In this document: positions 1 through 64,000 of the stretch, in pieces | Layout of the letters: the number at the start of each line of letters is the position of its first letter | Position numbering within the stretch: the first letter of the stretch is position 1 | From: Nitrospira sp. | Lineage (GTDB): Bacteria; Nitrospirota; Nitrospiria; Nitrospirales; Nitrospiraceae | Assembly: GCA_024760545.1 (NCBI GenBank) | Contig: CP060501.1 | Location: 1,835,501 to 1,899,500 of the forward strand | Length of the DNA stretch: 64,000 bases | Direction of reading: 5' to 3' | Program-made: the position numbers and the translations under genes | The notes under the pieces: model-generated | Told to the model about the DNA's origin: nothing | Database searches by the model: none | The model's input: the letters and a program-made list of their open reading frames with translations, nothing else

Positions 1-326
1 ATTTGCTTTCGAACACGATGGCTCCCCACAAGGCAGGCGCTGAATTCACTCTCCAGCATGAACGGGACAGGCGCATGGGTCATGCGGACTAACCCAAGCA
101 GTCTGGTTTCATCCGCGAATATCCCGATTGAGGTACTCCAAGTATCGTACACATCGGCTTCGAGCCGGTCGGCCCGCTCAGGCACCCACTTCAGCCGTTC
201 AGCAAATACGCGATGCCGCAATCGATACGCCTGAGTGAGGTCCTCCTTGGTTTCGAGTGTCTTGACGAGAAACTCTCCCTCATAGAAGGCAATTTCCTTT
301 GCCTCTCCGGCCGCGAATGCTTGCAT
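1..326 (-). CDS. Acyl-homoserine-lactone synthase (LuxI type), N-terminal part
   Basis: LuxI enzymes make the quorum-sensing signal N-acyl-homoserine lactone from S-adenosylmethionine and an acyl carrier. The gene runs off the left edge; 108 codons are visible. The ATG at 326 follows an AAAGGAGA ribosome site at 7 bp. The translation contains the family's N-terminal signature in the right order and spacing: RHRVF (Arg and Phe), a Trp six residues on (LKW), EADVYD (the acidic E-x-D-x-x-D set), an Arg in GLVRM, and PFMLESEF. Other GNAT-fold acyltransferases share the fold, but the EADVYD and LKW elements point to LuxI rather than to the exosortase-linked GNAT proteins. No classical luxR is visible; it may lie beyond the edge. 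Acyl-HSL synthesis is known from Nitrospira moscoviensis, which fits the inferred host. The divergent neighbour is a two-component kinase, with a lux-box-like palindrome between them. Confidence 0.82.
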   Translation of the reverse strand, partial: MQAFAAGEAKEIAFYEGEFLVKTLETKEDLTQAYRLRHRVFAERLKWVPERADRLEADVYDTWSTSIGIFADETRLLGLVRMTHAPVPFMLESEFSACLVGSHRVRKQ

Positions 327-419
327 ACTGTCTCCTTTCAGTATGGCCTGATGCGGAGCCCATATAGGGCCGATTGTCTAGTAGGGGAGGCGAATGGAAC
401 CATTTCAACTAAGGAAACG

Positions 420-443
420 TCACCTGGCGGACCCGCCAGGTGA
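420..443. promoter_or_regulatory. Candidate lux box: 10-bp arms with 4-bp centre
   Basis: Perfect inverted repeat with arms TCACCTGGCG and CGCCAGGTGA around GACC. Its inner 20 bp (422-441) begin ACCTG and end CAGGT and fit the CT-N12-AG spacing of LuxR-family binding sites. It lies 94 bp upstream of the luxI-type start and 105 bp upstream of the divergent kinase start, so it could serve either. A short TTTT follows on the plus strand, so a rho-independent terminator is the alternative, but no plus-strand gene precedes it. Confidence 0.55.
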
Positions 444-547
444 TTTTCCGTCCGCAATCACGTAGATAATGACGATACAACTAGATGCTGCGGTTTCGGC
501 GGCTTTGGTGGAACTCAGGCAAGAAGACCGGAAAAAAGGAGGTACGC

Positions 548-1351
548 GTGACAGAAGGCAGGACAAAGTTTCAACTGTTGGACGGGGGACTCCGCCCAAC
601 CCCAGCCCTGTCAGTCACCCAGTCAGTTCGACCGCTCAAGGAATCCCTCGGCGTGTGTCAATTGGAACCTTGCGCGGGTGAACTGACGATCGCGTTCAAA
701 GCGACCGAACGCCGATTGCATAAACTATTGGAAGATCGTACCCGGATTGGTCGAGACTTGCATGACTGCGTGTTGCAATCGCTGTATGCCATTGGCCTTA
801 CTATTGAAACCTCTCAACGGACCCGGAGTAATCACTCAGTGGAAACCAAAGAAACCGATAGCCGGATGATCTGGCAGATCAATCAACTCATTCATGAAAT
901 CCGCGGGATGATTCACGAATTGGAGTCCGGTACCGTCCAAGAGTTTGACTTGTCCTCGGAACTCAACACACTATGCACGACCTATGAGCAAACAAACCGG
1001 TTGCACATGAAGCTGGATCTTCAGCGCAGCGCCATTGAGGTGTTGACGAATGAGGAAGAGCGCGAGATCTTGAATATCGTCCGAGAGGCTCTCAGTAACT
1101 GCGCTCGCCACGCTCAGGCGACCCGAGCCGTGGTCTCGATTCGCATGAAAGAAACGAGAATTCGCGTCAGCATCTCCGACGATGGTATTGGGTTTTCCAC
1201 GGCTGTAGGGCAACCACGTGGATACGGGCTTATCAATATGGAAGCTCGAGCCAAGAAACTCGGCGGGAGATTGTGGGTGCAGTCGAAGAGTGGAGGAGGC
1301 ACGCAAGTCATTGCGGAGTTTTCATTGGAACCCCTTCTCACCCCTGTATGA
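548..1351 (+). CDS. NarL-family sensor histidine kinase, short cytoplasmic form
   Basis: A 267-aa HisKA_3/HATPase kinase. The GTG at 548 is chosen because AAAGGAGG sits 5 bp upstream; an in-frame ATG at 485 has no ribosome site. Residues 1-50 are not recognised. A helical stretch leads to the phosphoacceptor motif RDLHDCVLQ near residue 75, typical of NarX/DegS-type kinases, and the ATPase domain follows with N-box REALSNCARHA, G1 box DDGIGF and a GYGL G2 box near the C-terminus. There are no membrane segments and no sensor domain, so it is soluble and probably senses through a partner. The stop overlaps the start of the regulator by 4 bp (ATGA), making a translationally coupled pair. Confidence 0.88.
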   Translation: MTEGRTKFQLLDGGLRPTPALSVTQSVRPLKESLGVCQLEPCAGELTIAFKATERRLHKLLEDRTRIGRDLHDCVLQSLYAIGLTIETSQRTRSNHSVETKETDSRMIWQINQLIHEIRGMIHELESGTVQEFDLSSELNTLCTTYEQTNRLHMKLDLQRSAIEVLTNEEEREILNIVREALSNCARHAQATRAVVSIRMKETRIRVSISDDGIGFSTAVGQPRGYGLINMEARAKKLGGRLWVQSKSGGGTQVIAEFSLEPLLTPV

Positions 1352-2028
1352 AACAACCATCGACCAGCATCGTGCTTGTGGATGACCATGAGATGGTCCG
1401 CAGGGGGCTGCGCGCCCTGCTGCACCTTGAACCGGATATGACGATCGTGGGAGAGGCCGGGACTATCGCGGACGGTGTGGCGATCGTTGAGCGTCTCAAC
1501 CCTCAGATGGTCCTGCTTGATGTGAAACTTCCCGACGCTTCAGTCACTGAAGCCTGCCGACGGCTTCTGGCCGTTGCACCGAAGCTGCGGATTCTCGTCC
1601 TCACCAGTTACGCCGAGGATACCACGGTGATGGCTGCCGTTCAGAACGGGGCGCATGGATATGTGCTCAAGGATGTCCGCATGGATGACCTCATCCGTGC
1701 CATTCGCACCGTCGCCACCGGTCAGGGCTATCTGGACCCACGAGTGACCCAGCAGGCGCTCCACTGGATTCGGACCAGCTCACATCTGGGCGTGACTCCC
1801 CAAGGAGTCTCCCGATTATCCCCGCAGGAACGCCTCATTCTGCCTCTCCTGGCGGAAGGAAAAACAAACAAAGAGATTGCGGTCCAGCTTCGTTTGAGCG
1901 ATAAGACGGTGAAAAATTACCTGGCGAATATCTTCGATAAGCTGCATGTCAAACGTCGAACGGAAGCCGTCGCCTGGTTTATGAAGGAAACACATGTGCC
2001 CGGGGCCGCCCGAAGTCCTAAATTCTAG
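1348..2028 (+). CDS. NarL/FixJ-family response regulator
   Basis: A 226-aa regulator. The receiver domain (about residues 5-120) has the acidic pair VDDHE, the phosphorylated Asp in LLDVKLPD, the switch Thr in LTSYAED and the Lys in VLKDV. A LuxR-type helix-turn-helix follows (about 150-215; LSPQERLILPLLAEGKTNKEIA, then DKTVKNYLANIFDKL). The ATG at 1348 is used because it overlaps the kinase stop; a longer in-frame start at 1273 lies inside the kinase gene. It is the cognate output of the preceding kinase and closely resembles the regulator at 6897-7580, including an unusual NYL in the recognition helix of both. Confidence 0.9.
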   Translation: MKQPSTSIVLVDDHEMVRRGLRALLHLEPDMTIVGEAGTIADGVAIVERLNPQMVLLDVKLPDASVTEACRRLLAVAPKLRILVLTSYAEDTTVMAAVQNGAHGYVLKDVRMDDLIRAIRTVATGQGYLDPRVTQQALHWIRTSSHLGVTPQGVSRLSPQERLILPLLAEGKTNKEIAVQLRLSDKTVKNYLANIFDKLHVKRRTEAVAWFMKETHVPGAARSPKF

Positions 2029-2215
2029 GGCTCCTGTGACCTTCTAGCGCTCGCCTGTCCTCGTGAAAACTTCTTTATCCCACCCCCCTTCTGGTCTTGT
2101 AGGATCGACGGGCTCTATGCTATTCCCTAATTGTTGTTCCAGGATCGGTCCATCTGCGAAGGAGAACGGGCTCGCCTCGCAGTTTCATCCGACCTAAACA
2201 CCGAGATTCGTCTCT

Positions 2216-5200
2216 ATGGGTTCGCCATCGAATACTGATCGGGCACTGTCCGTCGAACTTGCCCAGTTACGGCATCAAGTCCTCGAACTGCAGCAGGCTT
2301 TAGCCAATGCAGGACAAGACCATCTCCTCGCACAAGCGTGGGCGCTTGGGGCTGCCCAGGTCGGAACATGGGAATGGGAAGTCAGCACGAATCGTGTCAT
2401 CTTGTCCTTGGAAACCGAACGGATCTTCGGCCTTCTTCCCGGATCCTTCGACGGCACCTATCAAGGATTCATCGCCCTCGTCCACCCAGAGGACCGTCAG
2501 CCGTTCAGCGCCGCCATGGCGACGGCAGTGGAAGACCGGACGTTCTATCGCATCGAACATCGCATCATGACTCCGCGTGGAACCATCCGGTGGGTTGCGT
2601 GCCGCGGCCGGGCCATGTGCAACGGGAACAAACCCGTGGCGGGCATGGTCGGCACTATTGAAGATATCACCGCGTGTCAACAGTCGGAACCGGTCCAACA
2701 AGGCATTCAAGAAACACTTGAAGCACATGTCCGTGAACACGCGACAGGATCAGAACAGGCCGTGCTCGATCTCAAGAAAGAAATCGAGCGGAGACAACAG
2801 GCTGAATCAGCGCTCAGGGCCAGTGAGCTATCCTACCAATCGCTGTATGAGCAGAACCCCTTCATGTACTTCACGCTGACTCCCGACGGGACCGTGTTAT
2901 CCGTGAACCGCTTTGGTGCGGATCAACTCGGATATCCCAAAGAGGACCTCATCGGCCAATCGATCCTGAACGTGCTTGACCCAAAGGATCAGCAGACCGT
3001 GTTGTCACAACTCAAAGCCTGTGCGGCCACTCCATACTCGCCTTTACAGTGGGAAGTTCAAAAGATCAGGAGCGACGGAACACGGCTGTGGGTCAAAGAG
3101 CGGGCGCGCGCGATTCACGACCAAACCGGCCGCATCTTTGTGCTCGTCGTCTGTGAAGACATCACCGAGCGTAGGCGGGCTCAAACCCAGCTGCATGAAG
3201 CCTCGCGTTTGCTCTATACGCTTGTCGAAGAATCGGCATTCCCACTCGTCCGTCTTGATCGAGAAGGACGGGTGATCAGCTGGAACCATGCTGCCACACG
3301 CCTGTTCGGCTGGTCTGAAGAGGAGGTGTTGGGGCGTGAACTCCCTTATGTTCCCCCGGGTGAGGAAGCAACGGCCGATGCATTATGGCAAGCGGGGATC
3401 AACGGAGAGTTGGCCGGCCCGGTGGAGCTCAGACGCCGACGAAAGGACGGTCAGATACTCGACCTCCTCCTTTGGCCCGTCTGCGTCCATGACGAGTTCG
3501 GACAGCTCTCGATGGCCGTCGGCTTGTATGTCGATCTCTCGGACCTGAGACGAGCCGAGGAAGCCAAGGTCAAGAGCGAAGCTCGCCTCCGTTCATTCCT
3601 GGACGCTCTGGACGACTTGGCGTTTGAATTCGACCGGGACGGGAGATATCTCAACGTGTGGACCCGGAACGAAGATAAACTTCTTCTTCCCAAACAAGAT
3701 CTCATCGGCAGACACGTCACGGATGTCTTCGGACCTGAAGCCGGCGCGCATTATCTCACCGCGATTCGTCAGGTCGTCGATACAGGCGAAACAGCCACGG
3801 TTGAATACATCGTACCGTTGGAAGGGGCTTTACGACACTTTGCCGGGACCTTAACACTCATCCCGGCGAGTGGGGAACATCAGGCCACAGTGGGTTGCAT
3901 CGTACGCGACATCACCGAAAGTCGCCTCGCCGAAGAGCAAGTTCGGGAGAGCGAGATGCGCTGGAGAGCGCTCTATGAACATGCGGGAGTCGGAATTGCC
4001 CAGCTCGACTTAGACGGACGGTTTCTCAGAGTAAATTCGCACCTGTGCGGGATGTTGGGGTATTCGTTGGAGACGATGTTCCGGACGAGGTTTCAAGAAC
4101 TCACACATCCCGATGACCTCGCAGCCAATCTTGACTATCTTGACGAATTGCTCGAGGGAAAACGTCCTTCCTACTCGATGGAAAAGCGGTATCGTCGGAG
4201 CGACAACACCTGGACATGGGTCGACTTGACCGTTTCGCTTGTCCGGAATGCCTCAGGCAATCCGGCCTATTTCATCGCCGTTGTTCAGCATATCGATGAT
4301 CGAAAGCAGGCAGAAACCCATTTGCGAAAAAGCGAACAGGCAATCCGATCGTTGCATGAAGCCACGTCACATCCCGGGCTCACCTTCGACCAGCGCATTC
4401 AAACCGTCTTGGAGATCGGCTGTCGCCGTTTTCACCTCCCCATCGGCTTCGTCACCAGTGTTCGCGGCGATCAACTGGAGCTGACGCACGTTTGGCCGTC
4501 AAATGGCTCTTTCACGCCCGGCATGCGCATGCCGTTGTCTCAGACCTGTTGTGGCGAGACGTTGAAGGCGAATGATGTCGTGTGCTTTAACCATGTCGGA
4601 GCCTCAGCGTGGTCCAACCATCCCGGCTATAAGAACCTCGGACTTGAATGCTACATCGGCACCACATTGATCGATCAAGAGCGGCCACACGGCACAATCT
4701 GTTTTATGGGACCCGAGCCTTCTCCCAACCGCTTTAGCCAAGCCGACAAGGATTTTTTACAACTCATGGCGCGCTGGATCAGTGGAGAACTCCTGCGAAG
4801 AGACTCTGAACAAGCCTTGAAAGAACAAGAAGCGCTTTTACGGGCGGTCATCGAAACGGCGACTGACGCGATTTTCATGAAAGATGGCGATGGACGCTAC
4901 CGGTTCATCAATTCAGCCGGAGCGCTGGTCATTGGAAAGTCTACCACCGAAATTATTGGGAAGAGCGATGACGCAATCTTTCCTCCGGCCATCGCAACGC
5001 GTCTCATGGCCGATGATCAAAAGGTTTTTTCTGGAGCTGTGCAGCGACAATTTGAGGAGATTCTTCCGATGAAGGGAGAATCTCGGACTTTCTATTCGAT
5101 CAAAACCCCTCACCGGGATCGGACCGGCCGGATCGTCGGCTTGGTCGGCGTGTCACGTGACATGACCCACGTCAAACGTGCTGAGCAAGCCCTGCGTCTC

Positions 5201-6904
5201 ACCCAGATCGCTGTCGACCGGTCCGCCGACCTCGTCTTTTGGATCGACAAATCAGCGCGCTTTCTCTACGTCAACGACGCGTCCTGTCAGCGGTTGGGGT
5301 ACACACATGAAGAACTCCTCCGCATGACCGTTGCCGATATCGATCCCGATCATCAGATGGACCGGTGGCCTGAACATTGGGAAGAGCTGCGCCGGTCAGG
5401 CCGCCTCCGCTTCGAATCACGACACCGTGCTCAATCGGGAGAAACCTATCCCGTCGAAGTTGTCGCCAATTTCGTTGCCGTCGAAGGCCGTGAATACAAC
5501 TTCGCCTTCGTTCGCGACATCTCCGAGCGGAAACGCTCGTATTCACTCCTGCAAGCCGCCATCAACTCAGTCGCCGACGGTTTACTCGTCATCGATCGAC
5601 AAGGTACGGTGACGAGTGTCAACCAGCGCTTCCTACATCTATGGAATATTCCACACACACTGGCCGATAACCGAGACGACGCGGCATTGCTGGCGTTTAT
5701 GGCGGACCAACTTCGGGACCCTCAAGCCTTCTTGAGGAAGGTTCGCGAGCTCTATACGTATCGTGAACAAGAAAGCTTCGATGTGCTCGAATTCAACGAT
5801 GGACGCGTCTTCGAGCGCTTTTCACGACCTCAGATTCTCGCCGGGGAAATCGTCGGCCGTGTCTGGAGTTTTCGTGATATTACCGAGCAGAAGCGCGCCG
5901 AGAAAGCGCTACGTGATAGCGAGCTGAGGCTCCAGCATTTTGTCGCGGAAGCTCCGGTCGGGCTGTGTATTCTGGATCAAGACTGGTGCACGATCTGCGC
6001 CAACAAAGCCTTGTGTGAGTTAACGGGGTATGAAGAGCATGAAATCGTCGGAAGCACGTACGCCCTATATACGCATCCGGATGATCTCTCGGCCAACATC
6101 GTATTGACGGATGAGTTTTTTCGAGGAGTCCGATCGAGCTACGCCTATGAAAAACGGTACATTAGGAAATCAGGTGAAATCATTTGGGTCTCAGTCAAGG
6201 CGACCCGTATCGAGTTATCAGACAAAACCGGACCCTTTCTCCTTGCCGCAATTCAGGATATCACCGAGCGCAAGCTGGCGACTGAAGAACGAGAGCAATT
6301 GAGCCGGGATCTGCACGATAACATTTTGCAAGCGCTCTATGCCGTCGGTATGCAGCTGGAGGCCGGCAAGCTCTCCTTGGGACGCTCCACCCGCCGGTCG
6401 AAAGCGCATATGACTCAAGCCGTCACCCAACTCAACAACCTCATGGTCGATGTTCGGCGCTTCATTGCCCCATTGACCCAACGGACGCCCGCGAAGTTGG
6501 ACTTCGGACAAGCACTGGAACAACTGACCGCTTCGATGACAGGCGCCGACCATACCACACCTGAGCTGGACATCAAGACCCCCGTCCTGTCCTTCATCAC
6601 TCCCCAACTGGGAGAGCAACTCCTCAGTATCGCACGCGAGGCTCTCAGCAATAGCATGCGCCATGCTCGTGCCTCCCGTCGATGGGTGTGTCTGAGTCTG
6701 ATGGATAATACGATCCGTTTAGTCATCGGTGACGACGGCGTCGGCTTTGCTCCCAAGCGCAAGCGTCGCACGGGTCACGGACTCAGCAATATGGCAGCCC
6801 GCGCCAGACGCCTCCTTGCCACGTTTGCTCTCGATAGCACGCCGGGGCTGGGCACAACTATTACCGTGGATATTCCATTGAAAAAGGGCACTGTCTATGA
6901 ATAG
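2216..6904 (+). CDS. Giant multi-PAS/GAF sensor histidine kinase
   Basis: A 1562-aa soluble kinase. Reading the recurring PAS ends (D-I-T-E/R-R-K/R-A-E), I count five PAS domains at about residues 30-150, 200-318, 325-441, 455-568 and 580-695, a GAF domain at about 715-860, then four more PAS domains at about 878-985, 998-1105, 1112-1227 and 1241-1355. The HisKA_3 phosphoacceptor lies in SRDLHDNILQALYAVG (His about 1366), followed by the ATPase domain with REALSNSMRHA, DDGVGF and GHGLSNM. No transmembrane segment is visible, so it senses inside the cell, probably redox, light or gas ligands; which one cannot be read from the sequence. The catalytic core matches the small kinase at 548-1351, suggesting duplication of the kinase-regulator module. 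It overlaps its regulator by 8 bp. Confidence 0.9.
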   Translation: MGSPSNTDRALSVELAQLRHQVLELQQALANAGQDHLLAQAWALGAAQVGTWEWEVSTNRVILSLETERIFGLLPGSFDGTYQGFIALVHPEDRQPFSAAMATAVEDRTFYRIEHRIMTPRGTIRWVACRGRAMCNGNKPVAGMVGTIEDITACQQSEPVQQGIQETLEAHVREHATGSEQAVLDLKKEIERRQQAESALRASELSYQSLYEQNPFMYFTLTPDGTVLSVNRFGADQLGYPKEDLIGQSILNVLDPKDQQTVLSQLKACAATPYSPLQWEVQKIRSDGTRLWVKERARAIHDQTGRIFVLVVCEDITERRRAQTQLHEASRLLYTLVEESAFPLVRLDREGRVISWNHAATRLFGWSEEEVLGRELPYVPPGEEATADALWQAGINGELAGPVELRRRRKDGQILDLLLWPVCVHDEFGQLSMAVGLYVDLSDLRRAEEAKVKSEARLRSFLDALDDLAFEFDRDGRYLNVWTRNEDKLLLPKQDLIGRHVTDVFGPEAGAHYLTAIRQVVDTGETATVEYIVPLEGALRHFAGTLTLIPASGEHQATVGCIVRDITESRLAEEQVRESEMRWRALYEHAGVGIAQLDLDGRFLRVNSHLCGMLGYSLETMFRTRFQELTHPDDLAANLDYLDELLEGKRPSYSMEKRYRRSDNTWTWVDLTVSLVRNASGNPAYFIAVVQHIDDRKQAETHLRKSEQAIRSLHEATSHPGLTFDQRIQTVLEIGCRRFHLPIGFVTSVRGDQLELTHVWPSNGSFTPGMRMPLSQTCCGETLKANDVVCFNHVGASAWSNHPGYKNLGLECYIGTTLIDQERPHGTICFMGPEPSPNRFSQADKDFLQLMARWISGELLRRDSEQALKEQEALLRAVIETATDAIFMKDGDGRYRFINSAGALVIGKSTTEIIGKSDDAIFPPAIATRLMADDQKVFSGAVQRQFEEILPMKGESRTFYSIKTPHRDRTGRIVGLVGVSRDMTHVKRAEQALRLTQIAVDRSADLVFWIDKSARFLYVNDASCQRLGYTHEELLRMTVADIDPDHQMDRWPEHWEELRRSGRLRFESRHRAQSGETYPVEVVANFVAVEGREYNFAFVRDISERKRSYSLLQAAINSVADGLLVIDRQGTVTSVNQRFLHLWNIPHTLADNRDDAALLAFMADQLRDPQAFLRKVRELYTYREQESFDVLEFNDGRVFERFSRPQILAGEIVGRVWSFRDITEQKRAEKALRDSELRLQHFVAEAPVGLCILDQDWCTICANKALCELTGYEEHEIVGSTYALYTHPDDLSANIVLTDEFFRGVRSSYAYEKRYIRKSGEIIWVSVKATRIELSDKTGPFLLAAIQDITERKLATEEREQLSRDLHDNILQALYAVGMQLEAGKLSLGRSTRRSKAHMTQAVTQLNNLMVDVRRFIAPLTQRTPAKLDFGQALEQLTASMTGADHTTPELDIKTPVLSFITPQLGEQLLSIAREALSNSMRHARASRRWVCLSLMDNTIRLVIGDDGVGFAPKRKRRTGHGLSNMAARARRLLATFALDSTPGLGTTITVDIPLKKGTVYE

Positions 6905-7580
6905 ATCCCCACTGATTCGGCTGGTCATCGTGGATGATCATGAAGTGGTGCGCATCGGTCTCTGTGCTGTCCTCAATCTCACACCCGGGATGAAGGTCGT
7001 GGGCCAGGGAAAGCGAATGGAGGAAGCAAAAAAACTCTGTCTCCGGCTCAAGCCGGATCTCGTGCTGCTGGACATCCGATTACCGGACGGGAGCGGGGTG
7101 GACGCCGCCCGCGAAATTCTTACGAAGTGTCCTCAAACCCGTGTACTGTTCCTGACGAGTTTTGCGGATGATCATACCGTGTTGGAAGCGATTCTCGCCG
7201 GCGCTCACGGATACATCCTCAAAGACATCGCTTCCAAGGCTCTCGTGCGTGCCATTCGGACCGTGGCTTCCGGACAAGCGCTCATTGACCCGCGGTTGAC
7301 AAAACATACGTTGGAATGGCTGAAGAATCTGTACAGTGAGCCGGGGCAATCGAAACGCCCGCTCCTTTCTCCTCAGGAGCAACGGCTCCTGCCCTTGGTA
7401 GCGAGAGGCCTGACGAATAAAGAGATCGCGCATGATCTACGGCTGAGCGAAAAGACCATCAAGAACTACCTCTCAAATATCTATTCAAAGCTGAGTATCG
7501 GACGACGGTCGCAGATTGCCGCCTTCTATGCCGGAAGTTTTAAAGGCTCTGGTTCGCAATTACCCCTGGACACTCCCTAA
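6897..7580 (+). CDS. NarL/FixJ-family response regulator, paralogue of 1348-2028
   Basis: A 227-aa receiver plus LuxR-type HTH protein. Receiver landmarks are VDDHE, LLDIRLPD (phospho-Asp), LTSFADD and ILKDI. The HTH region reads LSPQEQRLLPLVARGLTNKE and then EKTIKNYLSNIYSKL, nearly the same as in the regulator at 1348-2028. The gene overlaps the multi-PAS kinase end by 8 bp, so the two are almost certainly co-translated partners. The close similarity of both pairs leaves open cross-talk between the modules. Confidence 0.9.
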   Translation: MNRSPLIRLVIVDDHEVVRIGLCAVLNLTPGMKVVGQGKRMEEAKKLCLRLKPDLVLLDIRLPDGSGVDAAREILTKCPQTRVLFLTSFADDHTVLEAILAGAHGYILKDIASKALVRAIRTVASGQALIDPRLTKHTLEWLKNLYSEPGQSKRPLLSPQEQRLLPLVARGLTNKEIAHDLRLSEKTIKNYLSNIYSKLSIGRRSQIAAFYAGSFKGSGSQLPLDTP

Positions 7581-7740
7581 GTCCGACAGGGCCTGCGACT
7601 CGGAGACGGGGTGAGCTGCTTCACCGTGCAGCACGCTCAGTCGATAGAATTGACACCTTGGAAGTCACTGACTAGGATACACCTCACCGTCGATTCTATT
7701 TTCCCCAGATGTGTCATCGTTCGACTGTGAGGAGGTGTTA

Positions 7741-8316
7741 ATGTCCGACGCTCGTTTGTCCGAATCCCGAGAGACACTTTCATCACCTAAGCCCTCTCAC
7801 TCAGCCAGCAATCAGGTCGAGGCGGTGTTCGAGGCGGTCGTCTTCGCCAGTCGATGGATTCAAGCACCGCTCTATGCCGGCCTCATCGTCGCGGAACTGC
7901 TGTACGCCTACAAATTTCTCCTCGAGCTCTGGGAAATGGTAATCCACATCAACCAAATGAATGAAACCGTGTTCATGCTAGGAGTCTTGGGTTTGATTGA
8001 CGTGACCATGGTGGCCAATTTGCTGACCATGGTCGTGATCGGCGGGTACGCAACGTTCGTCAGCAAGCTGGATTTGGAACAGCATCCGGACCGCCCGGAT
8101 TGGCTCACACACGTCGATCCCGGGACGATCAAAATCAAACTCGCGGCCTCGCTGATAGGGATCTCCAGCATTCATCTCCTGAAAGCCTTCGTCGACGTGG
8201 CGAACGAGAACCCTGAACATATCAAGTGGAAAATCTTTATCCACATGACTTTCTTGGCCTCGGCCATCCTCTTGGCCTGGACCGATAAGATCATGCAGAA
8301 AGACAAGAAGCACTGA
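7741..8316 (+). CDS. UPF0114 (YqhA-like) inner-membrane protein
   Basis: A 191-aa membrane protein of the UPF0114/TIGR00645 family, whose function is unknown. The ATG at 7741 is chosen over an upstream in-frame GTG at 7711 because GAGGAGG lies just before it. After a hydrophilic head of about 35 residues come four hydrophobic segments (about 45-65, 85-105, 135-155 and 165-180). SRWIQAPLYAGL and the later DLEQHPDRPDWL-type loop are typical of the family. It stands alone between the two-component region and the convergent hybrid-kinase operon. Confidence 0.8.
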   Translation: MSDARLSESRETLSSPKPSHSASNQVEAVFEAVVFASRWIQAPLYAGLIVAELLYAYKFLLELWEMVIHINQMNETVFMLGVLGLIDVTMVANLLTMVVIGGYATFVSKLDLEQHPDRPDWLTHVDPGTIKIKLAASLIGISSIHLLKAFVDVANENPEHIKWKIFIHMTFLASAILLAWTDKIMQKDKKH

Positions 8317-8424
8317 ACGCTTCATGGAACCAGTTCGTCACAGGTAGGCGTGCATGACCGGTCTCCATTTGAATCAAGGCCGGCCCGGCAATAACTACGA
8401 ACAGCGTGCGAGCGCGACAATACG

Positions 8425-9999
8425 CTAGCGTGAGAGTACTTCAGGAACCCACGAGGCGGTCACAGACTTGATCGCTTCGACAGTGAGTGGTCCATCGAGA
8501 TATCCGTCGATGTGACACGTCCTATTGGCAGGAAGATCGCTGTCGGATAGCCCGCGCCCGAGGGCGACTATGTGAAGGCTTGGTAAACGTTCCTTGAGTT
8601 GCAGCACGTTCATGCGTTCCGTCTCATCGACCACCCGGTCGAAATCCGCAAATAGCAACAGCGGTGTCGGTATGGGGCGTAGACTTCTCAGTTCCTCCAC
8701 GGAAATGACCGTTTGAACTCGACAGCCGAGTTTTTCTAACGTTCTCACAAGAACGGTCTGACTGACCACGTCTTTCATCATGACCAGCGCATTCCCAGGC
8801 TCGAAAGCCGGCTTCCGACTATCACTGGCTCGAGCAAGCGATAAATCAAACCAAAATTGGCTTCCTTTCCCGGGCTCACTTTCGAATTCCAGCGTTCCGC
8901 CCATCAGCTCGACGAGCTGTTTGGCGAGTGCCAATCCCAACCCGGTCCCGCCATACCTGCGTCGATCGGACCCGTCTGCTTGCACAAACGGCTGGAACAA
9001 TCGGTAGGCAGCCGACTTACTGATCCCGATCCCGGTGTCACTGACGAGAAATCGGATACGGCTGGCCCCTGGTTGCAGCCCAGACGACAACTCGCCGGAC
9101 GATGGCGCAACCAGTTGGACACGCAACCAAACCTCTCCCCGCTCGGTAAATTTCACAGCGTTGCTGAGCAATACCGATAGAAGACGGCCGATACGGACCG
9201 GATCGCCCCAGAGCTTCATCGGCACCGTCGATGCGATTTCGTGACGAAGGAGAAGACCTTTCTCTTCCGACCGCTCTTGAAACAGAGCGAGATTCTCGTT
9301 GATCACCGCACTCAACACAAATTCCTCCCGGATGAGCATGACTCGCCCTGATTCCAATTTGGAAAAGTCCAAGATATCGTTCACGATTTCGAGCAAGGCT
9401 TTGGCGGACAGCCGAATCGTCTCGGCACAATCCCGCTGCTCCGGCGTCAGCTCGGTCTCAAGCAACAATTCATCCATCCCGATAATGCCGTTCATTGGAG
9501 TACGAATCTCATGGCTGATCGTGGCAAGAAATTCAGATTTCAACCGAGCCCCTTCAAGAGCCCCGTCTCGAGCCTGAACCAGCTTGTCCTGGCTGTCCCG
9601 CAATTCTTGCATGGCTTGACCGGCTCGTAACATGTATCGCACCCGGTGTTTCAGCAACAGGCCATTGATCGGCTTGACGATGAAATCGGTAGCTCCGGCA
9701 TCATACGCTTGAGTAACGGACTGATAGTCTTCCAGCCCTGTCATGATGAGTACAGGTGTATGCATGCCTTCCGGCAACCGCCGCAACTCGGCACAGACGG
9801 CAAATCCATCCATTTCAGGCATCATGATGTCCAACAGCACCAGATCAGGACGGGTCCTGACGAACACCTCAAGCCCTCGTCGACCATGTTCGGCCTCTTC
9901 AACCAACCAGCCTGATTGCTCAAGCGCTTCACGGGCCAGCAATCGCGCGACGGAATCATCGTCGATGATCAGAACGGTCGGGCAATGCTCTTCCATCAT
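8425..9999 (-). CDS. Response regulator-histidine kinase hybrid (REC-HisKA-HATPase-degenerate REC)
   Basis: A 524-aa soluble signalling protein. An N-terminal receiver (residues 8-125) has IIDDDS, the phospho-Asp in LLDIMMPEMDG, an IMTG switch and the Lys in VKP. A short coiled linker leads to the HisKA motif ISHEIRTPMNG (His about 164), then HATPase with SNAVKFTE, DTGIGI and GGTGLGLA. The last 110 residues look like a second receiver that has lost the phosphorylation site (FADFDR where the DIMMP-like strand end should be). The ATG at 9999 has GGAGGT at 7 bp and overlaps the stop of the upstream kinase (ATGA). A longer in-frame start inside the upstream gene is rejected. It may receive phosphate from the Hpt of the preceding protein. 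Confidence 0.87.
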   Translation of the reverse strand: MMEEHCPTVLIIDDDSVARLLAREALEQSGWLVEEAEHGRRGLEVFVRTRPDLVLLDIMMPEMDGFAVCAELRRLPEGMHTPVLIMTGLEDYQSVTQAYDAGATDFIVKPINGLLLKHRVRYMLRAGQAMQELRDSQDKLVQARDGALEGARLKSEFLATISHEIRTPMNGIIGMDELLLETELTPEQRDCAETIRLSAKALLEIVNDILDFSKLESGRVMLIREEFVLSAVINENLALFQERSEEKGLLLRHEIASTVPMKLWGDPVRIGRLLSVLLSNAVKFTERGEVWLRVQLVAPSSGELSSGLQPGASRIRFLVSDTGIGISKSAAYRLFQPFVQADGSDRRRYGGTGLGLALAKQLVELMGGTLEFESEPGKGSQFWFDLSLARASDSRKPAFEPGNALVMMKDVVSQTVLVRTLEKLGCRVQTVISVEELRSLRPIPTPLLLFADFDRVVDETERMNVLQLKERLPSLHIVALGRGLSDSDLPANRTCHIDGYLDGPLTVEAIKSVTASWVPEVLSR

Positions 10000-12900
10000 G
10001 CTGCGGACCTCCCCTTCTCCAGCTCTGCTTGAAAGGCGGTACACACAGCCGTGTAATGTTGCTCGAGTTCGCTCAAGATTTCGTGAGCACGATCCAGATC
10101 TTGACCGGCACCCATCAGTTCCAATTCGCGACAGTCGGCAGCTAGAACGGAGGCTCCGAGTTGGGCGCTGCTCGACTTCAGACAATGCGCGGAAGCCCGC
10201 AACTCAGCCGCATTCTTTGACAGGACAGCGCGGCGTATCCGATCGATCATCGCTGGTGACGCGTCGATGTATTCAGACAAGATGCGAGCGAAGATGTCCG
10301 GGTGGCCAGGCCGTTGCAATTCGCGGATGGCAGCCAACGCCGCTTGATCGATGATCGTCACGTCAACACGTGTGTCATCACGAGTCCCCACTCTCTGAGG
10401 AACGGTTGGTTGTCGGCCACACGTCTCCAGCGATGGCGAACTCGGCGTTACGCCGCACCCTTCTACTGGCTCGGCTTTCCCCCTCGGCAGCCAACGAGCC
10501 AATACATGTTCGAGTTGTGAAGGTGTATAGGGTTTCGTCAGGTAGTCGTCCATGCCGGCGGCCAGGCAAAGGTCCCGGTCTCCCTGCATCGCATGCGCCG
10601 TCAGAGCCACGATCGGCACCCGGCGGATGCCTATATCCCCCACTCGCTGGGCTTCATGTTCTCTGATCAACCGGGTTGCGGCAAGACCGTCCATCTCAGG
10701 CATCTGGCAATCCATGAAGACGAGCGCATAGTCCGTCACGGCTGTTGCTGCGACCGCTTCTCGCCCGTTCTCAGCGGTATCGATCAGGCAATTGAACGCT
10801 TCCAGCATGCCGTACGCGACCTCGCGGTTCACCGGGTTGTCCTCAACCAGCAGAATGCGCACTTCGGCGGATCCGACCGGTTGATGATCGACGTTTTCAG
10901 ACTCAACCTCATGTCCTCCTAAGATGGGAGATAACACCGGGCTGTGAACGGGATTGCATTGCGCGAAATAGGCGGTAAACCCGAAGATAGACCCCTTACC
11001 CGGATGACTCCAGAGCTCGATGTTTCCACCCATCAATGTGACAAGCTGCTTGACGATTGCGAGCCCCAAGCCGGTCCCACCGTATTTCCTGGTGGTCGAA
11101 CCATCGGCCTGGGAAAATGCGTCGAAGATGTGGGCTTGAACTTCGGGAGCAATGCCGATGCCGGTATCATGGACCGTAACGGATAGTCCGTGCAGATCCC
11201 CCCTCTGATCCTCAAGAGCAACACATACCTTAATGCTTCCCTGTTCCGTGAATTTGACGGCATTTCCGACCAGATTCACGACGATTTGTCTCAGCCGGAT
11301 CGGATCGCCGAGCAGATACCCAGGGATATCACGGTCGATCTGCCAGGAAAGTGTCAGCTGTTTCTTCTGCGCTGCCGGTCCTAACAGATCAACCGCTTCC
11401 TGGATCGTCCGACGAACTTCGAAGGGAATCGCCTCAAGCTGCAGTTTCCCGGCCTCGATCTTCGAAAAGTCCAAAATGTCGTTGATGATGGCGAGTAATA
11501 CCGTGCCGGATCGGTGGATCGATTCCGCCAAATGCCGCTCTCTGTGACCAAGCGCACATCGCAGCAAAAGATCCGCCATGCCCAACACTCCGTTCATGGG
11601 AGTGCGAATTTCGTGACTCATGTTTGCCAGGAACTGACTCTTGGCGCGACTGACGGCCTCGGCAGTTTCCTTGGCATGACGAAGCGTTTCTTCTGCCGAT
11701 TTTTGATCAGTGACATCGATATTGATTCCGACCATACGGTTCGACAACGCAGCGTCGCTCTTGATCGCAGTCCCGCGCCCAAGAATCCACCGATAGGAGC
11801 CGTTCTTATGACGAAGACGATGCTCAAGTTCGAATCGAGATGGCCGTGCGAGCAAATACGCCTCGATGGTATTCCAAACACGGTCGTAATCCTCAGGGTG
11901 GAGCCGGCTTTTCCACTCCGCGAATGTATTGCCCAACTCGTGATCCTCATACCCAAGTTGCCGCTTCCATTCAGGCGAGAGATACACAACATTCGATTTC
12001 AAATCCCAGTCCCAAATCCCAATGTTCGCGCTCTGGACCGTCATCGTCAGCCGTTCTTCACTGGTTCGCAACGCCTGCTCAACCTTCCGTCTATCGGCAG
12101 CCTCGATGGCTAAAGCCACCGCATTGGCGATGGACGTGGCGAAATGTTGCTCTTCGCGCGTCCAACGTCGCATAGGGCCGATATGCTCATGACAGATCAC
12201 ACCGATCATCCTGCCTTCCGAGAGAATCGGAACGTCGAGCATGGACGTAATCCCCAGCGGCGCCAAATACCCCTCGGCAAATTCCGCAGTCCTCGGATCG
12301 GCTTGCGCATCATCGGCTGATACGATTCGCTCGGTATCCAGCTCCTGAAAATACCGGGGATATGCGATCGCCGACAGTTCGAGGCCTTGGGAATGTTCTC
12401 GAGTGGTCAATTGATAGAGATTGACGCACTGAATGGCGGACCGATCCGCCGTAAAGAACCAGATACTGACTCTCGCTGCATGAAGACACTCCGCTGCCAC
12501 GCGTGTGACGGCTTGAAATGCTTCTTGAAGATTACCCCCGTAGACTTGCGGGCTTTTGGCCACTTCCGACAACCCCGCCTGAATTCGACGAAGAAGGCCT
12601 TCGGTCTGTTGCCGCTCTCGCTCTACCCGCTTCTCCTGACTGATGTCTCTGAACACGAGCACCGCGCCGGTGACGGTGCCATTCGAAAGCATGGGGGTCA
12701 CGACCAGCGAGATGGGCACAAACTGACCGTCCGTTCTCACCAACAAACCATCGTCCGTTCGGTACGGTTCGCCGGAGGCAAGCGTCGGCAGCGTGGCATC
12801 GGTGATGAGACAGTGTTCTCGGTATTCTTCGGGTCCCGGAGAGATCATCCGATAGACAGGACGATCGCCTAGGGCATGCGCGGCTTCTCCCAACAGTTGC

Positions 12901-13223
12901 TCGGCGTGGGGATTCATCATCTGAATCTTCCACGCCGCATCCACGACGCACAGTCCATCTCCCAGCGCGTGCAAAACCGCCTGGAGTTTGTTTCGCTCCT
13001 GTGCGAGCTGAGTTTCGCTGGTTTGTTTGAGTTGCGCATAGAGATCCTGCATCTCCTTTGAAGAGAGGGCCAGCGATCGTTCCAGGAGCGCATGACCTTG
13101 ATCGGCTTCCATATAGCTCCGGCTGATCCTCTCCAGCAGGTCACTCCACACCTCCGGCGACGGTGGGAGATGCTCTTGATCTAGGCCTAACCGCCTCAGT
13201 TGTCGTGTCAGTAGGGGGTGCAT
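9996..13223 (-). CDS. Hybrid histidine kinase PAS-GAF-PAS-HisKA-HATPase-REC-Hpt
   Basis: A 1075-aa soluble phosphorelay kinase. Domains in order: helical head (1-75), PAS (about 80-195), GAF (about 205-380, with DVPILSEGRMIGVI), PAS_3-type (about 387-510, FRDI/IDVTDQK ends), HisKA with MSHEIRTPMNG (His about 538), HATPase (SNAVKF-like NLVGNAVKFTE, DTGIGI, GGTGLGLA), receiver (about 785-905, LVEDN, MDCQMPEMDG, LTAHAM, TKP) and a C-terminal Hpt domain whose His lies in AHCLKSSSAQLG. It starts 6 bp after the FIST reading frame ends and overlaps the next hybrid by 4 bp. No DNA-binding output exists in the operon, so the relay must end on another protein. Confidence 0.9.
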   Translation of the reverse strand: MHPLLTRQLRRLGLDQEHLPPSPEVWSDLLERISRSYMEADQGHALLERSLALSSKEMQDLYAQLKQTSETQLAQERNKLQAVLHALGDGLCVVDAAWKIQMMNPHAEQLLGEAAHALGDRPVYRMISPGPEEYREHCLITDATLPTLASGEPYRTDDGLLVRTDGQFVPISLVVTPMLSNGTVTGAVLVFRDISQEKRVERERQQTEGLLRRIQAGLSEVAKSPQVYGGNLQEAFQAVTRVAAECLHAARVSIWFFTADRSAIQCVNLYQLTTREHSQGLELSAIAYPRYFQELDTERIVSADDAQADPRTAEFAEGYLAPLGITSMLDVPILSEGRMIGVICHEHIGPMRRWTREEQHFATSIANAVALAIEAADRRKVEQALRTSEERLTMTVQSANIGIWDWDLKSNVVYLSPEWKRQLGYEDHELGNTFAEWKSRLHPEDYDRVWNTIEAYLLARPSRFELEHRLRHKNGSYRWILGRGTAIKSDAALSNRMVGINIDVTDQKSAEETLRHAKETAEAVSRAKSQFLANMSHEIRTPMNGVLGMADLLLRCALGHRERHLAESIHRSGTVLLAIINDILDFSKIEAGKLQLEAIPFEVRRTIQEAVDLLGPAAQKKQLTLSWQIDRDIPGYLLGDPIRLRQIVVNLVGNAVKFTEQGSIKVCVALEDQRGDLHGLSVTVHDTGIGIAPEVQAHIFDAFSQADGSTTRKYGGTGLGLAIVKQLVTLMGGNIELWSHPGKGSIFGFTAYFAQCNPVHSPVLSPILGGHEVESENVDHQPVGSAEVRILLVEDNPVNREVAYGMLEAFNCLIDTAENGREAVAATAVTDYALVFMDCQMPEMDGLAATRLIREHEAQRVGDIGIRRVPIVALTAHAMQGDRDLCLAAGMDDYLTKPYTPSQLEHVLARWLPRGKAEPVEGCGVTPSSPSLETCGRQPTVPQRVGTRDDTRVDVTIIDQAALAAIRELQRPGHPDIFARILSEYIDASPAMIDRIRRAVLSKNAAELRASAHCLKSSSAQLGASVLAADCRELELMGAGQDLDRAHEILSELEQHYTAVCTAFQAELEKGRSAA

Positions 13224-13229
13224 GAGAAA

Positions 13230-14373
13230 TCACGCCGCTTCGCTCAGCGTCGTCAACGTCATCGTCTGATTGTGAAGATCGCAGGTTTCCGCCGTAAACG
13301 GAGAAATTTCCCCATAGGAATAGAATCCGATCTGCTGCGTCCCTTTGGGAAACACATCCAGAGTGGCCTCGGTTTCCTCTTCTGTCCGCTCTCCGAGAAC
13401 GAGTCGTCGACCGACGCAACTGATGGCAACGGCTAAGGTGCAAGAGTTGGCGTCGGCTGCTGACTTGGTGGAAAATGCCGCTTCGGACGCCCCATGGACG
13501 AGCCGATCAAAATTGGCCTTCATCAGCTGCGCGAGAGACCCTTCCGGAATATCGCCAGCGAAGGTCAGAGATTGTTCCTCTTCGTTCACCGCAAGAATCG
13601 TTCGAACCAGGCTCTTGGAATCTGCTTGATGGGCACGTAGTGCGAGCGGGAAGAGGAGGCCGGTTGCCGGCAAACCGGAGGCTCGATCACCAAGATACTC
13701 CTTATACAGCTGAAGAGCAGGACGGCCATCGAGCTCGAACAGGACGTTTCCACTTGATCTGGTAACACGCCGCTCATGGCCGAACCGATCCCAGCCACCC
13801 TTTGTTCCGTGCCCGATCCTGATGCGATCTCCATAGGTAACCGACAGCCGTCACAAAACCCGATTGAGGCCGGCGGTCCTGCAGCACCCAGGTCCGATGA
13901 AATCGATCACCATCGCCGGCCAATCCGCCGGTCACCACGACGGAAGGGGATACCTCTGAATTCAGGCCCCGTACCAGTTCGCTCCCGTTCACACAAAGGC
14001 CGTCCGAAAGGACAAGGATGCCTTTCAATCGTGGGTCGTTCAGCTGTCTGGCAATATGCTGCCCAGCGGTGAACGAATCTTCCGCTGAGTGAGCAGGAGC
14101 ACCGGCCATCCGAAGATCCGTATGATCGAATCGGACAATCGCCGCGCTCACGCTCTCGTCGAAGATCTGCGTCCCTAAAATCTCGCCGGCGGTCGAGCAG
14201 CCGATGGCTGTCGAATGGGGGTATTCATCGACCAACTCGCGGATCGGGTTGTCCGCATCGATAAAAGTGGAAGAACCGAACAGCACGATCAGTGTCCGAT
14301 GGGAATCTATCTGAGGCCGATTCTTGATGGACCACCCTTCACTACGATCATATTGGAATGTATGAACCTCCAT
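13230..14373 (-). pseudogene. FIST-domain sensor protein, interrupted by a frameshift
   Basis: FIST proteins are cytoplasmic small-ligand sensors often encoded next to signalling kinases, as here. The ATG at 14373 (GGAG about 8 bp upstream) opens FIST_N (MEVHTFQYDR, TAIGCSTAGEI, VTGGLAGDG). Around 13833-13842, within GFVTAVG, the frame moves by one base: the first frame runs into a stop near 13774, while the other reads YGDRIRIGHGTKGGWDRFG and then VTRSSGN, VLFELDGRPALQLYKEYLG, exactly the expected FIST_N/FIST_C join, and continues to the stop at 13230. Removing one base gives about 380 aa, the normal length. No slippery heptamer is evident, so mutation or a base-calling error is more likely than programmed recoding. 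It leads the hybrid-kinase operon with a 6-bp gap. Confidence 0.85.
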
Positions 14374-14755
14374 CTTGTGCTCTCCATGATGTCTGAGGCT
14401 AGGCCGCCCACCAATCGGCACTTGCGTCAAACCAACTAGGTAGTGTTTCGGTATGTCAATCACAAAACTTGATAAGACTGGGAATGAGGGCTACGGGAAT
14501 GACAACTAATCGATACCTTAGGTGAATTCTAAATCCTACAGATGTACACCTACGTGCTTGATAAGGCACCTGATCGTGCTAGGAGCAGGGGAAACCTTGA
14601 ATTAATTCGGTTCCGAGTGAGGCCGCCATTCAAGCCCTGCCAGTAGGGAGTCCCGGTGAGAGCCCAGATCGTACCGCACTATTACCCTTAGTGGAGGTGG
14701 TGGATATCAGTCAGCAGCGCCTTGAGCCGATGGTATGGCACTACTCATATGAAAC
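14374..14755. other. Gene-free interval upstream of FIST operon
   Basis: About 380 bp between the FIST start and the end of the ATPase gene, which read in the same direction. I see no convincing open frame, RNA gene or strong hairpin. It presumably holds the terminator of the ATPase gene and the promoter of the FIST/hybrid-kinase operon. Confidence 0.5.
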
Positions 14756-17275
14756 TTATGACCACCCTGAAGTAAGGCTTCCCCTTGCATCACGCCAATG
14801 GGGTGTCCAGGCGAGGGTCACGAGTTTGACAGCAATGTTAGCCTTGGTGGGTTTGATAGAGATGGTTTCGAGTTTTTCGTTCAACGGATCGGATGCGGCA
14901 GCCAACGCTTCGCTCTCCGACTTGAACTGCGCTTCGAGATCCATCAGTTGCTGTTGAAGCGCCGCGACATTTTCCTCGGCTACCCCGACATCCTGCGACT
15001 CTTTCATGACGCGGCCGGCACTCCGGATCGCAGTCGTGGCTCGTCCGATATTTGACGCGCTGATCGCCTTCCGTCCAAGAAAGGCCCCCAGAATGGAAGC
15101 TCCCACGGAAATCGCCGCTTGCATCTGGCTGGAACGGGATTCGGTCTGCTGCTTTTCCTTCGCCAACTCCGCACGCCTGACTCGTTCTTGAAGTGTCGCA
15201 ATCTTGGAACCGTATTTCTGGCGAAGCGCCTCCGCGCCCTTGTCGCGCTGTTCTCGCCCGGTCTGCTGTAACCGCACTCGGAAGTCGCGCTCAGATTCGC
15301 CAGGCTTAGACACTTCCTTGGTAATGGAACTCCTGTACAACTCAACTTTCTGCGTCCGGAAGAGCCAACCGCCGAACTCCTTGTTCCAGTCGGCGTAACT
15401 CTTGGCCTTGCCGGCACTTGTCGGCAAGCCAAGAAACTGCGCGCCCTCTTTTGGGTTCTGTTCGAGATCGGCCACCGCCACATCCACTGGTGTTCCACGG
15501 TCCCAGTCGACAGTCACCGGGCCATCGCCCATGGGTGCCAGGACAATCACATCCTGGATCGTGTCGATCCCGCTTTTCGTATCGGAGAAGCGGATCTGCG
15601 ACGAGCCGAGCAACATGGGCGCATAGATCAACTCGCTGCCTTCAGGCTGCGTCCCACGCAATGGCACGAAGTGTTGCGGGACATCCGGCGGGACGATGGG
15701 ACGTGCGCTGCCTTTGGGTGACTTGGCTGGTTTTCCGGCAGCACGAGGCGCACCAACTCCCGCTTGAGCATCGCGCACAGGATCCATCAGCTGCTTGATC
15801 TGTGTCCTTGTCAGAGGTCCACGGAGATAGGAGAGGCACCACCGTGTCTCAAACACGACCGGCTCATCCTCATGCACATTGTTCATCAGAAAGATCCGAT
15901 TGCCGAGACCTGCCAAGGTTTGTTCCATGCGGCCACGGTCGAATTTCTTCCCGGCGCTAGTCGAAGCCCCTTCCAACCCCTCCAACACTCGGGCTTTATC
16001 CCGTTCAGTCTGCAACCGTCCAATGAACCACGTGCCCGTATTGGCCAATCCCTTGTAATCGAGATCGACGGGATTCTGCGTCGCGAGCACGACCCCCAAA
16101 CCAAACGCCCGCGCCTGCTTGAGCAAAGTCATCAGCGGCAGCTTGGATGGAGGATTGGCCACGGGCGGGAAATACCCGAAGATCTCGTCCATATACACGA
16201 GGGCCCGCAGACTGGTGGTGCCCGATTGAGCTCTCATCCAACCGACCATCTGACTGAGCAAGAGCGTCACGAAAAACATGCGTTCTGCGTCGTTCAAATG
16301 AGCGATTGAAAAGATCGCCAGACGTGGCTTACCCGACGAGGTGTAGAGCAGCTGCTGAATATCGAGCGATTCTCCTTCCAGCCAGGCTTGAAATCCTGGA
16401 GCCGCCAAAAGATTGTTCAGCTTCATCGCGAGTGCAAAGCGGTCCTTAGACGGGAAAAACGAATCTATGTCCATCACGCCGATCTTCGACACCGGCGGCG
16501 ATTGGATGGCCTGAATCAGTGCTGCAAGATCGAGATCTTCCTCTTGCTTCCACGTCTGATCCAGAATCGTCGATAGGAGAATGTGCTCGCGGCTTTGGAT
16601 CGGATCGGCTTCGATCCCAAGTAAGCCCAACAAACTGGTCACGGTCGTACTGATTCGTTCACGCAGAAGTTCGGAGTCCTCACGCACATCAGCCGTCGGC
16701 GCGGCAAAAGACTTAAGGATAGAGACCGGGAGTCCGGCGTTACTGCCGGGCGTATAAATCGCGATGTCTGCAGCATCCCGGAGGCGCTGTATACGAGCGC
16801 CATCCTGTTGCCATCCAGCCAAGCCCTTGGTCCATAATTCAGCCTGTGCCTTCGCATACTCGATGGACGACAGGCATTTCTTGCGCGCATCGTCCTCATT
16901 GATCCATGGCTGAAAATCTTCGCCCTGGAGCGACGGGAACGTCAGCATCAAATTGCCAAGGTCGCCTTTTGGATCGATGATAATGGCGGGAATGTTGTCG
17001 ATCGCCGCCTCTTCAAGAAGCGCAAGACAAAGTCCGGTCTTGCCGCTGCCGGTCATGCCGACGCAAACAGCATGCGTCACGAGATCTTTGGAATCATAGA
17101 GCAGCAAACCAGGCTTGGCTTGCTTAGCCGCGAGATCATATGGCCGTCCCAGGTAGAAGACACCGAGCTTTTCGAAATCTTCCGTGGCCAGGGGTGCAGA
17201 CGGGGATGCCGGTGAGGATTTCTTTTCGAGACTCTCGGACTTCGCACTCGAGTCGGTCTTTTTCGATTTCGGCAT
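14756..17275 (-). CDS. HerA/FtsK-superfamily ATP-binding protein
   Basis: A 839-aa P-loop ATPase of the HerA-like type. Walker A is GMTGSGKTG near residue 75, followed by IIIDPKGD; Walker B is LVYMDEIFGYFPP about residue 380, then KQARAFGLGVVLATQNPVD, typical of HerA/VirB4-like pumps. The C-terminal third (after about 520) is a separate region with a coiled-coil stretch rich in Glu, Arg and Gln and a short hydrophobic GASILGAFLG element. The ATG at 17275 is chosen because a GGGGG ribosome site sits 7 bp upstream; ATGs at 17281 and 17296 are possible. It carries no nuclease neighbour (NurA, SIR2), so a defence or DNA-end role is not supported by context. Function unknown. Confidence 0.8.
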   Translation of the reverse strand: MPKSKKTDSSAKSESLEKKSSPASPSAPLATEDFEKLGVFYLGRPYDLAAKQAKPGLLLYDSKDLVTHAVCVGMTGSGKTGLCLALLEEAAIDNIPAIIIDPKGDLGNLMLTFPSLQGEDFQPWINEDDARKKCLSSIEYAKAQAELWTKGLAGWQQDGARIQRLRDAADIAIYTPGSNAGLPVSILKSFAAPTADVREDSELLRERISTTVTSLLGLLGIEADPIQSREHILLSTILDQTWKQEEDLDLAALIQAIQSPPVSKIGVMDIDSFFPSKDRFALAMKLNNLLAAPGFQAWLEGESLDIQQLLYTSSGKPRLAIFSIAHLNDAERMFFVTLLLSQMVGWMRAQSGTTSLRALVYMDEIFGYFPPVANPPSKLPLMTLLKQARAFGLGVVLATQNPVDLDYKGLANTGTWFIGRLQTERDKARVLEGLEGASTSAGKKFDRGRMEQTLAGLGNRIFLMNNVHEDEPVVFETRWCLSYLRGPLTRTQIKQLMDPVRDAQAGVGAPRAAGKPAKSPKGSARPIVPPDVPQHFVPLRGTQPEGSELIYAPMLLGSSQIRFSDTKSGIDTIQDVIVLAPMGDGPVTVDWDRGTPVDVAVADLEQNPKEGAQFLGLPTSAGKAKSYADWNKEFGGWLFRTQKVELYRSSITKEVSKPGESERDFRVRLQQTGREQRDKGAEALRQKYGSKIATLQERVRRAELAKEKQQTESRSSQMQAAISVGASILGAFLGRKAISASNIGRATTAIRSAGRVMKESQDVGVAEENVAALQQQLMDLEAQFKSESEALAAASDPLNEKLETISIKPTKANIAVKLVTLAWTPHWRDARGSLTSGWS

Positions 17276-17471
17276 ACCCATACCCCCTTCGCTCAACAGC
17301 CGAGATAGATGTGTGCGGTATTGTAGTGGCCTAAAGAATGTGCTGCAAGCGGGCTTGGTAAGGTTTCATCAATCGGGCGAGCTGCGGTCTAAGCCTAGCG
17401 AGGGACAGAAGCAGGATGGTGAGAAGGTTGATTACGGCTCGAACGATAACACATCGTCGTATCCTCGATCG

Positions 17472-17801
17472 TCACCATTCTTTGAAGATGATGAACACCG
17501 CCACCACGATAAGCGCGAACCCCACCACATAGTTCCACTTCATCGCTTCTTTCAAGTAGACGACTGAGAAAATCGAGAACACGACCAGGGTGATGACCTC
17601 CTGGATCGTCTTGAGTTGCGCCGCATTGAACTGGGCATGGCCGATCCGATTGGCCGGCACTTGAAAGCAGTATTCGATGAACGCAATACCCCAACTCGCC
17701 AGAATCACCGTGAACAAGGGATATTCCTTGAATTTCAAGTGGCCGTACCACGCGAATGTCATGAATATGTTCGAAATCGTCAACAACGCCACAGTCTGCA
17801 T
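17472..17801 (-). CDS. DMT-superfamily small membrane protein (DUF486)
   Basis: A 109-aa protein with four hydrophobic segments, matching DUF486 proteins in length and in motifs FMTFAWYGHLKF, YCFQVPANRIG, FNAAQLKTIQEVITL and the C-terminal VGFALIVVAVFIIF. These are single-module relatives of drug/metabolite transporters; the substrate is unknown. The ATG at 17801 has GGAGG about 9 bp upstream; the longer in-frame start at 17879 would add a non-conserved head. Confidence 0.82.
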   Translation of the reverse strand: MQTVALLTISNIFMTFAWYGHLKFKEYPLFTVILASWGIAFIEYCFQVPANRIGHAQFNAAQLKTIQEVITLVVFSIFSVVYLKEAMKWNYVVGFALIVVAVFIIFKEW

Positions 17802-17991
17802 CGGACACACCCCTCCCTCTTTTAGGCACGGTTGGCCTATTGTCCCTTGAATGGGCACAGCAGAAAAGGAAATGATCAATTACCGGAAAGACCTATGGAG
17901 GAGCAAGGGATGAGCTGACAAGAAGTGAAAAGAGCGCGTTCAGACAGGAGAACACATCTGGCTGCATGTCACGCCAAGCTACCTCGTGACT

Positions 17992-18084
17992 TTATCGAAG
18001 AACACCCAAAAACCACAGCAAGACCAAGAGACTGGCCGGAACTCCGAGGAGCCATAAAATGAAACCTTTTCCCATCGTTCCCAT
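17992..18084 (-). CDS. 30-aa hydrophobic membrane peptide
   Basis: A very small gene: ATG at 18084 preceded by GGAGGG at 4 bp, stop at 17992. The peptide starts MGTMGKG and then forms one continuous hydrophobic helix (FILWLLGVPASLLVLLWFLG) ending in an Arg. The strong ribosome site and the clear single membrane span argue for translation. It sits just downstream of the DUF1328 gene and near an exported CsbD protein, in a cluster of tiny envelope proteins. I do not know a named family. Confidence 0.55.
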   Translation of the reverse strand: MGTMGKGFILWLLGVPASLLVLLWFLGVLR

Positions 18085-18144
18085 AGATCCCTCCTTCTTC
18101 GAGTTGTGTTTTCGCGTCTATTGAATCAGCAATGAGTGTCCTCG

Positions 18145-18312
18145 TCAGTTAACCGGAGGTCTGCGACCTGTCAGCAAATGGACGAGCAGAAAGATGATCG
18201 CGATGAGAAATAATACCCATGAAATATGCGTGGCCACGGCGGCTGCACCACCGGCCCCCACCGCCGCCGCAACAAATCCTATGATGAGGAACACCAGCGC
18301 ATAGTAGAGCAT
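18145..18312 (-). CDS. DUF1328 family small membrane protein (YtjA-like)
   Basis: A 55-aa protein from ATG 18312 (AGGGGA upstream) to TGA 18145. It has the DUF1328/UPF0391 layout: MLYYALVFLIIGFVAAAVG, a Gly/Ala stretch, then a second hydrophobic segment (WVLFLIAIIFLLVHLL) and a short basic tail. Proteins of this family are abundant, of unknown function, and often found with CsbD genes in stress-responsive clusters, as here. A perfect 12-bp hairpin lies in its leader (18332-18363). Confidence 0.8.
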   Translation of the reverse strand: MLYYALVFLIIGFVAAAVGAGGAAAVATHISWVLFLIAIIFLLVHLLTGRRPPVN

Positions 18313-18638
18313 ACGATTCCCCTCTGGTTGTGCGAAGAACCGGGTCTCGATCCGGTTCTTCGCTGCCTCAACTGTTCATCGAACGGACATGCGGTCATCC
18401 ATGAAAACTGCGAATCAATTTACTGGCTCTACATGCTTACCGGTTTGTACGTGTCTCGTTCGCTTCATTGGCACCGTGACAACAAAGGATAGTCTGATCA
18501 GGTTGCATCGCGCCGATTGATGAAGCAGAACCTTTCACAAGCTTCTCCAGAGAATCGAGATATTCCCCATATCTCCACACTGACTTTTGGCTATCGCAGC
18601 ACACCGACCATGTTAGTAAGCGTTTCATTCTCAGCCTT
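18313..18638. other. Interval between CsbD-like and DUF1328 genes
   Basis: Contains the 18332-18363 hairpin close to the DUF1328 start; the remaining 270 bp hold no supported gene. Open frames on the plus strand here look random. Confidence 0.5.
18332..18363 (-). promoter_or_regulatory. Perfect 12-bp hairpin in the DUF1328 leader
   Basis: Arms GCGAAGAACCGG and CCGGTTCTTCGC around an 8-base loop, ending about 20 bp upstream of the DUF1328 start. No T-run follows on either strand, so it is a weak terminator candidate; a leader structure or a processing/attenuation element is equally possible. Confidence 0.45.
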
Positions 18639-19007
18639 TTACTTATTGGTCTTCTCGGACTTAATAGGGTGGTGTTGCTTAAACCATTCATCGGTCCAAC
18701 GTTTCACTTCCTCTCTCTTGTCTCCGTACCGTTCCTGCACCCTGCCCTCGAACTTGTCGTAATTGCCTTCAATGACGAGCAAGTCATCGTCTGTCAATTT
18801 TCCCCATTGCTTCTTCAAATCGCCTTTGAATTGTTTCCAGTTCCCCTCGAATTGGTCCTTATTTACGATCAGAACGACTGGAGGGATCTCTGAATGCATG
18901 TTCACATTTCCAATGCTCATGGCAGATGCCGTCGAACCGGAACCGGCCCAAATACCCGTCATGATGAGAGCCGCTACGAAAAGTGGAATTGACGGAATTG
19001 TCTTCAT
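18639..19007 (-). CDS. Exported CsbD-family stress protein
   Basis: A 122-aa protein. The ATG at 19007 (GGGAGG upstream) opens a signal peptide (MKTIPSIPLFVAALIMTGIW, cleavage likely after ASA). The mature C-terminal half is a CsbD domain: QFEGNWKQFKGDLKKQWGKL, DDLLVIEGNYDKFEGRVQ, RYGDKREEV. Most CsbD proteins are cytoplasmic general-stress proteins of unknown mechanism, so a signal peptide is notable and places this one in the periplasm. A longer in-frame start (19058) would bury the signal peptide. A palindrome at 19158-19172 lies upstream. Confidence 0.85.
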   Translation of the reverse strand: MKTIPSIPLFVAALIMTGIWAGSGSTASAMSIGNVNMHSEIPPVVLIVNKDQFEGNWKQFKGDLKKQWGKLTDDDLLVIEGNYDKFEGRVQERYGDKREEVKRWTDEWFKQHHPIKSEKTNK

Positions 19008-19157
19008 AAAACCTCCCATGTGTGACCTGCGGGAGATACTAGGCAAAGGACGGGCCACGAAGCTCCCTCGTGCGAAAGGCCCGCTGAGACTTTGATTTAA
19101 TAGGGAATAAACTGAATTATTTGATAGAGGACATCAGATGTGTGAGAAGGGTCGGGA

Positions 19158-19172
19158 CTGACAAGTTGTCAG
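19158..19172. promoter_or_regulatory. Operator-like palindrome CTGACAAGTTGTCAG
   Basis: A perfect 7+1+7 inverted repeat about 150 bp upstream of the exported CsbD gene. A second palindrome with the same GACAA-N-TTGTC core lies at 19229-19243. No regulator is assigned. Confidence 0.3.
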
Positions 19173-19200
19173 AGGATAAAACGAGAATAGTTAATTATTT

Positions 19201-19509
19201 TCATAGAAAACCATGTGTTGGGACAGATAGGACAACTTGTCCTGGTGCGTCCCTCGGATGCGCGGAATGGGATAACATGATCCGAGCCTGATGGCCAATT
19301 ACGCCATCAGCCACCACTTCCCCTTTTCCTTCCTCAACGCGGGCGGAAGGGGTGAGCATGAAGGATTCGCCGTAGCGCTCAATGCCATTCATGAGCTGTA
19401 ACAGTGCTGGGCGCCGTTCCATCAGTTCGTCCGATAAGGCGCACAGCCGATCGTTAAGGAACCGCCTCGCATCGGACTTCATCGCATCACGGTGATCCGC
19501 AATGCTCAT
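19201..19509 (-). CDS. Hypothetical protein behind uvrA
   Basis: A 102-aa frame from ATG 19509 to 19201, starting 14 bp after the uvrA stop and so probably co-transcribed. The protein is mostly helical and charged in its first half (AMKSDARRFLNDRLCALSDE, ERRPALLQLMNGIERYGE) with a less structured end. I do not recognise a family. A longer in-frame start at 19653 would lie within uvrA and is not supported. The gene end contains one of the two GACAA-N-TTGTC palindromes. Confidence 0.5.
   Translation of the reverse strand: MSIADHRDAMKSDARRFLNDRLCALSDELMERRPALLQLMNGIERYGESFMLTPSARVEEGKGEVVADGVIGHQARIMLSHSAHPRDAPGQVVLSVPTHGFL
19229..19243. promoter_or_regulatory. Second GACAA-N-TTGTC palindrome
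   Basis: AGGACAACTTGTCCT, a perfect 7+1+7 inverted repeat located inside the 3' end of the hypothetical gene, 71 bp from the similar site at 19158-19172. Confidence 0.25.
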
Positions 19510-19523
19510 CCCTTTGGCCCGCT

Positions 19524-22031
19524 CTATACACCCGCCTCTTTCAGCACCTGTCCCGTATAGGACCGCTTCGCCTTCGCAACTTCTCTCGGCGGGCCTTCGG
19601 CCACGATCTCGCCGCCTCGATCGCCACCTTCCGGCCCCATGTCGATAATCCAATCGGCGTTTTTGATGACATCCAGATTGTGTTCGATCACCAACACGGT
19701 GTTTCCGGTTTCCACCAAGCGATCCAGCACATCGAGCAGACGCTGGACATCGGCAAAATGCAGGCCGGTCGTCGGCTCGTCGAGGATGTACATCGTGCGG
19801 CCTGTTGCCCGCTTGGAGAGTTCGCGTGACAGCTTCACTCGCTGCGCTTCGCCGCCGGAGAGGGTTGTGGCCGACTGTCCCAATTTCACATAGTGCAAGC
19901 CGACATCATGCAGGGTCTGTAGTTTCGTCTTGATCAACGGGATATGTTCGAAGAACTCTAATGCGTCGTCCACCGTCATGTTCAGGACATCGGCAATGCT
20001 CTTGCCCTTATGCAGAATCTCCAGCGTTTCACGGTTGTAGCGTTGTCCCTTACAGACCTCGCAGGTCACATAGACATCCGGCAGGAAATGCATCTCGATC
20101 TTGATGAGCCCGTCCCCTTGACAGGCTTCACACCGCCCACCTTTGACATTGAAACTGTATCGCCCGGGCTTGTATCCACGGACACGCGACTCCGGCAAAT
20201 TGGAATAGAGATCACGGATGTAGCCGAACAGGCCGGTATACGTCGCAGGGTTCGACCGAGGGGTGCGGCCGATCGGTGACTGATCGATGTCGATGACCTT
20301 ATCGAGCGCGTCAACCCCCTTCAGTTCTTTGCACCCATCGATCCTGGGCTTTTTGTGATAGAGCAGTTGCGAGAGCGAATGGAACAGCACCTCCAACACG
20401 AGGGTGCTCTTTCCCGATCCGGAGACTCCCGTCACGCAGGTAAAGAGTCCCAGCGGAATACGCGCGGTCACGTTCTTTAGATTATGTTTCTGTGCCCCGA
20501 CGACGAACAGCGTTCCCTTCGCCTTCCGCTGCCGCTGTGGCACGGACACGGTCTGCGCGCCGCGCAGATACTGACCCGTCAACGAGTTGGGATTGCCCAT
20601 GATTTGTTGAGGCGTCCCTTCCGCGATCACATGCCCGCCATGCGAACCTGCGCCGGGCCCCATATCGAGAAGATGGTCGGCGGCCTGCATCGTCTCGGCA
20701 TCATGCTCAACCACTACCACCGTGTTGCCGAGATCTCGCAATCGCAGCAACGTCTGCAACAACCGTCGATTGTCGCGTTGGTGCAGCCCGATGGATGGTT
20801 CGTCCAAGATGTACAACACCCCGACCAAGCCCGAGCCGATCTGCGTGGCTAGTCTAATGCGTTGCCCTTCGCCACCGGATAAGGTGGCTGCGGCTCGATC
20901 GAGCGTCAAATAGTCCAGGCCCACATTGACAAGAAAACCAAGCCGTTCACGAATTTCTTTCAGGATTCGATGCGCGATCACCAGCTCACGGTCGGTAAAT
21001 TTGAGCGACAGGAAGAAGTCCGCCGCAGCACGAACCGAGAGTTTCGTCACCTCGGAGATCGACTTCTTGGCTAATTTGATGGACAGACTTTCCGGCCTGA
21101 GCCGCGCGCCACGGCAGACTTCGCAGGGTTCCAACAGTGTGAAATCTTCTTCTTCCTGACCACCCGGGGTCACGGCATAGCCGATGCCATCACAGGCCGG
21201 ACAGGCGCCGTGCGGACCATTGAAGGAAAACACCCGGGGCGTGATCTCCGGATAACTCACGCCGCAATTGATACAGGCCAATTTGTCACTGTAGGGGCGG
21301 GTATGACCGTCCTCCGTCAGGACGGCTACGAGTCCACCGGTCAATTTCAACGAGGTTTCAACAGAATCCGCCAGTCGGCGCATCAAGGCATCGCCTGGTT
21401 TCATCACCAGCCGATCGACGATGATCTCAATCGTGTGCTTCTTTTGTTTGTCGAGAAGAATGTCCTCACCTAAATCGACGAGCTTGCCGTCGACGCGGGC
21501 GCGGACATAACCCGCCTTTCGCATCTCCTGCAGTTCCTTCCGGTATTCACCCTTTCGCCCGCGCACGATCGGGGCAAGGATCTGGAACTTCATACCTTCC
21601 GGCAAGGAGGCAATGGCATCGACCATCTGCTGTACGGTCTGTGCGGTGATCTCTTCGCCACATTGGAAGCAGTAGGGTTGCCCGACGCGGGCAAAGAGCA
21701 GTCGGAGATAGTCATAGATTTCCGTGACGGTACCGACGGTAGAACGGGGATTGTGGCTCGTGCTCTTCTGCTCGATCGAGATGGCGGGAGAGAGCCCTTC
21801 GATCGAATCGACATCCGGCTTTCCCATTTGCTCAAGGAACTGCCGAGCATAAGCCGACAGCGACTCCACGTACCGCCGCTGTCCTTCCGCATAGATCGTA
21901 TCGAAGGCAAGTGAGGACTTGCCGGACCCGCTCAAACCGGTGATCACCACCAGCTTGTCGCGCGGAATTTCCACGTCGATGTTCTTGAGGTTGTGCTCTC
22001 GCGCGCCCTTGATGATGATGGAGTTGCCCAT
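19524..22031 (-). CDS. uvrA: UvrA excinuclease ABC subunit A lacking the insertion domain
   Basis: UvrA is the damage-recognition ATPase of nucleotide excision repair. At 835 aa it is about 100 residues shorter than usual (about 940). Walker A motifs GLSGSGKSS and GVSGSGKST, both ABC signatures ([12 protein letters not shown] and [12 protein letters not shown]) and both Walker B/D-loops ([22 protein letters not shown]) are intact. The UvrB-binding domain (about 120-245) and the zinc Cys pairs CINC, CPAC and CEVC, CEAC, CEVC remain. The loss is the insertion domain that normally follows CPACDGIG: only about 18 residues join it to CEVCRGARL. Because the UvrB-binding part is kept, this is not a UvrA2. 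The start [14 protein letters not shown] at 22031 matches family N-termini; the frame extends to 22064. Confidence 0.93.
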
Positions 22032-22141
22032 AAAGAGACGAGGATTATAGCATGTGGAAATCAAGGAGCAGAAAGCAGTCCCACGGCAAAGGTTGGACCC
22101 CGAAGCATGTCGCGTTTCCGGTTGCCGTGAAGAGCCGGCAA

Positions 22142-23056
22142 TTACTTGGGCGCCGGCTCTTTTTCTTCACGTGACCGCTCCGGCTGCTTACCAGTGGAGC
22201 GAATGTTGATGAGCTTATTCAAGACGTCAAACCAAAATGGGGCGCCAAGAGAAACCGCAATGGTCGTCAGCGCCAGTCCGATGATCTTCAATGACCAATC
22301 GCCAGCTTCGGATGGAGCTGACCTGGGGTTACCGGCTTCGCGCGACCAACCGATCGGAAGCCCCAGTTTCCTAATTTCAGAAGACATCTGCTGAACTCGC
22401 TCCGTTGTGCCTTTCGCGTCCTGAGGTAGCGGCTCTTTGGCCGTTGTCTCTGCCATGGCAACTAACGACGCGCGCAACGTCGCGTCATGAGCCAGCGTAT
22501 TCGCGATCAAGATCGTATCGGCATTGACGGACAACGTGACGGCTAATGCCCAGATCAAGATGAACACCTGCGTTTTTCGCTTATACCACCCGGATACACG
22601 ATCCATGGCATCGTCATACCACCGCTCCACGTTCTCTCGCGCTTTCTTCACGTCGCCTTCAGCATCATCAATCAAGGCAATGAGAGCACCTTTTATTTGC
22701 TCATTGGGGAGTGTGGCGACCGCATTCCGAATATCTTGCAGCGTCTTCGTCTTCGTCGATTCGTGTGCAGGGGCGACCAAATCAAACATAGCCAAGGCGA
22801 AGGTTCGAGACGGAACATAGGAAGGAATCTTGCCGGGCTTTGCCAGGTTCTTGATCAAAGGGTGGTTGTACAACTGCTTGGCCAATCCCGTCCCTTCCGA
22901 GTCATACAGCAGATTTCGCACTCCGTCCCAGAGATTCCTGGCCCGCATATTCAAGATTCCGGCTACCCATTCGTTCAGAACGGAGCACATCAACCCCAGA
23001 AGCAGATACAGCAGCGACAGGCTGATCGCCATTTCAAGCGCCATGGAACCAAACAT
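22142..23056 (-). CDS. Uncharacterised membrane protein with helical core
   Basis: A 304-aa protein with a well-placed ribosome site (GGAGGT about 7 bp before ATG 23056). It has an N-terminal membrane segment (about 5-28) followed by [20 protein letters not shown], a soluble helical stretch with many charged residues (about 60-165), a second membrane segment (about 168-190), a soluble loop (190-255) and a third membrane segment (about 258-280, [20 protein letters not shown]). I have seen similar unannotated proteins in many bacteria but know no function. The downstream neighbour is uvrA, 110 bp away. Confidence 0.7.
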
Positions 23057-23360
23057 GAGGTCACCTCCTCGCTCGGCTATCGATGCCCACTCTACTCAGA
23101 CGTTCCACACCAGGCTACCGGCCAGCTTTTTATCACGTAGATCCAGCACGTAACGCAATTGCGTTCCAACTCTTCAAATGGAGAGCACCATATCCAATCG
23201 AGCAGGTGAGAGAAAGACATTCCACATGTTGCCGCATCAGAGGCAGTGCGGGCCTCATGGTGAAGACACCGAAGGTGGTCCGTAGCGGCCGCGAGTATAC
23301 CAAGCAGCATGGTAACTGGCTACCTTGACAAAGCTCGAAACCGGGTGCTACCACCGTCGC
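23057..23360. other. Divergent promoter interval
   Basis: About 300 bp between the divergent membrane-protein and methyltransferase genes. The only structured element I see is the perfect palindrome AACGCAATTGCGTT at 23152-23165, about 96 bp upstream of the minus-strand gene, which could be an operator. Confidence 0.4.
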
Positions 23361-24137
23361 ATGGTAAAGTCCGATCATTCTCCCTTGGCACAAGATCCTC
23401 AGGCTCCGGCAAAAGTGGTCTCGACTTGGTCCGGACAAGCCCGCGAGGATGCCGTGCAGCGAATGTTCACGGCCATCGCGGGTGTGTATGACCTGAACAA
23501 CACCCTCTTGAGCTTCGGCCTGCACTACCGCTGGAAGAAAATGACGGCTTCCTATGTTGCCCCGGTCGAACAAGGCGTGGGGCTTGATGTAGGGTCCGGC
23601 ACGGCGGACCTCGCCCTGCTCCTCCAGCCACGCATGGGCAGCAAGGGGCGTGTGATTGCGTCCGATCTCAATTATGCAATGCTGGCTGAAGGCAGTAAGA
23701 AGGTGGGGAGCAGGGGTCTGGCAGATAAGATCTCGTGTTTACAAGCAAGCGCGGAACATTTGGGATTCGCCGACAATACGTTCGATGCGGTCACAACCGG
23801 CTTTTGCATGCGGAATGTCGGGGATTTGCCGCAAGCCGTAAGAGAAATCCGCCGGGTGATGAAATCCGGAGGCCGCTTCGTGTGTCTTGAGTTTTCACGT
23901 CCGGTGTTCGGCTGGCTTCGGGCTCTGTATGATTGGTACTCCTTTACGCTCCTGCCCTGGGTCGGCACGAAGGTCGCTCGGGACACCACCGGTGTCTATG
24001 AGTATCTTCCTGCGTCGATCCGAACATTTCCCGATCAGCAGCGGCTGTGCCAGATCCTCCGTGAGGCCGGCTTCAGCCACGTATCGTACAAAAACCTCAG
24101 CGGCGGAATTGTCGCCATTCATATCGCAACGAAATGA
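23361..24137 (+). CDS. ubiE: UbiE/MenG quinone C-methyltransferase
   Basis: A 258-aa class I SAM methyltransferase that methylates demethylmenaquinone or the ubiquinone precursor. Landmarks are RMFTAIAGVYDLNNTLLSFG, the SAM loop GLDVGSGTADLALLL, DLNYAML, VTTGFCMRNV, GGRFVCLEFS and the C-terminal YEYLPASIRTFPDQ, all family features. An ATG at 23361 is taken as start; an in-frame TTG at 23325 would add 12 residues and neither has a strong ribosome site. Given the inferred host it probably serves menaquinone (menG). It is followed after 10 bp by a radical SAM gene and may head the 23361-30051 block. Confidence 0.9.
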   Translation: MVKSDHSPLAQDPQAPAKVVSTWSGQAREDAVQRMFTAIAGVYDLNNTLLSFGLHYRWKKMTASYVAPVEQGVGLDVGSGTADLALLLQPRMGSKGRVIASDLNYAMLAEGSKKVGSRGLADKISCLQASAEHLGFADNTFDAVTTGFCMRNVGDLPQAVREIRRVMKSGGRFVCLEFSRPVFGWLRALYDWYSFTLLPWVGTKVARDTTGVYEYLPASIRTFPDQQRLCQILREAGFSHVSYKNLSGGIVAIHIATK

Positions 24138-24147
24138 GTGCTGAGTA

Positions 24148-25773
24148 GTGGACTCGATTCTGTACATTTTTCTCCCGTGTAAGAAGGTCTATCCCATCGG
24201 GATCACTTACCTAGCGGACTTTATCCATCGACGGAAACCGGAAGTCAGACAGCGAATTCTGGATCTCTCGCTGTTTCCCGTCTCGCGACGGAGTCAAGCG
24301 ATCCGCGATGCCGCCACGGAGTTCAAGCCGGATCTGGTCTGCTTCTCCTGGCGCGACATTCAGATCTTTTCGCCGCATGAAGGTGATTCCTCGCTGGAAC
24401 ATGCGTTTAACTTCTATTTTGCCAGCAACCCCTTCAAGCGAATCACGGCGTCGATCGAAGGCGTCAAGCAGCTCTACCGCTACTACAATCACATCTATAC
24501 GATCCTGTCGTACCCGTGGCTGATCCGCAAAGAGTTTCCAAAGTCCCAGATCATGATCGGGGGCGGCGCGTTTACAGCCTTTGCCGATCAATTGATCGAA
24601 AAGCTCCCGGAAGGGACAATCGGGATTCTCGGTGAGGGAGAGGACGCCATCCTCAAGGTCATCGAAGGCCGTTCGATTGAGGATGAACGATATATCGTCA
24701 AAGAAGGGAAACAGATCCGGAAAGGCCGGCAGGGCTCACCCGCGCTTCTTGATGCTCTGACGGTCGATTTACCCTATCTCACCTCGATCTTTCCTCAGTA
24801 CGGTGAATACATCGGTGAGTCGATTGGCGTGCAGTCCAAACGAGGCTGTCCCTATGATTGCGCCTTCTGCCTCTATCCCTACATTGAGGGCAAGCGAGTC
24901 CGCTACCGGCCGCCCGACATGGTCGTCAAGGACATCGCCCAGCATTATCATCAATGGGGTGCCCGTCGCTTCTGGTTCACTGATGCCCAGTTCATTACGG
25001 GGAGGGAAGCCTATCCTCAATGCACCGAAATCCTCGAACGGATCGTCGCTGAAAAACTCGAGATCGAGTGGTCTGGCTACATCAGAACATCGTTGATTAC
25101 ACCGGAGCTGGCCAAGCTGATGGTCCGATCGGGCGTGGGTGACCTGGAGGTGGCCATCACCTCCGGCTCACAAGAGGTGCTGAACAATCTGCACATGGGA
25201 TTTAAGCTGGAACGCCTGTACGATGGCTGTCGATACCTGGCAGAGGCCGGCTTCAAGGGCAAGGTCATCCTGAACTATTCACTCAACAGTCCCAAGGAAA
25301 CGGAAGAGAGTCTTCTCCAGAGTGTCGAGGCCTACAAAAAAGTCGCCTCAATCCTAGGGGAAGCGCGTGTCTTTCCGCTCATGTTCTTTCTGGGCATCCA
25401 GCCGAATACCGACCTGGAACAGCGGCTGCTGGAGGAGGGATACTTGTCAGCGGGCTATAATCCCTTGATGTTGACCCCGACCAGCATCAGGAAGCTGCTC
25501 TACAATCCCGCCCCTCTCAATAAGATCATCGCCAAGGCCTGTCTTCGAGCCTGGGAACGCAAGCATGGTAGCCGCGATCCCCGTCGATGGACAGGATCTC
25601 TCTCTCAGTCCACCGGTGAATCACCTACCTATGCCGATCAGAACCTCAGCAAGGGCATTGAGGGTAATTCGGGTCGCGACGCCCTCCTCTCGCTTGAGGA
25701 AATCCTCCGCTCCCGTCGACCGGTTCCCTCTCCTTCACAGACGGCCGAACCACGGGCCAGCTCAGCCGGTTGA
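24148..25773 (+). CDS. B12-binding-type radical SAM protein
   Basis: A 541-aa protein that starts at GTG 24148. The N-terminal 190 residues resemble the cobalamin-binding fold of BchE-like enzymes (MDSILYIFLPCKKVYPIGIT, KPDLVCFSWRD, IMIGGGAFTAF, GILGEGEDAILKV). The radical SAM core carries the 4Fe-4S motif RGCPYDCAFCLYPY (C-x3-C-x2-C) near residue 235, followed by WFTDAQFIT, VGDLEVAITSGSQEVL and KVILNYSLNSPKE. No DxHxxG cobalamin motif is obvious, so B12 use is uncertain. The C-terminal 60 residues are low-complexity and look disordered. The substrate is unknown. It lies 10 bp behind ubiE and upstream of two PCP_red-domain genes. Confidence 0.85.
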   Translation: MDSILYIFLPCKKVYPIGITYLADFIHRRKPEVRQRILDLSLFPVSRRSQAIRDAATEFKPDLVCFSWRDIQIFSPHEGDSSLEHAFNFYFASNPFKRITASIEGVKQLYRYYNHIYTILSYPWLIRKEFPKSQIMIGGGAFTAFADQLIEKLPEGTIGILGEGEDAILKVIEGRSIEDERYIVKEGKQIRKGRQGSPALLDALTVDLPYLTSIFPQYGEYIGESIGVQSKRGCPYDCAFCLYPYIEGKRVRYRPPDMVVKDIAQHYHQWGARRFWFTDAQFITGREAYPQCTEILERIVAEKLEIEWSGYIRTSLITPELAKLMVRSGVGDLEVAITSGSQEVLNNLHMGFKLERLYDGCRYLAEAGFKGKVILNYSLNSPKETEESLLQSVEAYKKVASILGEARVFPLMFFLGIQPNTDLEQRLLEEGYLSAGYNPLMLTPTSIRKLLYNPAPLNKIIAKACLRAWERKHGSRDPRRWTGSLSQSTGESPTYADQNLSKGIEGNSGRDALLSLEEILRSRRPVPSPSQTAEPRASSAG

Positions 25774-25969
25774 TCTTTCTTCGGACATTCTTGTTGGATT
25801 ACACCGTTTAGCTTGTCTCTTGTCCATCCGCGGTGCCTTGCATTCCAGTTTCAGCCGGTGCTATCATTTGCCTTCTTCATAGAGTGGAGTGGTACGTTAA
25901 TCGTTTGGATTTTCATACAATTACACGCGTTAGCCCCTAATCAAGATCGCGCCTTAAGGAGGCGCCTCA

Positions 25970-28036
25970 ATGTATAAGACCATCTATATTCCGGTCGACA
26001 ATTCCGACCATTCCAATTCAGCAGTGGATGTCGGCGTTCACCTGGCCAAAACCTTCGGCTCCAAGATCGTGGGAAGCCATGTCTATGCGGCAAAAATGCA
26101 TGACAAACGCTTCAAACAGATGGAAGCCGGCTTACCGGAAGAATATCACGATGAAAAAGAACTCGACCGTCAGCGCCAGATTCATGATTCGCTGATCACC
26201 CGCGGACTCCAAATCATCACCGATTCCTATCTCGACTACGTTGATAAGAAATGTACCGAAGCGAATCTCCCGATCGAGCGGCGATCGCTCGAAGGGCGAA
26301 ATTGGAAGGTGCTGGCTGAGGATATCAATACCAACGGGTATGACCTCGTCATCATGGGGGCACTGGGGGTCGGAGCGGTCAAAGACAGTGTGATCGGCAG
26401 CAATACCGAACGCGTTGTCCGCCGAGTCCGAAATTCCGACATGCTCATCATCAAGAACATTCAGCCCTTGAATGGCGGCAAAATCGTGGTGGCTGTCGAT
26501 GGCAGCCCCTACTCGTTCGGCGGACTGATGACGGGTCTCGCTCTCGGCAAAGCGTTCAATATGCCGGTTGAGGCGATTTCAGCATTCGACCCCTATTTTC
26601 ACTACGCCGCGTTCCACAGCATTTCCGGGGTTTTAAACGAGGAAGCCGGCAAGGTGTTCCGCTTCAAAGAACAGGAAAAACTGCACGAAGAAATTATCGA
26701 TAGCGGCCTGGCCAAGATCTACCAGTCTCATCTGGACATTTCTCGTGAAATAGCCCAAGCCGAGCAAACCGATGTGAAAACGACGTTGCTCGACGGCAAG
26801 GCCTTCGAAAAAATCATTCAGTATGTCCGCAAGGATGTCCCAGCCTTGCTGATTGTCGGGCGCATCGGGGTCCATAGCGACGAGGACATGGACGTCGGCA
26901 GCAACACGGAAAACCTGCTCCGCAGTGCACCTTGTAACGTGCTGATCTCCAACCGCAAGTATGTTCCACCGATCGATACGCAAGCCGAGTACACGATCGC
27001 CTGGACCGAAGAAGCGCTACGGCGGATGGAGAAGATCCCCGTCTTCGCACGAGGGGTCGCTAAAACGGCCATTCATCGATATGCCATTGAAAAAGGCCAT
27101 ACGATCATCAGTAACACCGTGGTGGATGCCGCAGTCGGACACATCCTGCCCAAAGGCGCGATGGATGCCATGCGGGCGCTCGGTGGCAGCCTGGATGCGG
27201 CTGGTATCGACCGCGACAAGATGCAGGCCGACGAGGCTGTCACGAAAGATCTCATGGGCCCGACGTTGAGCGGGATTATGACCCAGATCGTCGAGGAGAA
27301 GCCGAAACAGATCGATGCCTCCACCCAAGCCTACTTGGACCGCATGGGTCAAAACTATTTTGTCTGTGACGGCTGCGGGTACATCGGGAAGGGCGACGCG
27401 CCGGTCAGATGTCCCGTGTGCAGTGCGGATGGGACGAAATTCAAACAGGTCGATAAGAAGATCTTCGAAGTGGCAGCGACGGCTGAAGGCGATCTGGAGA
27501 CAGATGTCGCGTACGATGACGTGCCGATGCAATGGACCAAGGACGCGAAAGAAGCCATCCGCGCGGTACCGGCCGGCTTTCAACGGAGGCGTGCGAAGGC
27601 CAGAATTGAGAAGAGCGCGCGGAAGCTGGGCATGACGACGATCACGCTTGAATATGCAGCACCGATGATCAAGGAAGCGGCTGCCGAAGACTATACCCCC
27701 ATTTTTTCAAATAAGGGTACCGGCACATCGCCTGCCGCGGAAGCCACGCTTACAGCCGCAAATGAGAATGGCGCGAACGGCCACAGTGAAGCGACATCAC
27801 GGTATTCCTGGACAGAGGACGCACAGGCCAGATTGGATCGGGCTCCGGAAGGTTTCATGCGTGATTGCACCAAGGCACTGATTCTCAAGCATGCCGAGAA
27901 AATTGGAGCGACCGTGATTACCATTGAGGTCGCAAATGAAGGTATCGAACAGGCCAAGGGATACATGGCGGAAGCCATGAAGACCGGTAATCTCAAGGAC
28001 ATGATCGCCAACCTCACCGGTAAGACCAGTACCTAG
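25970..28036 (+). CDS. Usp-Usp-PCP_red-rubredoxin-like-PCP_red-PCP_red fusion protein
   Basis: A 688-aa soluble protein with a strong AAGGAGG site. Two universal stress domains come first: 1-165 (IYIPVDNSDHSN, MGALGVGAVKDSVIGSNTE) and 170-330 (VVAVDGSPYSFGG, VGRIGVHSDEDMDVGSNTEN). Then a PCP_red domain (about 340-392: AWTEEALRRMEKIPVFAR), a two-CxxC metal knuckle (about 462-490: CDGCGYIG and CPVCSADG) like rubredoxin or a zinc ribbon, and two more PCP_red domains at about 519-568 (QWTKDAKEAIRAVPAGFQRR) and 611-665 (SWTEDAQARLDRAPEGFMRD). PCP_red is otherwise known from the C-terminus of BchB/ChlB. Three copies with paired Usp domains in one chain suggest a scaffold or redox/ligand sensor. Function is unknown. 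Confidence 0.85.
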   Translation: MYKTIYIPVDNSDHSNSAVDVGVHLAKTFGSKIVGSHVYAAKMHDKRFKQMEAGLPEEYHDEKELDRQRQIHDSLITRGLQIITDSYLDYVDKKCTEANLPIERRSLEGRNWKVLAEDINTNGYDLVIMGALGVGAVKDSVIGSNTERVVRRVRNSDMLIIKNIQPLNGGKIVVAVDGSPYSFGGLMTGLALGKAFNMPVEAISAFDPYFHYAAFHSISGVLNEEAGKVFRFKEQEKLHEEIIDSGLAKIYQSHLDISREIAQAEQTDVKTTLLDGKAFEKIIQYVRKDVPALLIVGRIGVHSDEDMDVGSNTENLLRSAPCNVLISNRKYVPPIDTQAEYTIAWTEEALRRMEKIPVFARGVAKTAIHRYAIEKGHTIISNTVVDAAVGHILPKGAMDAMRALGGSLDAAGIDRDKMQADEAVTKDLMGPTLSGIMTQIVEEKPKQIDASTQAYLDRMGQNYFVCDGCGYIGKGDAPVRCPVCSADGTKFKQVDKKIFEVAATAEGDLETDVAYDDVPMQWTKDAKEAIRAVPAGFQRRRAKARIEKSARKLGMTTITLEYAAPMIKEAAAEDYTPIFSNKGTGTSPAAEATLTAANENGANGHSEATSRYSWTEDAQARLDRAPEGFMRDCTKALILKHAEKIGATVITIEVANEGIEQAKGYMAEAMKTGNLKDMIANLTGKTST

Positions 28037-28111
28037 TCCTGAGGACGTGGTGCTGAGTGTGCCTTTACATATAACTCAGAATTCAACCCTCGATACTCAG
28101 CACTAGACACC

Positions 28112-29497
28112 ATGGGCAAATCTCTTCCCATCTTCAACGGTCCTTCGTCTCAGAGCGCCCTGAGTTCACTGCAACAGCAAATTGCTCAATTTTTTACCCC
28201 AGCCCCGAAGGGGGAAGGGCCATTCGACGGTCGGACGGTTGACGACTTCAAGCCCTATCTCGTCGCGCTGAACTTGACCAAGCGTTGTAACCTCAAATGC
28301 AACCACTGCTATCTCGATGCGACGACCAAAGCAGCGGGCGGAGAGGACGAGCTAAGCACCGAAGAATGCTACCGGCTGATCGATCAGATTGCGGAAGTGA
28401 ATAAGGGGTGCCTCCTCGTCATCACGGGAGGCGAGCCGTTGGTCCGGCCGGATATCCTCGACATCGCCCGTTACGCCGTCAAGCTCGGTTTCATGGTGGT
28501 CTTTGGCACAAACGGCATGCTGATCAACGACCACCTGGCCAAGACCCTCGTGGAGATCGGTGTGATGGGTGTCGGCATCAGTATTGATTCATTGCAGGCA
28601 GCCAAACACGACGCCTTCCGGGGCGTGCCAGGAGCCTGGGAAGCTGCGGTGGCGGGTATTGAGGCCAGCAAGCGGAATGGCCTCCAATTTCAAGTGCATT
28701 TCAGCGCGCAGCCGATGAATTATAAGGAGCTGCCCGACGTCATTGACTGGGCGCATCGGCTCGGAGCCCGCGTATTGAACGTCTTTTTCATGGTGTGTAC
28801 GGGACGAGGCGAGGAACTGACTGATATCACGCCCGCTCAGTATGAAGAAGTGCTCGGGTATCTCGTTGAATGCCAAGATAATTACAAGGGCATGTTAGTG
28901 CGTGCCCGCTGTGCACCACACTTCAAACGGCTGGCCTATGAAAAGGACCCTAACTCCCCGATTACCAAGGCAACCGGATACATGGGGGGAGGGTGCCTCG
29001 CCGGAACGAACTACGCCAGGGTGACGCCCAACGGTGAATTGACGCCCTGTCCCTATATGCCGCTGTCCGCCGGAAATTTGCGTCAACATAGTTTCGTCGA
29101 TCTCTGGGAGCGATCGGACATCTTCAACTCGTTCCGGTACCCTCAGCTCAAGGGAAAATGCGGCGACTGCGAATACAGTGACATCTGCGGGGGCTGCCGC
29201 GCCCGCCCCTATGTCGACCACGGGGACTGGCTGGATGAAGATCAGTGGTGCCTGTACACGCCAAAGGGTGGAGAGAAAATCAAGGTGGCGTTCAATGTTT
29301 CCGAAGAGTCTGAAACTGCTTGGGATGACGCTTCAGCGCTCAGGTTGAGCCGTATCCCCTACTTTCTACGCGCCATGGTCAAGAAGGGTGTGGAGAAGCA
29401 TGCCCGTGAAAACAATATCCCGCTCATCACCGTCGAATTGATGGAGGAACTGCGCAAGAAGCGATTCGGCAACGATGCGCCTGTCTTTAAGTTCTAG
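28112..29497 (+). CDS. Radical SAM/SPASM protein with C-terminal PCP_red domain
   Basis: A 461-aa protein of the NirJ/AhbD/PqqE-like SPASM group. The core motif is TKRCNLKCNHCYLD (C-x3-C-x2-C, about residue 60), then ITGGEPLVRPDI, VFGTNGMLI, GVGISIDSL. The SPASM region supplies further Cys: GGGCLAGTNY, LTPCPYMPLS, KCGDCEYSDICGGCRARP. After about residue 395 a separate module reads AWDDASALRLSRIPYFLRAM, VEKHARENNIPLITVELMEE, which is a PCP_red domain like those of the preceding gene. Heme or heme d1 biosynthesis enzymes are the nearest named relatives, but the fused domain sets it apart. The gap to the previous gene is 75 bp. Confidence 0.85.
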   Translation: MGKSLPIFNGPSSQSALSSLQQQIAQFFTPAPKGEGPFDGRTVDDFKPYLVALNLTKRCNLKCNHCYLDATTKAAGGEDELSTEECYRLIDQIAEVNKGCLLVITGGEPLVRPDILDIARYAVKLGFMVVFGTNGMLINDHLAKTLVEIGVMGVGISIDSLQAAKHDAFRGVPGAWEAAVAGIEASKRNGLQFQVHFSAQPMNYKELPDVIDWAHRLGARVLNVFFMVCTGRGEELTDITPAQYEEVLGYLVECQDNYKGMLVRARCAPHFKRLAYEKDPNSPITKATGYMGGGCLAGTNYARVTPNGELTPCPYMPLSAGNLRQHSFVDLWERSDIFNSFRYPQLKGKCGDCEYSDICGGCRARPYVDHGDWLDEDQWCLYTPKGGEKIKVAFNVSEESETAWDDASALRLSRIPYFLRAMVKKGVEKHARENNIPLITVELMEELRKKRFGNDAPVFKF

Positions 29498-29541
29498 CCG
29501 TGGATTTCGTGCGCTTCACCCTTCACGCATAACCCTCACCT

Positions 29542-30051
29542 ATGGATACCCTTCAAAGCGTCACCACCGATCTCAACATCCTGATCCCCATCGTCAACCA
29601 CTGGTTTCACCTGCTTTCAGCAATCATTTGGATCGGCGGCCTGGCATTTCTCGTCATGGCGGTCACACCCGGATTGAAGAAGGCGGTTTCGAAAGATCAG
29701 ATCAAGCCCATCACAGATGTTTTTTATCAGCATTATAAAAAGGTCGCCGGTGGTCTCTTGGTCGTGCTGCTGTTCACCGGGGGTGTGAACCTCCACTACG
29801 TCAATCAGGTCCTGATCTCGCAAACCGGCGCCGGCGTTCAGCACCACTCCAAGTACCTGATGGTCTTCATGATTAAGCTTCTCCTCGTATTGGGGCTTCT
29901 CACGCTATTTCTCTATACCGTCATTTTCAAATCTGAAGACGAAGCCGACGACACGGAATCGTATGAGGCTATTCCCTTCCAGCGAGCGGCTCTGTGGATG
30001 GGGTTCTTCATCATTCTGTGCGCCGCCGCCATGAAACATCTGCACCAGTAG
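29542..30051 (+). CDS. CopD-like four-helix membrane protein
   Basis: A 169-aa integral membrane protein with four clear hydrophobic segments (about 18-40, 65-85, 105-130 and 145-165). Conserved-looking His residues sit near helix ends (NHWFHLLSAIIWIGGLAF, LHYVN, MKHLHQ), as in CopD and HemJ-like proteins that bind heme or copper. WFHLLSAIIWIGG is characteristic of the CopD-like group. It closes the plus-strand block, 44 bp after the radical SAM gene. A b-type cytochrome or a metal/heme-handling role is an inference from the His placement. Confidence 0.75.
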   Translation: MDTLQSVTTDLNILIPIVNHWFHLLSAIIWIGGLAFLVMAVTPGLKKAVSKDQIKPITDVFYQHYKKVAGGLLVVLLFTGGVNLHYVNQVLISQTGAGVQHHSKYLMVFMIKLLLVLGLLTLFLYTVIFKSEDEADDTESYEAIPFQRAALWMGFFIILCAAAMKHLHQ

Positions 30052-30222
30052 CGTCTTTTCGATCAGCTCGTCGTTCGCTACAGGCAACGTTATCTTGATC
30101 TTGCCGTACCAGTCACAGTCCACCCCAAGCCTTGTTAGCAGAGCGGTATTGCGAACGATTCTCTACGCACAATCTCCTTGTAAAATAGATTTCAATCAGG
30201 AGGAGCTTCAGCCAACCGAGGG

Positions 30223-30972
30223 TTATTTCAGGCCCAGCGCCCGTTTGAAGACCGATTTGAAGCCGAAGTAGCCGAAGGAGTCTTTGAGGTTGGAATAGAG
30301 CCGCTTCACGGTACCCATCTCCGGGTTGGTGACGTACTCCATCGTCAAGGCGATCCGCTCTTCCCCCTCCCCGAGTGGTGTGACGGCATGCCAGAGCTTA
30401 TCACCGTTGAAAATCACCATATCACCAGGTTCAGTGACCAGTTCAAGATGACGCGGCTGCTTGGTCGGGTGGTCCTTGAACAACTCACAGACCAGTTTGC
30501 AATGAGTAGACCGATCGACAAGCCCCATCAGGATCGTATAACGCGCGCCTTTATAATAGGACGTGTCGTAGTGGAAACCGATATGGTCACCCGGTTCGGT
30601 GTAGTAGTAGAGGGCGCATGAATGGGGATCGTTGTCGGGGCAAAACATGAGCTTCGCATCAACGAGCCGATTTAAGAACTCTCTGAAAGATTCGGCACGG
30701 TAGAGATCGAGAAAGCGTGGAGCCTTCTCCTGCACCGTATAGTAACTGACGCTCCCGCCTTTCTTATGACCGGGAATGTAATTGCGATTGAGTTCCCCTT
30801 TGACACCCTGGGCCTGGGGAACGAGCACTTCCTCTACAAAGGCGCGGGGCAAGAATTGCTTGATAACTAAGAACTCGTTTTGCTCCCAATACTCTTGGCG
30901 GAGACGAGCGAAATCCAATGCAGCGACCGCCTGGTCGACAGCTTCCATTACCATGTTCTCGTGAACGATCAT
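30223..30972 (-). CDS. 2OG-Fe(II) oxygenase family protein
   Basis: A 249-aa soluble protein of the 2-oxoglutarate/iron oxygenase fold. The iron triad can be read as HYD in DHIGFHYDTSYYKGARYT plus the distal His in KLWHAVTPLGEGEER, followed by an Arg (ERIALTME) that would bind 2-oxoglutarate. The first 60 residues (FLVIKQFLPRAFVEEVLVP) are the usual helical lead. Two further in-frame ATGs (30954, 30948) could be the real start. The substrate is unknown. It lies convergent with the membrane protein at 29542 and upstream of lolA on the same strand. Confidence 0.8.
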   Translation of the reverse strand: MIVHENMVMEAVDQAVAALDFARLRQEYWEQNEFLVIKQFLPRAFVEEVLVPQAQGVKGELNRNYIPGHKKGGSVSYYTVQEKAPRFLDLYRAESFREFLNRLVDAKLMFCPDNDPHSCALYYYTEPGDHIGFHYDTSYYKGARYTILMGLVDRSTHCKLVCELFKDHPTKQPRHLELVTEPGDMVIFNGDKLWHAVTPLGEGEERIALTMEYVTNPEMGTVKRLYSNLKDSFGYFGFKSVFKRALGLK

Positions 30973-31081
30973 GACTCAGTGCACCCTCTGCTTCTATCCG
31001 TTACGCCCGTATTCCTCAATCGCATGAGACCTTCAACCTTTTCAATAACTTGAGATTGGCCCGATGAATGACGCCGGCTCC

Positions 31082-31789
31082 CTACGGCCCATTCAATACT
31101 GGAGCCCTCACAACTTCGGTATCCGGTGGTGTTTTAAAGTCGAATACCTCATTACCTAATCCGAGATTGGGTTTCAAGTTCGAAAATTCAAAGACGGCCA
31201 CATTGCCGCTGATTTCATAAAGAGACACGGTACGGATGAAATAGGTTTTGGGAAAGACCTCGACGACGATTTTCTGAAGGCCCTGGGCAGAGTCATGTTC
31301 CTTGCCTTTGGGAATGAGCGTAATCAGCGGGATGCTACCCACTCCACGCTCCGTTCCGGTGGTGGGTTCAATCTCATACGACTCATCCAATTTTGCTGCT
31401 CCCTGCAGCAGTTCCAATGGCGCTTGGGAAGCGGCCATTTGCGTCAGTTTCCCGACCAAAACCTGCTTATGTTCGGGGACGTACACCTTCACATCGTCCT
31501 GGTTCACATAAATTTGCTCGCTCGCCGGATCAAGATAGTCCCACCTCAAACGACCAGGCTTTTTGATATACACTTTGCCGGCCGACGTTACAGGCCGTTC
31601 AAACCCCTCGATCTTGGTTTTTTGAGAAAAGTCGGCCTGCAGATCTTTCGTTTTTTCATACCGCGCTTGCAACTGCTTAACGACCCCACGGACTTCCTGC
31701 AAGGCCTTCTCATCAACCGGTCCGCCTGCGGCCCAAACCGGCAAGACAAACGCGATGCTCAACGATGCCGCCAGCCGCCAGTGTATCAT
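31082..31789 (-). CDS. lolA: Outer-membrane lipoprotein carrier LolA
   Basis: LolA carries lipoproteins through the periplasm. The 235-aa product has a signal peptide (cleavage near VWAAG), then the typical KTKDLQADFSQKTKIEG start, the GKVYIKKPGRLRWDYLDP motif and a VYVPEHKQV strand. The length fits the family. The start overlaps the end of ftsK by 4 bp, which is the common ftsK-lolA arrangement and supports co-translation. Confidence 0.92.
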   Translation of the reverse strand: MIHWRLAASLSIAFVLPVWAAGGPVDEKALQEVRGVVKQLQARYEKTKDLQADFSQKTKIEGFERPVTSAGKVYIKKPGRLRWDYLDPASEQIYVNQDDVKVYVPEHKQVLVGKLTQMAASQAPLELLQGAAKLDESYEIEPTTGTERGVGSIPLITLIPKGKEHDSAQGLQKIVVEVFPKTYFIRTVSLYEISGNVAVFEFSNLKPNLGLGNEVFDFKTPPDTEVVRAPVLNGP

Positions 31790-34206
31790 GCTTCCGTCGC
31801 ACCAACCGGACCGCGCCGCCCAAGGACTTCACGACGCCCGTCTCGCCCCGCCGCCCCCACGATTCCTTCCGATTCCATCTGTTCAATCATACGCGCTGCT
31901 CGAGGATAGCCTACCCGCAAGCGGCGCTGAATCAAAGAAGCCGAAGCTTGGCCGGTCGACAGTACCAGATCTTTGGCCTGTTCATACACCTCGTCTCTGG
32001 CCTCCTCCGCCGCCGCCTCTTCCGACTTCAGCGATTGCAGCTCTTGGTTGTAGATCGGGAGTGCTTGCTTCTTCACAAACTCAACAACCGATCGGACATC
32101 GTCATCCGACACAAAGGACCCATGCAGACGAGCGAGGCGGCCCGTGCCGGAAGCCAAGTACAGCATATCGCCTCGGCCCAGGAGAGCCTCGGCTCCGTTC
32201 GCATCCAGAATGGTCCGTGAGTCGGTCTTTGACGACACTTGAAACGCGATGCGTGCGGGGAAATTCGCCTTGATCAGGCCTGTGAGCACATCCACGGATG
32301 GACGCTGGGTGGCCAGCACGAGATGAATCCCGGACGCTCTGGCCATCTGTGCGAGTCGGGCGATCTTATCTTCGACATCCTTGGGAGCGACCATCATCAG
32401 ATCCGCCAATTCGTCGATCATGACGACGATAAAGGGTAACGGTTCCGGCGGCGTCGGCTTCGGTTGCATGCAACCTTGCTCTCCCTCGGCAATTGAGGTT
32501 TCACCGGCAGAGAGGCGCTCCTCTTCAGAGAGGAACTGCATCGGAAGCTCAGGCTGTTCGACCGGCGGCGCGTTGTTTTCAGCGAAGGTTTCATGCAAAC
32601 CGGCAACCTTTCGATTGTAGGCATCGATATTCCGTACCCCGGCCTCAGCCAATAGCTTATACCGCCGCTCCATTTCAGCGACGACCCATCCCAACCCTCT
32701 TGCGGCTGATTTGGGCTCCGTAATCACTGGTCTCAATAGATGTGGAATCCCTTCGTATGATTGAAACTCGAGCATCTTCGGGTCAATGAGCAGGAGCTTC
32801 ACTTCGCTCGGCTTGGCGGCAAAGAGGATACTGAGCAACATCGTGTTCAAACTGACGCTCTTCCCGGCACCGGTCGCGCCAGCCACCAAGAGATGCGGCA
32901 TGGTCTTCAGATCTGCGGTAATCGGGGCACCGAAAATATCCTTGCCCAACGCGAGTGTCAGCCTGGATCGTGCCCGACGGAAGGATTCGCTCATGACGAC
33001 TTCTTTCAGGGACACCGTCTCTCGGGACCGATTTGGCACTTCGATCCCAACCACTGATTTACCGGGCAATGGCGCGACGATTCGCAGACTCGTCGCCTTG
33101 AGCGCCAACGCGAGGTCATCAGCTAGATTCACAATGCGGGCGACCTTCGTACCAGGCGCCGGCTCGAATTCATACATCGTAACGACGGGGCCGGGCCTCA
33201 CTTCTGTCACGGTGCCCTCAATGCCGAAGCTCATCAGGGCTCGTGACAAGACCTCGGATTGCGCTTTGAGCTCTTCATCCGACATCCGATCCATCGCCCC
33301 AGAGGGATCACTTAACAGAATTTCAGGATCCGGTAGCTGATACTCCCCGGACTCCGCCTGTAAAGCCATCACATCCGGCTCAGCCGCTTCTAATTCTACT
33401 GGCGGAGTTGAGACAGGGAATGGCTGAATGATCGGAGTTGGAGGAGTCGGAGTTGGTCTTGGCTCTTCAACTCCTTCAGCAAATGACTCCTCTTGTGCAG
33501 TTGGGGTCGGCTTGGGGGTTTTGACCCGTTGCCTGCGATTGCCGACCTCCTTCTGGACCTCAACCGGTCGCTCGGGCATCATGGCGGATATCCCTTCACG
33601 AAGAGCACCCCAACGTTCCGGCATGCGACGCACGACTTCGGCTAATGACAGCGGCGTTGTCAGCAAGAGCGACACAAGAAATCCTGCGACTATAAGAATA
33701 TGGGCGCCGGTCCCGGCAAACACAGCGCGAAGGCCTTCGGCGATCGTCTGACCGACGATCCCGCCGGCCACCCCCCGGGAAATCATCCCGCTCGTGAGCG
33801 TCGGCACCCCGGTCGTTTCAAGATGCAGAAACGCACTCAGAAAGAAGACGGCGGCTAAGGAACTTGCAGCCGTTCGGAATCTGATACTCACCGGTGCCTG
33901 GGAGAAGCAGCGAAAGCCTAACCGGCCTAAAAGCAAGGGAAAGAGGTAGGCCGCTCCACCGATGGTATAAAAGAACCCACCGGCCAACAACGCGCCAAAG
34001 GAACCAATGAGATTCTGAGGCGGTCTCGCAGCCGGAGTTCCGGATGCCACAATCTGCGCTTCCCCGGGCACAAACGACAGAAGACTCAACAGCATGAGCA
34101 AGCTCAATGCGATCAAGATCACGCCGATCACTTCCCGCTGAATATGAGAAGGGGGAGAAGGGGCACGGCGGGCTTCGCCCCGCTTAGCCGAGGTGGTGGC
34201 ACCCAT
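31786..34206 (-). CDS. ftsK: DNA translocase FtsK
   Basis: FtsK pumps chromosomal DNA at the division septum and aids dimer resolution. The 806-aa chain has four N-terminal membrane segments (residues 25-180), a linker rich in Pro/Thr/Glu (about 215-285), the alpha/beta motor with Walker A LLVAGATGAGKSVSLNTM and Walker B FIVVMIDELADLMM, the sequence LATQRPSVDVLTGLIKANFP, and a C-terminal gamma winged-helix (QASASLIQRRLRVGYPRAAR) that reads KOPS sites. The start is at ATG 34206. Confidence 0.93.
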   Translation of the reverse strand: MGATTSAKRGEARRAPSPPSHIQREVIGVILIALSLLMLLSLLSFVPGEAQIVASGTPAARPPQNLIGSFGALLAGGFFYTIGGAAYLFPLLLGRLGFRCFSQAPVSIRFRTAASSLAAVFFLSAFLHLETTGVPTLTSGMISRGVAGGIVGQTIAEGLRAVFAGTGAHILIVAGFLVSLLLTTPLSLAEVVRRMPERWGALREGISAMMPERPVEVQKEVGNRRQRVKTPKPTPTAQEESFAEGVEEPRPTPTPPTPIIQPFPVSTPPVELEAAEPDVMALQAESGEYQLPDPEILLSDPSGAMDRMSDEELKAQSEVLSRALMSFGIEGTVTEVRPGPVVTMYEFEPAPGTKVARIVNLADDLALALKATSLRIVAPLPGKSVVGIEVPNRSRETVSLKEVVMSESFRRARSRLTLALGKDIFGAPITADLKTMPHLLVAGATGAGKSVSLNTMLLSILFAAKPSEVKLLLIDPKMLEFQSYEGIPHLLRPVITEPKSAARGLGWVVAEMERRYKLLAEAGVRNIDAYNRKVAGLHETFAENNAPPVEQPELPMQFLSEEERLSAGETSIAEGEQGCMQPKPTPPEPLPFIVVMIDELADLMMVAPKDVEDKIARLAQMARASGIHLVLATQRPSVDVLTGLIKANFPARIAFQVSSKTDSRTILDANGAEALLGRGDMLYLASGTGRLARLHGSFVSDDDVRSVVEFVKKQALPIYNQELQSLKSEEAAAEEARDEVYEQAKDLVLSTGQASASLIQRRLRVGYPRAARMIEQMESEGIVGAAGRDGRREVLGRRGPVGATEA

Positions 34207-34309
34207 GAAGCGGATGCTAGCACAGGGGGAGGGTCATTTCAAACGAACACGCATCCGTATCACCACCCCTGGCGGGCTGTCCGCACTGAACGGAGAACGA
34301 TTCTGCGCA

Positions 34310-34981
34310 TCACAACGGGACTGAGGGTGCTGTGTGCCGAATAATCTTGCCTTCCACCAAATAGACCACCAGCTCAGCGATATTGGTGGCATGATCGGCC
34401 ACCCGTTCAAGATATTTTGCGATAAAGCTCAACCGGATGGCACGGGTAATTGTGGGAGGATCCTCGATCATAAAGGAGAGCAGCTCACGAAATAACTGTT
34501 CCATCAGATCATCGACAAAATCGTCATCCGTGAGCACTTTTCTGGCCAGATTGGCATCTTCTTTGATGAACGCGTCGATGCTTTCTTTCACCATCCTCCG
34601 CGCAAGACTTCCCATCCTCGGAATATCGATGTACGGCTTCAGCTGCGGCTCTTCGTTCAATTCGATCGCACGTTCAGAGACGTTCTCAGCGAGATCGCTG
34701 ATTCGTTCGAGTTCGGTCGAGATTTTCATGGCCGTGGTGACCAATCGTAGGTCACGCGCGGCTGGCTGGTGAAGCGCCAACAACTCGATGCAGGCTTCGT
34801 CGATCTCCACATCCATCGCATTCACTTTGTGGTCGCGCTCGATCACCCGGCAGGCCAGAGCCGAATCGCGTGTGACCAACGCGGTCAACGCCTTGTCGAT
34901 CTGATCCTCAGCGAGACCGGCCATCCGCGCCAGCTTCGTCTTCAATTCCGCGAGTTCTTCGTCGAAATGTCGCTGAGCCAT
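34310..34981 (-). CDS. phoU: Phosphate transport system regulator PhoU
   Basis: PhoU links Pst transporter state to the PhoR kinase. The 223-aa product shows both repeated three-helix PhoU units: LARMAGLAEDQIDKALTAL with MKISTELERISDLAENVSER, and MVKESIDAFIKEDANLARKV with FIAKYLERVADHATNIAELV. The E/D-x3-D-x2-N metal motifs are present in both. It sits 4 bp behind pstB and ends the pst operon. Confidence 0.95.
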   Translation of the reverse strand: MAQRHFDEELAELKTKLARMAGLAEDQIDKALTALVTRDSALACRVIERDHKVNAMDVEIDEACIELLALHQPAARDLRLVTTAMKISTELERISDLAENVSERAIELNEEPQLKPYIDIPRMGSLARRMVKESIDAFIKEDANLARKVLTDDDFVDDLMEQLFRELLSFMIEDPPTITRAIRLSFIAKYLERVADHATNIAELVVYLVEGKIIRHTAPSVPL

Positions 34982-34985
34982 CGGG

Positions 34986-35864
34986 TCACCCGAATCGTCC
35001 GGTAATATAGTCTTCCGTCTGCTTCTTCGCAGGGTTGGTGAACAGCTGCTTGGTACGACCGAACTCGACTAGTTGACCGAGGTACATGAACGCCGTCCAG
35101 TCCGACACCCGTGCCGCTTGTTGCATGTTGTGCGTCACGATGACGACGGTCAACTCCTTCTTCAGTGAAAATAACAATTCTTCGATGATCCCGGTGGCAA
35201 TCGGATCCAGCGCGGAACAGGGCTCATCCATCAGCAGGACGTCCGGCTTGACCGCCAAGGCCCGTGCAATACAGAGTCGTTGCTGCTGACCGCCGGACAA
35301 ACCAAGAGCGCTCTTGTGGAGTCGGTCTTTCACTTCTTCCCACAAGCCGGCCCCTTTGAGGCTTCTTTCGACGATGTCTTCCAACACCGACCGACTCTTC
35401 AAGCCTTGCAGTCGTGGGCCATAGGCGACATTTTCATAGATAGACTTGGGAAAGGGATTGGATTTTTGAAACACCATGCCCACACGCTTTCGAAGGTCTG
35501 TAATATCGATCGCCGGGTTAAAGATATCGATGCCGTCGAGGAGGATATTTCCTTCGTGCCGCGCTCCCTCGATGAGGTCATTCAGGCGGTTCATGCAGCG
35601 GAGCAATGTGGATTTTCCACAGCCTGAAGGCCCAATGAACGCGGTCACATGATTTTCTGGAATCTCCAGTTCGATCTTGAACAGCGACTGAACCGGACCG
35701 TAGAAAAAGTTGAAGCCCTGCACCTGAAGTTTGGCCGGCTGTTGTGCAACACTATGATGCGACATCTTGGAATCACTCGGCTCCATACTCTCCATCTCCA
35801 GTGAGGAAGAAGGGGGTGCGAGGGGAGGGACACTGGACATCACTTCATACTGCTGATCCAGCAT
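34986..35864 (-). CDS. pstB: Phosphate ABC transporter ATPase PstB
   Basis: A 292-aa ABC ATPase. Walker A is [20 protein letters not shown], the Q-loop is [14 protein letters not shown], the signature [16 protein letters not shown], Walker [13 protein letters not shown] and the H-loop [10 protein letters not shown]. The N-terminal 40 residues are a poorly conserved extension, so one of the internal ATGs (for example the MSHHSV one) may be the true start; ATG 35864 overlaps the pstA end by 20 bp. It lacks membrane segments and acts with PstA/PstC. Confidence 0.94.
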
Positions 35865-37260
35865 ATTTCCTCCTCATCCGATTTCTCAAGACGACGCCCG
35901 TCAGATTAAGCGTCACGACCACAAGAATCAATACCAATGTGGTCACATAGACCATAGGCTTGGCCGCCTCAACATTCGGCGATTGGAAACCTACATCATA
36001 GATATGAAAGCCCAAGTGCATGAACTTTCGATCCAAATGAAGAAACGGCCATGTCCCGTCTATCGGCATAGCTGGCGCTAGTTTCACCACACCGGTCAAC
36101 ATCAAGGGCGCGACCTCGCCGGCCGCACGGGCCATGGCGAGGATCAGTCCTGTGAGAATGCCGGGGAGCGCCGTAGGGAGCACGACCTTCCACATCGTTT
36201 CCCATTTTGTCGCACCCAAACCGATCGATCCCTCTCGGTATTCTCGCGGCACTGCAGCAAGTCCCTCTTCGGTTGCGACGATCACGACCGGAACGGTCAG
36301 CAGCGCGAGTGTCAAAGAGGCCCAAAGGATACCACCCGTGCCGAACGTGGGAGACGGCAGCCGTTCGGAAAACCACAGCGCATCCAACGTGCCGCCTACG
36401 CCATACACAAGGAATCCCAATCCAAACACACCGAAGACGATCGAAGGAACCCCTGCGAGATTGTTGACCGCGATCCGGACAATCCTCACAATGACTCCTT
36501 GACGGGCATACTCCCTGAGATACAGGGCACCGATCACGCCAAAGGGGGTTACCACGAAACTCATGATGATGACCATCATGACGGTGCCGAAAATTGCGGG
36601 GAAGATCCCACCCTCGGTGTTAGCCTCACGCGGCTCCGTGGTCAGGACCGTCCAGACATTACCGATGTAAATCCAAATCTTGTCCAAGGTCGAAAGATCG
36701 TTGGGTCGAAACACGCGCATGACTTGATCAAGCAAAAGAGATTTCTCTTTCCCATTTGCGTCGATAGCAAGCACCGTATATGGATTCTCAGCCTCGCTTG
36801 ATCCCGCATGCCGAAGAAGCGGAGGTAAGGACTGCCACACGGCATCCGCACCCTCGGCCACGACCTGTTCTTCTTTCAAGAGGGTCCGTAGGCGTCCATA
36901 GAAGTTGCCCCACTCACGTCGTTCCACCATGACAAGATCGACCGGTTTCGTCCGCTCAACGATCTGATCGGTGTTGATCCACCGATAATCCAACCCATAG
37001 AGATCACGATTGCCAATCTTCATCCTGATTCGCGGGATGCCTTTCGGACCAACTTCCTCACCGGCCAACTGACCGATCACATGTTTTCCATCCTTCAGCG
37101 TCAATTCGACGAGGTCAGCCGGCCAGAAATACCCGAACCCGTTGACGAGGATAAGAACCAGGAGCCCCCCAATCATGAGGAGCGAAAGAGAAAGACCTGC
37201 GCCGCAACTCCAAATGAAGAGCTCACCGCTAGCCATAAAATGCTTGAACCACAGTTTCAT
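35845..37260 (-). CDS. pstA: Phosphate ABC transporter permease PstA (long form)
   Basis: A 471-aa permease, longer than the roughly 290 aa of E. coli PstA. One membrane segment near residues 15-40 is followed by a soluble periplasmic region (about 45-205; [35 protein letters not shown]-like) and then the canonical six-helix permease with the coupling motif [20 protein letters not shown] near residue 340. Similar long PstA/PstC forms are known from Pseudomonas. The ATG at 37260 is used; an in-frame GTG at 37290 would add 10 residues and has no better ribosome site. It lies between pstC and pstB. Confidence 0.9.
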
Positions 37261-37351
37261 AGAATTATTCGTGCACCAGTTTGCCGTCACTCTTTGAACG
37301 GCTTGCTTCTAACTGCCGGTCTAGAACTGCGCCCCGTGAAATCCGGTCGCT

Positions 37352-39673
37352 CTAGAACTGACTGTACTTTGCCCTGAGCCGTTGTCGAATCACTTCTGCC
37401 GCCGTGTTGAGAACAAAGGTAGCAACAAACAGGAGCAACCCCGCCAAAAAGAGCGTGCGATACAAGGTCCCGCCGTGCGGAGCTTCAGGAATCTCCACGG
37501 CAATATTCGCGGAGAGCGTTCGAAACCCGTTGAATAGACTCCAGTCCATGATCGGTGTATTGCCGGTGGCCATCAGGACAATCATGGTTTCTCCGACAGC
37601 CCGGCCTAGCCCAATCATCAGAGCCGAGAAGATCCCCGGGCTGGCTGAGATCAGGACCAGATGCGCAAGCGTTTGCCACCGCGTCGCACCAAGCGCCAAG
37701 GAACCAGCGATGAGATTCTTGGGAACATTGGAGAGGGCTTCTTCCGAGATGCTGTAGATGATAGGAATGATCGCAAACCCCATAGCCACGCCGACCACGA
37801 TGGCATTTCGCTGGTCGTAATTTAGCCCGAGATGCGTTTCCAGCCATGGCTTATAGTGTCCACCGAACAAGAGCGATTCCCACCATGTGTTAGTCTCCAG
37901 ACACCCCCAGACTACGGCAATGATGACCGGCATCATAAGCAACGCCTCGACGCCCGGCCGGACACGATGGCGAAGGGAGGCGGGCAGCATCAAATAGAGC
38001 CCGGCAGAGGCAAGGATGGCCACAGGAATGACAAGAACCATGGCCGTCATAGCGGGAAAGTTCCGCTCCAGAACAGGGGCAAACCAGAGTCCGGCAAGAA
38101 ATCCTAGGACCACAGTTGGAAGCGCCGCCATAATTTCAATCGCGGGCTTGATCTTCGCACGGAGATTCGGATGCATGAACATCGCCGTATAAATCGCGGC
38201 CAGCACCGACAACGGGACTGCGAGTAATACCGCATAGAAGGTGCCCTTCACCGTGCCAAAGATAAGAGGGGTCAAGCTGAACTTTGGCTCAAAGTCGTCG
38301 GATCCGCTCGATGACTGCCATACAAGCGCCGGCCGATCATATCCTTCATACCAGACCGGAGAAAACAAGGTTCGCCATGTGATCTCTGGATGGAGATTAC
38401 GGATCTGGTACTGAACCAGCCGATCATTCTCGGACAGGCTGACGAGTCCGTCCGCTTTCGGGGAAAAATAGGTATTGCGAAGCAGCCCCTGTTGCGGAGT
38501 AAGAGTCAGCAACGTTTGTTCAGACGTCGAATGATGCAGCCGGATTTCCCCTCCGGCATCGGTAGTAATAAAGCCTTTGTCACGCTGGGAAATCGTAATG
38601 TCAGTGACTGGACCCGACTGAGAGGCGAACCGATGGATCATTCTCATATGGGTGGTGTTCGTTCCAGGGTGTTCCCGCACCGGTGTCCACACGGCAATCT
38701 TCCCTGACGCGTTGCCGACAACAAGACTTCGATCCCCCATCAAGTAGGCAAGTGCGGTAATCGCTTCGCCTTTCTCGGAAGCCTGAGTTGTCTCTACCAC
38801 AACAGGATGAGCAGGTTCCCGAATATCGAGCTGATATAATCTCCCCTCTTCGGTTCCCACCGAAAGGATTTCAGCGCGACTCCCGAGCGTGAAGGCCGTG
38901 ATTCGACCGGGTATACTGGATGTTAGGTCGACCTGCGTGATCGACGACTCGCTGGTTCCATCAGGGCGTGATGTGCTCCGGCTCGTGGTCAGCCAGAGAT
39001 GTAGGTCTTCCAGGAGCGCGACGATTCGAGCATCGGATTCCGTGCTCTGATAGGCCAGTTTTGTGATCGCTTGTGGAACCGGTGCGGCAAGAACCGGAGC
39101 CATGACGGTGACTACCGGGGAGATCGAGCGTTCGTTACCCATAAATTCGTGAACGAATTCGATCGCCACCGGAATGACCTGCCCATCCCCTGTGCCCATA
39201 GCCAGATTGTGCCCTTTCCCGAAGGCACGCGCTAATGCTGTAACAGACGCATCTGGCAGCAAGGCACGCGACGGAAACTTTGACGACGTATGAGCCGTCC
39301 CTCCTAAGAAGACAAAATCAAGAGAATCACCGCGTAGCACATAGGCGACCTCTTGCTGTTCATCGATTCCAATGATGGCGACAGAAAACGAGCGATCTAA
39401 AGGTGAGAGGGAAATCGGCTCAGACAATGTTGCGCGGGTTGGCTGAAAAAGCGGGATGACTTCCTTGACCAGAAACACACACATCCCGAGAATACAAAGG
39501 ATAATGCCGATGCCGCCGGCTTTGATGATGAAGCCCGTAAGCCGATCCGTGATGGTCCTGATCCGGCGGCGGCTGATCACTCCGCCGACGAGGGCAGGGG
39601 TGGGAAAAGATCCCCCGCTCATCGATGGTTCCCCTTGAACCGCAGGTATCGGAGTAAATGGCGGCACTTTCAT
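37352..39673 (-). CDS. pstC: Phosphate ABC transporter permease PstC with large periplasmic domain
   Basis: A 773-aa permease. After a cytoplasmic head and a first membrane segment (about 55-75) comes a large soluble region of about 370 residues containing beta-propeller-like repeats (ITALAYLMGDRSLVVGNASG, then VTDITISQRDKGFITTDAGG, each followed by a K/R-I-x-V/L-W/H strand). The C-terminal 290 residues are the normal PstC membrane domain with EEALSNVPKNLIAGSLALGA as coupling motif and the final GLLLFVATFVLN. ATG 39673 follows AGGAT; a longer in-frame start (39727) is rejected because its extra residues are Arg-rich and not conserved-looking. The extra domain could gate or sense phosphate in the periplasm. 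Confidence 0.9.
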   Translation of the reverse strand: MKVPPFTPIPAVQGEPSMSGGSFPTPALVGGVISRRRIRTITDRLTGFIIKAGGIGIILCILGMCVFLVKEVIPLFQPTRATLSEPISLSPLDRSFSVAIIGIDEQQEVAYVLRGDSLDFVFLGGTAHTSSKFPSRALLPDASVTALARAFGKGHNLAMGTGDGQVIPVAIEFVHEFMGNERSISPVVTVMAPVLAAPVPQAITKLAYQSTESDARIVALLEDLHLWLTTSRSTSRPDGTSESSITQVDLTSSIPGRITAFTLGSRAEILSVGTEEGRLYQLDIREPAHPVVVETTQASEKGEAITALAYLMGDRSLVVGNASGKIAVWTPVREHPGTNTTHMRMIHRFASQSGPVTDITISQRDKGFITTDAGGEIRLHHSTSEQTLLTLTPQQGLLRNTYFSPKADGLVSLSENDRLVQYQIRNLHPEITWRTLFSPVWYEGYDRPALVWQSSSGSDDFEPKFSLTPLIFGTVKGTFYAVLLAVPLSVLAAIYTAMFMHPNLRAKIKPAIEIMAALPTVVLGFLAGLWFAPVLERNFPAMTAMVLVIPVAILASAGLYLMLPASLRHRVRPGVEALLMMPVIIAVVWGCLETNTWWESLLFGGHYKPWLETHLGLNYDQRNAIVVGVAMGFAIIPIIYSISEEALSNVPKNLIAGSLALGATRWQTLAHLVLISASPGIFSALMIGLGRAVGETMIVLMATGNTPIMDWSLFNGFRTLSANIAVEIPEAPHGGTLYRTLFLAGLLLFVATFVLNTAAEVIRQRLRAKYSQF

Positions 39674-39796
39674 ATCCTGACTGCGACTCCTCTCCCCGAT
39701 ACGGCCGCATTGCCATCTGTCCTGCATTTCTCACAGGGGAGTGAGCGATCATGTGCCCTTCACGATGACCATATTCCTGACAGCTTGGCGTGAAAC

Positions 39797-40789
39797 CTAT
39801 TCGACTTTCGGCAATTCCTTTTCGATCATGGCCTGAGGGAGCGGAAAGAAGCCATCCTTGATCACGATGGCTTGTCCTTCTTTGCTATAGATAAACTTGA
39901 TAAACTCCCGCACGAGTGGATCGAGCGGTTTGTTCGGCGCTTTGTTCACGTAGATCAATAGATGCCGCCAGAGGGGATATGAACCATTCATGGCGTTTTC
40001 CTGCGTAGGGGCAATAAAGGGCCCCCCTTCTTTTTCGGCCAATGAAAGGACCCGCACACCGGACGTCAAATAGCCGATACCGCTGTAGCCGATGCCTGCA
40101 GGATCCTCCGTGATACCCTGCACGACGGAGGCGGACCCTGGTTGTTCCTTGACCTCATCCTTATAGTCGCCGTTTTTCAGCGCATACTCTTTGAAAAACC
40201 CGTAGGTGCCGGATGCCGAGTTGCGGCCATAGATGCTGATCGGCAATGCCGCCACTTCGCCTGTAACACCAAGCTGAGTCCATCGTTCCAGGTTTTCCTG
40301 TGCGCCGCGTCGACGCGTCTTGGAAAAGATCCCATCAATTTGCGCCATCGTGAGTCCCTGAACCGAGTTGTCTTTGTTGACGTAGACTGCTAGCGCATCG
40401 ATGGCGACGGGAAAAGCGGTGGGCTTATATCTGAACTTTCTTTCAAAGGCATCGACCTCGGTATTTTTCATCGTTCGGGACATCGGCCCCAGTAGAGCCG
40501 TTCCTTCGATTAGGGCCGGAGGGGCTGTGCTCGATCCCTTGCCTTCGATTTGGATTTTGACCTGAGGATATTGTTTGCGAAAACCTTCGGCCCAGAGCGT
40601 CATCAGGTTATTGAGCGTGTCCGAACCGATACTGTTGACATTCCCTGATACCCCGCTGACTTTGACATAGCCTTTTAAGGCCGAGTCCAGCACGATGGCA
40701 TCATCGGCATAGACCGATGGGATGACGGAAGCAAGAGCCCCAAGGAGGGCGAAACACGATAAGCCAGACTTGGCAGCTGATATATTCAT
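39797..40789 (-). CDS. pstS: Phosphate-binding protein PstS
   Basis: The periplasmic phosphate receptor, 330 aa. ATG 40789 has AAAGGA at 6 bp; the frame extends to 40840 but upstream ATGs lack a ribosome site. A signal peptide (cleavage near VYADD) precedes the mature chain, with phosphate loops VSGNVNSIGSDTLNNL, EGKGSSTAPPAL and GRNSASGTYGFF plus GPMSRTMKNTE. It heads the pst operon. A four-unit PHO-box-like array ends 39 bp upstream, with TATTGT as a plausible -10 at 40819-40814. Confidence 0.94.
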   Translation of the reverse strand: MNISAAKSGLSCFALLGALASVIPSVYADDAIVLDSALKGYVKVSGVSGNVNSIGSDTLNNLMTLWAEGFRKQYPQVKIQIEGKGSSTAPPALIEGTALLGPMSRTMKNTEVDAFERKFRYKPTAFPVAIDALAVYVNKDNSVQGLTMAQIDGIFSKTRRRGAQENLERWTQLGVTGEVAALPISIYGRNSASGTYGFFKEYALKNGDYKDEVKEQPGSASVVQGITEDPAGIGYSGIGYLTSGVRVLSLAEKEGGPFIAPTQENAMNGSYPLWRHLLIYVNKAPNKPLDPLVREFIKFIYSKEGQAIVIKDGFFPLPQAMIEKELPKVE

Positions 40790-40828
40790 AGACAGTCCTT
40801 TCATAGTCTCTACACAATAGTCTCGTTC

Positions 40829-40868
40829 TGTTATCAGCACGTTACCGCAGTGTTACAGGCGTGTTACG
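40829..40868 (-). promoter_or_regulatory. Candidate PHO box array of pstS (four units, 11-bp period)
   Basis: On the plus strand units TGTTATC, CGTTACC, TGTTACA and TGTTACG start at 40829, 40840, 40851 and 40862, exactly 11 bp apart; on the pstS strand they read GATAACA/GGTAACG/TGTAACA/CGTAACA. Seven-base direct repeats with 4-bp spacers and an 11-bp period are the hallmark of PhoB/PhoP sites. A -10-like TATTGT begins 9 bp after the array on the pstS strand, as in activated pho promoters. Confidence 0.7.
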
Positions 40869-40944
40869 TCCTGCCTGGTTCAGGTCCTCCGCCGCTCTTT
40901 TCTCGGACAGACCGCTTGCCACCCAATGCTGAATCGACCATTTG

Positions 40945-42300
40945 TCAAAAATTCCACTGCAGCTGCGTACGGACAATATCTCCCTCCCGGATCAGATAGG
41001 GCGCAGTTTGTGTATCCGTGCGCCTAGTCCTGGCGTACGCAATCGTGAACTCTAAGGCCCTGGCAAGTTGGTATTCCACGCCAATTTCCCATTCCCGGAC
41101 GACATTGAAGGGTGCATTGGTTCGATGCTTCTTCCCCCCGTCGTATTCTTGCCAACGCACATACGGTATGATGGTCATCCACTTATAGTCCCACTTGTAC
41201 ATGGCCTGGACGTAGCCTCCCTGGATGTTGCCATCTACAATGGCTGTTTGCGTGGCGTTCAACTGAGGACCGTGGCCCCAGTTCCATTCGGCTTGGAGGC
41301 CGAATGGTTGAGGATACAGAATAAAATGCACACCGACTCGTTCATCAAGGTAATTGCCCTTATTTTCAACTTGGGGTATACCCCCGGGAAGGTTGGTCCC
41401 TGAAAGAGTCCCAATATTCGCAGCCCCGACATTGAACGATCCACGGTATGCATCGACTCCAAACTCCACAATCTGCCCATACGGCAATTCAAGGGGATAG
41501 GTAGAATGCAGGACGATATGTTTATTGTCATTTCGTTCCGAAATATTGATGGTTTGGCCGTTATAGACCCCAACGCCCAATATGCCGTAGTCTCCAGATC
41601 CTTTCAGACCTGAATCGACCAGTCTCCGGAATAGTTTTCTCGTCTCAGCGGGTGTGTAGTAGATAAAAAACCCAAGGTCGCGTTCGCCATTCACCGCACT
41701 ATTGATGCCATCGCTTCGGTCCAAGGCAATTCGTTGTTGACTAGATTGAAGAGTTTCCCACCCGAACGGAACCTTTGATAATCCGGCTCGAATACGCAAT
41801 TCCTTTTCCGCGAAGAATAGGAAAGGCACGGGCAAAAAGATGTCGGTATAGGCATCGCGGAGTTGGACAAAGTTATTATTCGCATCGGTGTTTGTCGTGC
41901 CTGGAACAACGGTTGCAAATTCGGGTTGCAAATAAAAGGACAGCCAATCCGTGATGTCCCCTGAAAAGATCAGGCGGGCGCGGCGGAAATTGAAGCCCGT
42001 ATTATCCTTTATCGTGCTATCGTACTCGCTCCGTATGGATTTGTCTCCGGGCAGGTACGTATAACGAAACTGCAAATAGCCTCGTATACTGATCTTGTCG
42101 AACCATTTCTTAATCGTTGCTCGGTCTTGAATGATCGCTTCTTTTTTTTCCTCATCGGCTTTCAGCTTGAGCCATTCTTCTTTCGTGATCTGGCCTTTCT
42201 CGTACAGGAGATCCTCAATAGCGGCTTGTGCCACATTGGCCTGAACGATCCCGGCGAGACTAATTACACACACCGTAACTGCGAACCACCATCTCTTCAT
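40945..42300 (-). CDS. Phosphate-selective porin (OprP/OprO type)
   Basis: A 451-aa outer-membrane porin. ATG 42300 (GAGGAGG upstream) opens a signal peptide with cleavage near AQAAI. A short helix follows (IEDLLYEKGQITKEEWLKLK) and then a beta-barrel with alternating aromatic strands, the OprP-type SIRGYLQFRY and FNFRRARLIFSGDITDWLSFYLQPEF motifs, and a terminal aromatic residue (QLQWNF). Family knowledge plus the neighbouring pst operon support phosphate or polyphosphate uptake. It shares its ITKEEWL helix with the porin at 44122-45684. A PHO-like repeat lies upstream. Confidence 0.88.
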   Translation of the reverse strand: MKRWWFAVTVCVISLAGIVQANVAQAAIEDLLYEKGQITKEEWLKLKADEEKKEAIIQDRATIKKWFDKISIRGYLQFRYTYLPGDKSIRSEYDSTIKDNTGFNFRRARLIFSGDITDWLSFYLQPEFATVVPGTTNTDANNNFVQLRDAYTDIFLPVPFLFFAEKELRIRAGLSKVPFGWETLQSSQQRIALDRSDGINSAVNGERDLGFFIYYTPAETRKLFRRLVDSGLKGSGDYGILGVGVYNGQTINISERNDNKHIVLHSTYPLELPYGQIVEFGVDAYRGSFNVGAANIGTLSGTNLPGGIPQVENKGNYLDERVGVHFILYPQPFGLQAEWNWGHGPQLNATQTAIVDGNIQGGYVQAMYKWDYKWMTIIPYVRWQEYDGGKKHRTNAPFNVVREWEIGVEYQLARALEFTIAYARTRRTDTQTAPYLIREGDIVRTQLQWNF

Positions 42301-42398
42301 TAAACTTCCTCCTCTCGGTTTTCGGCGCATATTCGCACTGTGCATGGAGTGCGATTGTGAACACGGCGCCGAGATATAGAGGGCCCCGATTAAGATGG

Positions 42399-42437
42399 CG
42401 ATACGGAATTGTTAATGATTTGTTAAATGATTTGGTT
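42399..42437 (-). promoter_or_regulatory. Candidate PHO box array of the OprP-like porin
   Basis: Plus-strand units CGATACG, TGTTAAT, TGTTAAA and TTGGTT begin at 42399, 42410, 42421 and 42432, again 11 bp apart; the two central units are strongest. The orientation relative to the gene is the same as at pstS. The array lies about 100 bp upstream of the porin start. Confidence 0.55.
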
Positions 42438-42548
42438 GGTTGGAGCGCAGCGGGAAGCTGTTTTGACACACTGATTCATCCTGACACCTAAGAGAAAAAA
42501 GTAGGTATGTGAAGTCTCGGTCCTGTAGACAGAAAAGCCAAAAGCGAG

Positions 42549-43502
42549 CTATTGAGCAGGGACGGTTTTGAGAGGTTTTCTCTTAGGTGTCGGCTGGGGT
42601 GGTTCGCGACGTAGCTGTTTTAACTGTTCTTGTAACTGTTCCATACGTGCGTCTTGCTTATCCAGCCGATCCCGAAGCTCTTGATTGGTACTGGAAAGCT
42701 CTTGAACTTGATGCTGGAGGTCTTCCGAGGACGTACGACCTTGACCACTTTCTGTTGCTGTTGCCACAGGTGTGAGAACTGGCAAACCCGCGCGCTCCTG
42801 ATTTGAAGGTGAGCTTGGGACTTTCTCCTTCTGTGCCAAGACTTCATTGACATTCAATGAAAGGTGGACCATCTCAAATGGCGCCCATCGTGGCTCCTCG
42901 AGATCCGGTACCATTGCTACTTGAGCTGGAGCCATCACCGAAAGTTTCATCCCCTTGGTGTCTCGGATATCCCGCACTTCGCCCCCACCTGAGTCTGTCC
43001 GAATAATCGAGGAATGGTCTGTCACGACGACATGGAGATAGCGTCCGCGAAAAAACAGAAAGCCTATCGTTCTATCTTCGCTATAGATTACATCGGGCTT
43101 TGGCAACGAAAACGACACTCGTTCATCGGGTTTCGCCTCTCGGAAGGCCGACACCAGATGCCCCGAGATCGCCGATAACTCCTTGGGGGTGAAGAGAGGG
43201 ACAGGTTGCGGTCTTGTCACGAGGCCGACGAGGGTTCCGCTATAGCCGCTGACTTGAATATACTGGAGAAGTAATTCCATGCTTTTTGGAGTTATATCCA
43301 TCGGATGGTGATTTAACACTGGTTGAGATGAACGGGCGACTGTAGGATCGGTCTCCAGCCCAATGCGAATACCTTCTCGGTCATACACCGATCGTCCTTG
43401 GCTCAAGATGCTGCAACCAGTGATGTTGACAAAAACACAAAGAGCCATCCCCGCAAACAATGTCAGTGCGACGCCACGCTTAACGGGGATTGGGTTTGTC
43501 AT
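42549..43502 (-). CDS. Lipoprotein of an unrecognised family, coiled-coil tail (paralogue of 46938-47648)
   Basis: A 317-aa lipoprotein: ATG 43502, a hydrophobic signal segment and lipobox ITGC near residue 31. The N-terminal 220 residues form a domain with IGLETDP, DITPKSMELLLQYIQ, FTPKELSAISGHLVSAFREA and VIYSEDRTIGFLFFRGRYLH. The end is a Gln/Glu-rich coiled coil (LQHQVQELSSTNQELRDRLD) and a basic Pro-rich tail that could bind peptidoglycan. The same domain order is seen in the product of 46938-47648, so they are paralogues. It lies last in the porin-Slp group. Function unknown. Confidence 0.7.
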   Translation of the reverse strand: MTNPIPVKRGVALTLFAGMALCVFVNITGCSILSQGRSVYDREGIRIGLETDPTVARSSQPVLNHHPMDITPKSMELLLQYIQVSGYSGTLVGLVTRPQPVPLFTPKELSAISGHLVSAFREAKPDERVSFSLPKPDVIYSEDRTIGFLFFRGRYLHVVVTDHSSIIRTDSGGGEVRDIRDTKGMKLSVMAPAQVAMVPDLEEPRWAPFEMVHLSLNVNEVLAQKEKVPSSPSNQERAGLPVLTPVATATESGQGRTSSEDLQHQVQELSSTNQELRDRLDKQDARMEQLQEQLKQLRREPPQPTPKRKPLKTVPAQ

Positions 43503-43550
43503 CTTGTCGACGTTAAGGAAGGACTCCATGCCCCCTCTGTGGTGCTGCTC

Positions 43551-44084
43551 TTACGGAGTTGATGCGTTTGCACAGACCGTTTCTTGCTTGAGGGTGACGT
43601 ATCCTGCTTCGTAGTAAGGAAAGTCTGAGATCTCTCGTCCCTGTGTATTCCAGAAATGAAGACATTGGGCAGCAACGACCGGAAAGCTGCGGGAAAGATT
43701 CTTGACGGTGAAGACTTTCCACGGACGAGTCACCCCTACAACGATCACTCGATTGCCCGGTTGGAGATTCGGCAGCTCGATTGTTCCCTGATAGACGATG
43801 ACAAATTCCCCGTTGTTTTCCCCATTATCCTTTGGACCGTAGGCCGGATGGTCGACGATGGGCAACTGAGAGACGACGATAATCACCGTGTCATCGGAAG
43901 ATTGAGCACGCACAATCCGCCCGCCGAGTTGAACTTTTTTAGATGCCGATCCATCGTGCCACAGGGCAAAATCAAAATGGAAATCCACGCCTTCCGTTGT
44001 CTTGGGCGGAAACACATGATGGGAAGGCGCGCAGGCGCTCACCATAGCCAAAGATAGGATCAGAAGCCCACTACAAATTTTCAC
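43551..44084 (-). CDS. Slp-family outer-membrane lipoprotein
   Basis: A 177-aa lipoprotein. GTG 44084 is chosen since GAGGAGGT precedes it at about 5 bp; an in-frame ATG at 44111 has no site. The signal ends at a VSAC lipobox. The mature part shows the Slp pattern: VFPPKTTEGVDF, VQLGGRIVRAQSSDDTVIIV, VSQLPIVDHPAYGP, NNGEFVIVYQG, PGNRVIVVGVTR and the late QCLHFWN. E. coli Slp is induced by starvation and stationary phase; its molecular role is unknown. Here it sits 37 bp behind a porin gene and 48 bp before a paralogous lipoprotein. Confidence 0.78.
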   Translation of the reverse strand: MKICSGLLILSLAMVSACAPSHHVFPPKTTEGVDFHFDFALWHDGSASKKVQLGGRIVRAQSSDDTVIIVVSQLPIVDHPAYGPKDNGENNGEFVIVYQGTIELPNLQPGNRVIVVGVTRPWKVFTVKNLSRSFPVVAAQCLHFWNTQGREISDFPYYEAGYVTLKQETVCANASTP

Positions 44085-44121
44085 ATTCACCTCCTCACGC
44101 CGTTCCATCATGCATCGTCAA

Positions 44122-45684
44122 CTACATATATCGCAACTGCCACTGCAGGAAGAATGCGTTTTGTGCAAATGGGTCCGTAGCGGCATTGAGCGCCACACCC
44201 GGCCCCAATCCTGAATGGTGTCGGAACTCATAGTTGAACTGGATTTTGGACTGCATTTTTGGCGGGAAATTTTCAAAATAATACGTCAAGCCGACGATTT
44301 GTCTGGTATAGAGATCGTTCGACAGTCTGGTATTCGGATCGAACTGCTCATACATATAGACCGGCTCAAAGTTTTCGAGTGGCCCTTCCGTAAAGAGATA
44401 CTTTGCCAGGACATACCATGTGCGTCGATTTGCCCCAGGCGCGCCGGAGCCACCGCAGGTGTCAAGACAATCTCCGTTGGCAGCCGTACCCACCGTGGTG
44501 GGATTCGAGCCGTCATGCCCTTGCCAATATTCTCCATAGACCATGAAGCCAGGCAAAAACTTCGGGTTGTAACGAAAATCCACCCCATAGCGGTCAAAGT
44601 GGCCTTTGCCACGACCATTAATGAATGTTCCGGCATTGTTTGACGTCCCCTGAATCATGGTGAAACTAACAAACGAGACATCGTCGCCAAAAAGCCGGAT
44701 GCGGGTGTACACGGCCTTCGGTTGATTGGCCCCGCCGATCCCGGACGTGTTACTGACTATGCCGTTGGCTTGAAAGTTATTGTTGTTCATGACACCGACC
44801 ACGTATTCGAGGCGATTCAGGACTTTGCCTCGAACATCGACGAAGTAATCACGTTCTTGAAGGAACTCGATCGCCCCGCCCGTGCCATTCCTATTTTGAC
44901 CTGGTCCACCACCGCCTCCCACTCCATTCAAATAGGGAGAACTAATGATATCGCGCAAACCGCCTGATGTTTCAGTAAAGATACCGAAGGGCATGCGGAA
45001 GACCCCCATCCTGATGATATTGAGATTGGGCGCCCAAGATTGAACCGGCCGAACATCAATATAGGCCTCGCGAAAGAAGGTCGCGACGGTCGGATTGGAC
45101 GTGCCAGATAAGGGTGTGTTGTTCGTCAAATTCGTACTTTGAAACTCCATCAACATATGCCAGCGCGGAAGATAGTCGCTCAGTTTTCCCCACAAAACCA
45201 GCTCGGCGCGGCGAATAGACAAGCTGTCCTGACTTCTTCCTTCGGGAACATTGGCGTTGACGTGTCCATACAGAAATTGTAACGCATTCAGACCGATATT
45301 GACCTTATCCCGCAGAATCGGAAGAACTTCGGTTCTGCTCTTCCAATCTTCCAAGTTGTCCAGTCGTCGTGTTTGGTGTACAGCCTGATATTCTTGCTCT
45401 GATCGAATCCGGAGCCACTCTTCCTTGGTGATGGAGCCCTTCTGAAGGAGAAGATCTTCCAGAGATATTCGACCCGGTGTGGCTTGGCTAGCCGGTGATG
45501 ATCCTTGCTTCTCAGACGGTGAATCGGTCTGTTGTGCCGTGACTATTGGGTTCTGCGATGGTTTCTGACTGGTTGAAGTCTCCTGAGCCAATAGAGGTTG
45601 CTGTACCAGCGCGATCGATGTAGCCATAAATATTGTCACAAGGATCATTTGGGCATTACCCGCTGTACCATACAAACTTCTCAT
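44122..45684 (-). CDS. Second outer-membrane porin, phosphate-porin related
   Basis: A 520-aa barrel protein. ATG 45684 has AGGAGG at 7 bp; a signal peptide ends near LLAQE. A Ser/Gln/Pro-rich linker (35-75) leads to the helix LEDLLLQKGSITKEEWLRIR, shared with the OprP-like porin, then beta strands (NIGLNALQFLYGHVNANVPE, RRAELVLWGKLSDYLPRWHM, MGVFRMPFGIFTETSGG) and a terminal aromatic strand (FFLQWQLRYM). The substrate is not readable. Its place within the PHO-box region suggests a phosphorus-related ligand. It is followed by the Slp and lipoprotein genes in one probable operon. Confidence 0.82.
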   Translation of the reverse strand: MRSLYGTAGNAQMILVTIFMATSIALVQQPLLAQETSTSQKPSQNPIVTAQQTDSPSEKQGSSPASQATPGRISLEDLLLQKGSITKEEWLRIRSEQEYQAVHQTRRLDNLEDWKSRTEVLPILRDKVNIGLNALQFLYGHVNANVPEGRSQDSLSIRRAELVLWGKLSDYLPRWHMLMEFQSTNLTNNTPLSGTSNPTVATFFREAYIDVRPVQSWAPNLNIIRMGVFRMPFGIFTETSGGLRDIISSPYLNGVGGGGGPGQNRNGTGGAIEFLQERDYFVDVRGKVLNRLEYVVGVMNNNNFQANGIVSNTSGIGGANQPKAVYTRIRLFGDDVSFVSFTMIQGTSNNAGTFINGRGKGHFDRYGVDFRYNPKFLPGFMVYGEYWQGHDGSNPTTVGTAANGDCLDTCGGSGAPGANRRTWYVLAKYLFTEGPLENFEPVYMYEQFDPNTRLSNDLYTRQIVGLTYYFENFPPKMQSKIQFNYEFRHHSGLGPGVALNAATDPFAQNAFFLQWQLRYM

Positions 45685-45872
45685 GCAAGATCCTCCTGCT
45701 CATAATTCTATATAGGGTTGAATCCAGGTTTGTCTTGTGAGGGGATGGGCATCTCTGCATTGACTGCAGTTGCCCGCGGAAAACACCCAAGGTAATCGCT
45801 CCGTCCTGAGCTTGGGCGAGTACGAATAGAAAACATCGCAACCGTATCGCCCCCACCGGTATCGCGGTCGGC

Positions 45873-46298
45873 TCATATGCCATGTTGAGTGAGGACTTCC
45901 TTCGCTTCGGAATGAGAGAGCTGATGCAGTGCGTCAATCAGTTGGAAGCTGGAGGTCTGATCATCTATCACCACGATCTTACCGGTCTTATTGAACGGTG
46001 GCTGCAGAAACTCCGTGACGGCTGTGAACCTTCTTTTTCCCGCATCAACGGTGATCTTCTGCTGGAATCTTTGAAATTCTGCGATCAGGCGAATGGCAAG
46101 TGAGTACAGTGCTTCTGAACTCTGAATTGTGAAGGCACCGCTGACCTGCTTCTTCGAAGTATGTTGAGCCAGTGTCGAAACGTCGTTTACGGTAGCCAAG
46201 GGGTCAGCGTCTTCCGCTGAAGAGTGTTCAGCCAAAAAGACAAGGTGAAGTAAAGAGAGTAGAACGAACACAACCGTCTTCTTAGAGGATGAAATCAT
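45873..46298 (-). CDS. Small exported protein of unknown function
   Basis: A 141-aa product. ATG 46298 is preferred over the frame's far start at 46445 because it opens a good signal peptide (MISSSKKTVVFVLLSLLHLV, cleavage near SSAED). The mature part (QVSGAFTIQSSEALYSLAIR, DAGKRRFTAVTEFLQPPF, GKIVVIDDQTSSFQLIDALH) is of mixed alpha/beta type, and no family is recognised. It is the first gene downstream of the five-unit repeat at 46461-46512 and precedes the second porin by 188 bp. Confidence 0.6.
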   Translation of the reverse strand: MISSSKKTVVFVLLSLLHLVFLAEHSSAEDADPLATVNDVSTLAQHTSKKQVSGAFTIQSSEALYSLAIRLIAEFQRFQQKITVDAGKRRFTAVTEFLQPPFNKTGKIVVIDDQTSSFQLIDALHQLSHSEAKEVLTQHGI

Positions 46299-46937
46299 GC
46301 TGCTTCTTTTCGTAAGTACAAAGGCTGTCGGTTTTAGGTCTAGAGGAGAAGAGTTGCGCCGACAGACGCTACGTGAAGTGCGACATCCGCAACAACTAGG
46401 AGTTGACTCTAGTTGCAAAACTAATTCTGCTGGGGGATGAATCACATACCTGAAACAGTGAGTAACTGTGTTGTTACACTGGTGTTAATTGCGAGTTACA
46501 AATCTGTAAACCAATAAAACCGAACTGATCCCAAGGCGAACCGGATGGGAATGGCGCCAGTCATTCAGCACATGGCGATTCACGCAGTTGAGCTTAGCTG
46601 GTCAGCTCGTGGGGAACTTCTTCCATACCTTTTGATCACTCCCCGTCAGCGAACGAGGAATCGAACGAGTGATTGGAAAGAACACGTTCGCAACTGCGAT
46701 CGAGGTCTTGAGCAACTTGCCGATTGGAAAACATGGGAGGCCTCTTGCCGTTGCCTGAACCTATCAAGAGAACCGATAGCGGCACGACGAATGCTAGAGT
46801 CGAAGAAGCAGTTGTTGTCTTCTTGAAGAGAGTGGGCGGACATGTAATGATTGAAAAGCAATTTTACAGAGCGGTAACATGGCCGTCTTGCTTCTGTAAT
46901 TTTGGAAGAGCATTCTCGTGTTTTGAGGAACTGCCGC
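46299..46937. other. Divergent intergenic region with repeat array
   Basis: About 640 bp without a supported gene. It carries the PHO-like array at 46461-46512. Two overlapping open frames on opposite strands (about 46545-46826 and 46646-46939) lack ribosome sites and domain signals and are treated as chance. Confidence 0.5.
46461..46512 (-). promoter_or_regulatory. Five-unit PHO-box-like direct repeat, 11-bp period
   Basis: Plus-strand units AGTAAC, TGTTAC, TGTTAA, AGTTAC and TGTAAA begin at 46461, 46472, 46483, 46494 and 46505, each exactly 11 bp apart. Orientation and spacing match the pstS and porin arrays, which suggests control of the minus-strand exported protein, whose start is 163 bp away, and perhaps of the porin group behind it. 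The plus-strand lipoprotein at 46938 is the other possible target. Confidence 0.6.
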
Positions 46938-47648
46938 ATGATCTTTTACATTGTCGTCGCTCTCCTATTCTCCCTTACGGCTTGCCAGAGCCGACCTTTT
47001 CAGACCGCAACCATGTACGATGATGCATCTCGTTTTGTAAGACTTGAAGTAGATCCTTCAAGAGGCGGAGGGCATTCTCACCCGGCCGCCATCACGACAG
47101 AGGAAATGATTGCGGTCTTGTCCGGTGTGATGATTGAGGAGCCGCCCCGTCTTGTATCGGCCTTGTCCCTTCTGATTAAGGACGATGAACCACGACGGCA
47201 CCCGGCCTTCAATGATACTGAAATCAGCTTCTTTGCACCGTACTTAGCAGAAGGTTTGAGAACAGCCAAATCCGAGGAGATAGTGACCTTCGGTCAAACC
47301 AGCCAGAAAACCGCACTCCTTGACAAAGTAGCCTCGGGTGGGATGTTCGTAACCTCAGGTGGAACGTTCATTGATGGCGACGAGTTGCATTTCATATTGG
47401 GCAACTATCGATCTCCAACGAACTATGCGCCGGACCCTGGCATCGGGGCTACACTCGATGGTCGATCAACTCCGCTGCAACCCATTGCACCACAGCGAAC
47501 TGAACTATATTTCGAACCCATCACTGCAGTTTCTCCCTCACGAGAAGGACTTTTTGGCAGTCTATTCCGACCAGATCGGCGAGAGATCGTCGTCTTGTTC
47601 AAGAAGCTGACGAGCAGGTCTTCAGACATCGACCACAACCCAAACTAA
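46938..47648 (+). CDS. Lipoprotein of an unrecognised family, paralogue of 42549-43502
   Basis: A 236-aa lipoprotein. ATG 46938 (GAGGA upstream) starts MIFYIVVALLFSLTACQSRP, with lipobox LTAC. The body reads RLEVDPSRGGGHSHPAAITT, MIAVLSGVMIEE, FNDTEISFFAPYLAEGLRTA, EEIVTF and GGTFIDGDELHFILGNYRSP, in the same order as matching stretches of the 317-aa lipoprotein at 42549-43502, but without its coiled-coil tail. An upstream in-frame ATG at 46902 would block the signal. It is the only plus-strand gene of the phosphate region. Confidence 0.7.
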   Translation: MIFYIVVALLFSLTACQSRPFQTATMYDDASRFVRLEVDPSRGGGHSHPAAITTEEMIAVLSGVMIEEPPRLVSALSLLIKDDEPRRHPAFNDTEISFFAPYLAEGLRTAKSEEIVTFGQTSQKTALLDKVASGGMFVTSGGTFIDGDELHFILGNYRSPTNYAPDPGIGATLDGRSTPLQPIAPQRTELYFEPITAVSPSREGLFGSLFRPDRREIVVLFKKLTSRSSDIDHNPN

Positions 47649-47926
47649 CTGTCTTTTGAAGGCCGAGTGACCTGCTCTTTCCTGGTCGCTTTTCCCTCTC
47701 TGCTTGGCGAAGACACCATCAAAACAAAATAATCCCTGACCGGCCATTTATTATGGCTTGCGGTAGCCGTCACCAACTGTTCTAATCTGGATAGATACAC
47801 TTCTCAAGCATTATGCCTTAGGCCTGCCACCACTCTCGAGGAACGATCACCCGCGGTGCTCTCGGAGTAGGGAAAGAAAAAGGTAACGGCCTGCGGTAAA
47901 ATACCGGAAACGATACCTCCAAAGAC

Positions 47927-48352
47927 ATGCCTTCGACTTCCGATCAAACTCCTACTGAACCTCCTCTTTGGTCAATCGGCATTGCGGCTCTCGTTATTCT
48001 GCTCGCTCCGCTCGTTTTATACTCACTTGCGCCAACAAGTCCCCTTCGCGACGGCGACACGGTATTTTCAGATGGCCAACAACAAGCGCGCATCAGCAAG
48101 CCAAGTCCAACCCGACCAGAGCTGACGGACGATACCTGTTTGCTTGATCCAAACAGCCCTCTGATCGTCATCCAGCCACCTACCGACCAAGCCGAGGATT
48201 TAATCATTGCCCAAGTCCAAGGCAATCCGGCTAACGAATGGCCCTTTTGCCCCGTGCACTTCGAGGTGATATTGAAGACTCATCAAGTATTTCAGAAGCC
48301 GGCAGTGTTTGGGACGGTACGAGAGATCTTGGTTGAATTCTTCAGTCGATGA
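47927..48352 (+). CDS. Hypothetical membrane-anchored protein
   Basis: A 141-aa frame with a single hydrophobic segment (about 14-34: WSIGIAALVILLAPLVLYSL) and a hydrophilic C-terminal part rich in Pro, Thr and Gln. No family is recognised. The start at ATG 47927 has no strong ribosome site. The end of the gene converges on the msrA remnant. Confidence 0.45.
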   Translation: MPSTSDQTPTEPPLWSIGIAALVILLAPLVLYSLAPTSPLRDGDTVFSDGQQQARISKPSPTRPELTDDTCLLDPNSPLIVIQPPTDQAEDLIIAQVQGNPANEWPFCPVHFEVILKTHQVFQKPAVFGTVREILVEFFSR

Positions 48353-48377
48353 GTGCGTGCTGCATAAGTTTTTAGAT

Positions 48378-48675
48378 AGTGGGCAAACTGCTTTCTAAAC
48401 TTGGCGATTTTGGGGCTCGCCACAAATTGGCAGTATCCTTGGAAGGGATTTCGAGCGAAATATTCCTGGTGATAGGATTCCGCTTCATACCATTGGCTGG
48501 CCGGAGCAACCTGCGTGAAAATGGGAGCCTCGTACAGCTTTCATGCTGCTTCGCGTGTAGGGTTGCCCAGAGCTCCACCCATGTAACCGGACTCAACCGA
48601 TTCCATCCCGCTGACCGGATCGTAGACCGCCTCAAGACACCAAAAAACAGCCGCCCGTGAGGATGGTGACTTCCT
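48378..48675 (-). pseudogene. msrA: Remnant of peptide-methionine sulfoxide reductase MsrA
   Basis: No open frame covers it, but pieces of MsrA can be read on the minus strand. The active-site stretch TILTGGCF is followed after a one-base shift by WCLEAVYDPVSGMESVESGY and MGGALGNPT. An in-frame TGA interrupts next, about 75 central residues are missing, and the C-terminal part continues as QVAPASQWYEAESYHQEYF, then GYCQFVASPKIAKFRKQF. MsrA repairs oxidised methionine using the Cys in GCFWC. Frameshift, stop and deletion together make this a true pseudogene rather than a base-calling error. Ends are approximate. Confidence 0.8.
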
Positions 48676-48731
48676 TTTCAGATGAGATCGGTGGAATGAA
48701 TGGCAGGACTTTTTCTCTGTACGGAGGCTGG

Positions 48732-48893
48732 CTACTCTTCTTCCTCTTCCTCAATATCCTCGATCCCTTCATAACTCATTTCAGGAAACGACGCCGAAGC
48801 CTTTTCACAGGCAGTCTCAACCATTTCTTCGGCATCTTCTGCTGAATCGGCATCGACCAGAAACTTCACAGTGATGGCATACCTCTGTTCCAC
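48732..48893 (-). CDS. Small acidic protein
   Basis: A 53-aa product from GTG 48893, which has AAAGGAG about 6 bp upstream, to 48732. It starts VEQRYAITVKFLVDADSAED and ends in a run of Glu (EGIEDIEEEEEE). A longer in-frame start at 49043 adds a basic, non-matching head and has no ribosome site. No family is recognised; the first 40 residues could fold as a small alpha/beta unit. Confidence 0.5.
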   Translation of the reverse strand: MEQRYAITVKFLVDADSAEDAEEMVETACEKASASFPEMSYEGIEDIEEEEEE

Positions 48894-49109
48894 TCCCGAC
48901 TCCTTTCTCTGTCGTTTGGCCAAGAATTTTTTGATCCACACATCAGTTATTCTGTACTTTCTGACAGTTGTGGTGGTCGTGTCAACCTCGCCTGGAACGC
49001 ATTTGTTGAGAACTGAGTTCGACGATAATTGGACAATAATCAACGGCGCTTTGTAGAGATGAACAATCTGCGGAGAAGTGCGCGTGATTGATCGACGCTG
49101 GAGAGAAAA

Positions 49110-49490
49110 CTACTCTTCTTGCTCAAGGTTAGTGAGAACCATTTTGAGCTTCGCAAACTCGGCTGGATCAATGCGCGAGAATGCGACGCCAAAGCTATTT
49201 CCATCAACCCATCGTACAGTGACTTCGTCAATCCGCAACGGCCAATCAAGCCCGGGAACGTGGAGCCGGCATTCAAATCTTGCTCCCTGTGCCACTTTCA
49301 TATCGCTTTCAACTTTGCAACCGCCGACAGAAATATCCAGCGTGCGTCCCTGCCCTTCCTGCCTTTGCCCAGAAAAGGTGCTGCGGAACTGCGCGGTGAA
49401 TCGCGGCTGGATCCTGCGTTCCTCCGGCAGAGTTTTGGGCGGAGTCTGCTCAGTGGATTCGGACTTAAAGAGAGAACCAAGTTTTTTCAA
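49110..49490 (-). CDS. PilZ-domain protein
   Basis: A 126-aa protein. The start is TTG 49490, supported by GGAGGAG at 7 bp. The PilZ signature is ERRIQPRFTAQFRS (RxxxR) followed by LDISVGGCKVESD (the (D/N)xSxxG motif), then EVTVRWVDGNSFGVAF and a C-terminal helix. These are the residues that bind cyclic di-GMP in PilZ proteins. A single PilZ unit without an effector domain probably acts through a partner. It lies downstream of pal on the same strand. Confidence 0.85.
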   Translation of the reverse strand: MKKLGSLFKSESTEQTPPKTLPEERRIQPRFTAQFRSTFSGQRQEGQGRTLDISVGGCKVESDMKVAQGARFECRLHVPGLDWPLRIDEVTVRWVDGNSFGVAFSRIDPAEFAKLKMVLTNLEQEE

Positions 49491-49562
49491 AGAAGAACTC
49501 CTCCTTCAGATCGGATTACCCAAAATGACCGACGATAGTTTTTCATCTCACGGAGCACCACC

Positions 49563-50198
49563 CTACTTCTTGGTTGACAGAAGCATGTGGCCACGTCGGT
49601 TTTGCTGATAGCAGGATTCGTCCCGTTCAAAGCAAAAGGGACGTTCTTTACCGTATGACACGATCATCACCTGCTTCGAACTCACCCCGGCTTCGGTAAG
49701 ATAGCTTCGAGCGGCTTTCGCGCGCTTATCGCCTAATACGACGTTGTAGTCACTGGTGCCTCGCTCGTCGCAATGCCCTTCAATCTTCAACACCGCTCCT
49801 GGATGATCCTTCAGATACGCGGCATCGTGGTTGAGCGCTTCCATTCCGACCTCAGATAAGCCCCATTGGTCATAACCAAAGAACACGTCCTGCAAACCCG
49901 CCTCCACCGCAGCTTTTTCTTCTTTCGTGAGTTCGGCGCGCTGGCGAGCGGTGAGCCCCGACGGATTCATCGCCGTGGAGTACCCCCCTTGCGCAAGACG
50001 TTCCTCAGACGGATTACGTGAAAATCCGCTCAACTCCCCGCTTGACCCTCCACCTGAAATGCTCGGGACCTTTGAACTCGCGCTGCCTGATCCACCTTCA
50101 CCGTCCGACTGGAGCCATTTCGTATTACAGCCTTGGGCTGATAACAACACCAGTCCCATCATCACGACAGCTCCAGACTTGATGACTACTCTGTTCAT
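49563..50198 (-). CDS. pal: Peptidoglycan-associated lipoprotein Pal
   Basis: A 211-aa outer-membrane lipoprotein. ATG 50198 is preceded by GGAGGAG; the lipobox is in LLSAQGC. A Gly/Ser-rich linker (35-95) precedes the OmpA-like domain: VFFGYDQWGLSEVGMEALNH, LKIEGHCDERGTSDYNVVLG, KRAKAARSYLTEAGV, SYGKERPFC. The GHCDERGT segment binds peptidoglycan. The usual tolB neighbour is not in the window. The frame extends to 50369 but the extra part is not Pal-like. Confidence 0.9.
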   Translation of the reverse strand: MNRVVIKSGAVVMMGLVLLSAQGCNTKWLQSDGEGGSGSASSKVPSISGGGSSGELSGFSRNPSEERLAQGGYSTAMNPSGLTARQRAELTKEEKAAVEAGLQDVFFGYDQWGLSEVGMEALNHDAAYLKDHPGAVLKIEGHCDERGTSDYNVVLGDKRAKAARSYLTEAGVSSKQVMIVSYGKERPFCFERDESCYQQNRRGHMLLSTKK

Positions 50199-50530
50199 GA
50201 CCGCTCTCCTCCGTTCAGCATTTAGATCCAGACACTCAATCAGTTCGCGACTTCCGTGTCGTGAAAATCTGGTGCGAAGCCCTGGAGTTACCCTCTCGGG
50301 ACAAATATAGCACCGTCGTGGAAAAGTGACGGTTGCCACCACGGCAGGGGCCAATGACCTCCTGAACATAATACTTTCAATGTGTTGTAAGAGATGGCGG
50401 CCGGCTCAGCCGATTGATCTTGACTAAGAAAATAGGGAGGTTTTCTCAGTCTAAGACACTGGGTAAGAGAGAATAGGTCAAGAAAAATGGTTGAGGTAAA
50501 GCCACAGGATTCGAGATGGCTATAGATGAC
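50199..50530. other. Gene-free interval upstream of pal
   Basis: About 330 bp between pal and the small membrane peptide gene. I see no gene or hairpin that I can support. It presumably holds the pal promoter. Confidence 0.4.
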
Positions 50531-50671
50531 TTATCGGTATCTTTTCCGATCAGACCACCGGATCGGTTGCAATACCGTTCCCAAACCGGCCACACCACAG
50601 ATAAACAACAGCATAGCTAATGCAACCACCAAGAAGAACGCCGCCCGCACATCGTGCAAAACAGGGATCAT
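50531..50671 (-). CDS. 46-aa single-span membrane peptide
   Basis: ATG 50671 with GAGGAGGG about 8 bp upstream, stop at 50531. The peptide begins MIPVLHDVRA and has one long hydrophobic helix (AFFLVVALAMLLFICGVAGL) followed by a basic end (WSDRKRYR), giving an inside-positive C-terminus. The strong ribosome site supports it. Family unknown. Confidence 0.55.
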   Translation of the reverse strand: MIPVLHDVRAAFFLVVALAMLLFICGVAGLGTVLQPIRWSDRKRYR

Positions 50672-50698
50672 GGTATGTCCCTCCTCTTGCTCGAGTCA

Positions 50699-50896
50699 TC
50701 AACGACCCCACCCACATTCGCAGATCCAAGGGCTCATCGGGTCCGTCTTCTGAAGAAGCCTACCACAACAGGGACATTGTCGAGTCCAGACGGACCGCAT
50801 CTTTTGAGGAAGCCCCTTTGTGCTCACCTTGACTTGCCCACTATATCGGCATAACCGCTTCACGTGATAACCCCCCCCCTCTCCTGATTCACTCAA
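50699..50896 (-). CDS. Small zinc-ribbon-like protein
   Basis: A 65-aa frame whose C-terminal half has CPCCGRLL and, 13 residues on, CECGWGR, a four-Cys pattern that could hold a zinc ion. The N-terminal half contains several Lys/Arg residues. The true start is uncertain: internal Met codons (for example before RSVWTRQC) would give only 33 residues. It lies 27 bp upstream of the 46-aa peptide on the same strand. Confidence 0.4.
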   Translation of the reverse strand: MSESGEGGGYHVKRLCRYSGQVKVSTKGLPQKMRSVWTRQCPCCGRLLQKTDPMSPWICECGWGR

Positions 50897-51001
50897 CTTA
50901 TATTACTGTCCCCTTCATGGTCTATGCAGCTTTCGTGGGAGAACAATGAAGCTGGGATAAATAAGAATCGTATAAACAGGCGAGATGTTTGAAGTTACTT
51001 A

Positions 51002-51078
<77 letters not shown>

Positions 51079-51141
51079 ATCGACGTACATGAATCATGTT
51101 AGGGCGAGGCTTGTCAAGGTTAGGAAAGTTGGCCTGGAGGC

Positions 51142-51642
51142 CTACAGTCGGGCCAGAATCTCATCGGCAACTTGCGTGAGAGATCGTCCATCCGTTTCAA
51201 TGACATGATCGGCAGCAGCTTGATACTTCGGAATCCGCTCGCGAAGGACATCCTGGATCTCATCGACAAAAGATTTGGCTCCGGTCAGAGAGGGGCGCTG
51301 TGTATCACGACTGATCCGCCCGGTTATCGTCTCGACCGAGGCAGTCAACCAGAACAATGTTCCCGTCTTTTTCAAGATCTCCACGTTTTGCGATCGAAGG
51401 ATTAGTCCTCCTCCCGTGTCGATGACTAGCCCATCACTGGCAGCCACCTTCTGACAGACCTGAGATTCGAGATCACGAAAGTACTCCCACCCATGTTGCT
51501 CCACAATCTCTGGGATAGTGTGTCCCGCCGATTTCACGATCTCTGCGTCAGTGGACAGGAGACTACGGTCCAGACGAGCCGCCAAGAGCTTTCCGACGGT
51601 GCTCTTTCCCGTACCTCGATACCCAATGAGCACCACATTCAT
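51142..51642 (-). CDS. aroK: Shikimate kinase
   Basis: Phosphorylates shikimate with ATP in chorismate synthesis. The 166-aa product begins at ATG 51642, which overlaps the aroE stop by 4 bp; the frame extends to 51762 inside aroE and is not used. Walker A is LIGYRGTGKSTVGKLLA, the shikimate-binding Asp lies in LLSTDAEIV, the conserved VIDTGGGLILRSQN follows, and the LID Arg in RDTQRPSLTG. The length is as expected. Confidence 0.93.
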   Translation of the reverse strand: MNVVLIGYRGTGKSTVGKLLAARLDRSLLSTDAEIVKSAGHTIPEIVEQHGWEYFRDLESQVCQKVAASDGLVIDTGGGLILRSQNVEILKKTGTLFWLTASVETITGRISRDTQRPSLTGAKSFVDEIQDVLRERIPKYQAAADHVIETDGRSLTQVADEILARL

Positions 51643-52493
51643 TGGAAGTGAGATTCCAATACGGTACGCATGACATCGACCGGGGCAGACTGATTGGTCC
51701 AGAGCTCGAATTGAGCGACGGCTTGATTCAGAAACATCTCCAACCCGGGGATTGTCTTGCACCCTGCGCGCTTCGCATCCTTGAGTAATCTGGTCTCCAG
51801 TGGATTATAGACAATATCCATAACCGCAAGGCCCGCGTGGAGGAGCGAGGCGGGAACACAAGTGGCATCGACTTTCGGAGACATGCCGACAGGCGTGCAA
51901 TGAATCAATACGTGTGCATCGGGAAGCACGCGACGAAGGGCGGTTTCATCAAGATGACCGTCCTCAACCGCAACCACCTCCTGAGAGCGAACATCTTGCG
52001 CCAACGTTGCCCGTTCACGGCCGTCGACTCCCAGCAACGTCAACTTTTCCGCATATGATTCGGCAGCCAGTGCAAAGGCAATGGCTCGTGCTGCACCGCC
52101 GGAACCCAAGATGACGATGTGACGATCTCTTAGTTCGACCCCTCCTTTCATCAGCGCCTGCAGAGATCCGGTCGCGTCCGTGTTATATCCAAAGAGCTTG
52201 CCCTTTTCGGCGACGATCGTGTTAATCGCTCCAATTCGCCGCGCCGTCTTCTCGACATGATCGAGAAACGGCATTGCCGCGACCTTGTGAGGAATCGTCA
52301 CGCTTGCCCCGCGAAAGTTTCCCAGTGCACGAAGTCCCTTGATGGCTTCGCCGATCGTGTCCACTTGCCAGGCCAGATAGACGAAATTGAGTCCCACTTT
52401 GCGGAACGCCGCGTTGTGAATGGCGGGCGACAGCGAATGTCCAACCGGATTGCCGATCACCCCGCAAAACTTCGTCTGAGCGTCTATATCCAT
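51639..52493 (-). CDS. aroE: Shikimate dehydrogenase
   Basis: NADPH-dependent reduction of 3-dehydroshikimate to shikimate. The 284-aa product has the substrate motif GNPVGHSLSPAIHNAAF, the catalytic Lys in VTIPHK, NTDATG and the Rossmann loop VILGSGGAARAIAFALA. It is coupled to aroK by an ATGA overlap, so consecutive pathway enzymes are co-produced. The SDR gene lies 44 bp upstream. Confidence 0.94.
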   Translation of the reverse strand: MDIDAQTKFCGVIGNPVGHSLSPAIHNAAFRKVGLNFVYLAWQVDTIGEAIKGLRALGNFRGASVTIPHKVAAMPFLDHVEKTARRIGAINTIVAEKGKLFGYNTDATGSLQALMKGGVELRDRHIVILGSGGAARAIAFALAAESYAEKLTLLGVDGRERATLAQDVRSQEVVAVEDGHLDETALRRVLPDAHVLIHCTPVGMSPKVDATCVPASLLHAGLAVMDIVYNPLETRLLKDAKRAGCKTIPGLEMFLNQAVAQFELWTNQSAPVDVMRTVLESHFQ

Positions 52494-52537
52494 ATCATCT
52501 CACAGCAACGGTCGATACCGTTCAATGGCCGCTCCTG

Positions 52538-53299
52538 TTACCCCTTGTAGACGGTCATGCCCCCATCGATAGGGAAGGTCGCCCCGGTCACCCAGGCCGC
52601 TTCATCAGACGCGAGATACAGAACCATATTCGCCACCTCTTCGGGCGTCCCAGGACGACGAATCGCATATTGAGCGAGAATGGGTTGGAGCATGTCGGGA
52701 TTTGCCATCAAGGGGGCCGCCATGGGTGTATCGATGAGACCTGGGTTCACGACATTACAACGAATGCCTTCGTTGGCATATTCGACTGCCAGCGCACGCG
52801 TCAAGGAGTCAAGCCCTCCCTTGGATGTCGCGTAGGCAGCTAAGCCGGAAAGACCGACCAGACTGGCGATCGACGAAATATTGACGATCGACCCCTGCCC
52901 TTGCTTCAACATCTGGGGGATGACGGCTCGAGTCATGCGGAAGACCCCCGTCAAGTTGACGGCGAGCACATCTGCCCAGCTGGCATCATCGGTTTCGTGA
53001 AGCCGTTTCCCGAAGGCACCGATACCCGCATTATTGACGAGGATATCGATCCTTCCAAAACTATCGATCGTTCGACGAACGACATCCTGTGCATGAGCTT
53101 CATCCGTGACTGAACCAGCGACTCCAAGAACTTTTCCCTTGTTGAGTCGGATCACAGCCGCGACACGATCCAATTCCTGTTGCCGGCGTCCTGTCACAAC
53201 CACCGACGCCCCTTCATCGGCAAAACGCTTGGCGATGGCTTCGCCGATCCCGGCGTTTCCTCCGGTCACCACGGCAACCTTGCCTTCCAACCTATTCAT
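52538..53299 (-). CDS. Short-chain dehydrogenase/reductase (SDR)
   Basis: A 253-aa classical SDR. Cofactor motif TGGNAGIGEA near residue 13, NNAG (ILVNNAGIGA), catalytic Ser in NISSIAS and YATSK, and the C-terminal DEAAWVTGATFPIDGG. These proteins oxidise or reduce alcohols and ketones with NAD(P). The substrate cannot be read from the sequence, and the glucose/3-oxoacyl annotation often given would be a guess. It overlaps the methyltransferase stop by 4 bp and precedes aroE. Confidence 0.88.
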   Translation of the reverse strand: MNRLEGKVAVVTGGNAGIGEAIAKRFADEGASVVVTGRRQQELDRVAAVIRLNKGKVLGVAGSVTDEAHAQDVVRRTIDSFGRIDILVNNAGIGAFGKRLHETDDASWADVLAVNLTGVFRMTRAVIPQMLKQGQGSIVNISSIASLVGLSGLAAYATSKGGLDSLTRALAVEYANEGIRCNVVNPGLIDTPMAAPLMANPDMLQPILAQYAIRRPGTPEEVANMVLYLASDEAAWVTGATFPIDGGMTVYKG

Positions 53300-54171
53300 C
53301 GGCTCCGCTCCTCTTCTGCTGCATCAGGCATGTCTCTCGAGTCGTCATCGAGGGCAGCTTCTCGCTCAGCCCTTGAACCGAGCAGCCCTGGCTCCACTTT
53401 TCGAGCCACGGTGATGAACCCAGAATGAGCGACCATGCGATGATCAGGCCTCACACTCCTGCCTTGCACGGACCAGGTTCGTAATAACGTCTCAAATGTT
53501 TCGATCATGCCGAACACCGTCTCTCGTTCGAGCGCTTCGACGGTCTTCATGACCTGGGGCACGGTGGGGACAAAACTCAAATAGATCCCGCCGGATCGAA
53601 GCGCCTTGGCCGCATGAGGAACGACCTGCCACGGTTCCGGCAGATCGAGCACGACACGATCAAACGGCACCTCGTCGTCGAGCAAATCGATGCCCTCATA
53701 GGCGTTTTTCCTGAAAGTGACCAGATTGGCTGGATTCATGGAACGGGTAATGTTTGTCAGAGCTGTCTGCGCAAAGTCTTCCCGGACTTCATACGTCACC
53801 ACCAAACCGCCGGGCCCAACCGCGCGCAACAACGCCATGGTCAATGCGCCTGATCCAGTTCCGGCCTCGAACACTCGAGCCCCCGGATAGATATCTGCCC
53901 ACATCGGAATGATCGCGAGATCCTTTGGATAAAGGACCTGTGCCCCTCGGGGCATCTTGAGCACATAATCTCCGAAGGTCGGCCGGATCGCCACCATCTT
54001 TTTGCCGCCCGAGAGCGTCACGATGGATCCGTCGGGACGGCCGATCAGTGCATCATGCGCAATTTTCTGCCCGCTGAATTGGTACGTCTCTCCCGCTTTC
54101 AGCGTGAGGGCATACTGTCGCCGCTTTTCATCGACGAGATGGATACGTTCGCCACTAGATAATGCTGACAT
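53296..54171 (-). CDS. trmI: tRNA (adenine-N1)-methyltransferase TrmI
   Basis: SAM-dependent methylation of adenosine 58 in the T-loop. The 291-aa product begins MSALSSGERIHLVDEKRRQY, has the substrate-loop region GKKMVAIRPTFGDYVLKMPR, the SAM motif VFEAGTGSGALTMALLRAVG, and the catalytic DLPEPWQVVPHAAKAL segment with GGIYLSFVPTVPQV. ATG 54171 is taken as start; the frame opens at 54237 and another ATG at 54180 is possible. It heads the aroE-aroK operon on the minus strand. Confidence 0.9.
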   Translation of the reverse strand: MSALSSGERIHLVDEKRRQYALTLKAGETYQFSGQKIAHDALIGRPDGSIVTLSGGKKMVAIRPTFGDYVLKMPRGAQVLYPKDLAIIPMWADIYPGARVFEAGTGSGALTMALLRAVGPGGLVVTYEVREDFAQTALTNITRSMNPANLVTFRKNAYEGIDLLDDEVPFDRVVLDLPEPWQVVPHAAKALRSGGIYLSFVPTVPQVMKTVEALERETVFGMIETFETLLRTWSVQGRSVRPDHRMVAHSGFITVARKVEPGLLGSRAEREAALDDDSRDMPDAAEEERSR

Positions 54172-54276
54172 GCCGCGCATTCTAGGAGGTTCGTTCCCTG
54201 CTTTGCAACCAAACGCTATTCCTTGACAGGGTGGCAAGCGGGCCGTAAGATCCTCTCATCATTGACATTTTTCACG

Positions 54277-55605
54277 ATGCCTCGTGATGGTCGGAAAAAG
54301 AGAAGTCCGTGTCTCCGTGGCCTCACCGCGGCGATTGTGGGACCGGGGTTGGCACTTTGCCTGACCCTGTCCAATAGTCCCGCCCATGCCGATGACATTA
54401 TCGTCGCAACCTATGAGGGGATCATTAACCCCGTCGCGGCAGAATACCTGCACGATGCTCTCGCCTTTGCCCAATCGTCCGGTGCGCACGCTCTGATCTT
54501 GAAGCTCGACACGCCCGGAGGGTTGGACACCTCCATGCGTCTGATGATCAAAGATATTACCGGCTCACCGATTCCGGTGATCGTGTTCGTCGCTCCCTCG
54601 GGAGGCCGTGCCGCCTCTGCAGGAGTCTTCATTACGATAGCGGCCCATGTGGCCGCCATGGCGCCGGGTACCAACATCGGGGCCGCGCACCCGGTCGCAA
54701 TGGGCGGCGGCGAGATGGACAACACGATGAAGGAGAAAGTGGAAAACGATGCGGTGGCCTACATCAAGAGCATCGCGGAACAGCGTGGACGAAATGTATC
54801 ATGGGCCGAAGATGCGGTTCGCAAAAGCCTATCGGCCACCGAGCAGGAAGCCCTGAAACTTAAAATCATCGATCTGATCGCCGAGGATATCCCCACGCTG
54901 TTGAAATACCTCCAGGGGAGAAAGATTGCGCTTTCCCATGGATCAATCACGTTATCGGGCGAGACCGCTACTCTCCGTGAATTCCCGATGGGTACTCGTT
55001 TGGAGGTGCTCAAGACCCTGAGCGACCCCAACATCGCCTATCTCCTGATGTCCATCGGGACGATTGGGATCATGGCGGAACTTTACAGCCCCGGCGCAAT
55101 CCTTCCCGGTATCATCGGGGCGATCAGTTTGATCCTTGCATTCTATTCGCTCCAATCGCTTCCCGTGAACTATGCAGGCGTTCTCCTTGTGATACTTGGC
55201 GCCGTGTTCCTCTTGCTCGAAATCTCCGTCACCAGCTATGGATTACTCGCATTGGGCGGCTTGGCGGCCATGACGTTGGGCGGTCTGTTGCTCATCAAGA
55301 GTGATGCGCCTTTTTTGCAGGTGTCCCTGTCGTTTTTGTTGCCGACTGTCATGACGATCGGCGCCCTGATCGGCGTCATTGCGTGGACGGCCGTCAAGGG
55401 GGGGCGCCGCAGACCGGTTACAGGTGCTGAAGGGATGATTGGATCGATCGGAATCGCAAGGACGGATCTCAACCCCCGCGGTCAGATTGCCCTGCAAGGT
55501 GAGATCTGGGAGGCGATCAGCCAAACTCCGATTCGACAGGGAGAGGCCGCAGAGGTGATGTCGGTTGAGGGACTGACGGTCAAAGTCGCCCCTGCCCACA
55601 GGTAA
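54277..55605 (+). CDS. NfeD-type membrane serine protease (ClpP-class)
   Basis: A 442-aa NfeD1b protein. A signal/anchor (about 10-30) precedes the ClpP-like domain with LDTPGGLDTSMRLMIKDI, the catalytic Ser in GRAASAGVFITIAAH and a Lys-containing DNTMKEKVENDAVAYI stretch. Four membrane segments follow (about 245-370) and a C-terminal OB-fold NfeD domain (TGAEGMIGSIGIARTDLNPR). Such proteins cleave stomatin-type SPFH partners; the next gene encodes one. The frame opens at TTG 54223 but ATG 54277 gives the better signal. Confidence 0.88.
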   Translation: MPRDGRKKRSPCLRGLTAAIVGPGLALCLTLSNSPAHADDIIVATYEGIINPVAAEYLHDALAFAQSSGAHALILKLDTPGGLDTSMRLMIKDITGSPIPVIVFVAPSGGRAASAGVFITIAAHVAAMAPGTNIGAAHPVAMGGGEMDNTMKEKVENDAVAYIKSIAEQRGRNVSWAEDAVRKSLSATEQEALKLKIIDLIAEDIPTLLKYLQGRKIALSHGSITLSGETATLREFPMGTRLEVLKTLSDPNIAYLLMSIGTIGIMAELYSPGAILPGIIGAISLILAFYSLQSLPVNYAGVLLVILGAVFLLLEISVTSYGLLALGGLAAMTLGGLLLIKSDAPFLQVSLSFLLPTVMTIGALIGVIAWTAVKGGRRRPVTGAEGMIGSIGIARTDLNPRGQIALQGEIWEAISQTPIRQGEAAEVMSVEGLTVKVAPAHR

Positions 55606-55632
55606 CCTAACCGAAAAGAAGGAGCAGCCGCC

Positions 55633-56379
55633 ATGTCATTGCTCATGCCGTTGGTCCTCCTGGGACTCGTGCTCTATGCCAGTTTCAAGCGCGTCATGGA
55701 GTACGAACGACTCGTGGTGTTTGTTCTTGGCAAGTTTCAGACGGTGAAGGGGCCCGGCATTCGGTTAGTCATCCCGGTACTCCAGCAGATGGTGCGTGTC
55801 AATCTCCAAACCGTCACGATGGAGGTTCCCTCGCAGGACGTCATCACGCGAGACAACATCTCCGTGAAAGTGAACGCCGTCATTTTTCTCAGAGTGGTTG
55901 ATCCTCAGCGCGCGGTGCTGGCCGTTCAAGATTACCTCTACTCGACTTCGCAGGTAGCTCAGACCACCCTCCGCAGTGTACTTGGTCAGAGCCAGTTCGA
56001 CGACCTCCTGTCCAAGCGCGACGACATCAACGCCGAGCTGCAGCGGATTATCGATCAGCAGACCGAACCATGGGGAGTCAAAGTCGCCGCGGTCGAGGTG
56101 AAGAATGTGGATATTCCTCAAGACATGCAACGTGCGATTGCCCGGCAAGCCGAGGCGGAACGGGAACGGCGCGCTAAAATCATTCACGCTGAGGGCGAAT
56201 TTCAAGCCGCGCAGAAACTCGCTGAGGCCGCCAACGTCATCAGTCAAAATCCCGCTGCCCTCCAACTTCGTTATCTCCAGACGCTCGTCGAGATTGCGGC
56301 GGAGAAGAACTCGACTACGATTTTCCCGATTCCAATCGATACCCTTGCACCATTCATAAAGGGACTGCTCCCCAAATAG
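55633..56379 (+). CDS. Slipin (stomatin/SPFH-domain) membrane protein
   Basis: A 248-aa protein with an N-terminal hydrophobic anchor, then an SPFH domain: [60 protein letters not shown] and a C-terminal helix rich in Glu and Arg ([20 protein letters not shown]). It is the usual partner of NfeD and lies 27 bp behind it with AAGGAG upstream. Together they probably organise membrane microdomains and quality control. Confidence 0.93.
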
Positions 56380-56639
56380 TGTGGCATTTCGGCCGAGCGG
56401 CTGATGCCGATCCTACATAGATGCCGCATAACTGAGACAGTTTGTCCTTACCTTACTCATTAGCTCATTCTAATTATTCTGTTTTTTCGAGCTGATTAGA
56501 CCTGCGATTTCTCATCTTCAATCCAGCATCCCTTTTGCTTCGTAACAACCGTAGATTAGGTAGATCCCGGGTTGAATCTTCTCAGCTCAATACGGCTCTA
56601 ATAGGATAGATGACGTTCAACCAACATGAGGGTGAAACG

Positions 56640-57887
56640 ATGAAAGAAGAACTTCGAGTCGAGGAGATACAGAAAACATTCGTCCCGGATGTCGATGCCG
56701 ATGACGCGAAGGCAAGCGGCATGTTGGGAATGATCGGTCGGGGAGAGGCTGAGGATTCCGGCTCGGATGAGAAACCCCAGCCGGTCATGCGCACAAGTCA
56801 GGGGGCCAGTCCGTTCCTCTTGGAAGCCTTGTATTTCCGTTCATTCGGCGAACGCGGGCTCTTGACGCGAGAAGAAGAGATCGTGATTGCCAAGCGCGTA
56901 GACCAAGGGACAAGACGCATTCGCATCGCTCTCCGTCAAGCCATAAAGACCCTTCTCAAATCCAAACGGTCATCGGTTGTGGCCGAAACATTTCAGGTGC
57001 TCCAAGTCGTGAGACGATTGAGCGGGCTTTCGGCCACCGCATTGGACAACGCGGAAAAGGCGTTGGTTGCCGTTCTGAAACCATTGGATGCTGACTCCAA
57101 ACCAGCGGTAGCGACCGCAAAGCAACTCAACGCAGTGCTTGATGAAATCCGATCCGCCAGAATCATCCTGGAGCAAGGAAAGGATGAGCTTGTACGGTGC
57201 AATCTGCGCCTAGTGGTGGATGTCGCCAAGCATTACACAGGGCGGGGATTGAGCCTCCTGGATCTTGTCCAGGAGGGCAACATCGGCCTCATGAAAGCCG
57301 CTGAACGATATCAGTATCGGAAAGGCTTCAAATTCAGCACGTACGCGACATGGTGGATTCGGCAAGGCATCACACGGGCGCTGGCGGACCAATCGCGGAC
57401 GATTCGCATTCCAGTCCACCAAACGGAAGCCTCGCACCGTATCCTGCGTGTGATGCGAAGACTGGGGCAGCAGTTCGGACGACCGGCTCGATTGGAAGAG
57501 ATTGCTCATGTGCTGCGCATGAGACCGGAAAGGCTTCGCGAGACCGTCTTGGCGTTTCAGGAGCCGGTGGCATTGGAGACTCCGATCGGTGACGGAGACA
57601 CCCAGTTCGGAGATATGATCCCCGACCAACAAGCCGTACCACCTGACGCGCATGTTCACCGGAGTGAGTTGACTCAACACTTGGATCGCATCCTCAGCAC
57701 GCTCACTCCGCGAGAACAAACAGTCATCCGGCTTCGCTTCGGGATCGGCTACGATGAAGCCAGCACACTGGAGCAGGTCGGCCAAAGCTTGTCCGTCACG
57801 CGCGAGCGTATCCGCCAAATCGAAGCGAAAGCACTCAAGAAGCTGAAGACCCCTCAGATCAAGGAACTCTTCGCAGCTATCAAGTAG
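56640..57887 (+). CDS. RNA polymerase sigma-70 family factor (group 1/2)
   Basis: A 415-aa sigma factor. ATG 56640 has GAGGGTGAAA upstream; an in-frame ATG at 56610 is possible. Region 1.2 lies at about 55-90 (ERGLLTREEEIVIAKRVDQG), a non-conserved insert at 100-185 replaces the long primary-sigma segment, then region 2 (NLRLVVDVAKHYTGRGLSLL, FKFSTYATWWIRQGITRALA), region 3 (ILRVMRRLGQQFGRPARLEE) and region 4 (LTPREQTVIRLRFGIGYDEA, SVTRERIRQIEAKALKKL). It lacks region 1.1, so it is more likely an alternative housekeeping-like (RpoS/RpoD2-like) factor. A strong hairpin follows. Confidence 0.9.
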   Translation: MKEELRVEEIQKTFVPDVDADDAKASGMLGMIGRGEAEDSGSDEKPQPVMRTSQGASPFLLEALYFRSFGERGLLTREEEIVIAKRVDQGTRRIRIALRQAIKTLLKSKRSSVVAETFQVLQVVRRLSGLSATALDNAEKALVAVLKPLDADSKPAVATAKQLNAVLDEIRSARIILEQGKDELVRCNLRLVVDVAKHYTGRGLSLLDLVQEGNIGLMKAAERYQYRKGFKFSTYATWWIRQGITRALADQSRTIRIPVHQTEASHRILRVMRRLGQQFGRPARLEEIAHVLRMRPERLRETVLAFQEPVALETPIGDGDTQFGDMIPDQQAVPPDAHVHRSELTQHLDRILSTLTPREQTVIRLRFGIGYDEASTLEQVGQSLSVTRERIRQIEAKALKKLKTPQIKELFAAIK

Positions 57888-57894
57888 GCTCTTC

Positions 57895-57925
57895 GTTCCG
57901 AGGGCAACCAGGTTGCCCTCGGAAC
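57895..57925 (+). terminator. Strong hairpin behind the sigma factor gene
   Basis: A perfect palindrome with 15-base arms (GTTCCGAGGGCAACC and its complement) around a single base, only 7 bp after the sigma-factor stop. Without a T-run it is not a classical intrinsic terminator, but position and strength suggest transcript end or stabilisation. Confidence 0.65.
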
Positions 57926-58039
57926 CCGACTTCCCTCTGCATCGTGAGTTATGCAACAATTACCCCTCTATGCCGAGTTTGCTGTTTCTTTCCGCTATCC
58001 CATCTTCTGGAAACACACGGTGGGTACACTTTGGCCTTC

Positions 58040-58783
58040 ATGGATAAACCGGTCTCCGCAGATGGCTCTGTGACCAATCCGAATATCACCACGTCTCCGG
58101 CTTTCGACTCTCTCCATTTTCCTCCCGGATCGGTCCGCATATTTCCCAAGCCGATGCCCTATCTCACAGCGTGGCAATTACAGTCTCGCTTGCATGAGGA
58201 ACGTGTCCTCGATCTTCGACCGGATACCGTCTTGATTCTTGAACATCCGGCCGTCTATACGCTGGGACGAAGGACGAAACCATCGCATTGGGGAGGGAAT
58301 GAAGCTGCCTTGTGCGGGAACGGAGCGGAACTGCACTACGTGAACCGCGGAGGATCAGTAACCTATCACGGTCCAGGACAGATCGTGGTGTATCCCATCC
58401 TTAAGCTTGCTGGAATCGCGACCGGGCCTAGGCAGTTGGTCTGGCTATTGGAAGAAGTGATCATTCGATTGCTTGGCCGCTGGAACATTACCGGTTCTCG
58501 CATTGCCGGCAAACCGGGTGTGTGGGTGATGACGCCTGAACCACAGAAAATCGCCTTTCTCGGTGTACGAATCGAACAAGGCGTGACCTTACATGGATTT
58601 GCTCTCAACGTGGATTTAGATTTGACGCCTTTCCTTCGGATTCATCCATGCGGGTTTCCCGATTGCCGTGTGACATCCATGGTGGCGGCGCGCAACGCAA
58701 CGGTCTCCGTGGACGCAGTCAAGCAGGAACTCGCTCAAACCTTTGCGGCGGTGTTTGCACGAAATTGGTCCGCGGTGGCTTGA
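58040..58783 (+). CDS. lipB: Octanoyltransferase LipB
   Basis: Moves octanoyl groups from acyl carrier protein to lipoyl domains. The 247-aa chain has the family motifs LILEHPAVYTLGRR, NRGGSVTYHGPGQIVVYPI, the catalytic Lys in KIAFLGVRIE and the Cys nucleophile in HPCGFPDCRVTSM. ATG 58040 (MDKPVSADG) is preferred; the frame opens at 57944 with a non-conserved stretch. The next gene starts 41 bp later, so both may be co-transcribed. Confidence 0.92.
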   Translation: MDKPVSADGSVTNPNITTSPAFDSLHFPPGSVRIFPKPMPYLTAWQLQSRLHEERVLDLRPDTVLILEHPAVYTLGRRTKPSHWGGNEAALCGNGAELHYVNRGGSVTYHGPGQIVVYPILKLAGIATGPRQLVWLLEEVIIRLLGRWNITGSRIAGKPGVWVMTPEPQKIAFLGVRIEQGVTLHGFALNVDLDLTPFLRIHPCGFPDCRVTSMVAARNATVSVDAVKQELAQTFAAVFARNWSAVA

Positions 58784-58824
58784 CCACCGGTGCGCGAACA
58801 TCGATGACGTTCATCGAAAGGAGC

Positions 58825-60078
58825 ATGATGCAAGAGCTTGATACCCCGACCTTTCGCTTGGCGGTCGCACAATTCTATCAGGCAGCCGAGGCCATGCATC
58901 TGGACTCCAATCTCCGTGAACGTCTGAAGCTCCCTCAACGTTCTTTGGTCGTCAGTCTTCCGGTCCGAATGGACGACGGACATGTGGAAGTTTTTACGGG
59001 CTATCGGGTTCAGCATGATTCATCGCGCGGCCCGTCAAAGGGAGGCTTGCGTTACCATCCCGACGTGAACCTTGGCGAGGTAGCTGCTCTCGCCATGTGG
59101 ATGACATGGAAATGCGCGCTTGCCGGTCTACCATATGGCGGGGCAAAAGGCGGAGTAAAGGTTGCGCCCAAACAACTGTCTTCCATGGAACTCCAGCGGC
59201 TCACGAGGCGCTACGCGGCGGAGATTTTTCCGCTCATTGGACCGGACAAGGATGTCCCAGCCCCGGACGTGGGGACCGATGCCCAAATCATGGCGTGGAT
59301 TATGGATACCTACAGTCAGCAAGTCGGATATGCCGTCCCCGGCGTCGTCACCGGCAAACCTCTGTCGCTCGGCGGCAGCTTGGGCCGGGAAGAAGCGACA
59401 GGGCGCGGAGTCGTCTATGTCACGCAGGAAGCCCTGCGACATCTGAAGCTGTCGATGGAGAAGGCCACGGTGGCCATTCAAGGATTTGGGAATGTCGGTT
59501 CACACACCGCTCGCATCATGCAACAGCAAGGCGCGCGTGTAATCGCTGTCAGTGATGTCAGCGGGGGAATCTACAATGCCAAGGGGTTGGATGTCCTGGA
59601 GGTGATTCGCCGTGCTCCCGGACTGCCGCTGCAGGAAACCAAGTTGGGAGAGGCGATCACCAACGAGGAGTTGCTCGAACTTGAGTGTACCGTGCTCGTT
59701 CCCGCAGCACTCTCGGAACAGATCACGGCCAAAAATGCGAATTCCCTGAGGTGCCGGATCCTGTCCGAAGGTGCCAACGGCCCGACGACGCTGGAGGCCG
59801 ACAGCATTCTCGCAGACAAAGGCATCTTCGTGATTCCCGACATTCTCGCAAATTCCGGCGGCGTCATCGTGTCGTACTTCGAATGGGTGCAGGATCTTCA
59901 GCGATTTTTCTGGAGCGCGACGGATATCCAGCATCGGCTGCAAGAAATCATCACATCCGCCTTTCAACGCACGCTTCACTTTTCGACTGAACGCCGAGTT
60001 TCGATGCGCATGGCGGCGCTGATGAGCGGGATCGATCAAGTCGCTCAAGCCCACCTTCAACGTGGGCTGTACCCCTAG
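58825..60078 (+). CDS. Glu/Leu/Phe/Val-type NAD(P)-dependent dehydrogenase
   Basis: A 417-aa oxidoreductase of the glutamate dehydrogenase superfamily. Substrate-domain motifs are GYRVQHDSSRGPSKGGLRYH, MTWKCALAGLPYGGAKGGVK (catalytic Lys) and VPAPDVGTDAQIMAWIMDTY. The Rossmann domain has AIQGFGNVGSHTARIM. Length and motifs are those of glutamate dehydrogenase, so oxidative deamination of glutamate is the best guess; leucine-type specificity cannot be excluded. The start is ATG 58825 after AAGGAG, or the ATG 3 bp later; the longer frame (58648) lies in lipB. Confidence 0.92.
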   Translation: MMQELDTPTFRLAVAQFYQAAEAMHLDSNLRERLKLPQRSLVVSLPVRMDDGHVEVFTGYRVQHDSSRGPSKGGLRYHPDVNLGEVAALAMWMTWKCALAGLPYGGAKGGVKVAPKQLSSMELQRLTRRYAAEIFPLIGPDKDVPAPDVGTDAQIMAWIMDTYSQQVGYAVPGVVTGKPLSLGGSLGREEATGRGVVYVTQEALRHLKLSMEKATVAIQGFGNVGSHTARIMQQQGARVIAVSDVSGGIYNAKGLDVLEVIRRAPGLPLQETKLGEAITNEELLELECTVLVPAALSEQITAKNANSLRCRILSEGANGPTTLEADSILADKGIFVIPDILANSGGVIVSYFEWVQDLQRFFWSATDIQHRLQEIITSAFQRTLHFSTERRVSMRMAALMSGIDQVAQAHLQRGLYP

Positions 60079-60195
60079 TCGCACGATTCCACCGCGACCT
60101 TCATTGTCGATCTGATGCCTAGATACTTGCTCCGCGACTTCCTCCTGCGCTAGGGTGATTCCTCGTCACATGCCGGAGAAGCGAAGAGGCACCTC

Positions 60196-60489
60196 ATGAC
60201 TCGGAATATGATCGCCACCGCGTGGGAACAACATTGCGCCAACGGATGGCCTCAGTTTTCAAGCCCACACGAGGGGCAATTGATGACGCTCGATACCGTC
60301 ATCAGCGGTTGTGTGGTCTACTACCTAGACAGTTCCGAGGGTCTCGATCATCAACGGCTTGCCATTGTGAAGGATTGTTTGGGCGATCTGGACGATCTGA
60401 CCGGGGAATTGGACGCTGATTGTCAGCCGTACTTTCTCCGGCTTCGTCGACTCGGCGAGATGTTGCTGGCCACAGAGCGGCACTCATGA
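60196..60489 (+). CDS. Hypothetical protein, 97 aa
   Basis: A short soluble protein with a plausible site (GAAGAGG) before ATG 60196. The sequence has no membrane span; VVYYLDSSEGLDHQRLAIVK and DCLGDLDDLTGELDADCQPY are the most structured parts, followed by a basic Leu-rich helix (YFLRLRRLGEMLLATERHS). No family is recognised. Confidence 0.5.
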   Translation: MTRNMIATAWEQHCANGWPQFSSPHEGQLMTLDTVISGCVVYYLDSSEGLDHQRLAIVKDCLGDLDDLTGELDADCQPYFLRLRRLGEMLLATERHS

Positions 60490-60666
60490 CCCTTACGCAC
60501 CGACAGATTTCCCTTCACCGGACGATGTCCAGCCGTCTTTTATACGTGCCGTTCCTTGCAGGTTAGAATCCGCTTGGCTACAATGATGCCCATGTCGTGT
60601 AGAAGCCTACCGGGTACGACCACTCAGGCCATTCGCTGATCTCAGAAAGAACGAAACGAGCAAGCC

Positions 60667-61203
60667 ATGGTGAGCGCCGCGCGATTGTCAACCATCCTGT
60701 TTTCAGCTCTTCTTCTTGCGCTGGGCTCAGCGCATGCCGAGCCGTATGAATTGAGTAAGAACGATGTCATGGAATCAAAGACCATTTCGAGCGCCGACAT
60801 TTCGCTCTTCGGCGTTAAACTCGGCGACTCCGAAACCAAAGCCATCGAGACACTCGTGAATGAAAAGATTGCTGGAATCAAGGCTGAACAGGAGGCCGCA
60901 TTCATCTTCCTGCTTGACCAACGCAAACCAACCGGCCCGATGGCGGGGGTTCGCATTCAGGACGGCAAGGTCGATCTGCTCTTCATCAATAATCGGTTCG
61001 CCCACAAGACACGAGGCATCTTTCGAAACGTGCTCACCAGCGAAAGCCCGGAAGACATTCGAAAGTTACTGGGCAAGGAAGAGTATGGCGACGAAAACGT
61101 GATGGGCGCGGTCCTGGCCTATGATAAACAAGGCTTCCAGGTGAACTATCTGGGGAAAGACATCAACATCGAGTTTGCCCAGCCGCATGAGTCCTTCCGT
61201 TGA
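60667..61203 (+). CDS. Hypothetical exported protein
   Basis: A 178-aa product with a clear signal peptide (MVSAARLSTILFSALLLALG, cleavage near AHAEP). The mature part has a repeated alpha/beta flavour (SADISLFGVKLGDSETKAIE; MAGVRIQDGKVDLLFINNRF; GKEEYGDENVMGAVLAYDKQ). The GVKLGDS and LLGKEE-type elements are reminiscent of proteins that fold as short alpha/beta repeats, but I cannot name a family. It stands alone. Confidence 0.6.
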   Translation: MVSAARLSTILFSALLLALGSAHAEPYELSKNDVMESKTISSADISLFGVKLGDSETKAIETLVNEKIAGIKAEQEAAFIFLLDQRKPTGPMAGVRIQDGKVDLLFINNRFAHKTRGIFRNVLTSESPEDIRKLLGKEEYGDENVMGAVLAYDKQGFQVNYLGKDINIEFAQPHESFR

Positions 61204-61336
61204 TCCCTATCGCCGACCGACGAGTTGACGCAAGGAACCGTCGATCCCTCGAGGAGTAATCGTGTACATCCGTACTACTCGCGTATGAGTTCGGCGGCTC
61301 GGAAATGGGCCATGACACAAGAAGCCACGAAGGAGG

Positions 61337-62269
61337 CTATTGGATGGGAGTGGTCATACGAAGACCGTAGTCGATCAGGCTTTTAGCGGTATTCCACCGG
61401 CGGTTCGAGTTCAGAATGACGAGCAGCAAATCGCTGCCGTTTTGAGAGACTTTGGCAATGAGACATCTGCCGGCTTTGGATGTGAACCCCGTCTTCACCC
61501 CTTCTACACCGGGAACGCGACCAAGCAGGCGATTCGTATTATGCAGGACATACGCACGGTATCCACTGACGGGCGTGATAATCTCCCGCTCTTCTCTCAC
61601 AAGCTCTCGAAACACGGCGTTCTGCATCGCCACCTCGCTGAGTTTGGCAAGATCTTCCGCCGTCGAATAGTGATCGGGACTGTCAAAGCCGCAGCCGTTA
61701 CTGAAATGCGTATCGGATAAACCGAGCGCAGCTGCTTTCGCATTCATCAACATCACAAACTGCTCTTCATCGCCTCCGACATGCTCAACGGCCGCCAGGC
61801 AGGCGTCATTGGCCGAAACCATCATCATGGCCTTCAGCAAATCCCCAAGACGAAACACTTCGCCGACTTTTAAGCGCAGATGAGTCTTCGGAGCGCGTGC
61901 GGCATTCTTGCTCACGGTTGCCAGATCATCCAGGCGGCCTTTCTCCAGAATGACCAGAGCCGACATGATCTTGGTCAGACTGGCGGGCGACAAACGTTTC
62001 TCAGTCTCGTGCTCGAACAGCACACGGCCTGACCGCAATTCCTTCAGAAGAATACTGTGCGCAGGAACTCGCTTCCACGGGAGAGGTTGCGGAACATAGC
62101 TGACGGTGTGGATGACCTGGCTCTTGGAATGCGCCTCGATCGCAGAGGCAGGATGGATCGAAAATCCGATCAACGGGAGAGAGAATGCCGCAAGTAGACT
62201 GAGGCAGTAGAAAGTTCGGCCCCAGCTCTGCAAAAGAGGGTCAGGTCGAATGGGGTCCTTCTGAGCCAA
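61337..62269 (-). CDS. D-alanyl-D-alanine carboxypeptidase (penicillin-binding protein 5/6 type)
   Basis: Trims the terminal D-Ala of peptidoglycan stem peptides. The 310-aa protein has a signal/anchor (about 20-42), the SxxK motif in SPASLTKIMSALVI, the SxN motif as MVSANDACLAAVE and the KTG motif in VEGVKTGFTSKAG. The C-terminus ends soon after KTG, so the second domain and amphipathic anchor of E. coli PBP5 are missing; the N-terminal segment could anchor it. This shorter form is common (DacB/DacF-like). Confidence 0.9.
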   Translation of the reverse strand: MAQKDPIRPDPLLQSWGRTFYCLSLLAAFSLPLIGFSIHPASAIEAHSKSQVIHTVSYVPQPLPWKRVPAHSILLKELRSGRVLFEHETEKRLSPASLTKIMSALVILEKGRLDDLATVSKNAARAPKTHLRLKVGEVFRLGDLLKAMMMVSANDACLAAVEHVGGDEEQFVMLMNAKAAALGLSDTHFSNGCGFDSPDHYSTAEDLAKLSEVAMQNAVFRELVREEREIITPVSGYRAYVLHNTNRLLGRVPGVEGVKTGFTSKAGRCLIAKVSQNGSDLLLVILNSNRRWNTAKSLIDYGLRMTTPIQ

Positions 62270-62284
62270 AAACGACCGCCTCTC

Positions 62285-62473
62285 TTAGAAAATGAACGAT
62301 TCGCGTACTTTATCACCTTTCCGCCCACTATCAAGAACTTTATGAAAAAATCTGAGGAGATCGGCTAAATCAATCCAAAACCCGCAATTTAGACAGCGGG
62401 CGTATATTCTCCTGTTGATCAGGGTATAGTGACGTTCCACCATCATGAACCCTCTGCACTTGAGGCATTGCAT
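62285..62473 (-). CDS. Small zinc-ribbon protein
   Basis: A 62-aa product from ATG 62473 to 62285. CLKC near the start and CLNC about 26 residues later form a plausible zinc site. The remainder is FWIDLADLLRFFHKVLDSGR with a charged end. The frame extends to 63043 but overlaps other genes. It lies 20 bp behind the small membrane protein gene. Family unknown. Confidence 0.5.
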   Translation of the reverse strand: MQCLKCRGFMMVERHYTLINRRIYARCLNCGFWIDLADLLRFFHKVLDSGRKGDKVRESFIF

Positions 62474-62493
62474 ACATGTCCCGCTCTCTCCGA

Positions 62494-62700
62494 CTACCGA
62501 AGGCGATTCATGATTAACGCGACACACCCGGCGAGCAATCCCCCACCGATGAGGGTCGTGCCAAAATACACGAACACATTTGTGCCTCCAGCCGGTTGAG
62601 TCCCCTCCCATAAATCGCGAATCCCGCCCTGCACCATCAGGACGGAGAGGGTCATCAAGGCCCCAATCATGAACCACCATGCGAAGGATCGAAGTGCCAT
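62494..62700 (-). CDS. Small two-span membrane protein
   Basis: A 68-aa product from ATG 62700 (MALRSFAWW). Two hydrophobic segments (about 4-24 and 42-64) flank a polar loop (IRDLWEGTQPAGGTN). The frame opens at 62736. No family is recognised, and no strong ribosome site is visible. Confidence 0.45.
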   Translation of the reverse strand: MALRSFAWWFMIGALMTLSVLMVQGGIRDLWEGTQPAGGTNVFVYFGTTLIGGGLLAGCVALIMNRLR

Positions 62701-62795
62701 CGTTAGGCTCGTAAATCTTGCTGTGGTTTTGCCCAACGGTCACTCTAGCGAAGGGCCCCTGGGCTGTCAAGAATAGATGGCGATCGGTCGGTCCA

Positions 62796-63986
62796 CTACT
62801 CTTTCGCATCCGACTTCGCAACCGGTTTGAGACCATGGTGAAGGAAGATGGAGACACTCCCGCTTCCGTTGTCGGCAATGGCCAGCCCCGGTTCCTCCAC
62901 CCCGCTCGTCGTGACCCGAAAGGATGAAAGAGCGAACGGGCCGGACTTCGTCCGGTAGTTTCTCGGAGGGTAATGAAAGGTCCCGTCGCCTTTTCCGAAC
63001 AAGATGGACAGATCATTTGATTGAAGGTTGACGATGGCGACATCCACTAAATGATCGCCATTAAAATCCCTCGCCAAGCCGAAGTTGGGTCCGGCGTCGG
63101 CACCCGAATCTTTGCCTGGCCGAAATGTCGCATTGCCGTTGCCGAGAAATGTGGTGAAGCTGTCCTTCTCTCCATTGATGACCAAGAGGTCGCTATGCTG
63201 ATCGTTATTGAAATCGGCAAAGCTCACACCGAGGGGTCGGTGTCCGGTGGGATAGTCTTTGGGATCGCGAAATGAACCGTCGCCATTGCCGAGCCAAATT
63301 GAGACGGCATTCGACATAGGGCCCCCATTTGTGACGACTAAATCCAGTCTCCCGTCACCATTGAGATCCGACAAAGCCACCGATGTGGGCGTGTCTCCAT
63401 ACTCATACTGAACGCCATGCCGGAATTCACCCCTTCCATTGCCGAGGAAGACCTTAATCTTGTCGTTGCGCAGCGCGACGACCAGATCAGCATGGTGATC
63501 GCCATTGATGTCGTCCGTGGCTAGCGCGATCGGTGTGCGATGGACCGGGTACCGTTGACCCTCTTCAAACTTTCCATCCCCATGGCCGAGTAAGAGCGAG
63601 ATTTCATCGCCGCCGGAGCAAGCCAAGGCGACATCGGCATGCCCGTCTTCGTTGAAGTCGCCCATTGCCAGGGCACGCGGTTCCTGGCAGACATGGAGCT
63701 GGACCTGATCTTTAAATGTTCCGTCACCGTTGCCCAAGAGAATGGACACGCTATTGCTTGCAATGTTCGTGGTGATCAGATCGGTGAATGAATCCTGATT
63801 CAGGTCCCCGGTGGTGATCGTTGTCGGATTCTTGCCCACTTTGTAACTGGCAAAGTAATAGAAGGGATCCGGCGGAGTATAGGGGTCGGTCTTTGAGCAA
63901 CCCCAGAAACCATCACCGGCCAAGAGACCCAGCAAAGCGACGCCGAGGATCAACCTCTCCACAGGGTGTTTCCGTTTCACAAGCAC
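62796..63986 (-). CDS. FG-GAP/VCBS repeat lipoprotein (may extend past right edge)
   Basis: A 396-aa product with a signal sequence and a Cys at FWGCS suited for lipid attachment. The rest consists of seven repeats of FG-GAP/VCBS type: units such as TGDLNQDSFTDLITTNIASN, MGDFNEDGHADVALACSGG, LSDLNGDGRLDLVVTNGG and SFADFNNDQHSDLLVINGEK, each carrying a calcium-binding DxNxDxxxD loop and followed by a LLGNGDGTF strand. This gives an extracellular seven-bladed beta-propeller. The frame remains open to base 64000, so the GTG at 63986 may not be the true start, although the signal position fits it. Confidence 0.8.
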   Translation of the reverse strand: MLVKRKHPVERLILGVALLGLLAGDGFWGCSKTDPYTPPDPFYYFASYKVGKNPTTITTGDLNQDSFTDLITTNIASNSVSILLGNGDGTFKDQVQLHVCQEPRALAMGDFNEDGHADVALACSGGDEISLLLGHGDGKFEEGQRYPVHRTPIALATDDINGDHHADLVVALRNDKIKVFLGNGRGEFRHGVQYEYGDTPTSVALSDLNGDGRLDLVVTNGGPMSNAVSIWLGNGDGSFRDPKDYPTGHRPLGVSFADFNNDQHSDLLVINGEKDSFTTFLGNGNATFRPGKDSGADAGPNFGLARDFNGDHLVDVAIVNLQSNDLSILFGKGDGTFHYPPRNYRTKSGPFALSSFRVTTSGVEEPGLAIADNGSGSVSIFLHHGLKPVAKSDAKE

Positions 63987-64000
63987 ACTATCCCCACGAT

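Follow-up and report, generated by a model that had tools for sequence, protein, structure and literature searches.

The five co-directional genes at positions 23361-30051 of the window, i.e. the whole 64-kb stretch of the Nitrospira sp. genome that was analysed, are two neighbouring gene sets and not one system. Module 1 (23361-25773) consists of mpqE and a gene for a B12-binding radical SAM protein, and module 2 (25970-30051), a so far undescribed set built around a radical SAM protein, of genes for a Usp/PCP_red protein (UspPCP), a radical SAM protein with a PCP_red domain (rSAM-PCP) and a CopD-like membrane protein; the two modules happen to be neighbours in the Nitrospiraceae. On balance we favour a joint reading in which module 1 would methylate the ring of methyl-plastoquinone (mPQ), and module 2 would be the maturation system of the cytochrome bd-like oxidase. 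The features of the array are:

23361-24137, plus strand: mpqE, C-methyltransferase of mPQ synthesis, UbiE superfamily (NF052510 401.5 bits, PF01209 231 bits)
24148-25773, plus strand: B12-binding radical SAM protein of the slr0320 group, probable mPQ ring C-methyltransferase (NF045585 444.8 bits; adjoins mpqE)
25970-28036, plus strand: UspPCP, with two Usp domains, three PCP_red domains and a rubredoxin-like RUBY_RBDX domain (domain search)
27002-27133, plus strand: UspPCP PCP_red domain 1 (54.3 bits)
27533-27652, plus strand: UspPCP PCP_red domain 2 (41.6 bits)
27809-27934, plus strand: UspPCP PCP_red domain 3 (34.9 bits)
28112-29497, plus strand: rSAM-PCP, with Radical_SAM, SPASM and C-terminal PCP_red domains, NirJ2/AhbD branch (TIGR04055 323 bits, TIGR04545 321 bits)
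29321-29455, plus strand: rSAM-PCP PCP_red domain (53.0 bits)
29542-30051, plus strand: CopD-like four-helix membrane protein, the Nitrospiria form of the third gene of module 2 (NF033808 34.9 bits, PF05425 21.1 bits)

Window coordinates of the PCP_red domains are genome coordinates minus 1835500. ORF finding re-derived the five genes of the first-pass annotation with their gaps of 10, 196, 75 and 44 bp, in order, and the domains reported there (Ubie_methyltran; B12-binding and Radical_SAM; Usp/PCP_red; Radical_SAM and PCP_red) all matched. The first gene starts with ATG at 23361, its frame being open from a TTG at 23325, and the second with GTG at 24148. A scan for promoters and terminators gave sites no more numerous than in shuffled sequence and is therefore uninformative on operon structure. 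The full five-gene order is retained in other Nitrospiraceae genomes (loci L041-L045 and L047), and since it is kept at protein identities of about 64-95% it is more than chance.

The row had initially been taken for a single system, one that makes a modified quinone or tetrapyrrole. The quinone part suits genes 1-2 and the tetrapyrrole part genes 3-5, but they do not form one pathway. In two near-complete genomes outside the Nitrospiraceae, mpqE lies 1.5 Mb (G081) and 366 kb (G137) from the rSAM-PCP gene; there the ubiE-type gene sits in an unrelated unit, and the one-pathway reading is therefore unsupported. A joint quinone-and-tetrapyrrole cofactor pathway would account for the order conserved in the Nitrospiraceae, where mpqE and rSAM-PCP lie no more than 8 kb apart in 29 genomes, and for a further locus (L092) in which the B12/radical SAM gene adjoins UspPCP, and quinone and oxidase do serve one respiratory chain. 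It is nevertheless very improbable, as mpqE and module 2 are unlinked elsewhere, families f6 and f14 have mpqE and the B12/radical SAM gene but no module 2, and families f7, f11, f21 and f22 have module 2 but no module 1. We rejected it on this gene distribution.

The quinone methyltransferase of module 1, first labelled UbiE, is MpqE, its NF052510 score exceeding the curated NCBIfam cut-off of 335 bits. The B12/radical SAM protein scores 444.8 bits with the slr0320 model NF045585 over residues 2-473, the next family reaching 155 bits. Like all Nitrospirota homologues it falls below the equivalog cut-off of 775 bits, which places it in the same broad family only. Its earlier description as BchE-like was loose, the BchE model (TIGR02026) giving 41.7 bits against a cut-off of 481. 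Among 148 Nitrospirota genomes, MpqE (at least 315 bits) was found in 72, of which 70 also have the B12/radical SAM protein; the latter never occurs there without MpqE. The two genes are adjacent in 66 of the 70, with gaps of 10-474 bp. Of 14 genomes used as controls, Synechococcus elongatus, which makes plastoquinone, was the only one matched by the slr0320 model, with a score above its cut-off.

The quinones of Nitrospira are exclusively mPQs, which carry both methyls of plastoquinone (PQ) plus one (PMC12324825). For the Nitrospirota mPQ pathway PMC13386864, citing Elling et al. (2025), names MpqA-E only; gene 1 of the array is MpqE by curated model, and a B12/radical SAM gene follows it. 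The B12/radical SAM protein of the array shares its domain layout with the Synechocystis protein Slr0320 (NF045585, "photosystem II high light acclimation radical SAM protein"), and the benzoquinones of Synechocystis and Nitrospira carry the same pair of ring methyls. Unlike Slr0320, the array protein scores below the equivalog cut-off, is linked to mpqE and has no photosystem to serve. The Synechocystis mutant of this gene is impaired in transfer from QA to QB; its authors describe the protein as conserved among sequenced cyanobacteria and state that a role in quinone methylation cannot be excluded (PMC8065906). From these comparisons we infer that module 1 builds the ring-methyl pattern of mPQ. 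MpqE would methylate the ring at the UbiE-type position, adjacent to the prenyl chain, and the slr0320-group enzyme would add one or both of the methyls common to mPQ and cyanobacterial plastoquinone. Since growth of the Synechocystis mutant is normal under normal light (PMC8065906), it is less likely that slr0320 alone supplies both PQ methyls.

More doubtful is a role of the B12/radical SAM protein elsewhere in mPQ synthesis, such as oxygen-independent hydroxylation of the ring, with SAM-dependent quinol methyltransferases supplying all ring methyls. BchE, a member of that superfamily, introduces oxygen derived from water. However, most B12-dependent radical SAM enzymes of the class are methyltransferases, and the family is common to makers of PQ and mPQ, whose rings share two methyls. 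Works that PMC13386864 cites, judged by their titles, deal with C-methyltransferases for quinols in cyanobacteria and with an O2-dependent PQ hydroxylase; they are in line with such a role, as is the viability of the slr0320 mutant (PMC8065906). Ring methylation is the reading with which we proceed.

The partner of module 2 lies outside the 64-kb window. For Nitrospira, the bd-like oxidase has been proposed as the terminal oxidase; it is also present in Nitrospina and anammox bacteria, and its function has been called enigmatic (PMC3578206, PMC6606698). Module 2 is found again in Nitrospinota, Proteobacteria, anammox bacteria and Poribacteria and, as expected of a maturation system, co-occurs with the oxidase. 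Among the 148 Nitrospirota genomes, 53 have both rSAM-PCP and the oxidase, 91 have neither and 4 are discordant (2 + 2). Outside Nitrospirota, co-occurrence was 18/20 versus 1/20 in controls, the one exception also having rSAM-PCP; Fisher values for this co-occurrence overstate the evidence, because the genomes are not independent. Module 2 often adjoins the oxidase genes, being physically linked to them in seven loci (L061, L094, L109, L113, L115, L121 and L123), and a PCP_red zinc-ribbon gene lies inside the oxidase cluster of the window's own genome. A functional link of module 2 to the bd-like oxidase is thus well supported. Radical SAM proteins go unmentioned in the two oxidase papers (PMC6606698, PMC3578206), and a search of a limited article collection found no paper that pairs radical SAM with this oxidase.

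Module 2 probably makes or installs a part of the oxidase, most likely a heme. The central protein, rSAM-PCP, shares the Radical SAM and SPASM domains of the heme-side-chain enzymes NirJ2 and AhbD, which are nearest to it by score and by tree. In trees it groups with NirJ2/AhbD-type sequences at 100% support (IQ-TREE, 43-sequence subset of 108), but the support for its own clade is only 0.74 / 73. Its CNLKCNHC motif and SPASM cysteines are invariant. It differs from NirJ2 and AhbD in its additional C-terminal PCP_red domain (PF08369, 48.8 bits; gathering cut-off 32.5), in scores below both cut-offs (500 bits each for TIGR04055 and TIGR04545), in forming a clade of its own and in its tie to the oxidase.

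The name PCP_red derives from BchB, a subunit of the light-independent protochlorophyllide reductase, and the C-terminal domain of BchB/ChlB (PF08369) is clearly homologous to those of the array. Unlike in BchB/ChlB, the domain here occurs in repeats and is joined to a Usp, radical SAM or zinc-ribbon part; no BchB-type nitrogenase fold was found in these PCP_red proteins. UspPCP matches PF08369 in three copies (109.5 bits) and the universal stress protein family PF00582 in two domains (112.9 bits; cut-off 24). Across Nitrospirota, Nitrospinota and Proteobacteria, its gene is in most loci the upstream neighbour of rSAM-PCP. One more PCP_red gene to be counted with module 2 (poly-PCP) lies just outside the window at C1:1900057-1901058, and is fused to rSAM-PCP in several lineages. 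These domains may hold the module 2 proteins, or a tetrapyrrole, together.

The last gene of the array had been called CopD-like, a label that survives as likeness only, the PF05425 and NF033808 scores lying below the cut-offs of 32.1 and 195 bits. Residues W21, H23 and K112 of the protein are invariant, and a fold search with its four-helix model returned only generic four-helix bundles. HemJ was considered as its identity but is not supported: there was no match to PF03653 up to E 0.1, profile comparison gave a probability of 4.7% over 18 columns, and the fold search did not point to it either. In Proteobacteria and Nitrospirota family f13 the third gene instead encodes a member of the PPOX family (HemY, TIGR00562) at 230-291 bits, well above the cut-off of 97.85; in Nitrospiria, including the window, the module lacks it. 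Unlike the housekeeping HemJ or HemY, this homologue is additional to those and clusters with rSAM-PCP: the six proteobacterial genomes tested keep a canonical HemJ and have no HemY other than the homologue of the module.

Family placement, the PPOX-like partner and PCP_red together suggest that rSAM-PCP is a tetrapyrrole-modifying SPASM enzyme, most likely one that trims or oxidises iron-porphyrin side chains. Oxidation or membrane delivery would fall to the PPOX-like or CopD-like partner. Together, UspPCP, rSAM-PCP, the CopD-like protein and poly-PCP (elsewhere with the PPOX-like flavoenzyme) would form a dedicated maturation system for the oxidase. The heme concerned may be a modified one. 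Tentatively, these proteins might make a previously undescribed heme, with side chains altered by radical chemistry, that serves as the oxygen-reducing or electron-transfer cofactor of the oxidase. Ordinary heme could suffice, since the heme b ligands of the oxidase are conserved by sequence comparison (PMC3578206).

Modification of a protein, with rSAM-PCP installing a cross-link or other change on an oxidase subunit or a Usp/PCP_red protein, is an unlikely account. It would suit the SPASM architecture, fold searches giving generic SPASM enzymes with PqqE, SkfB, SuiB and anSME as nearest solved structures, and the PCP_red repeats, whose spread over at least four linked proteins would fit a docking function. 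A peptide substrate would also agree with the sub-cut-off AhbD and NirJ2 scores of rSAM-PCP and the modest support for its clade. The HMM scores, however, favour the tetrapyrrole branch (323 and 321 bits versus 133 for mycofactocin and 107 for PqqE), and the PPOX-family partner in relatives and the domain shared with BchB point to porphyrins.

Less likely still is that module 2 provides another way of making ordinary heme b, e.g. at low oxygen, in which the PPOX-like protein makes coproporphyrin and rSAM-PCP decarboxylates coproheme like its relative AhbD. Families f2, f7, f11 and f12, in which no ferrochelatase was found, all have rSAM-PCP, but f7, f11 and f12 possess AhbAB/AhbC, and rSAM-PCP occurs besides separate AhbD-type genes in Nitrospinota and some Nitrospirota (f7 genomes). 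The window's genome (G000) has HemY and HemH and gave no TIGR04546 or PF17805 match for AhbA/B and AhbC, and we discarded rSAM-PCP as the AhbD of a siroheme route to heme here. Such a route also leaves the tie to the oxidase unexplained.

For the ring-methylation step common to mPQ and cyanobacterial plastoquinone, the B12/radical SAM gene beside mpqE offers a concrete candidate. Module 2, a gene set that travels with the bd-like oxidase across phyla, offers a direct handle on this enigmatic enzyme. If our proposal for module 2 is true, it would concern the heme of an oxidase common to nitrite oxidisers, comammox, Mn-oxidising and anammox bacteria.

The five open reading frames at window 23361-30051, their common plus strand and their gaps were confirmed by an ORF check; the genome (G000) comprises 4.81 Mb in two contigs, and its closest named relatives among carriers of the array genes are Nitrospira. 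The first gene, initially called UbiE, can be specified as MpqE, the methyl-plastoquinone (mPQ) methyltransferase (NF052510, 401.5 bits, cut-off 335). The label BchE-like for the second was not upheld, the BchE model giving only 41.7 bits versus 444.8 for cyanobacterial slr0320; by profile search it is a B12-binding radical SAM protein (B12/rSAM), with the next family at 155 bits. In domain searches the third product (UspPCP) shows a pair of Usp domains, PCP_red in three copies and a rubredoxin-like site, and the fourth (rSAM-PCP) is a radical SAM/SPASM enzyme with PCP_red at its C-terminus. The fifth is, as described, a CopD-like membrane protein; it is small, has four helices and scores under every cut-off. 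Also present are:

Window 30223-30972, minus strand: 2OG-Fe(II) oxygenase-type protein, HalD halogenase relative (32.8 bits, cut-off 26)
Window 34310-42345, minus strand: PhoU-PstB-PstA-PstC-PstS genes, then a phosphate-selective porin (PF07396)

The oxygenase-type gene is kept downstream of the array in loci L041 and L042. PstA and PstC of the window have long N-terminal extensions.

Loci around the rSAM-PCP gene were fetched from Nitrospirota genomes and homologs mapped. In the window's own family, Nitrospiraceae, the five genes stand together in every locus with a long enough contig. In family f2, of the same order, and in other families, UspPCP and rSAM-PCP are adjacent and mpqE and B12/rSAM lie elsewhere, mpqE being 1.5 Mb (G081) or 366 kb (G137) from rSAM-PCP. 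Families f6 and f14 possess mpqE and B12/rSAM (module 1) without UspPCP, rSAM-PCP and a third gene (module 2), and families f7, f11, f21 and f22 the reverse. The single five-gene system proposed in the first-pass annotation thus gives way to two modules, since mpqE is unlinked from rSAM-PCP outside Nitrospiraceae and each module occurs without the other.

Counted as present at 315 bits or above, MpqE was found in 72 of 148 Nitrospirota genomes, 70 of which also have B12/rSAM; none of the 148 has B12/rSAM without MpqE. The genes are adjacent in 66 of these 70 pairs (gap 10-474 bp), the other four being split between separate contigs of draft genomes. In a control set of 14 genomes, only Synechococcus elongatus gave a match to the slr0320 model, so that this group is common to a plastoquinone maker and to mPQ-making Nitrospirota. 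UbiE-type methylation in the ubiquinone pathway occurs beside the prenyl chain. The quinones of Nitrospira are methyl-plastoquinones only, with the two plastoquinone methyls and one beside the prenyl chain (PMC12324825). Based upon this methyl pattern, the UbiE-type position and the shared B12/rSAM family, the simplest assignment is that MpqE would add the extra methyl and B12/rSAM one or both shared methyls. In a Synechocystis slr0320 mutant QA-to-QB transfer is slowed, and its authors raised quinone methylation as a possibility; normal growth under normal light counsels caution on this role (PMC8065906).

With each species represented by a single genome, a scan detected rSAM-PCP in Alphaproteobacteria, Gammaproteobacteria, Poribacteria, anammox Brocadia/Anammoxibacter and other Nitrospirae; of 24 Nitrospinota genomes searched separately, 22 have it. 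UspPCP lies upstream in most loci of these groups. In f21 the Usp partner has no PCP_red. A further gene occurs about 0.6 kb beyond the window's right end:

G000:C1:1900057-1901058 (L039:658-1659): poly-PCP_red protein, 333 aa

It is a separate gene here. In locus L054 its counterpart has rSAM-PCP on one side and the CopD-like gene on the other, and in f13, a Chromatiales MAG, anammox bacteria and Nitrospinota a single fused gene encodes rSAM-PCP with the poly-PCP_red part at its end. In Proteobacteria and f13, rSAM-PCP is followed by a flavoprotein of the protoporphyrinogen oxidase (PPOX) family (TIGR00562 230-291 bits, cut-off 98), a place taken in Nitrospiria by the CopD-like protein. Identification of the latter as HemJ was not supported by profile comparison or fold search. 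In each of the six proteobacterial genomes tested, canonical HemJ is retained and HemY is otherwise absent; G119 and G049 carry one HemY beside ferrochelatase and a further one on the contig that holds the bd-like oxidase or module. Judging from this gene content, the PPOX-like enzyme is additional to housekeeping heme synthesis. A large NHL-repeat protein immediately follows it in f13 (L055:4595-7804). Elsewhere a conserved protein of ~245 aa follows rSAM-PCP (L062:10388-11149, L063:8451-9218, L064:10060-10791 in f21, and L123:9471-10187); the L064 copy gave no Pfam match. Genome searches of f2 (G065, G081, G125, G133 and G137) found neither PF00762 ferrochelatase nor AhbA/B/C; HemY is present in G081 and G137. 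Loci L079-L083 and similar ones, from Nitrospirota that lack mPQ genes, have an AhbD/NirJ2-type radical SAM gene without PCP_red, in many of these genomes adjoining ferrochelatase HemH.

In locus L061, module 2 neighbors a cytochrome bd-like oxidase, which is accompanied by c-type cytochromes. The order in L113 is oxidase, two cytochromes c, a cytochrome/ethylbenzene-dehydrogenase-gamma-type gene, UspPCP, rSAM-PCP and PPOX-like, and an oxidase gene is also near module 2 in L094, L109, L115, L121 and L123. Among the 148 Nitrospirota genomes, 53 have both rSAM-PCP and the oxidase, 91 neither, two rSAM-PCP alone (G002, G008) and two the oxidase alone (G018, G069), the discordant four all being assemblies of 120-470 contigs. 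Mixed families agree too, G134 being without both in f21 and only G111 having both in f22. Outside the phylum the oxidase occurs in 18 of 20 rSAM-PCP genomes versus one of 20 controls with AhbD/NirJ2-type relatives lacking PCP_red; that one is a Nitrospinota genome in which rSAM-PCP was also found. Fisher values overstate significance because genomes are treated as independent. One of four oxidase matches in G000 has a PCP_red gene at most 1.1 kb upstream, inside the oxidase cluster:

G000:C1:3381338-3381829 (L040:8339-8830): zinc-ribbon protein with two PCP_red domains

It may correspond to the 'putative zinc finger' protein that is described as conserved in the NXR/bd-like cluster (PMC3578206). 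The oxidase, termed enigmatic (PMC3578206, PMC6606698), has 14 helices and conserved heme b ligands without a quinol site (PMC3578206), and N. moscoviensis has four copies (PMC6606698). Module 2 is probably functionally linked to it. Our literature search, which was not exhaustive, found no paper joining radical SAM with cytochrome bd-like; an earlier published assignment, above all of the B12/rSAM gene, may exist.

In trees, the rSAM-PCP sequences cluster as a separate clade (FastTree support 0.74, IQ-TREE 73). Together with NirJ2 and archaeal AhbD types, this clade belongs to a larger group that has strong support and stands apart from AhbC/NirJ1; the clade and the extra C-terminal PCP_red distinguish it from these relatives. 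Its radical SAM and SPASM cysteines are kept in invariant motifs. A good AlphaFold model (mean pLDDT 80) matched generic SPASM enzymes only; the solved-structure matches listed included neither NirJ nor any Ahb enzyme. The main rival reading, that module 2 is a protein-modification system, appears unlikely; the mycofactocin and PQQ maturase models score 133 and 107 bits, NirJ2 and AhbD 323 and 321. A porphyrin is the predicted substrate on three converging grounds: placement in the tetrapyrrole branch, the additional PPOX-like enzyme, and PCP_red, a domain also found in protochlorophyllide reductase. Given this convergence, and a heme oxidase as partner, we propose that module 2 would make or deliver a heme, probably altered in its side chains, to the bd-like oxidase, with modified heme as a tentative candidate for its product, at a little under even odds.
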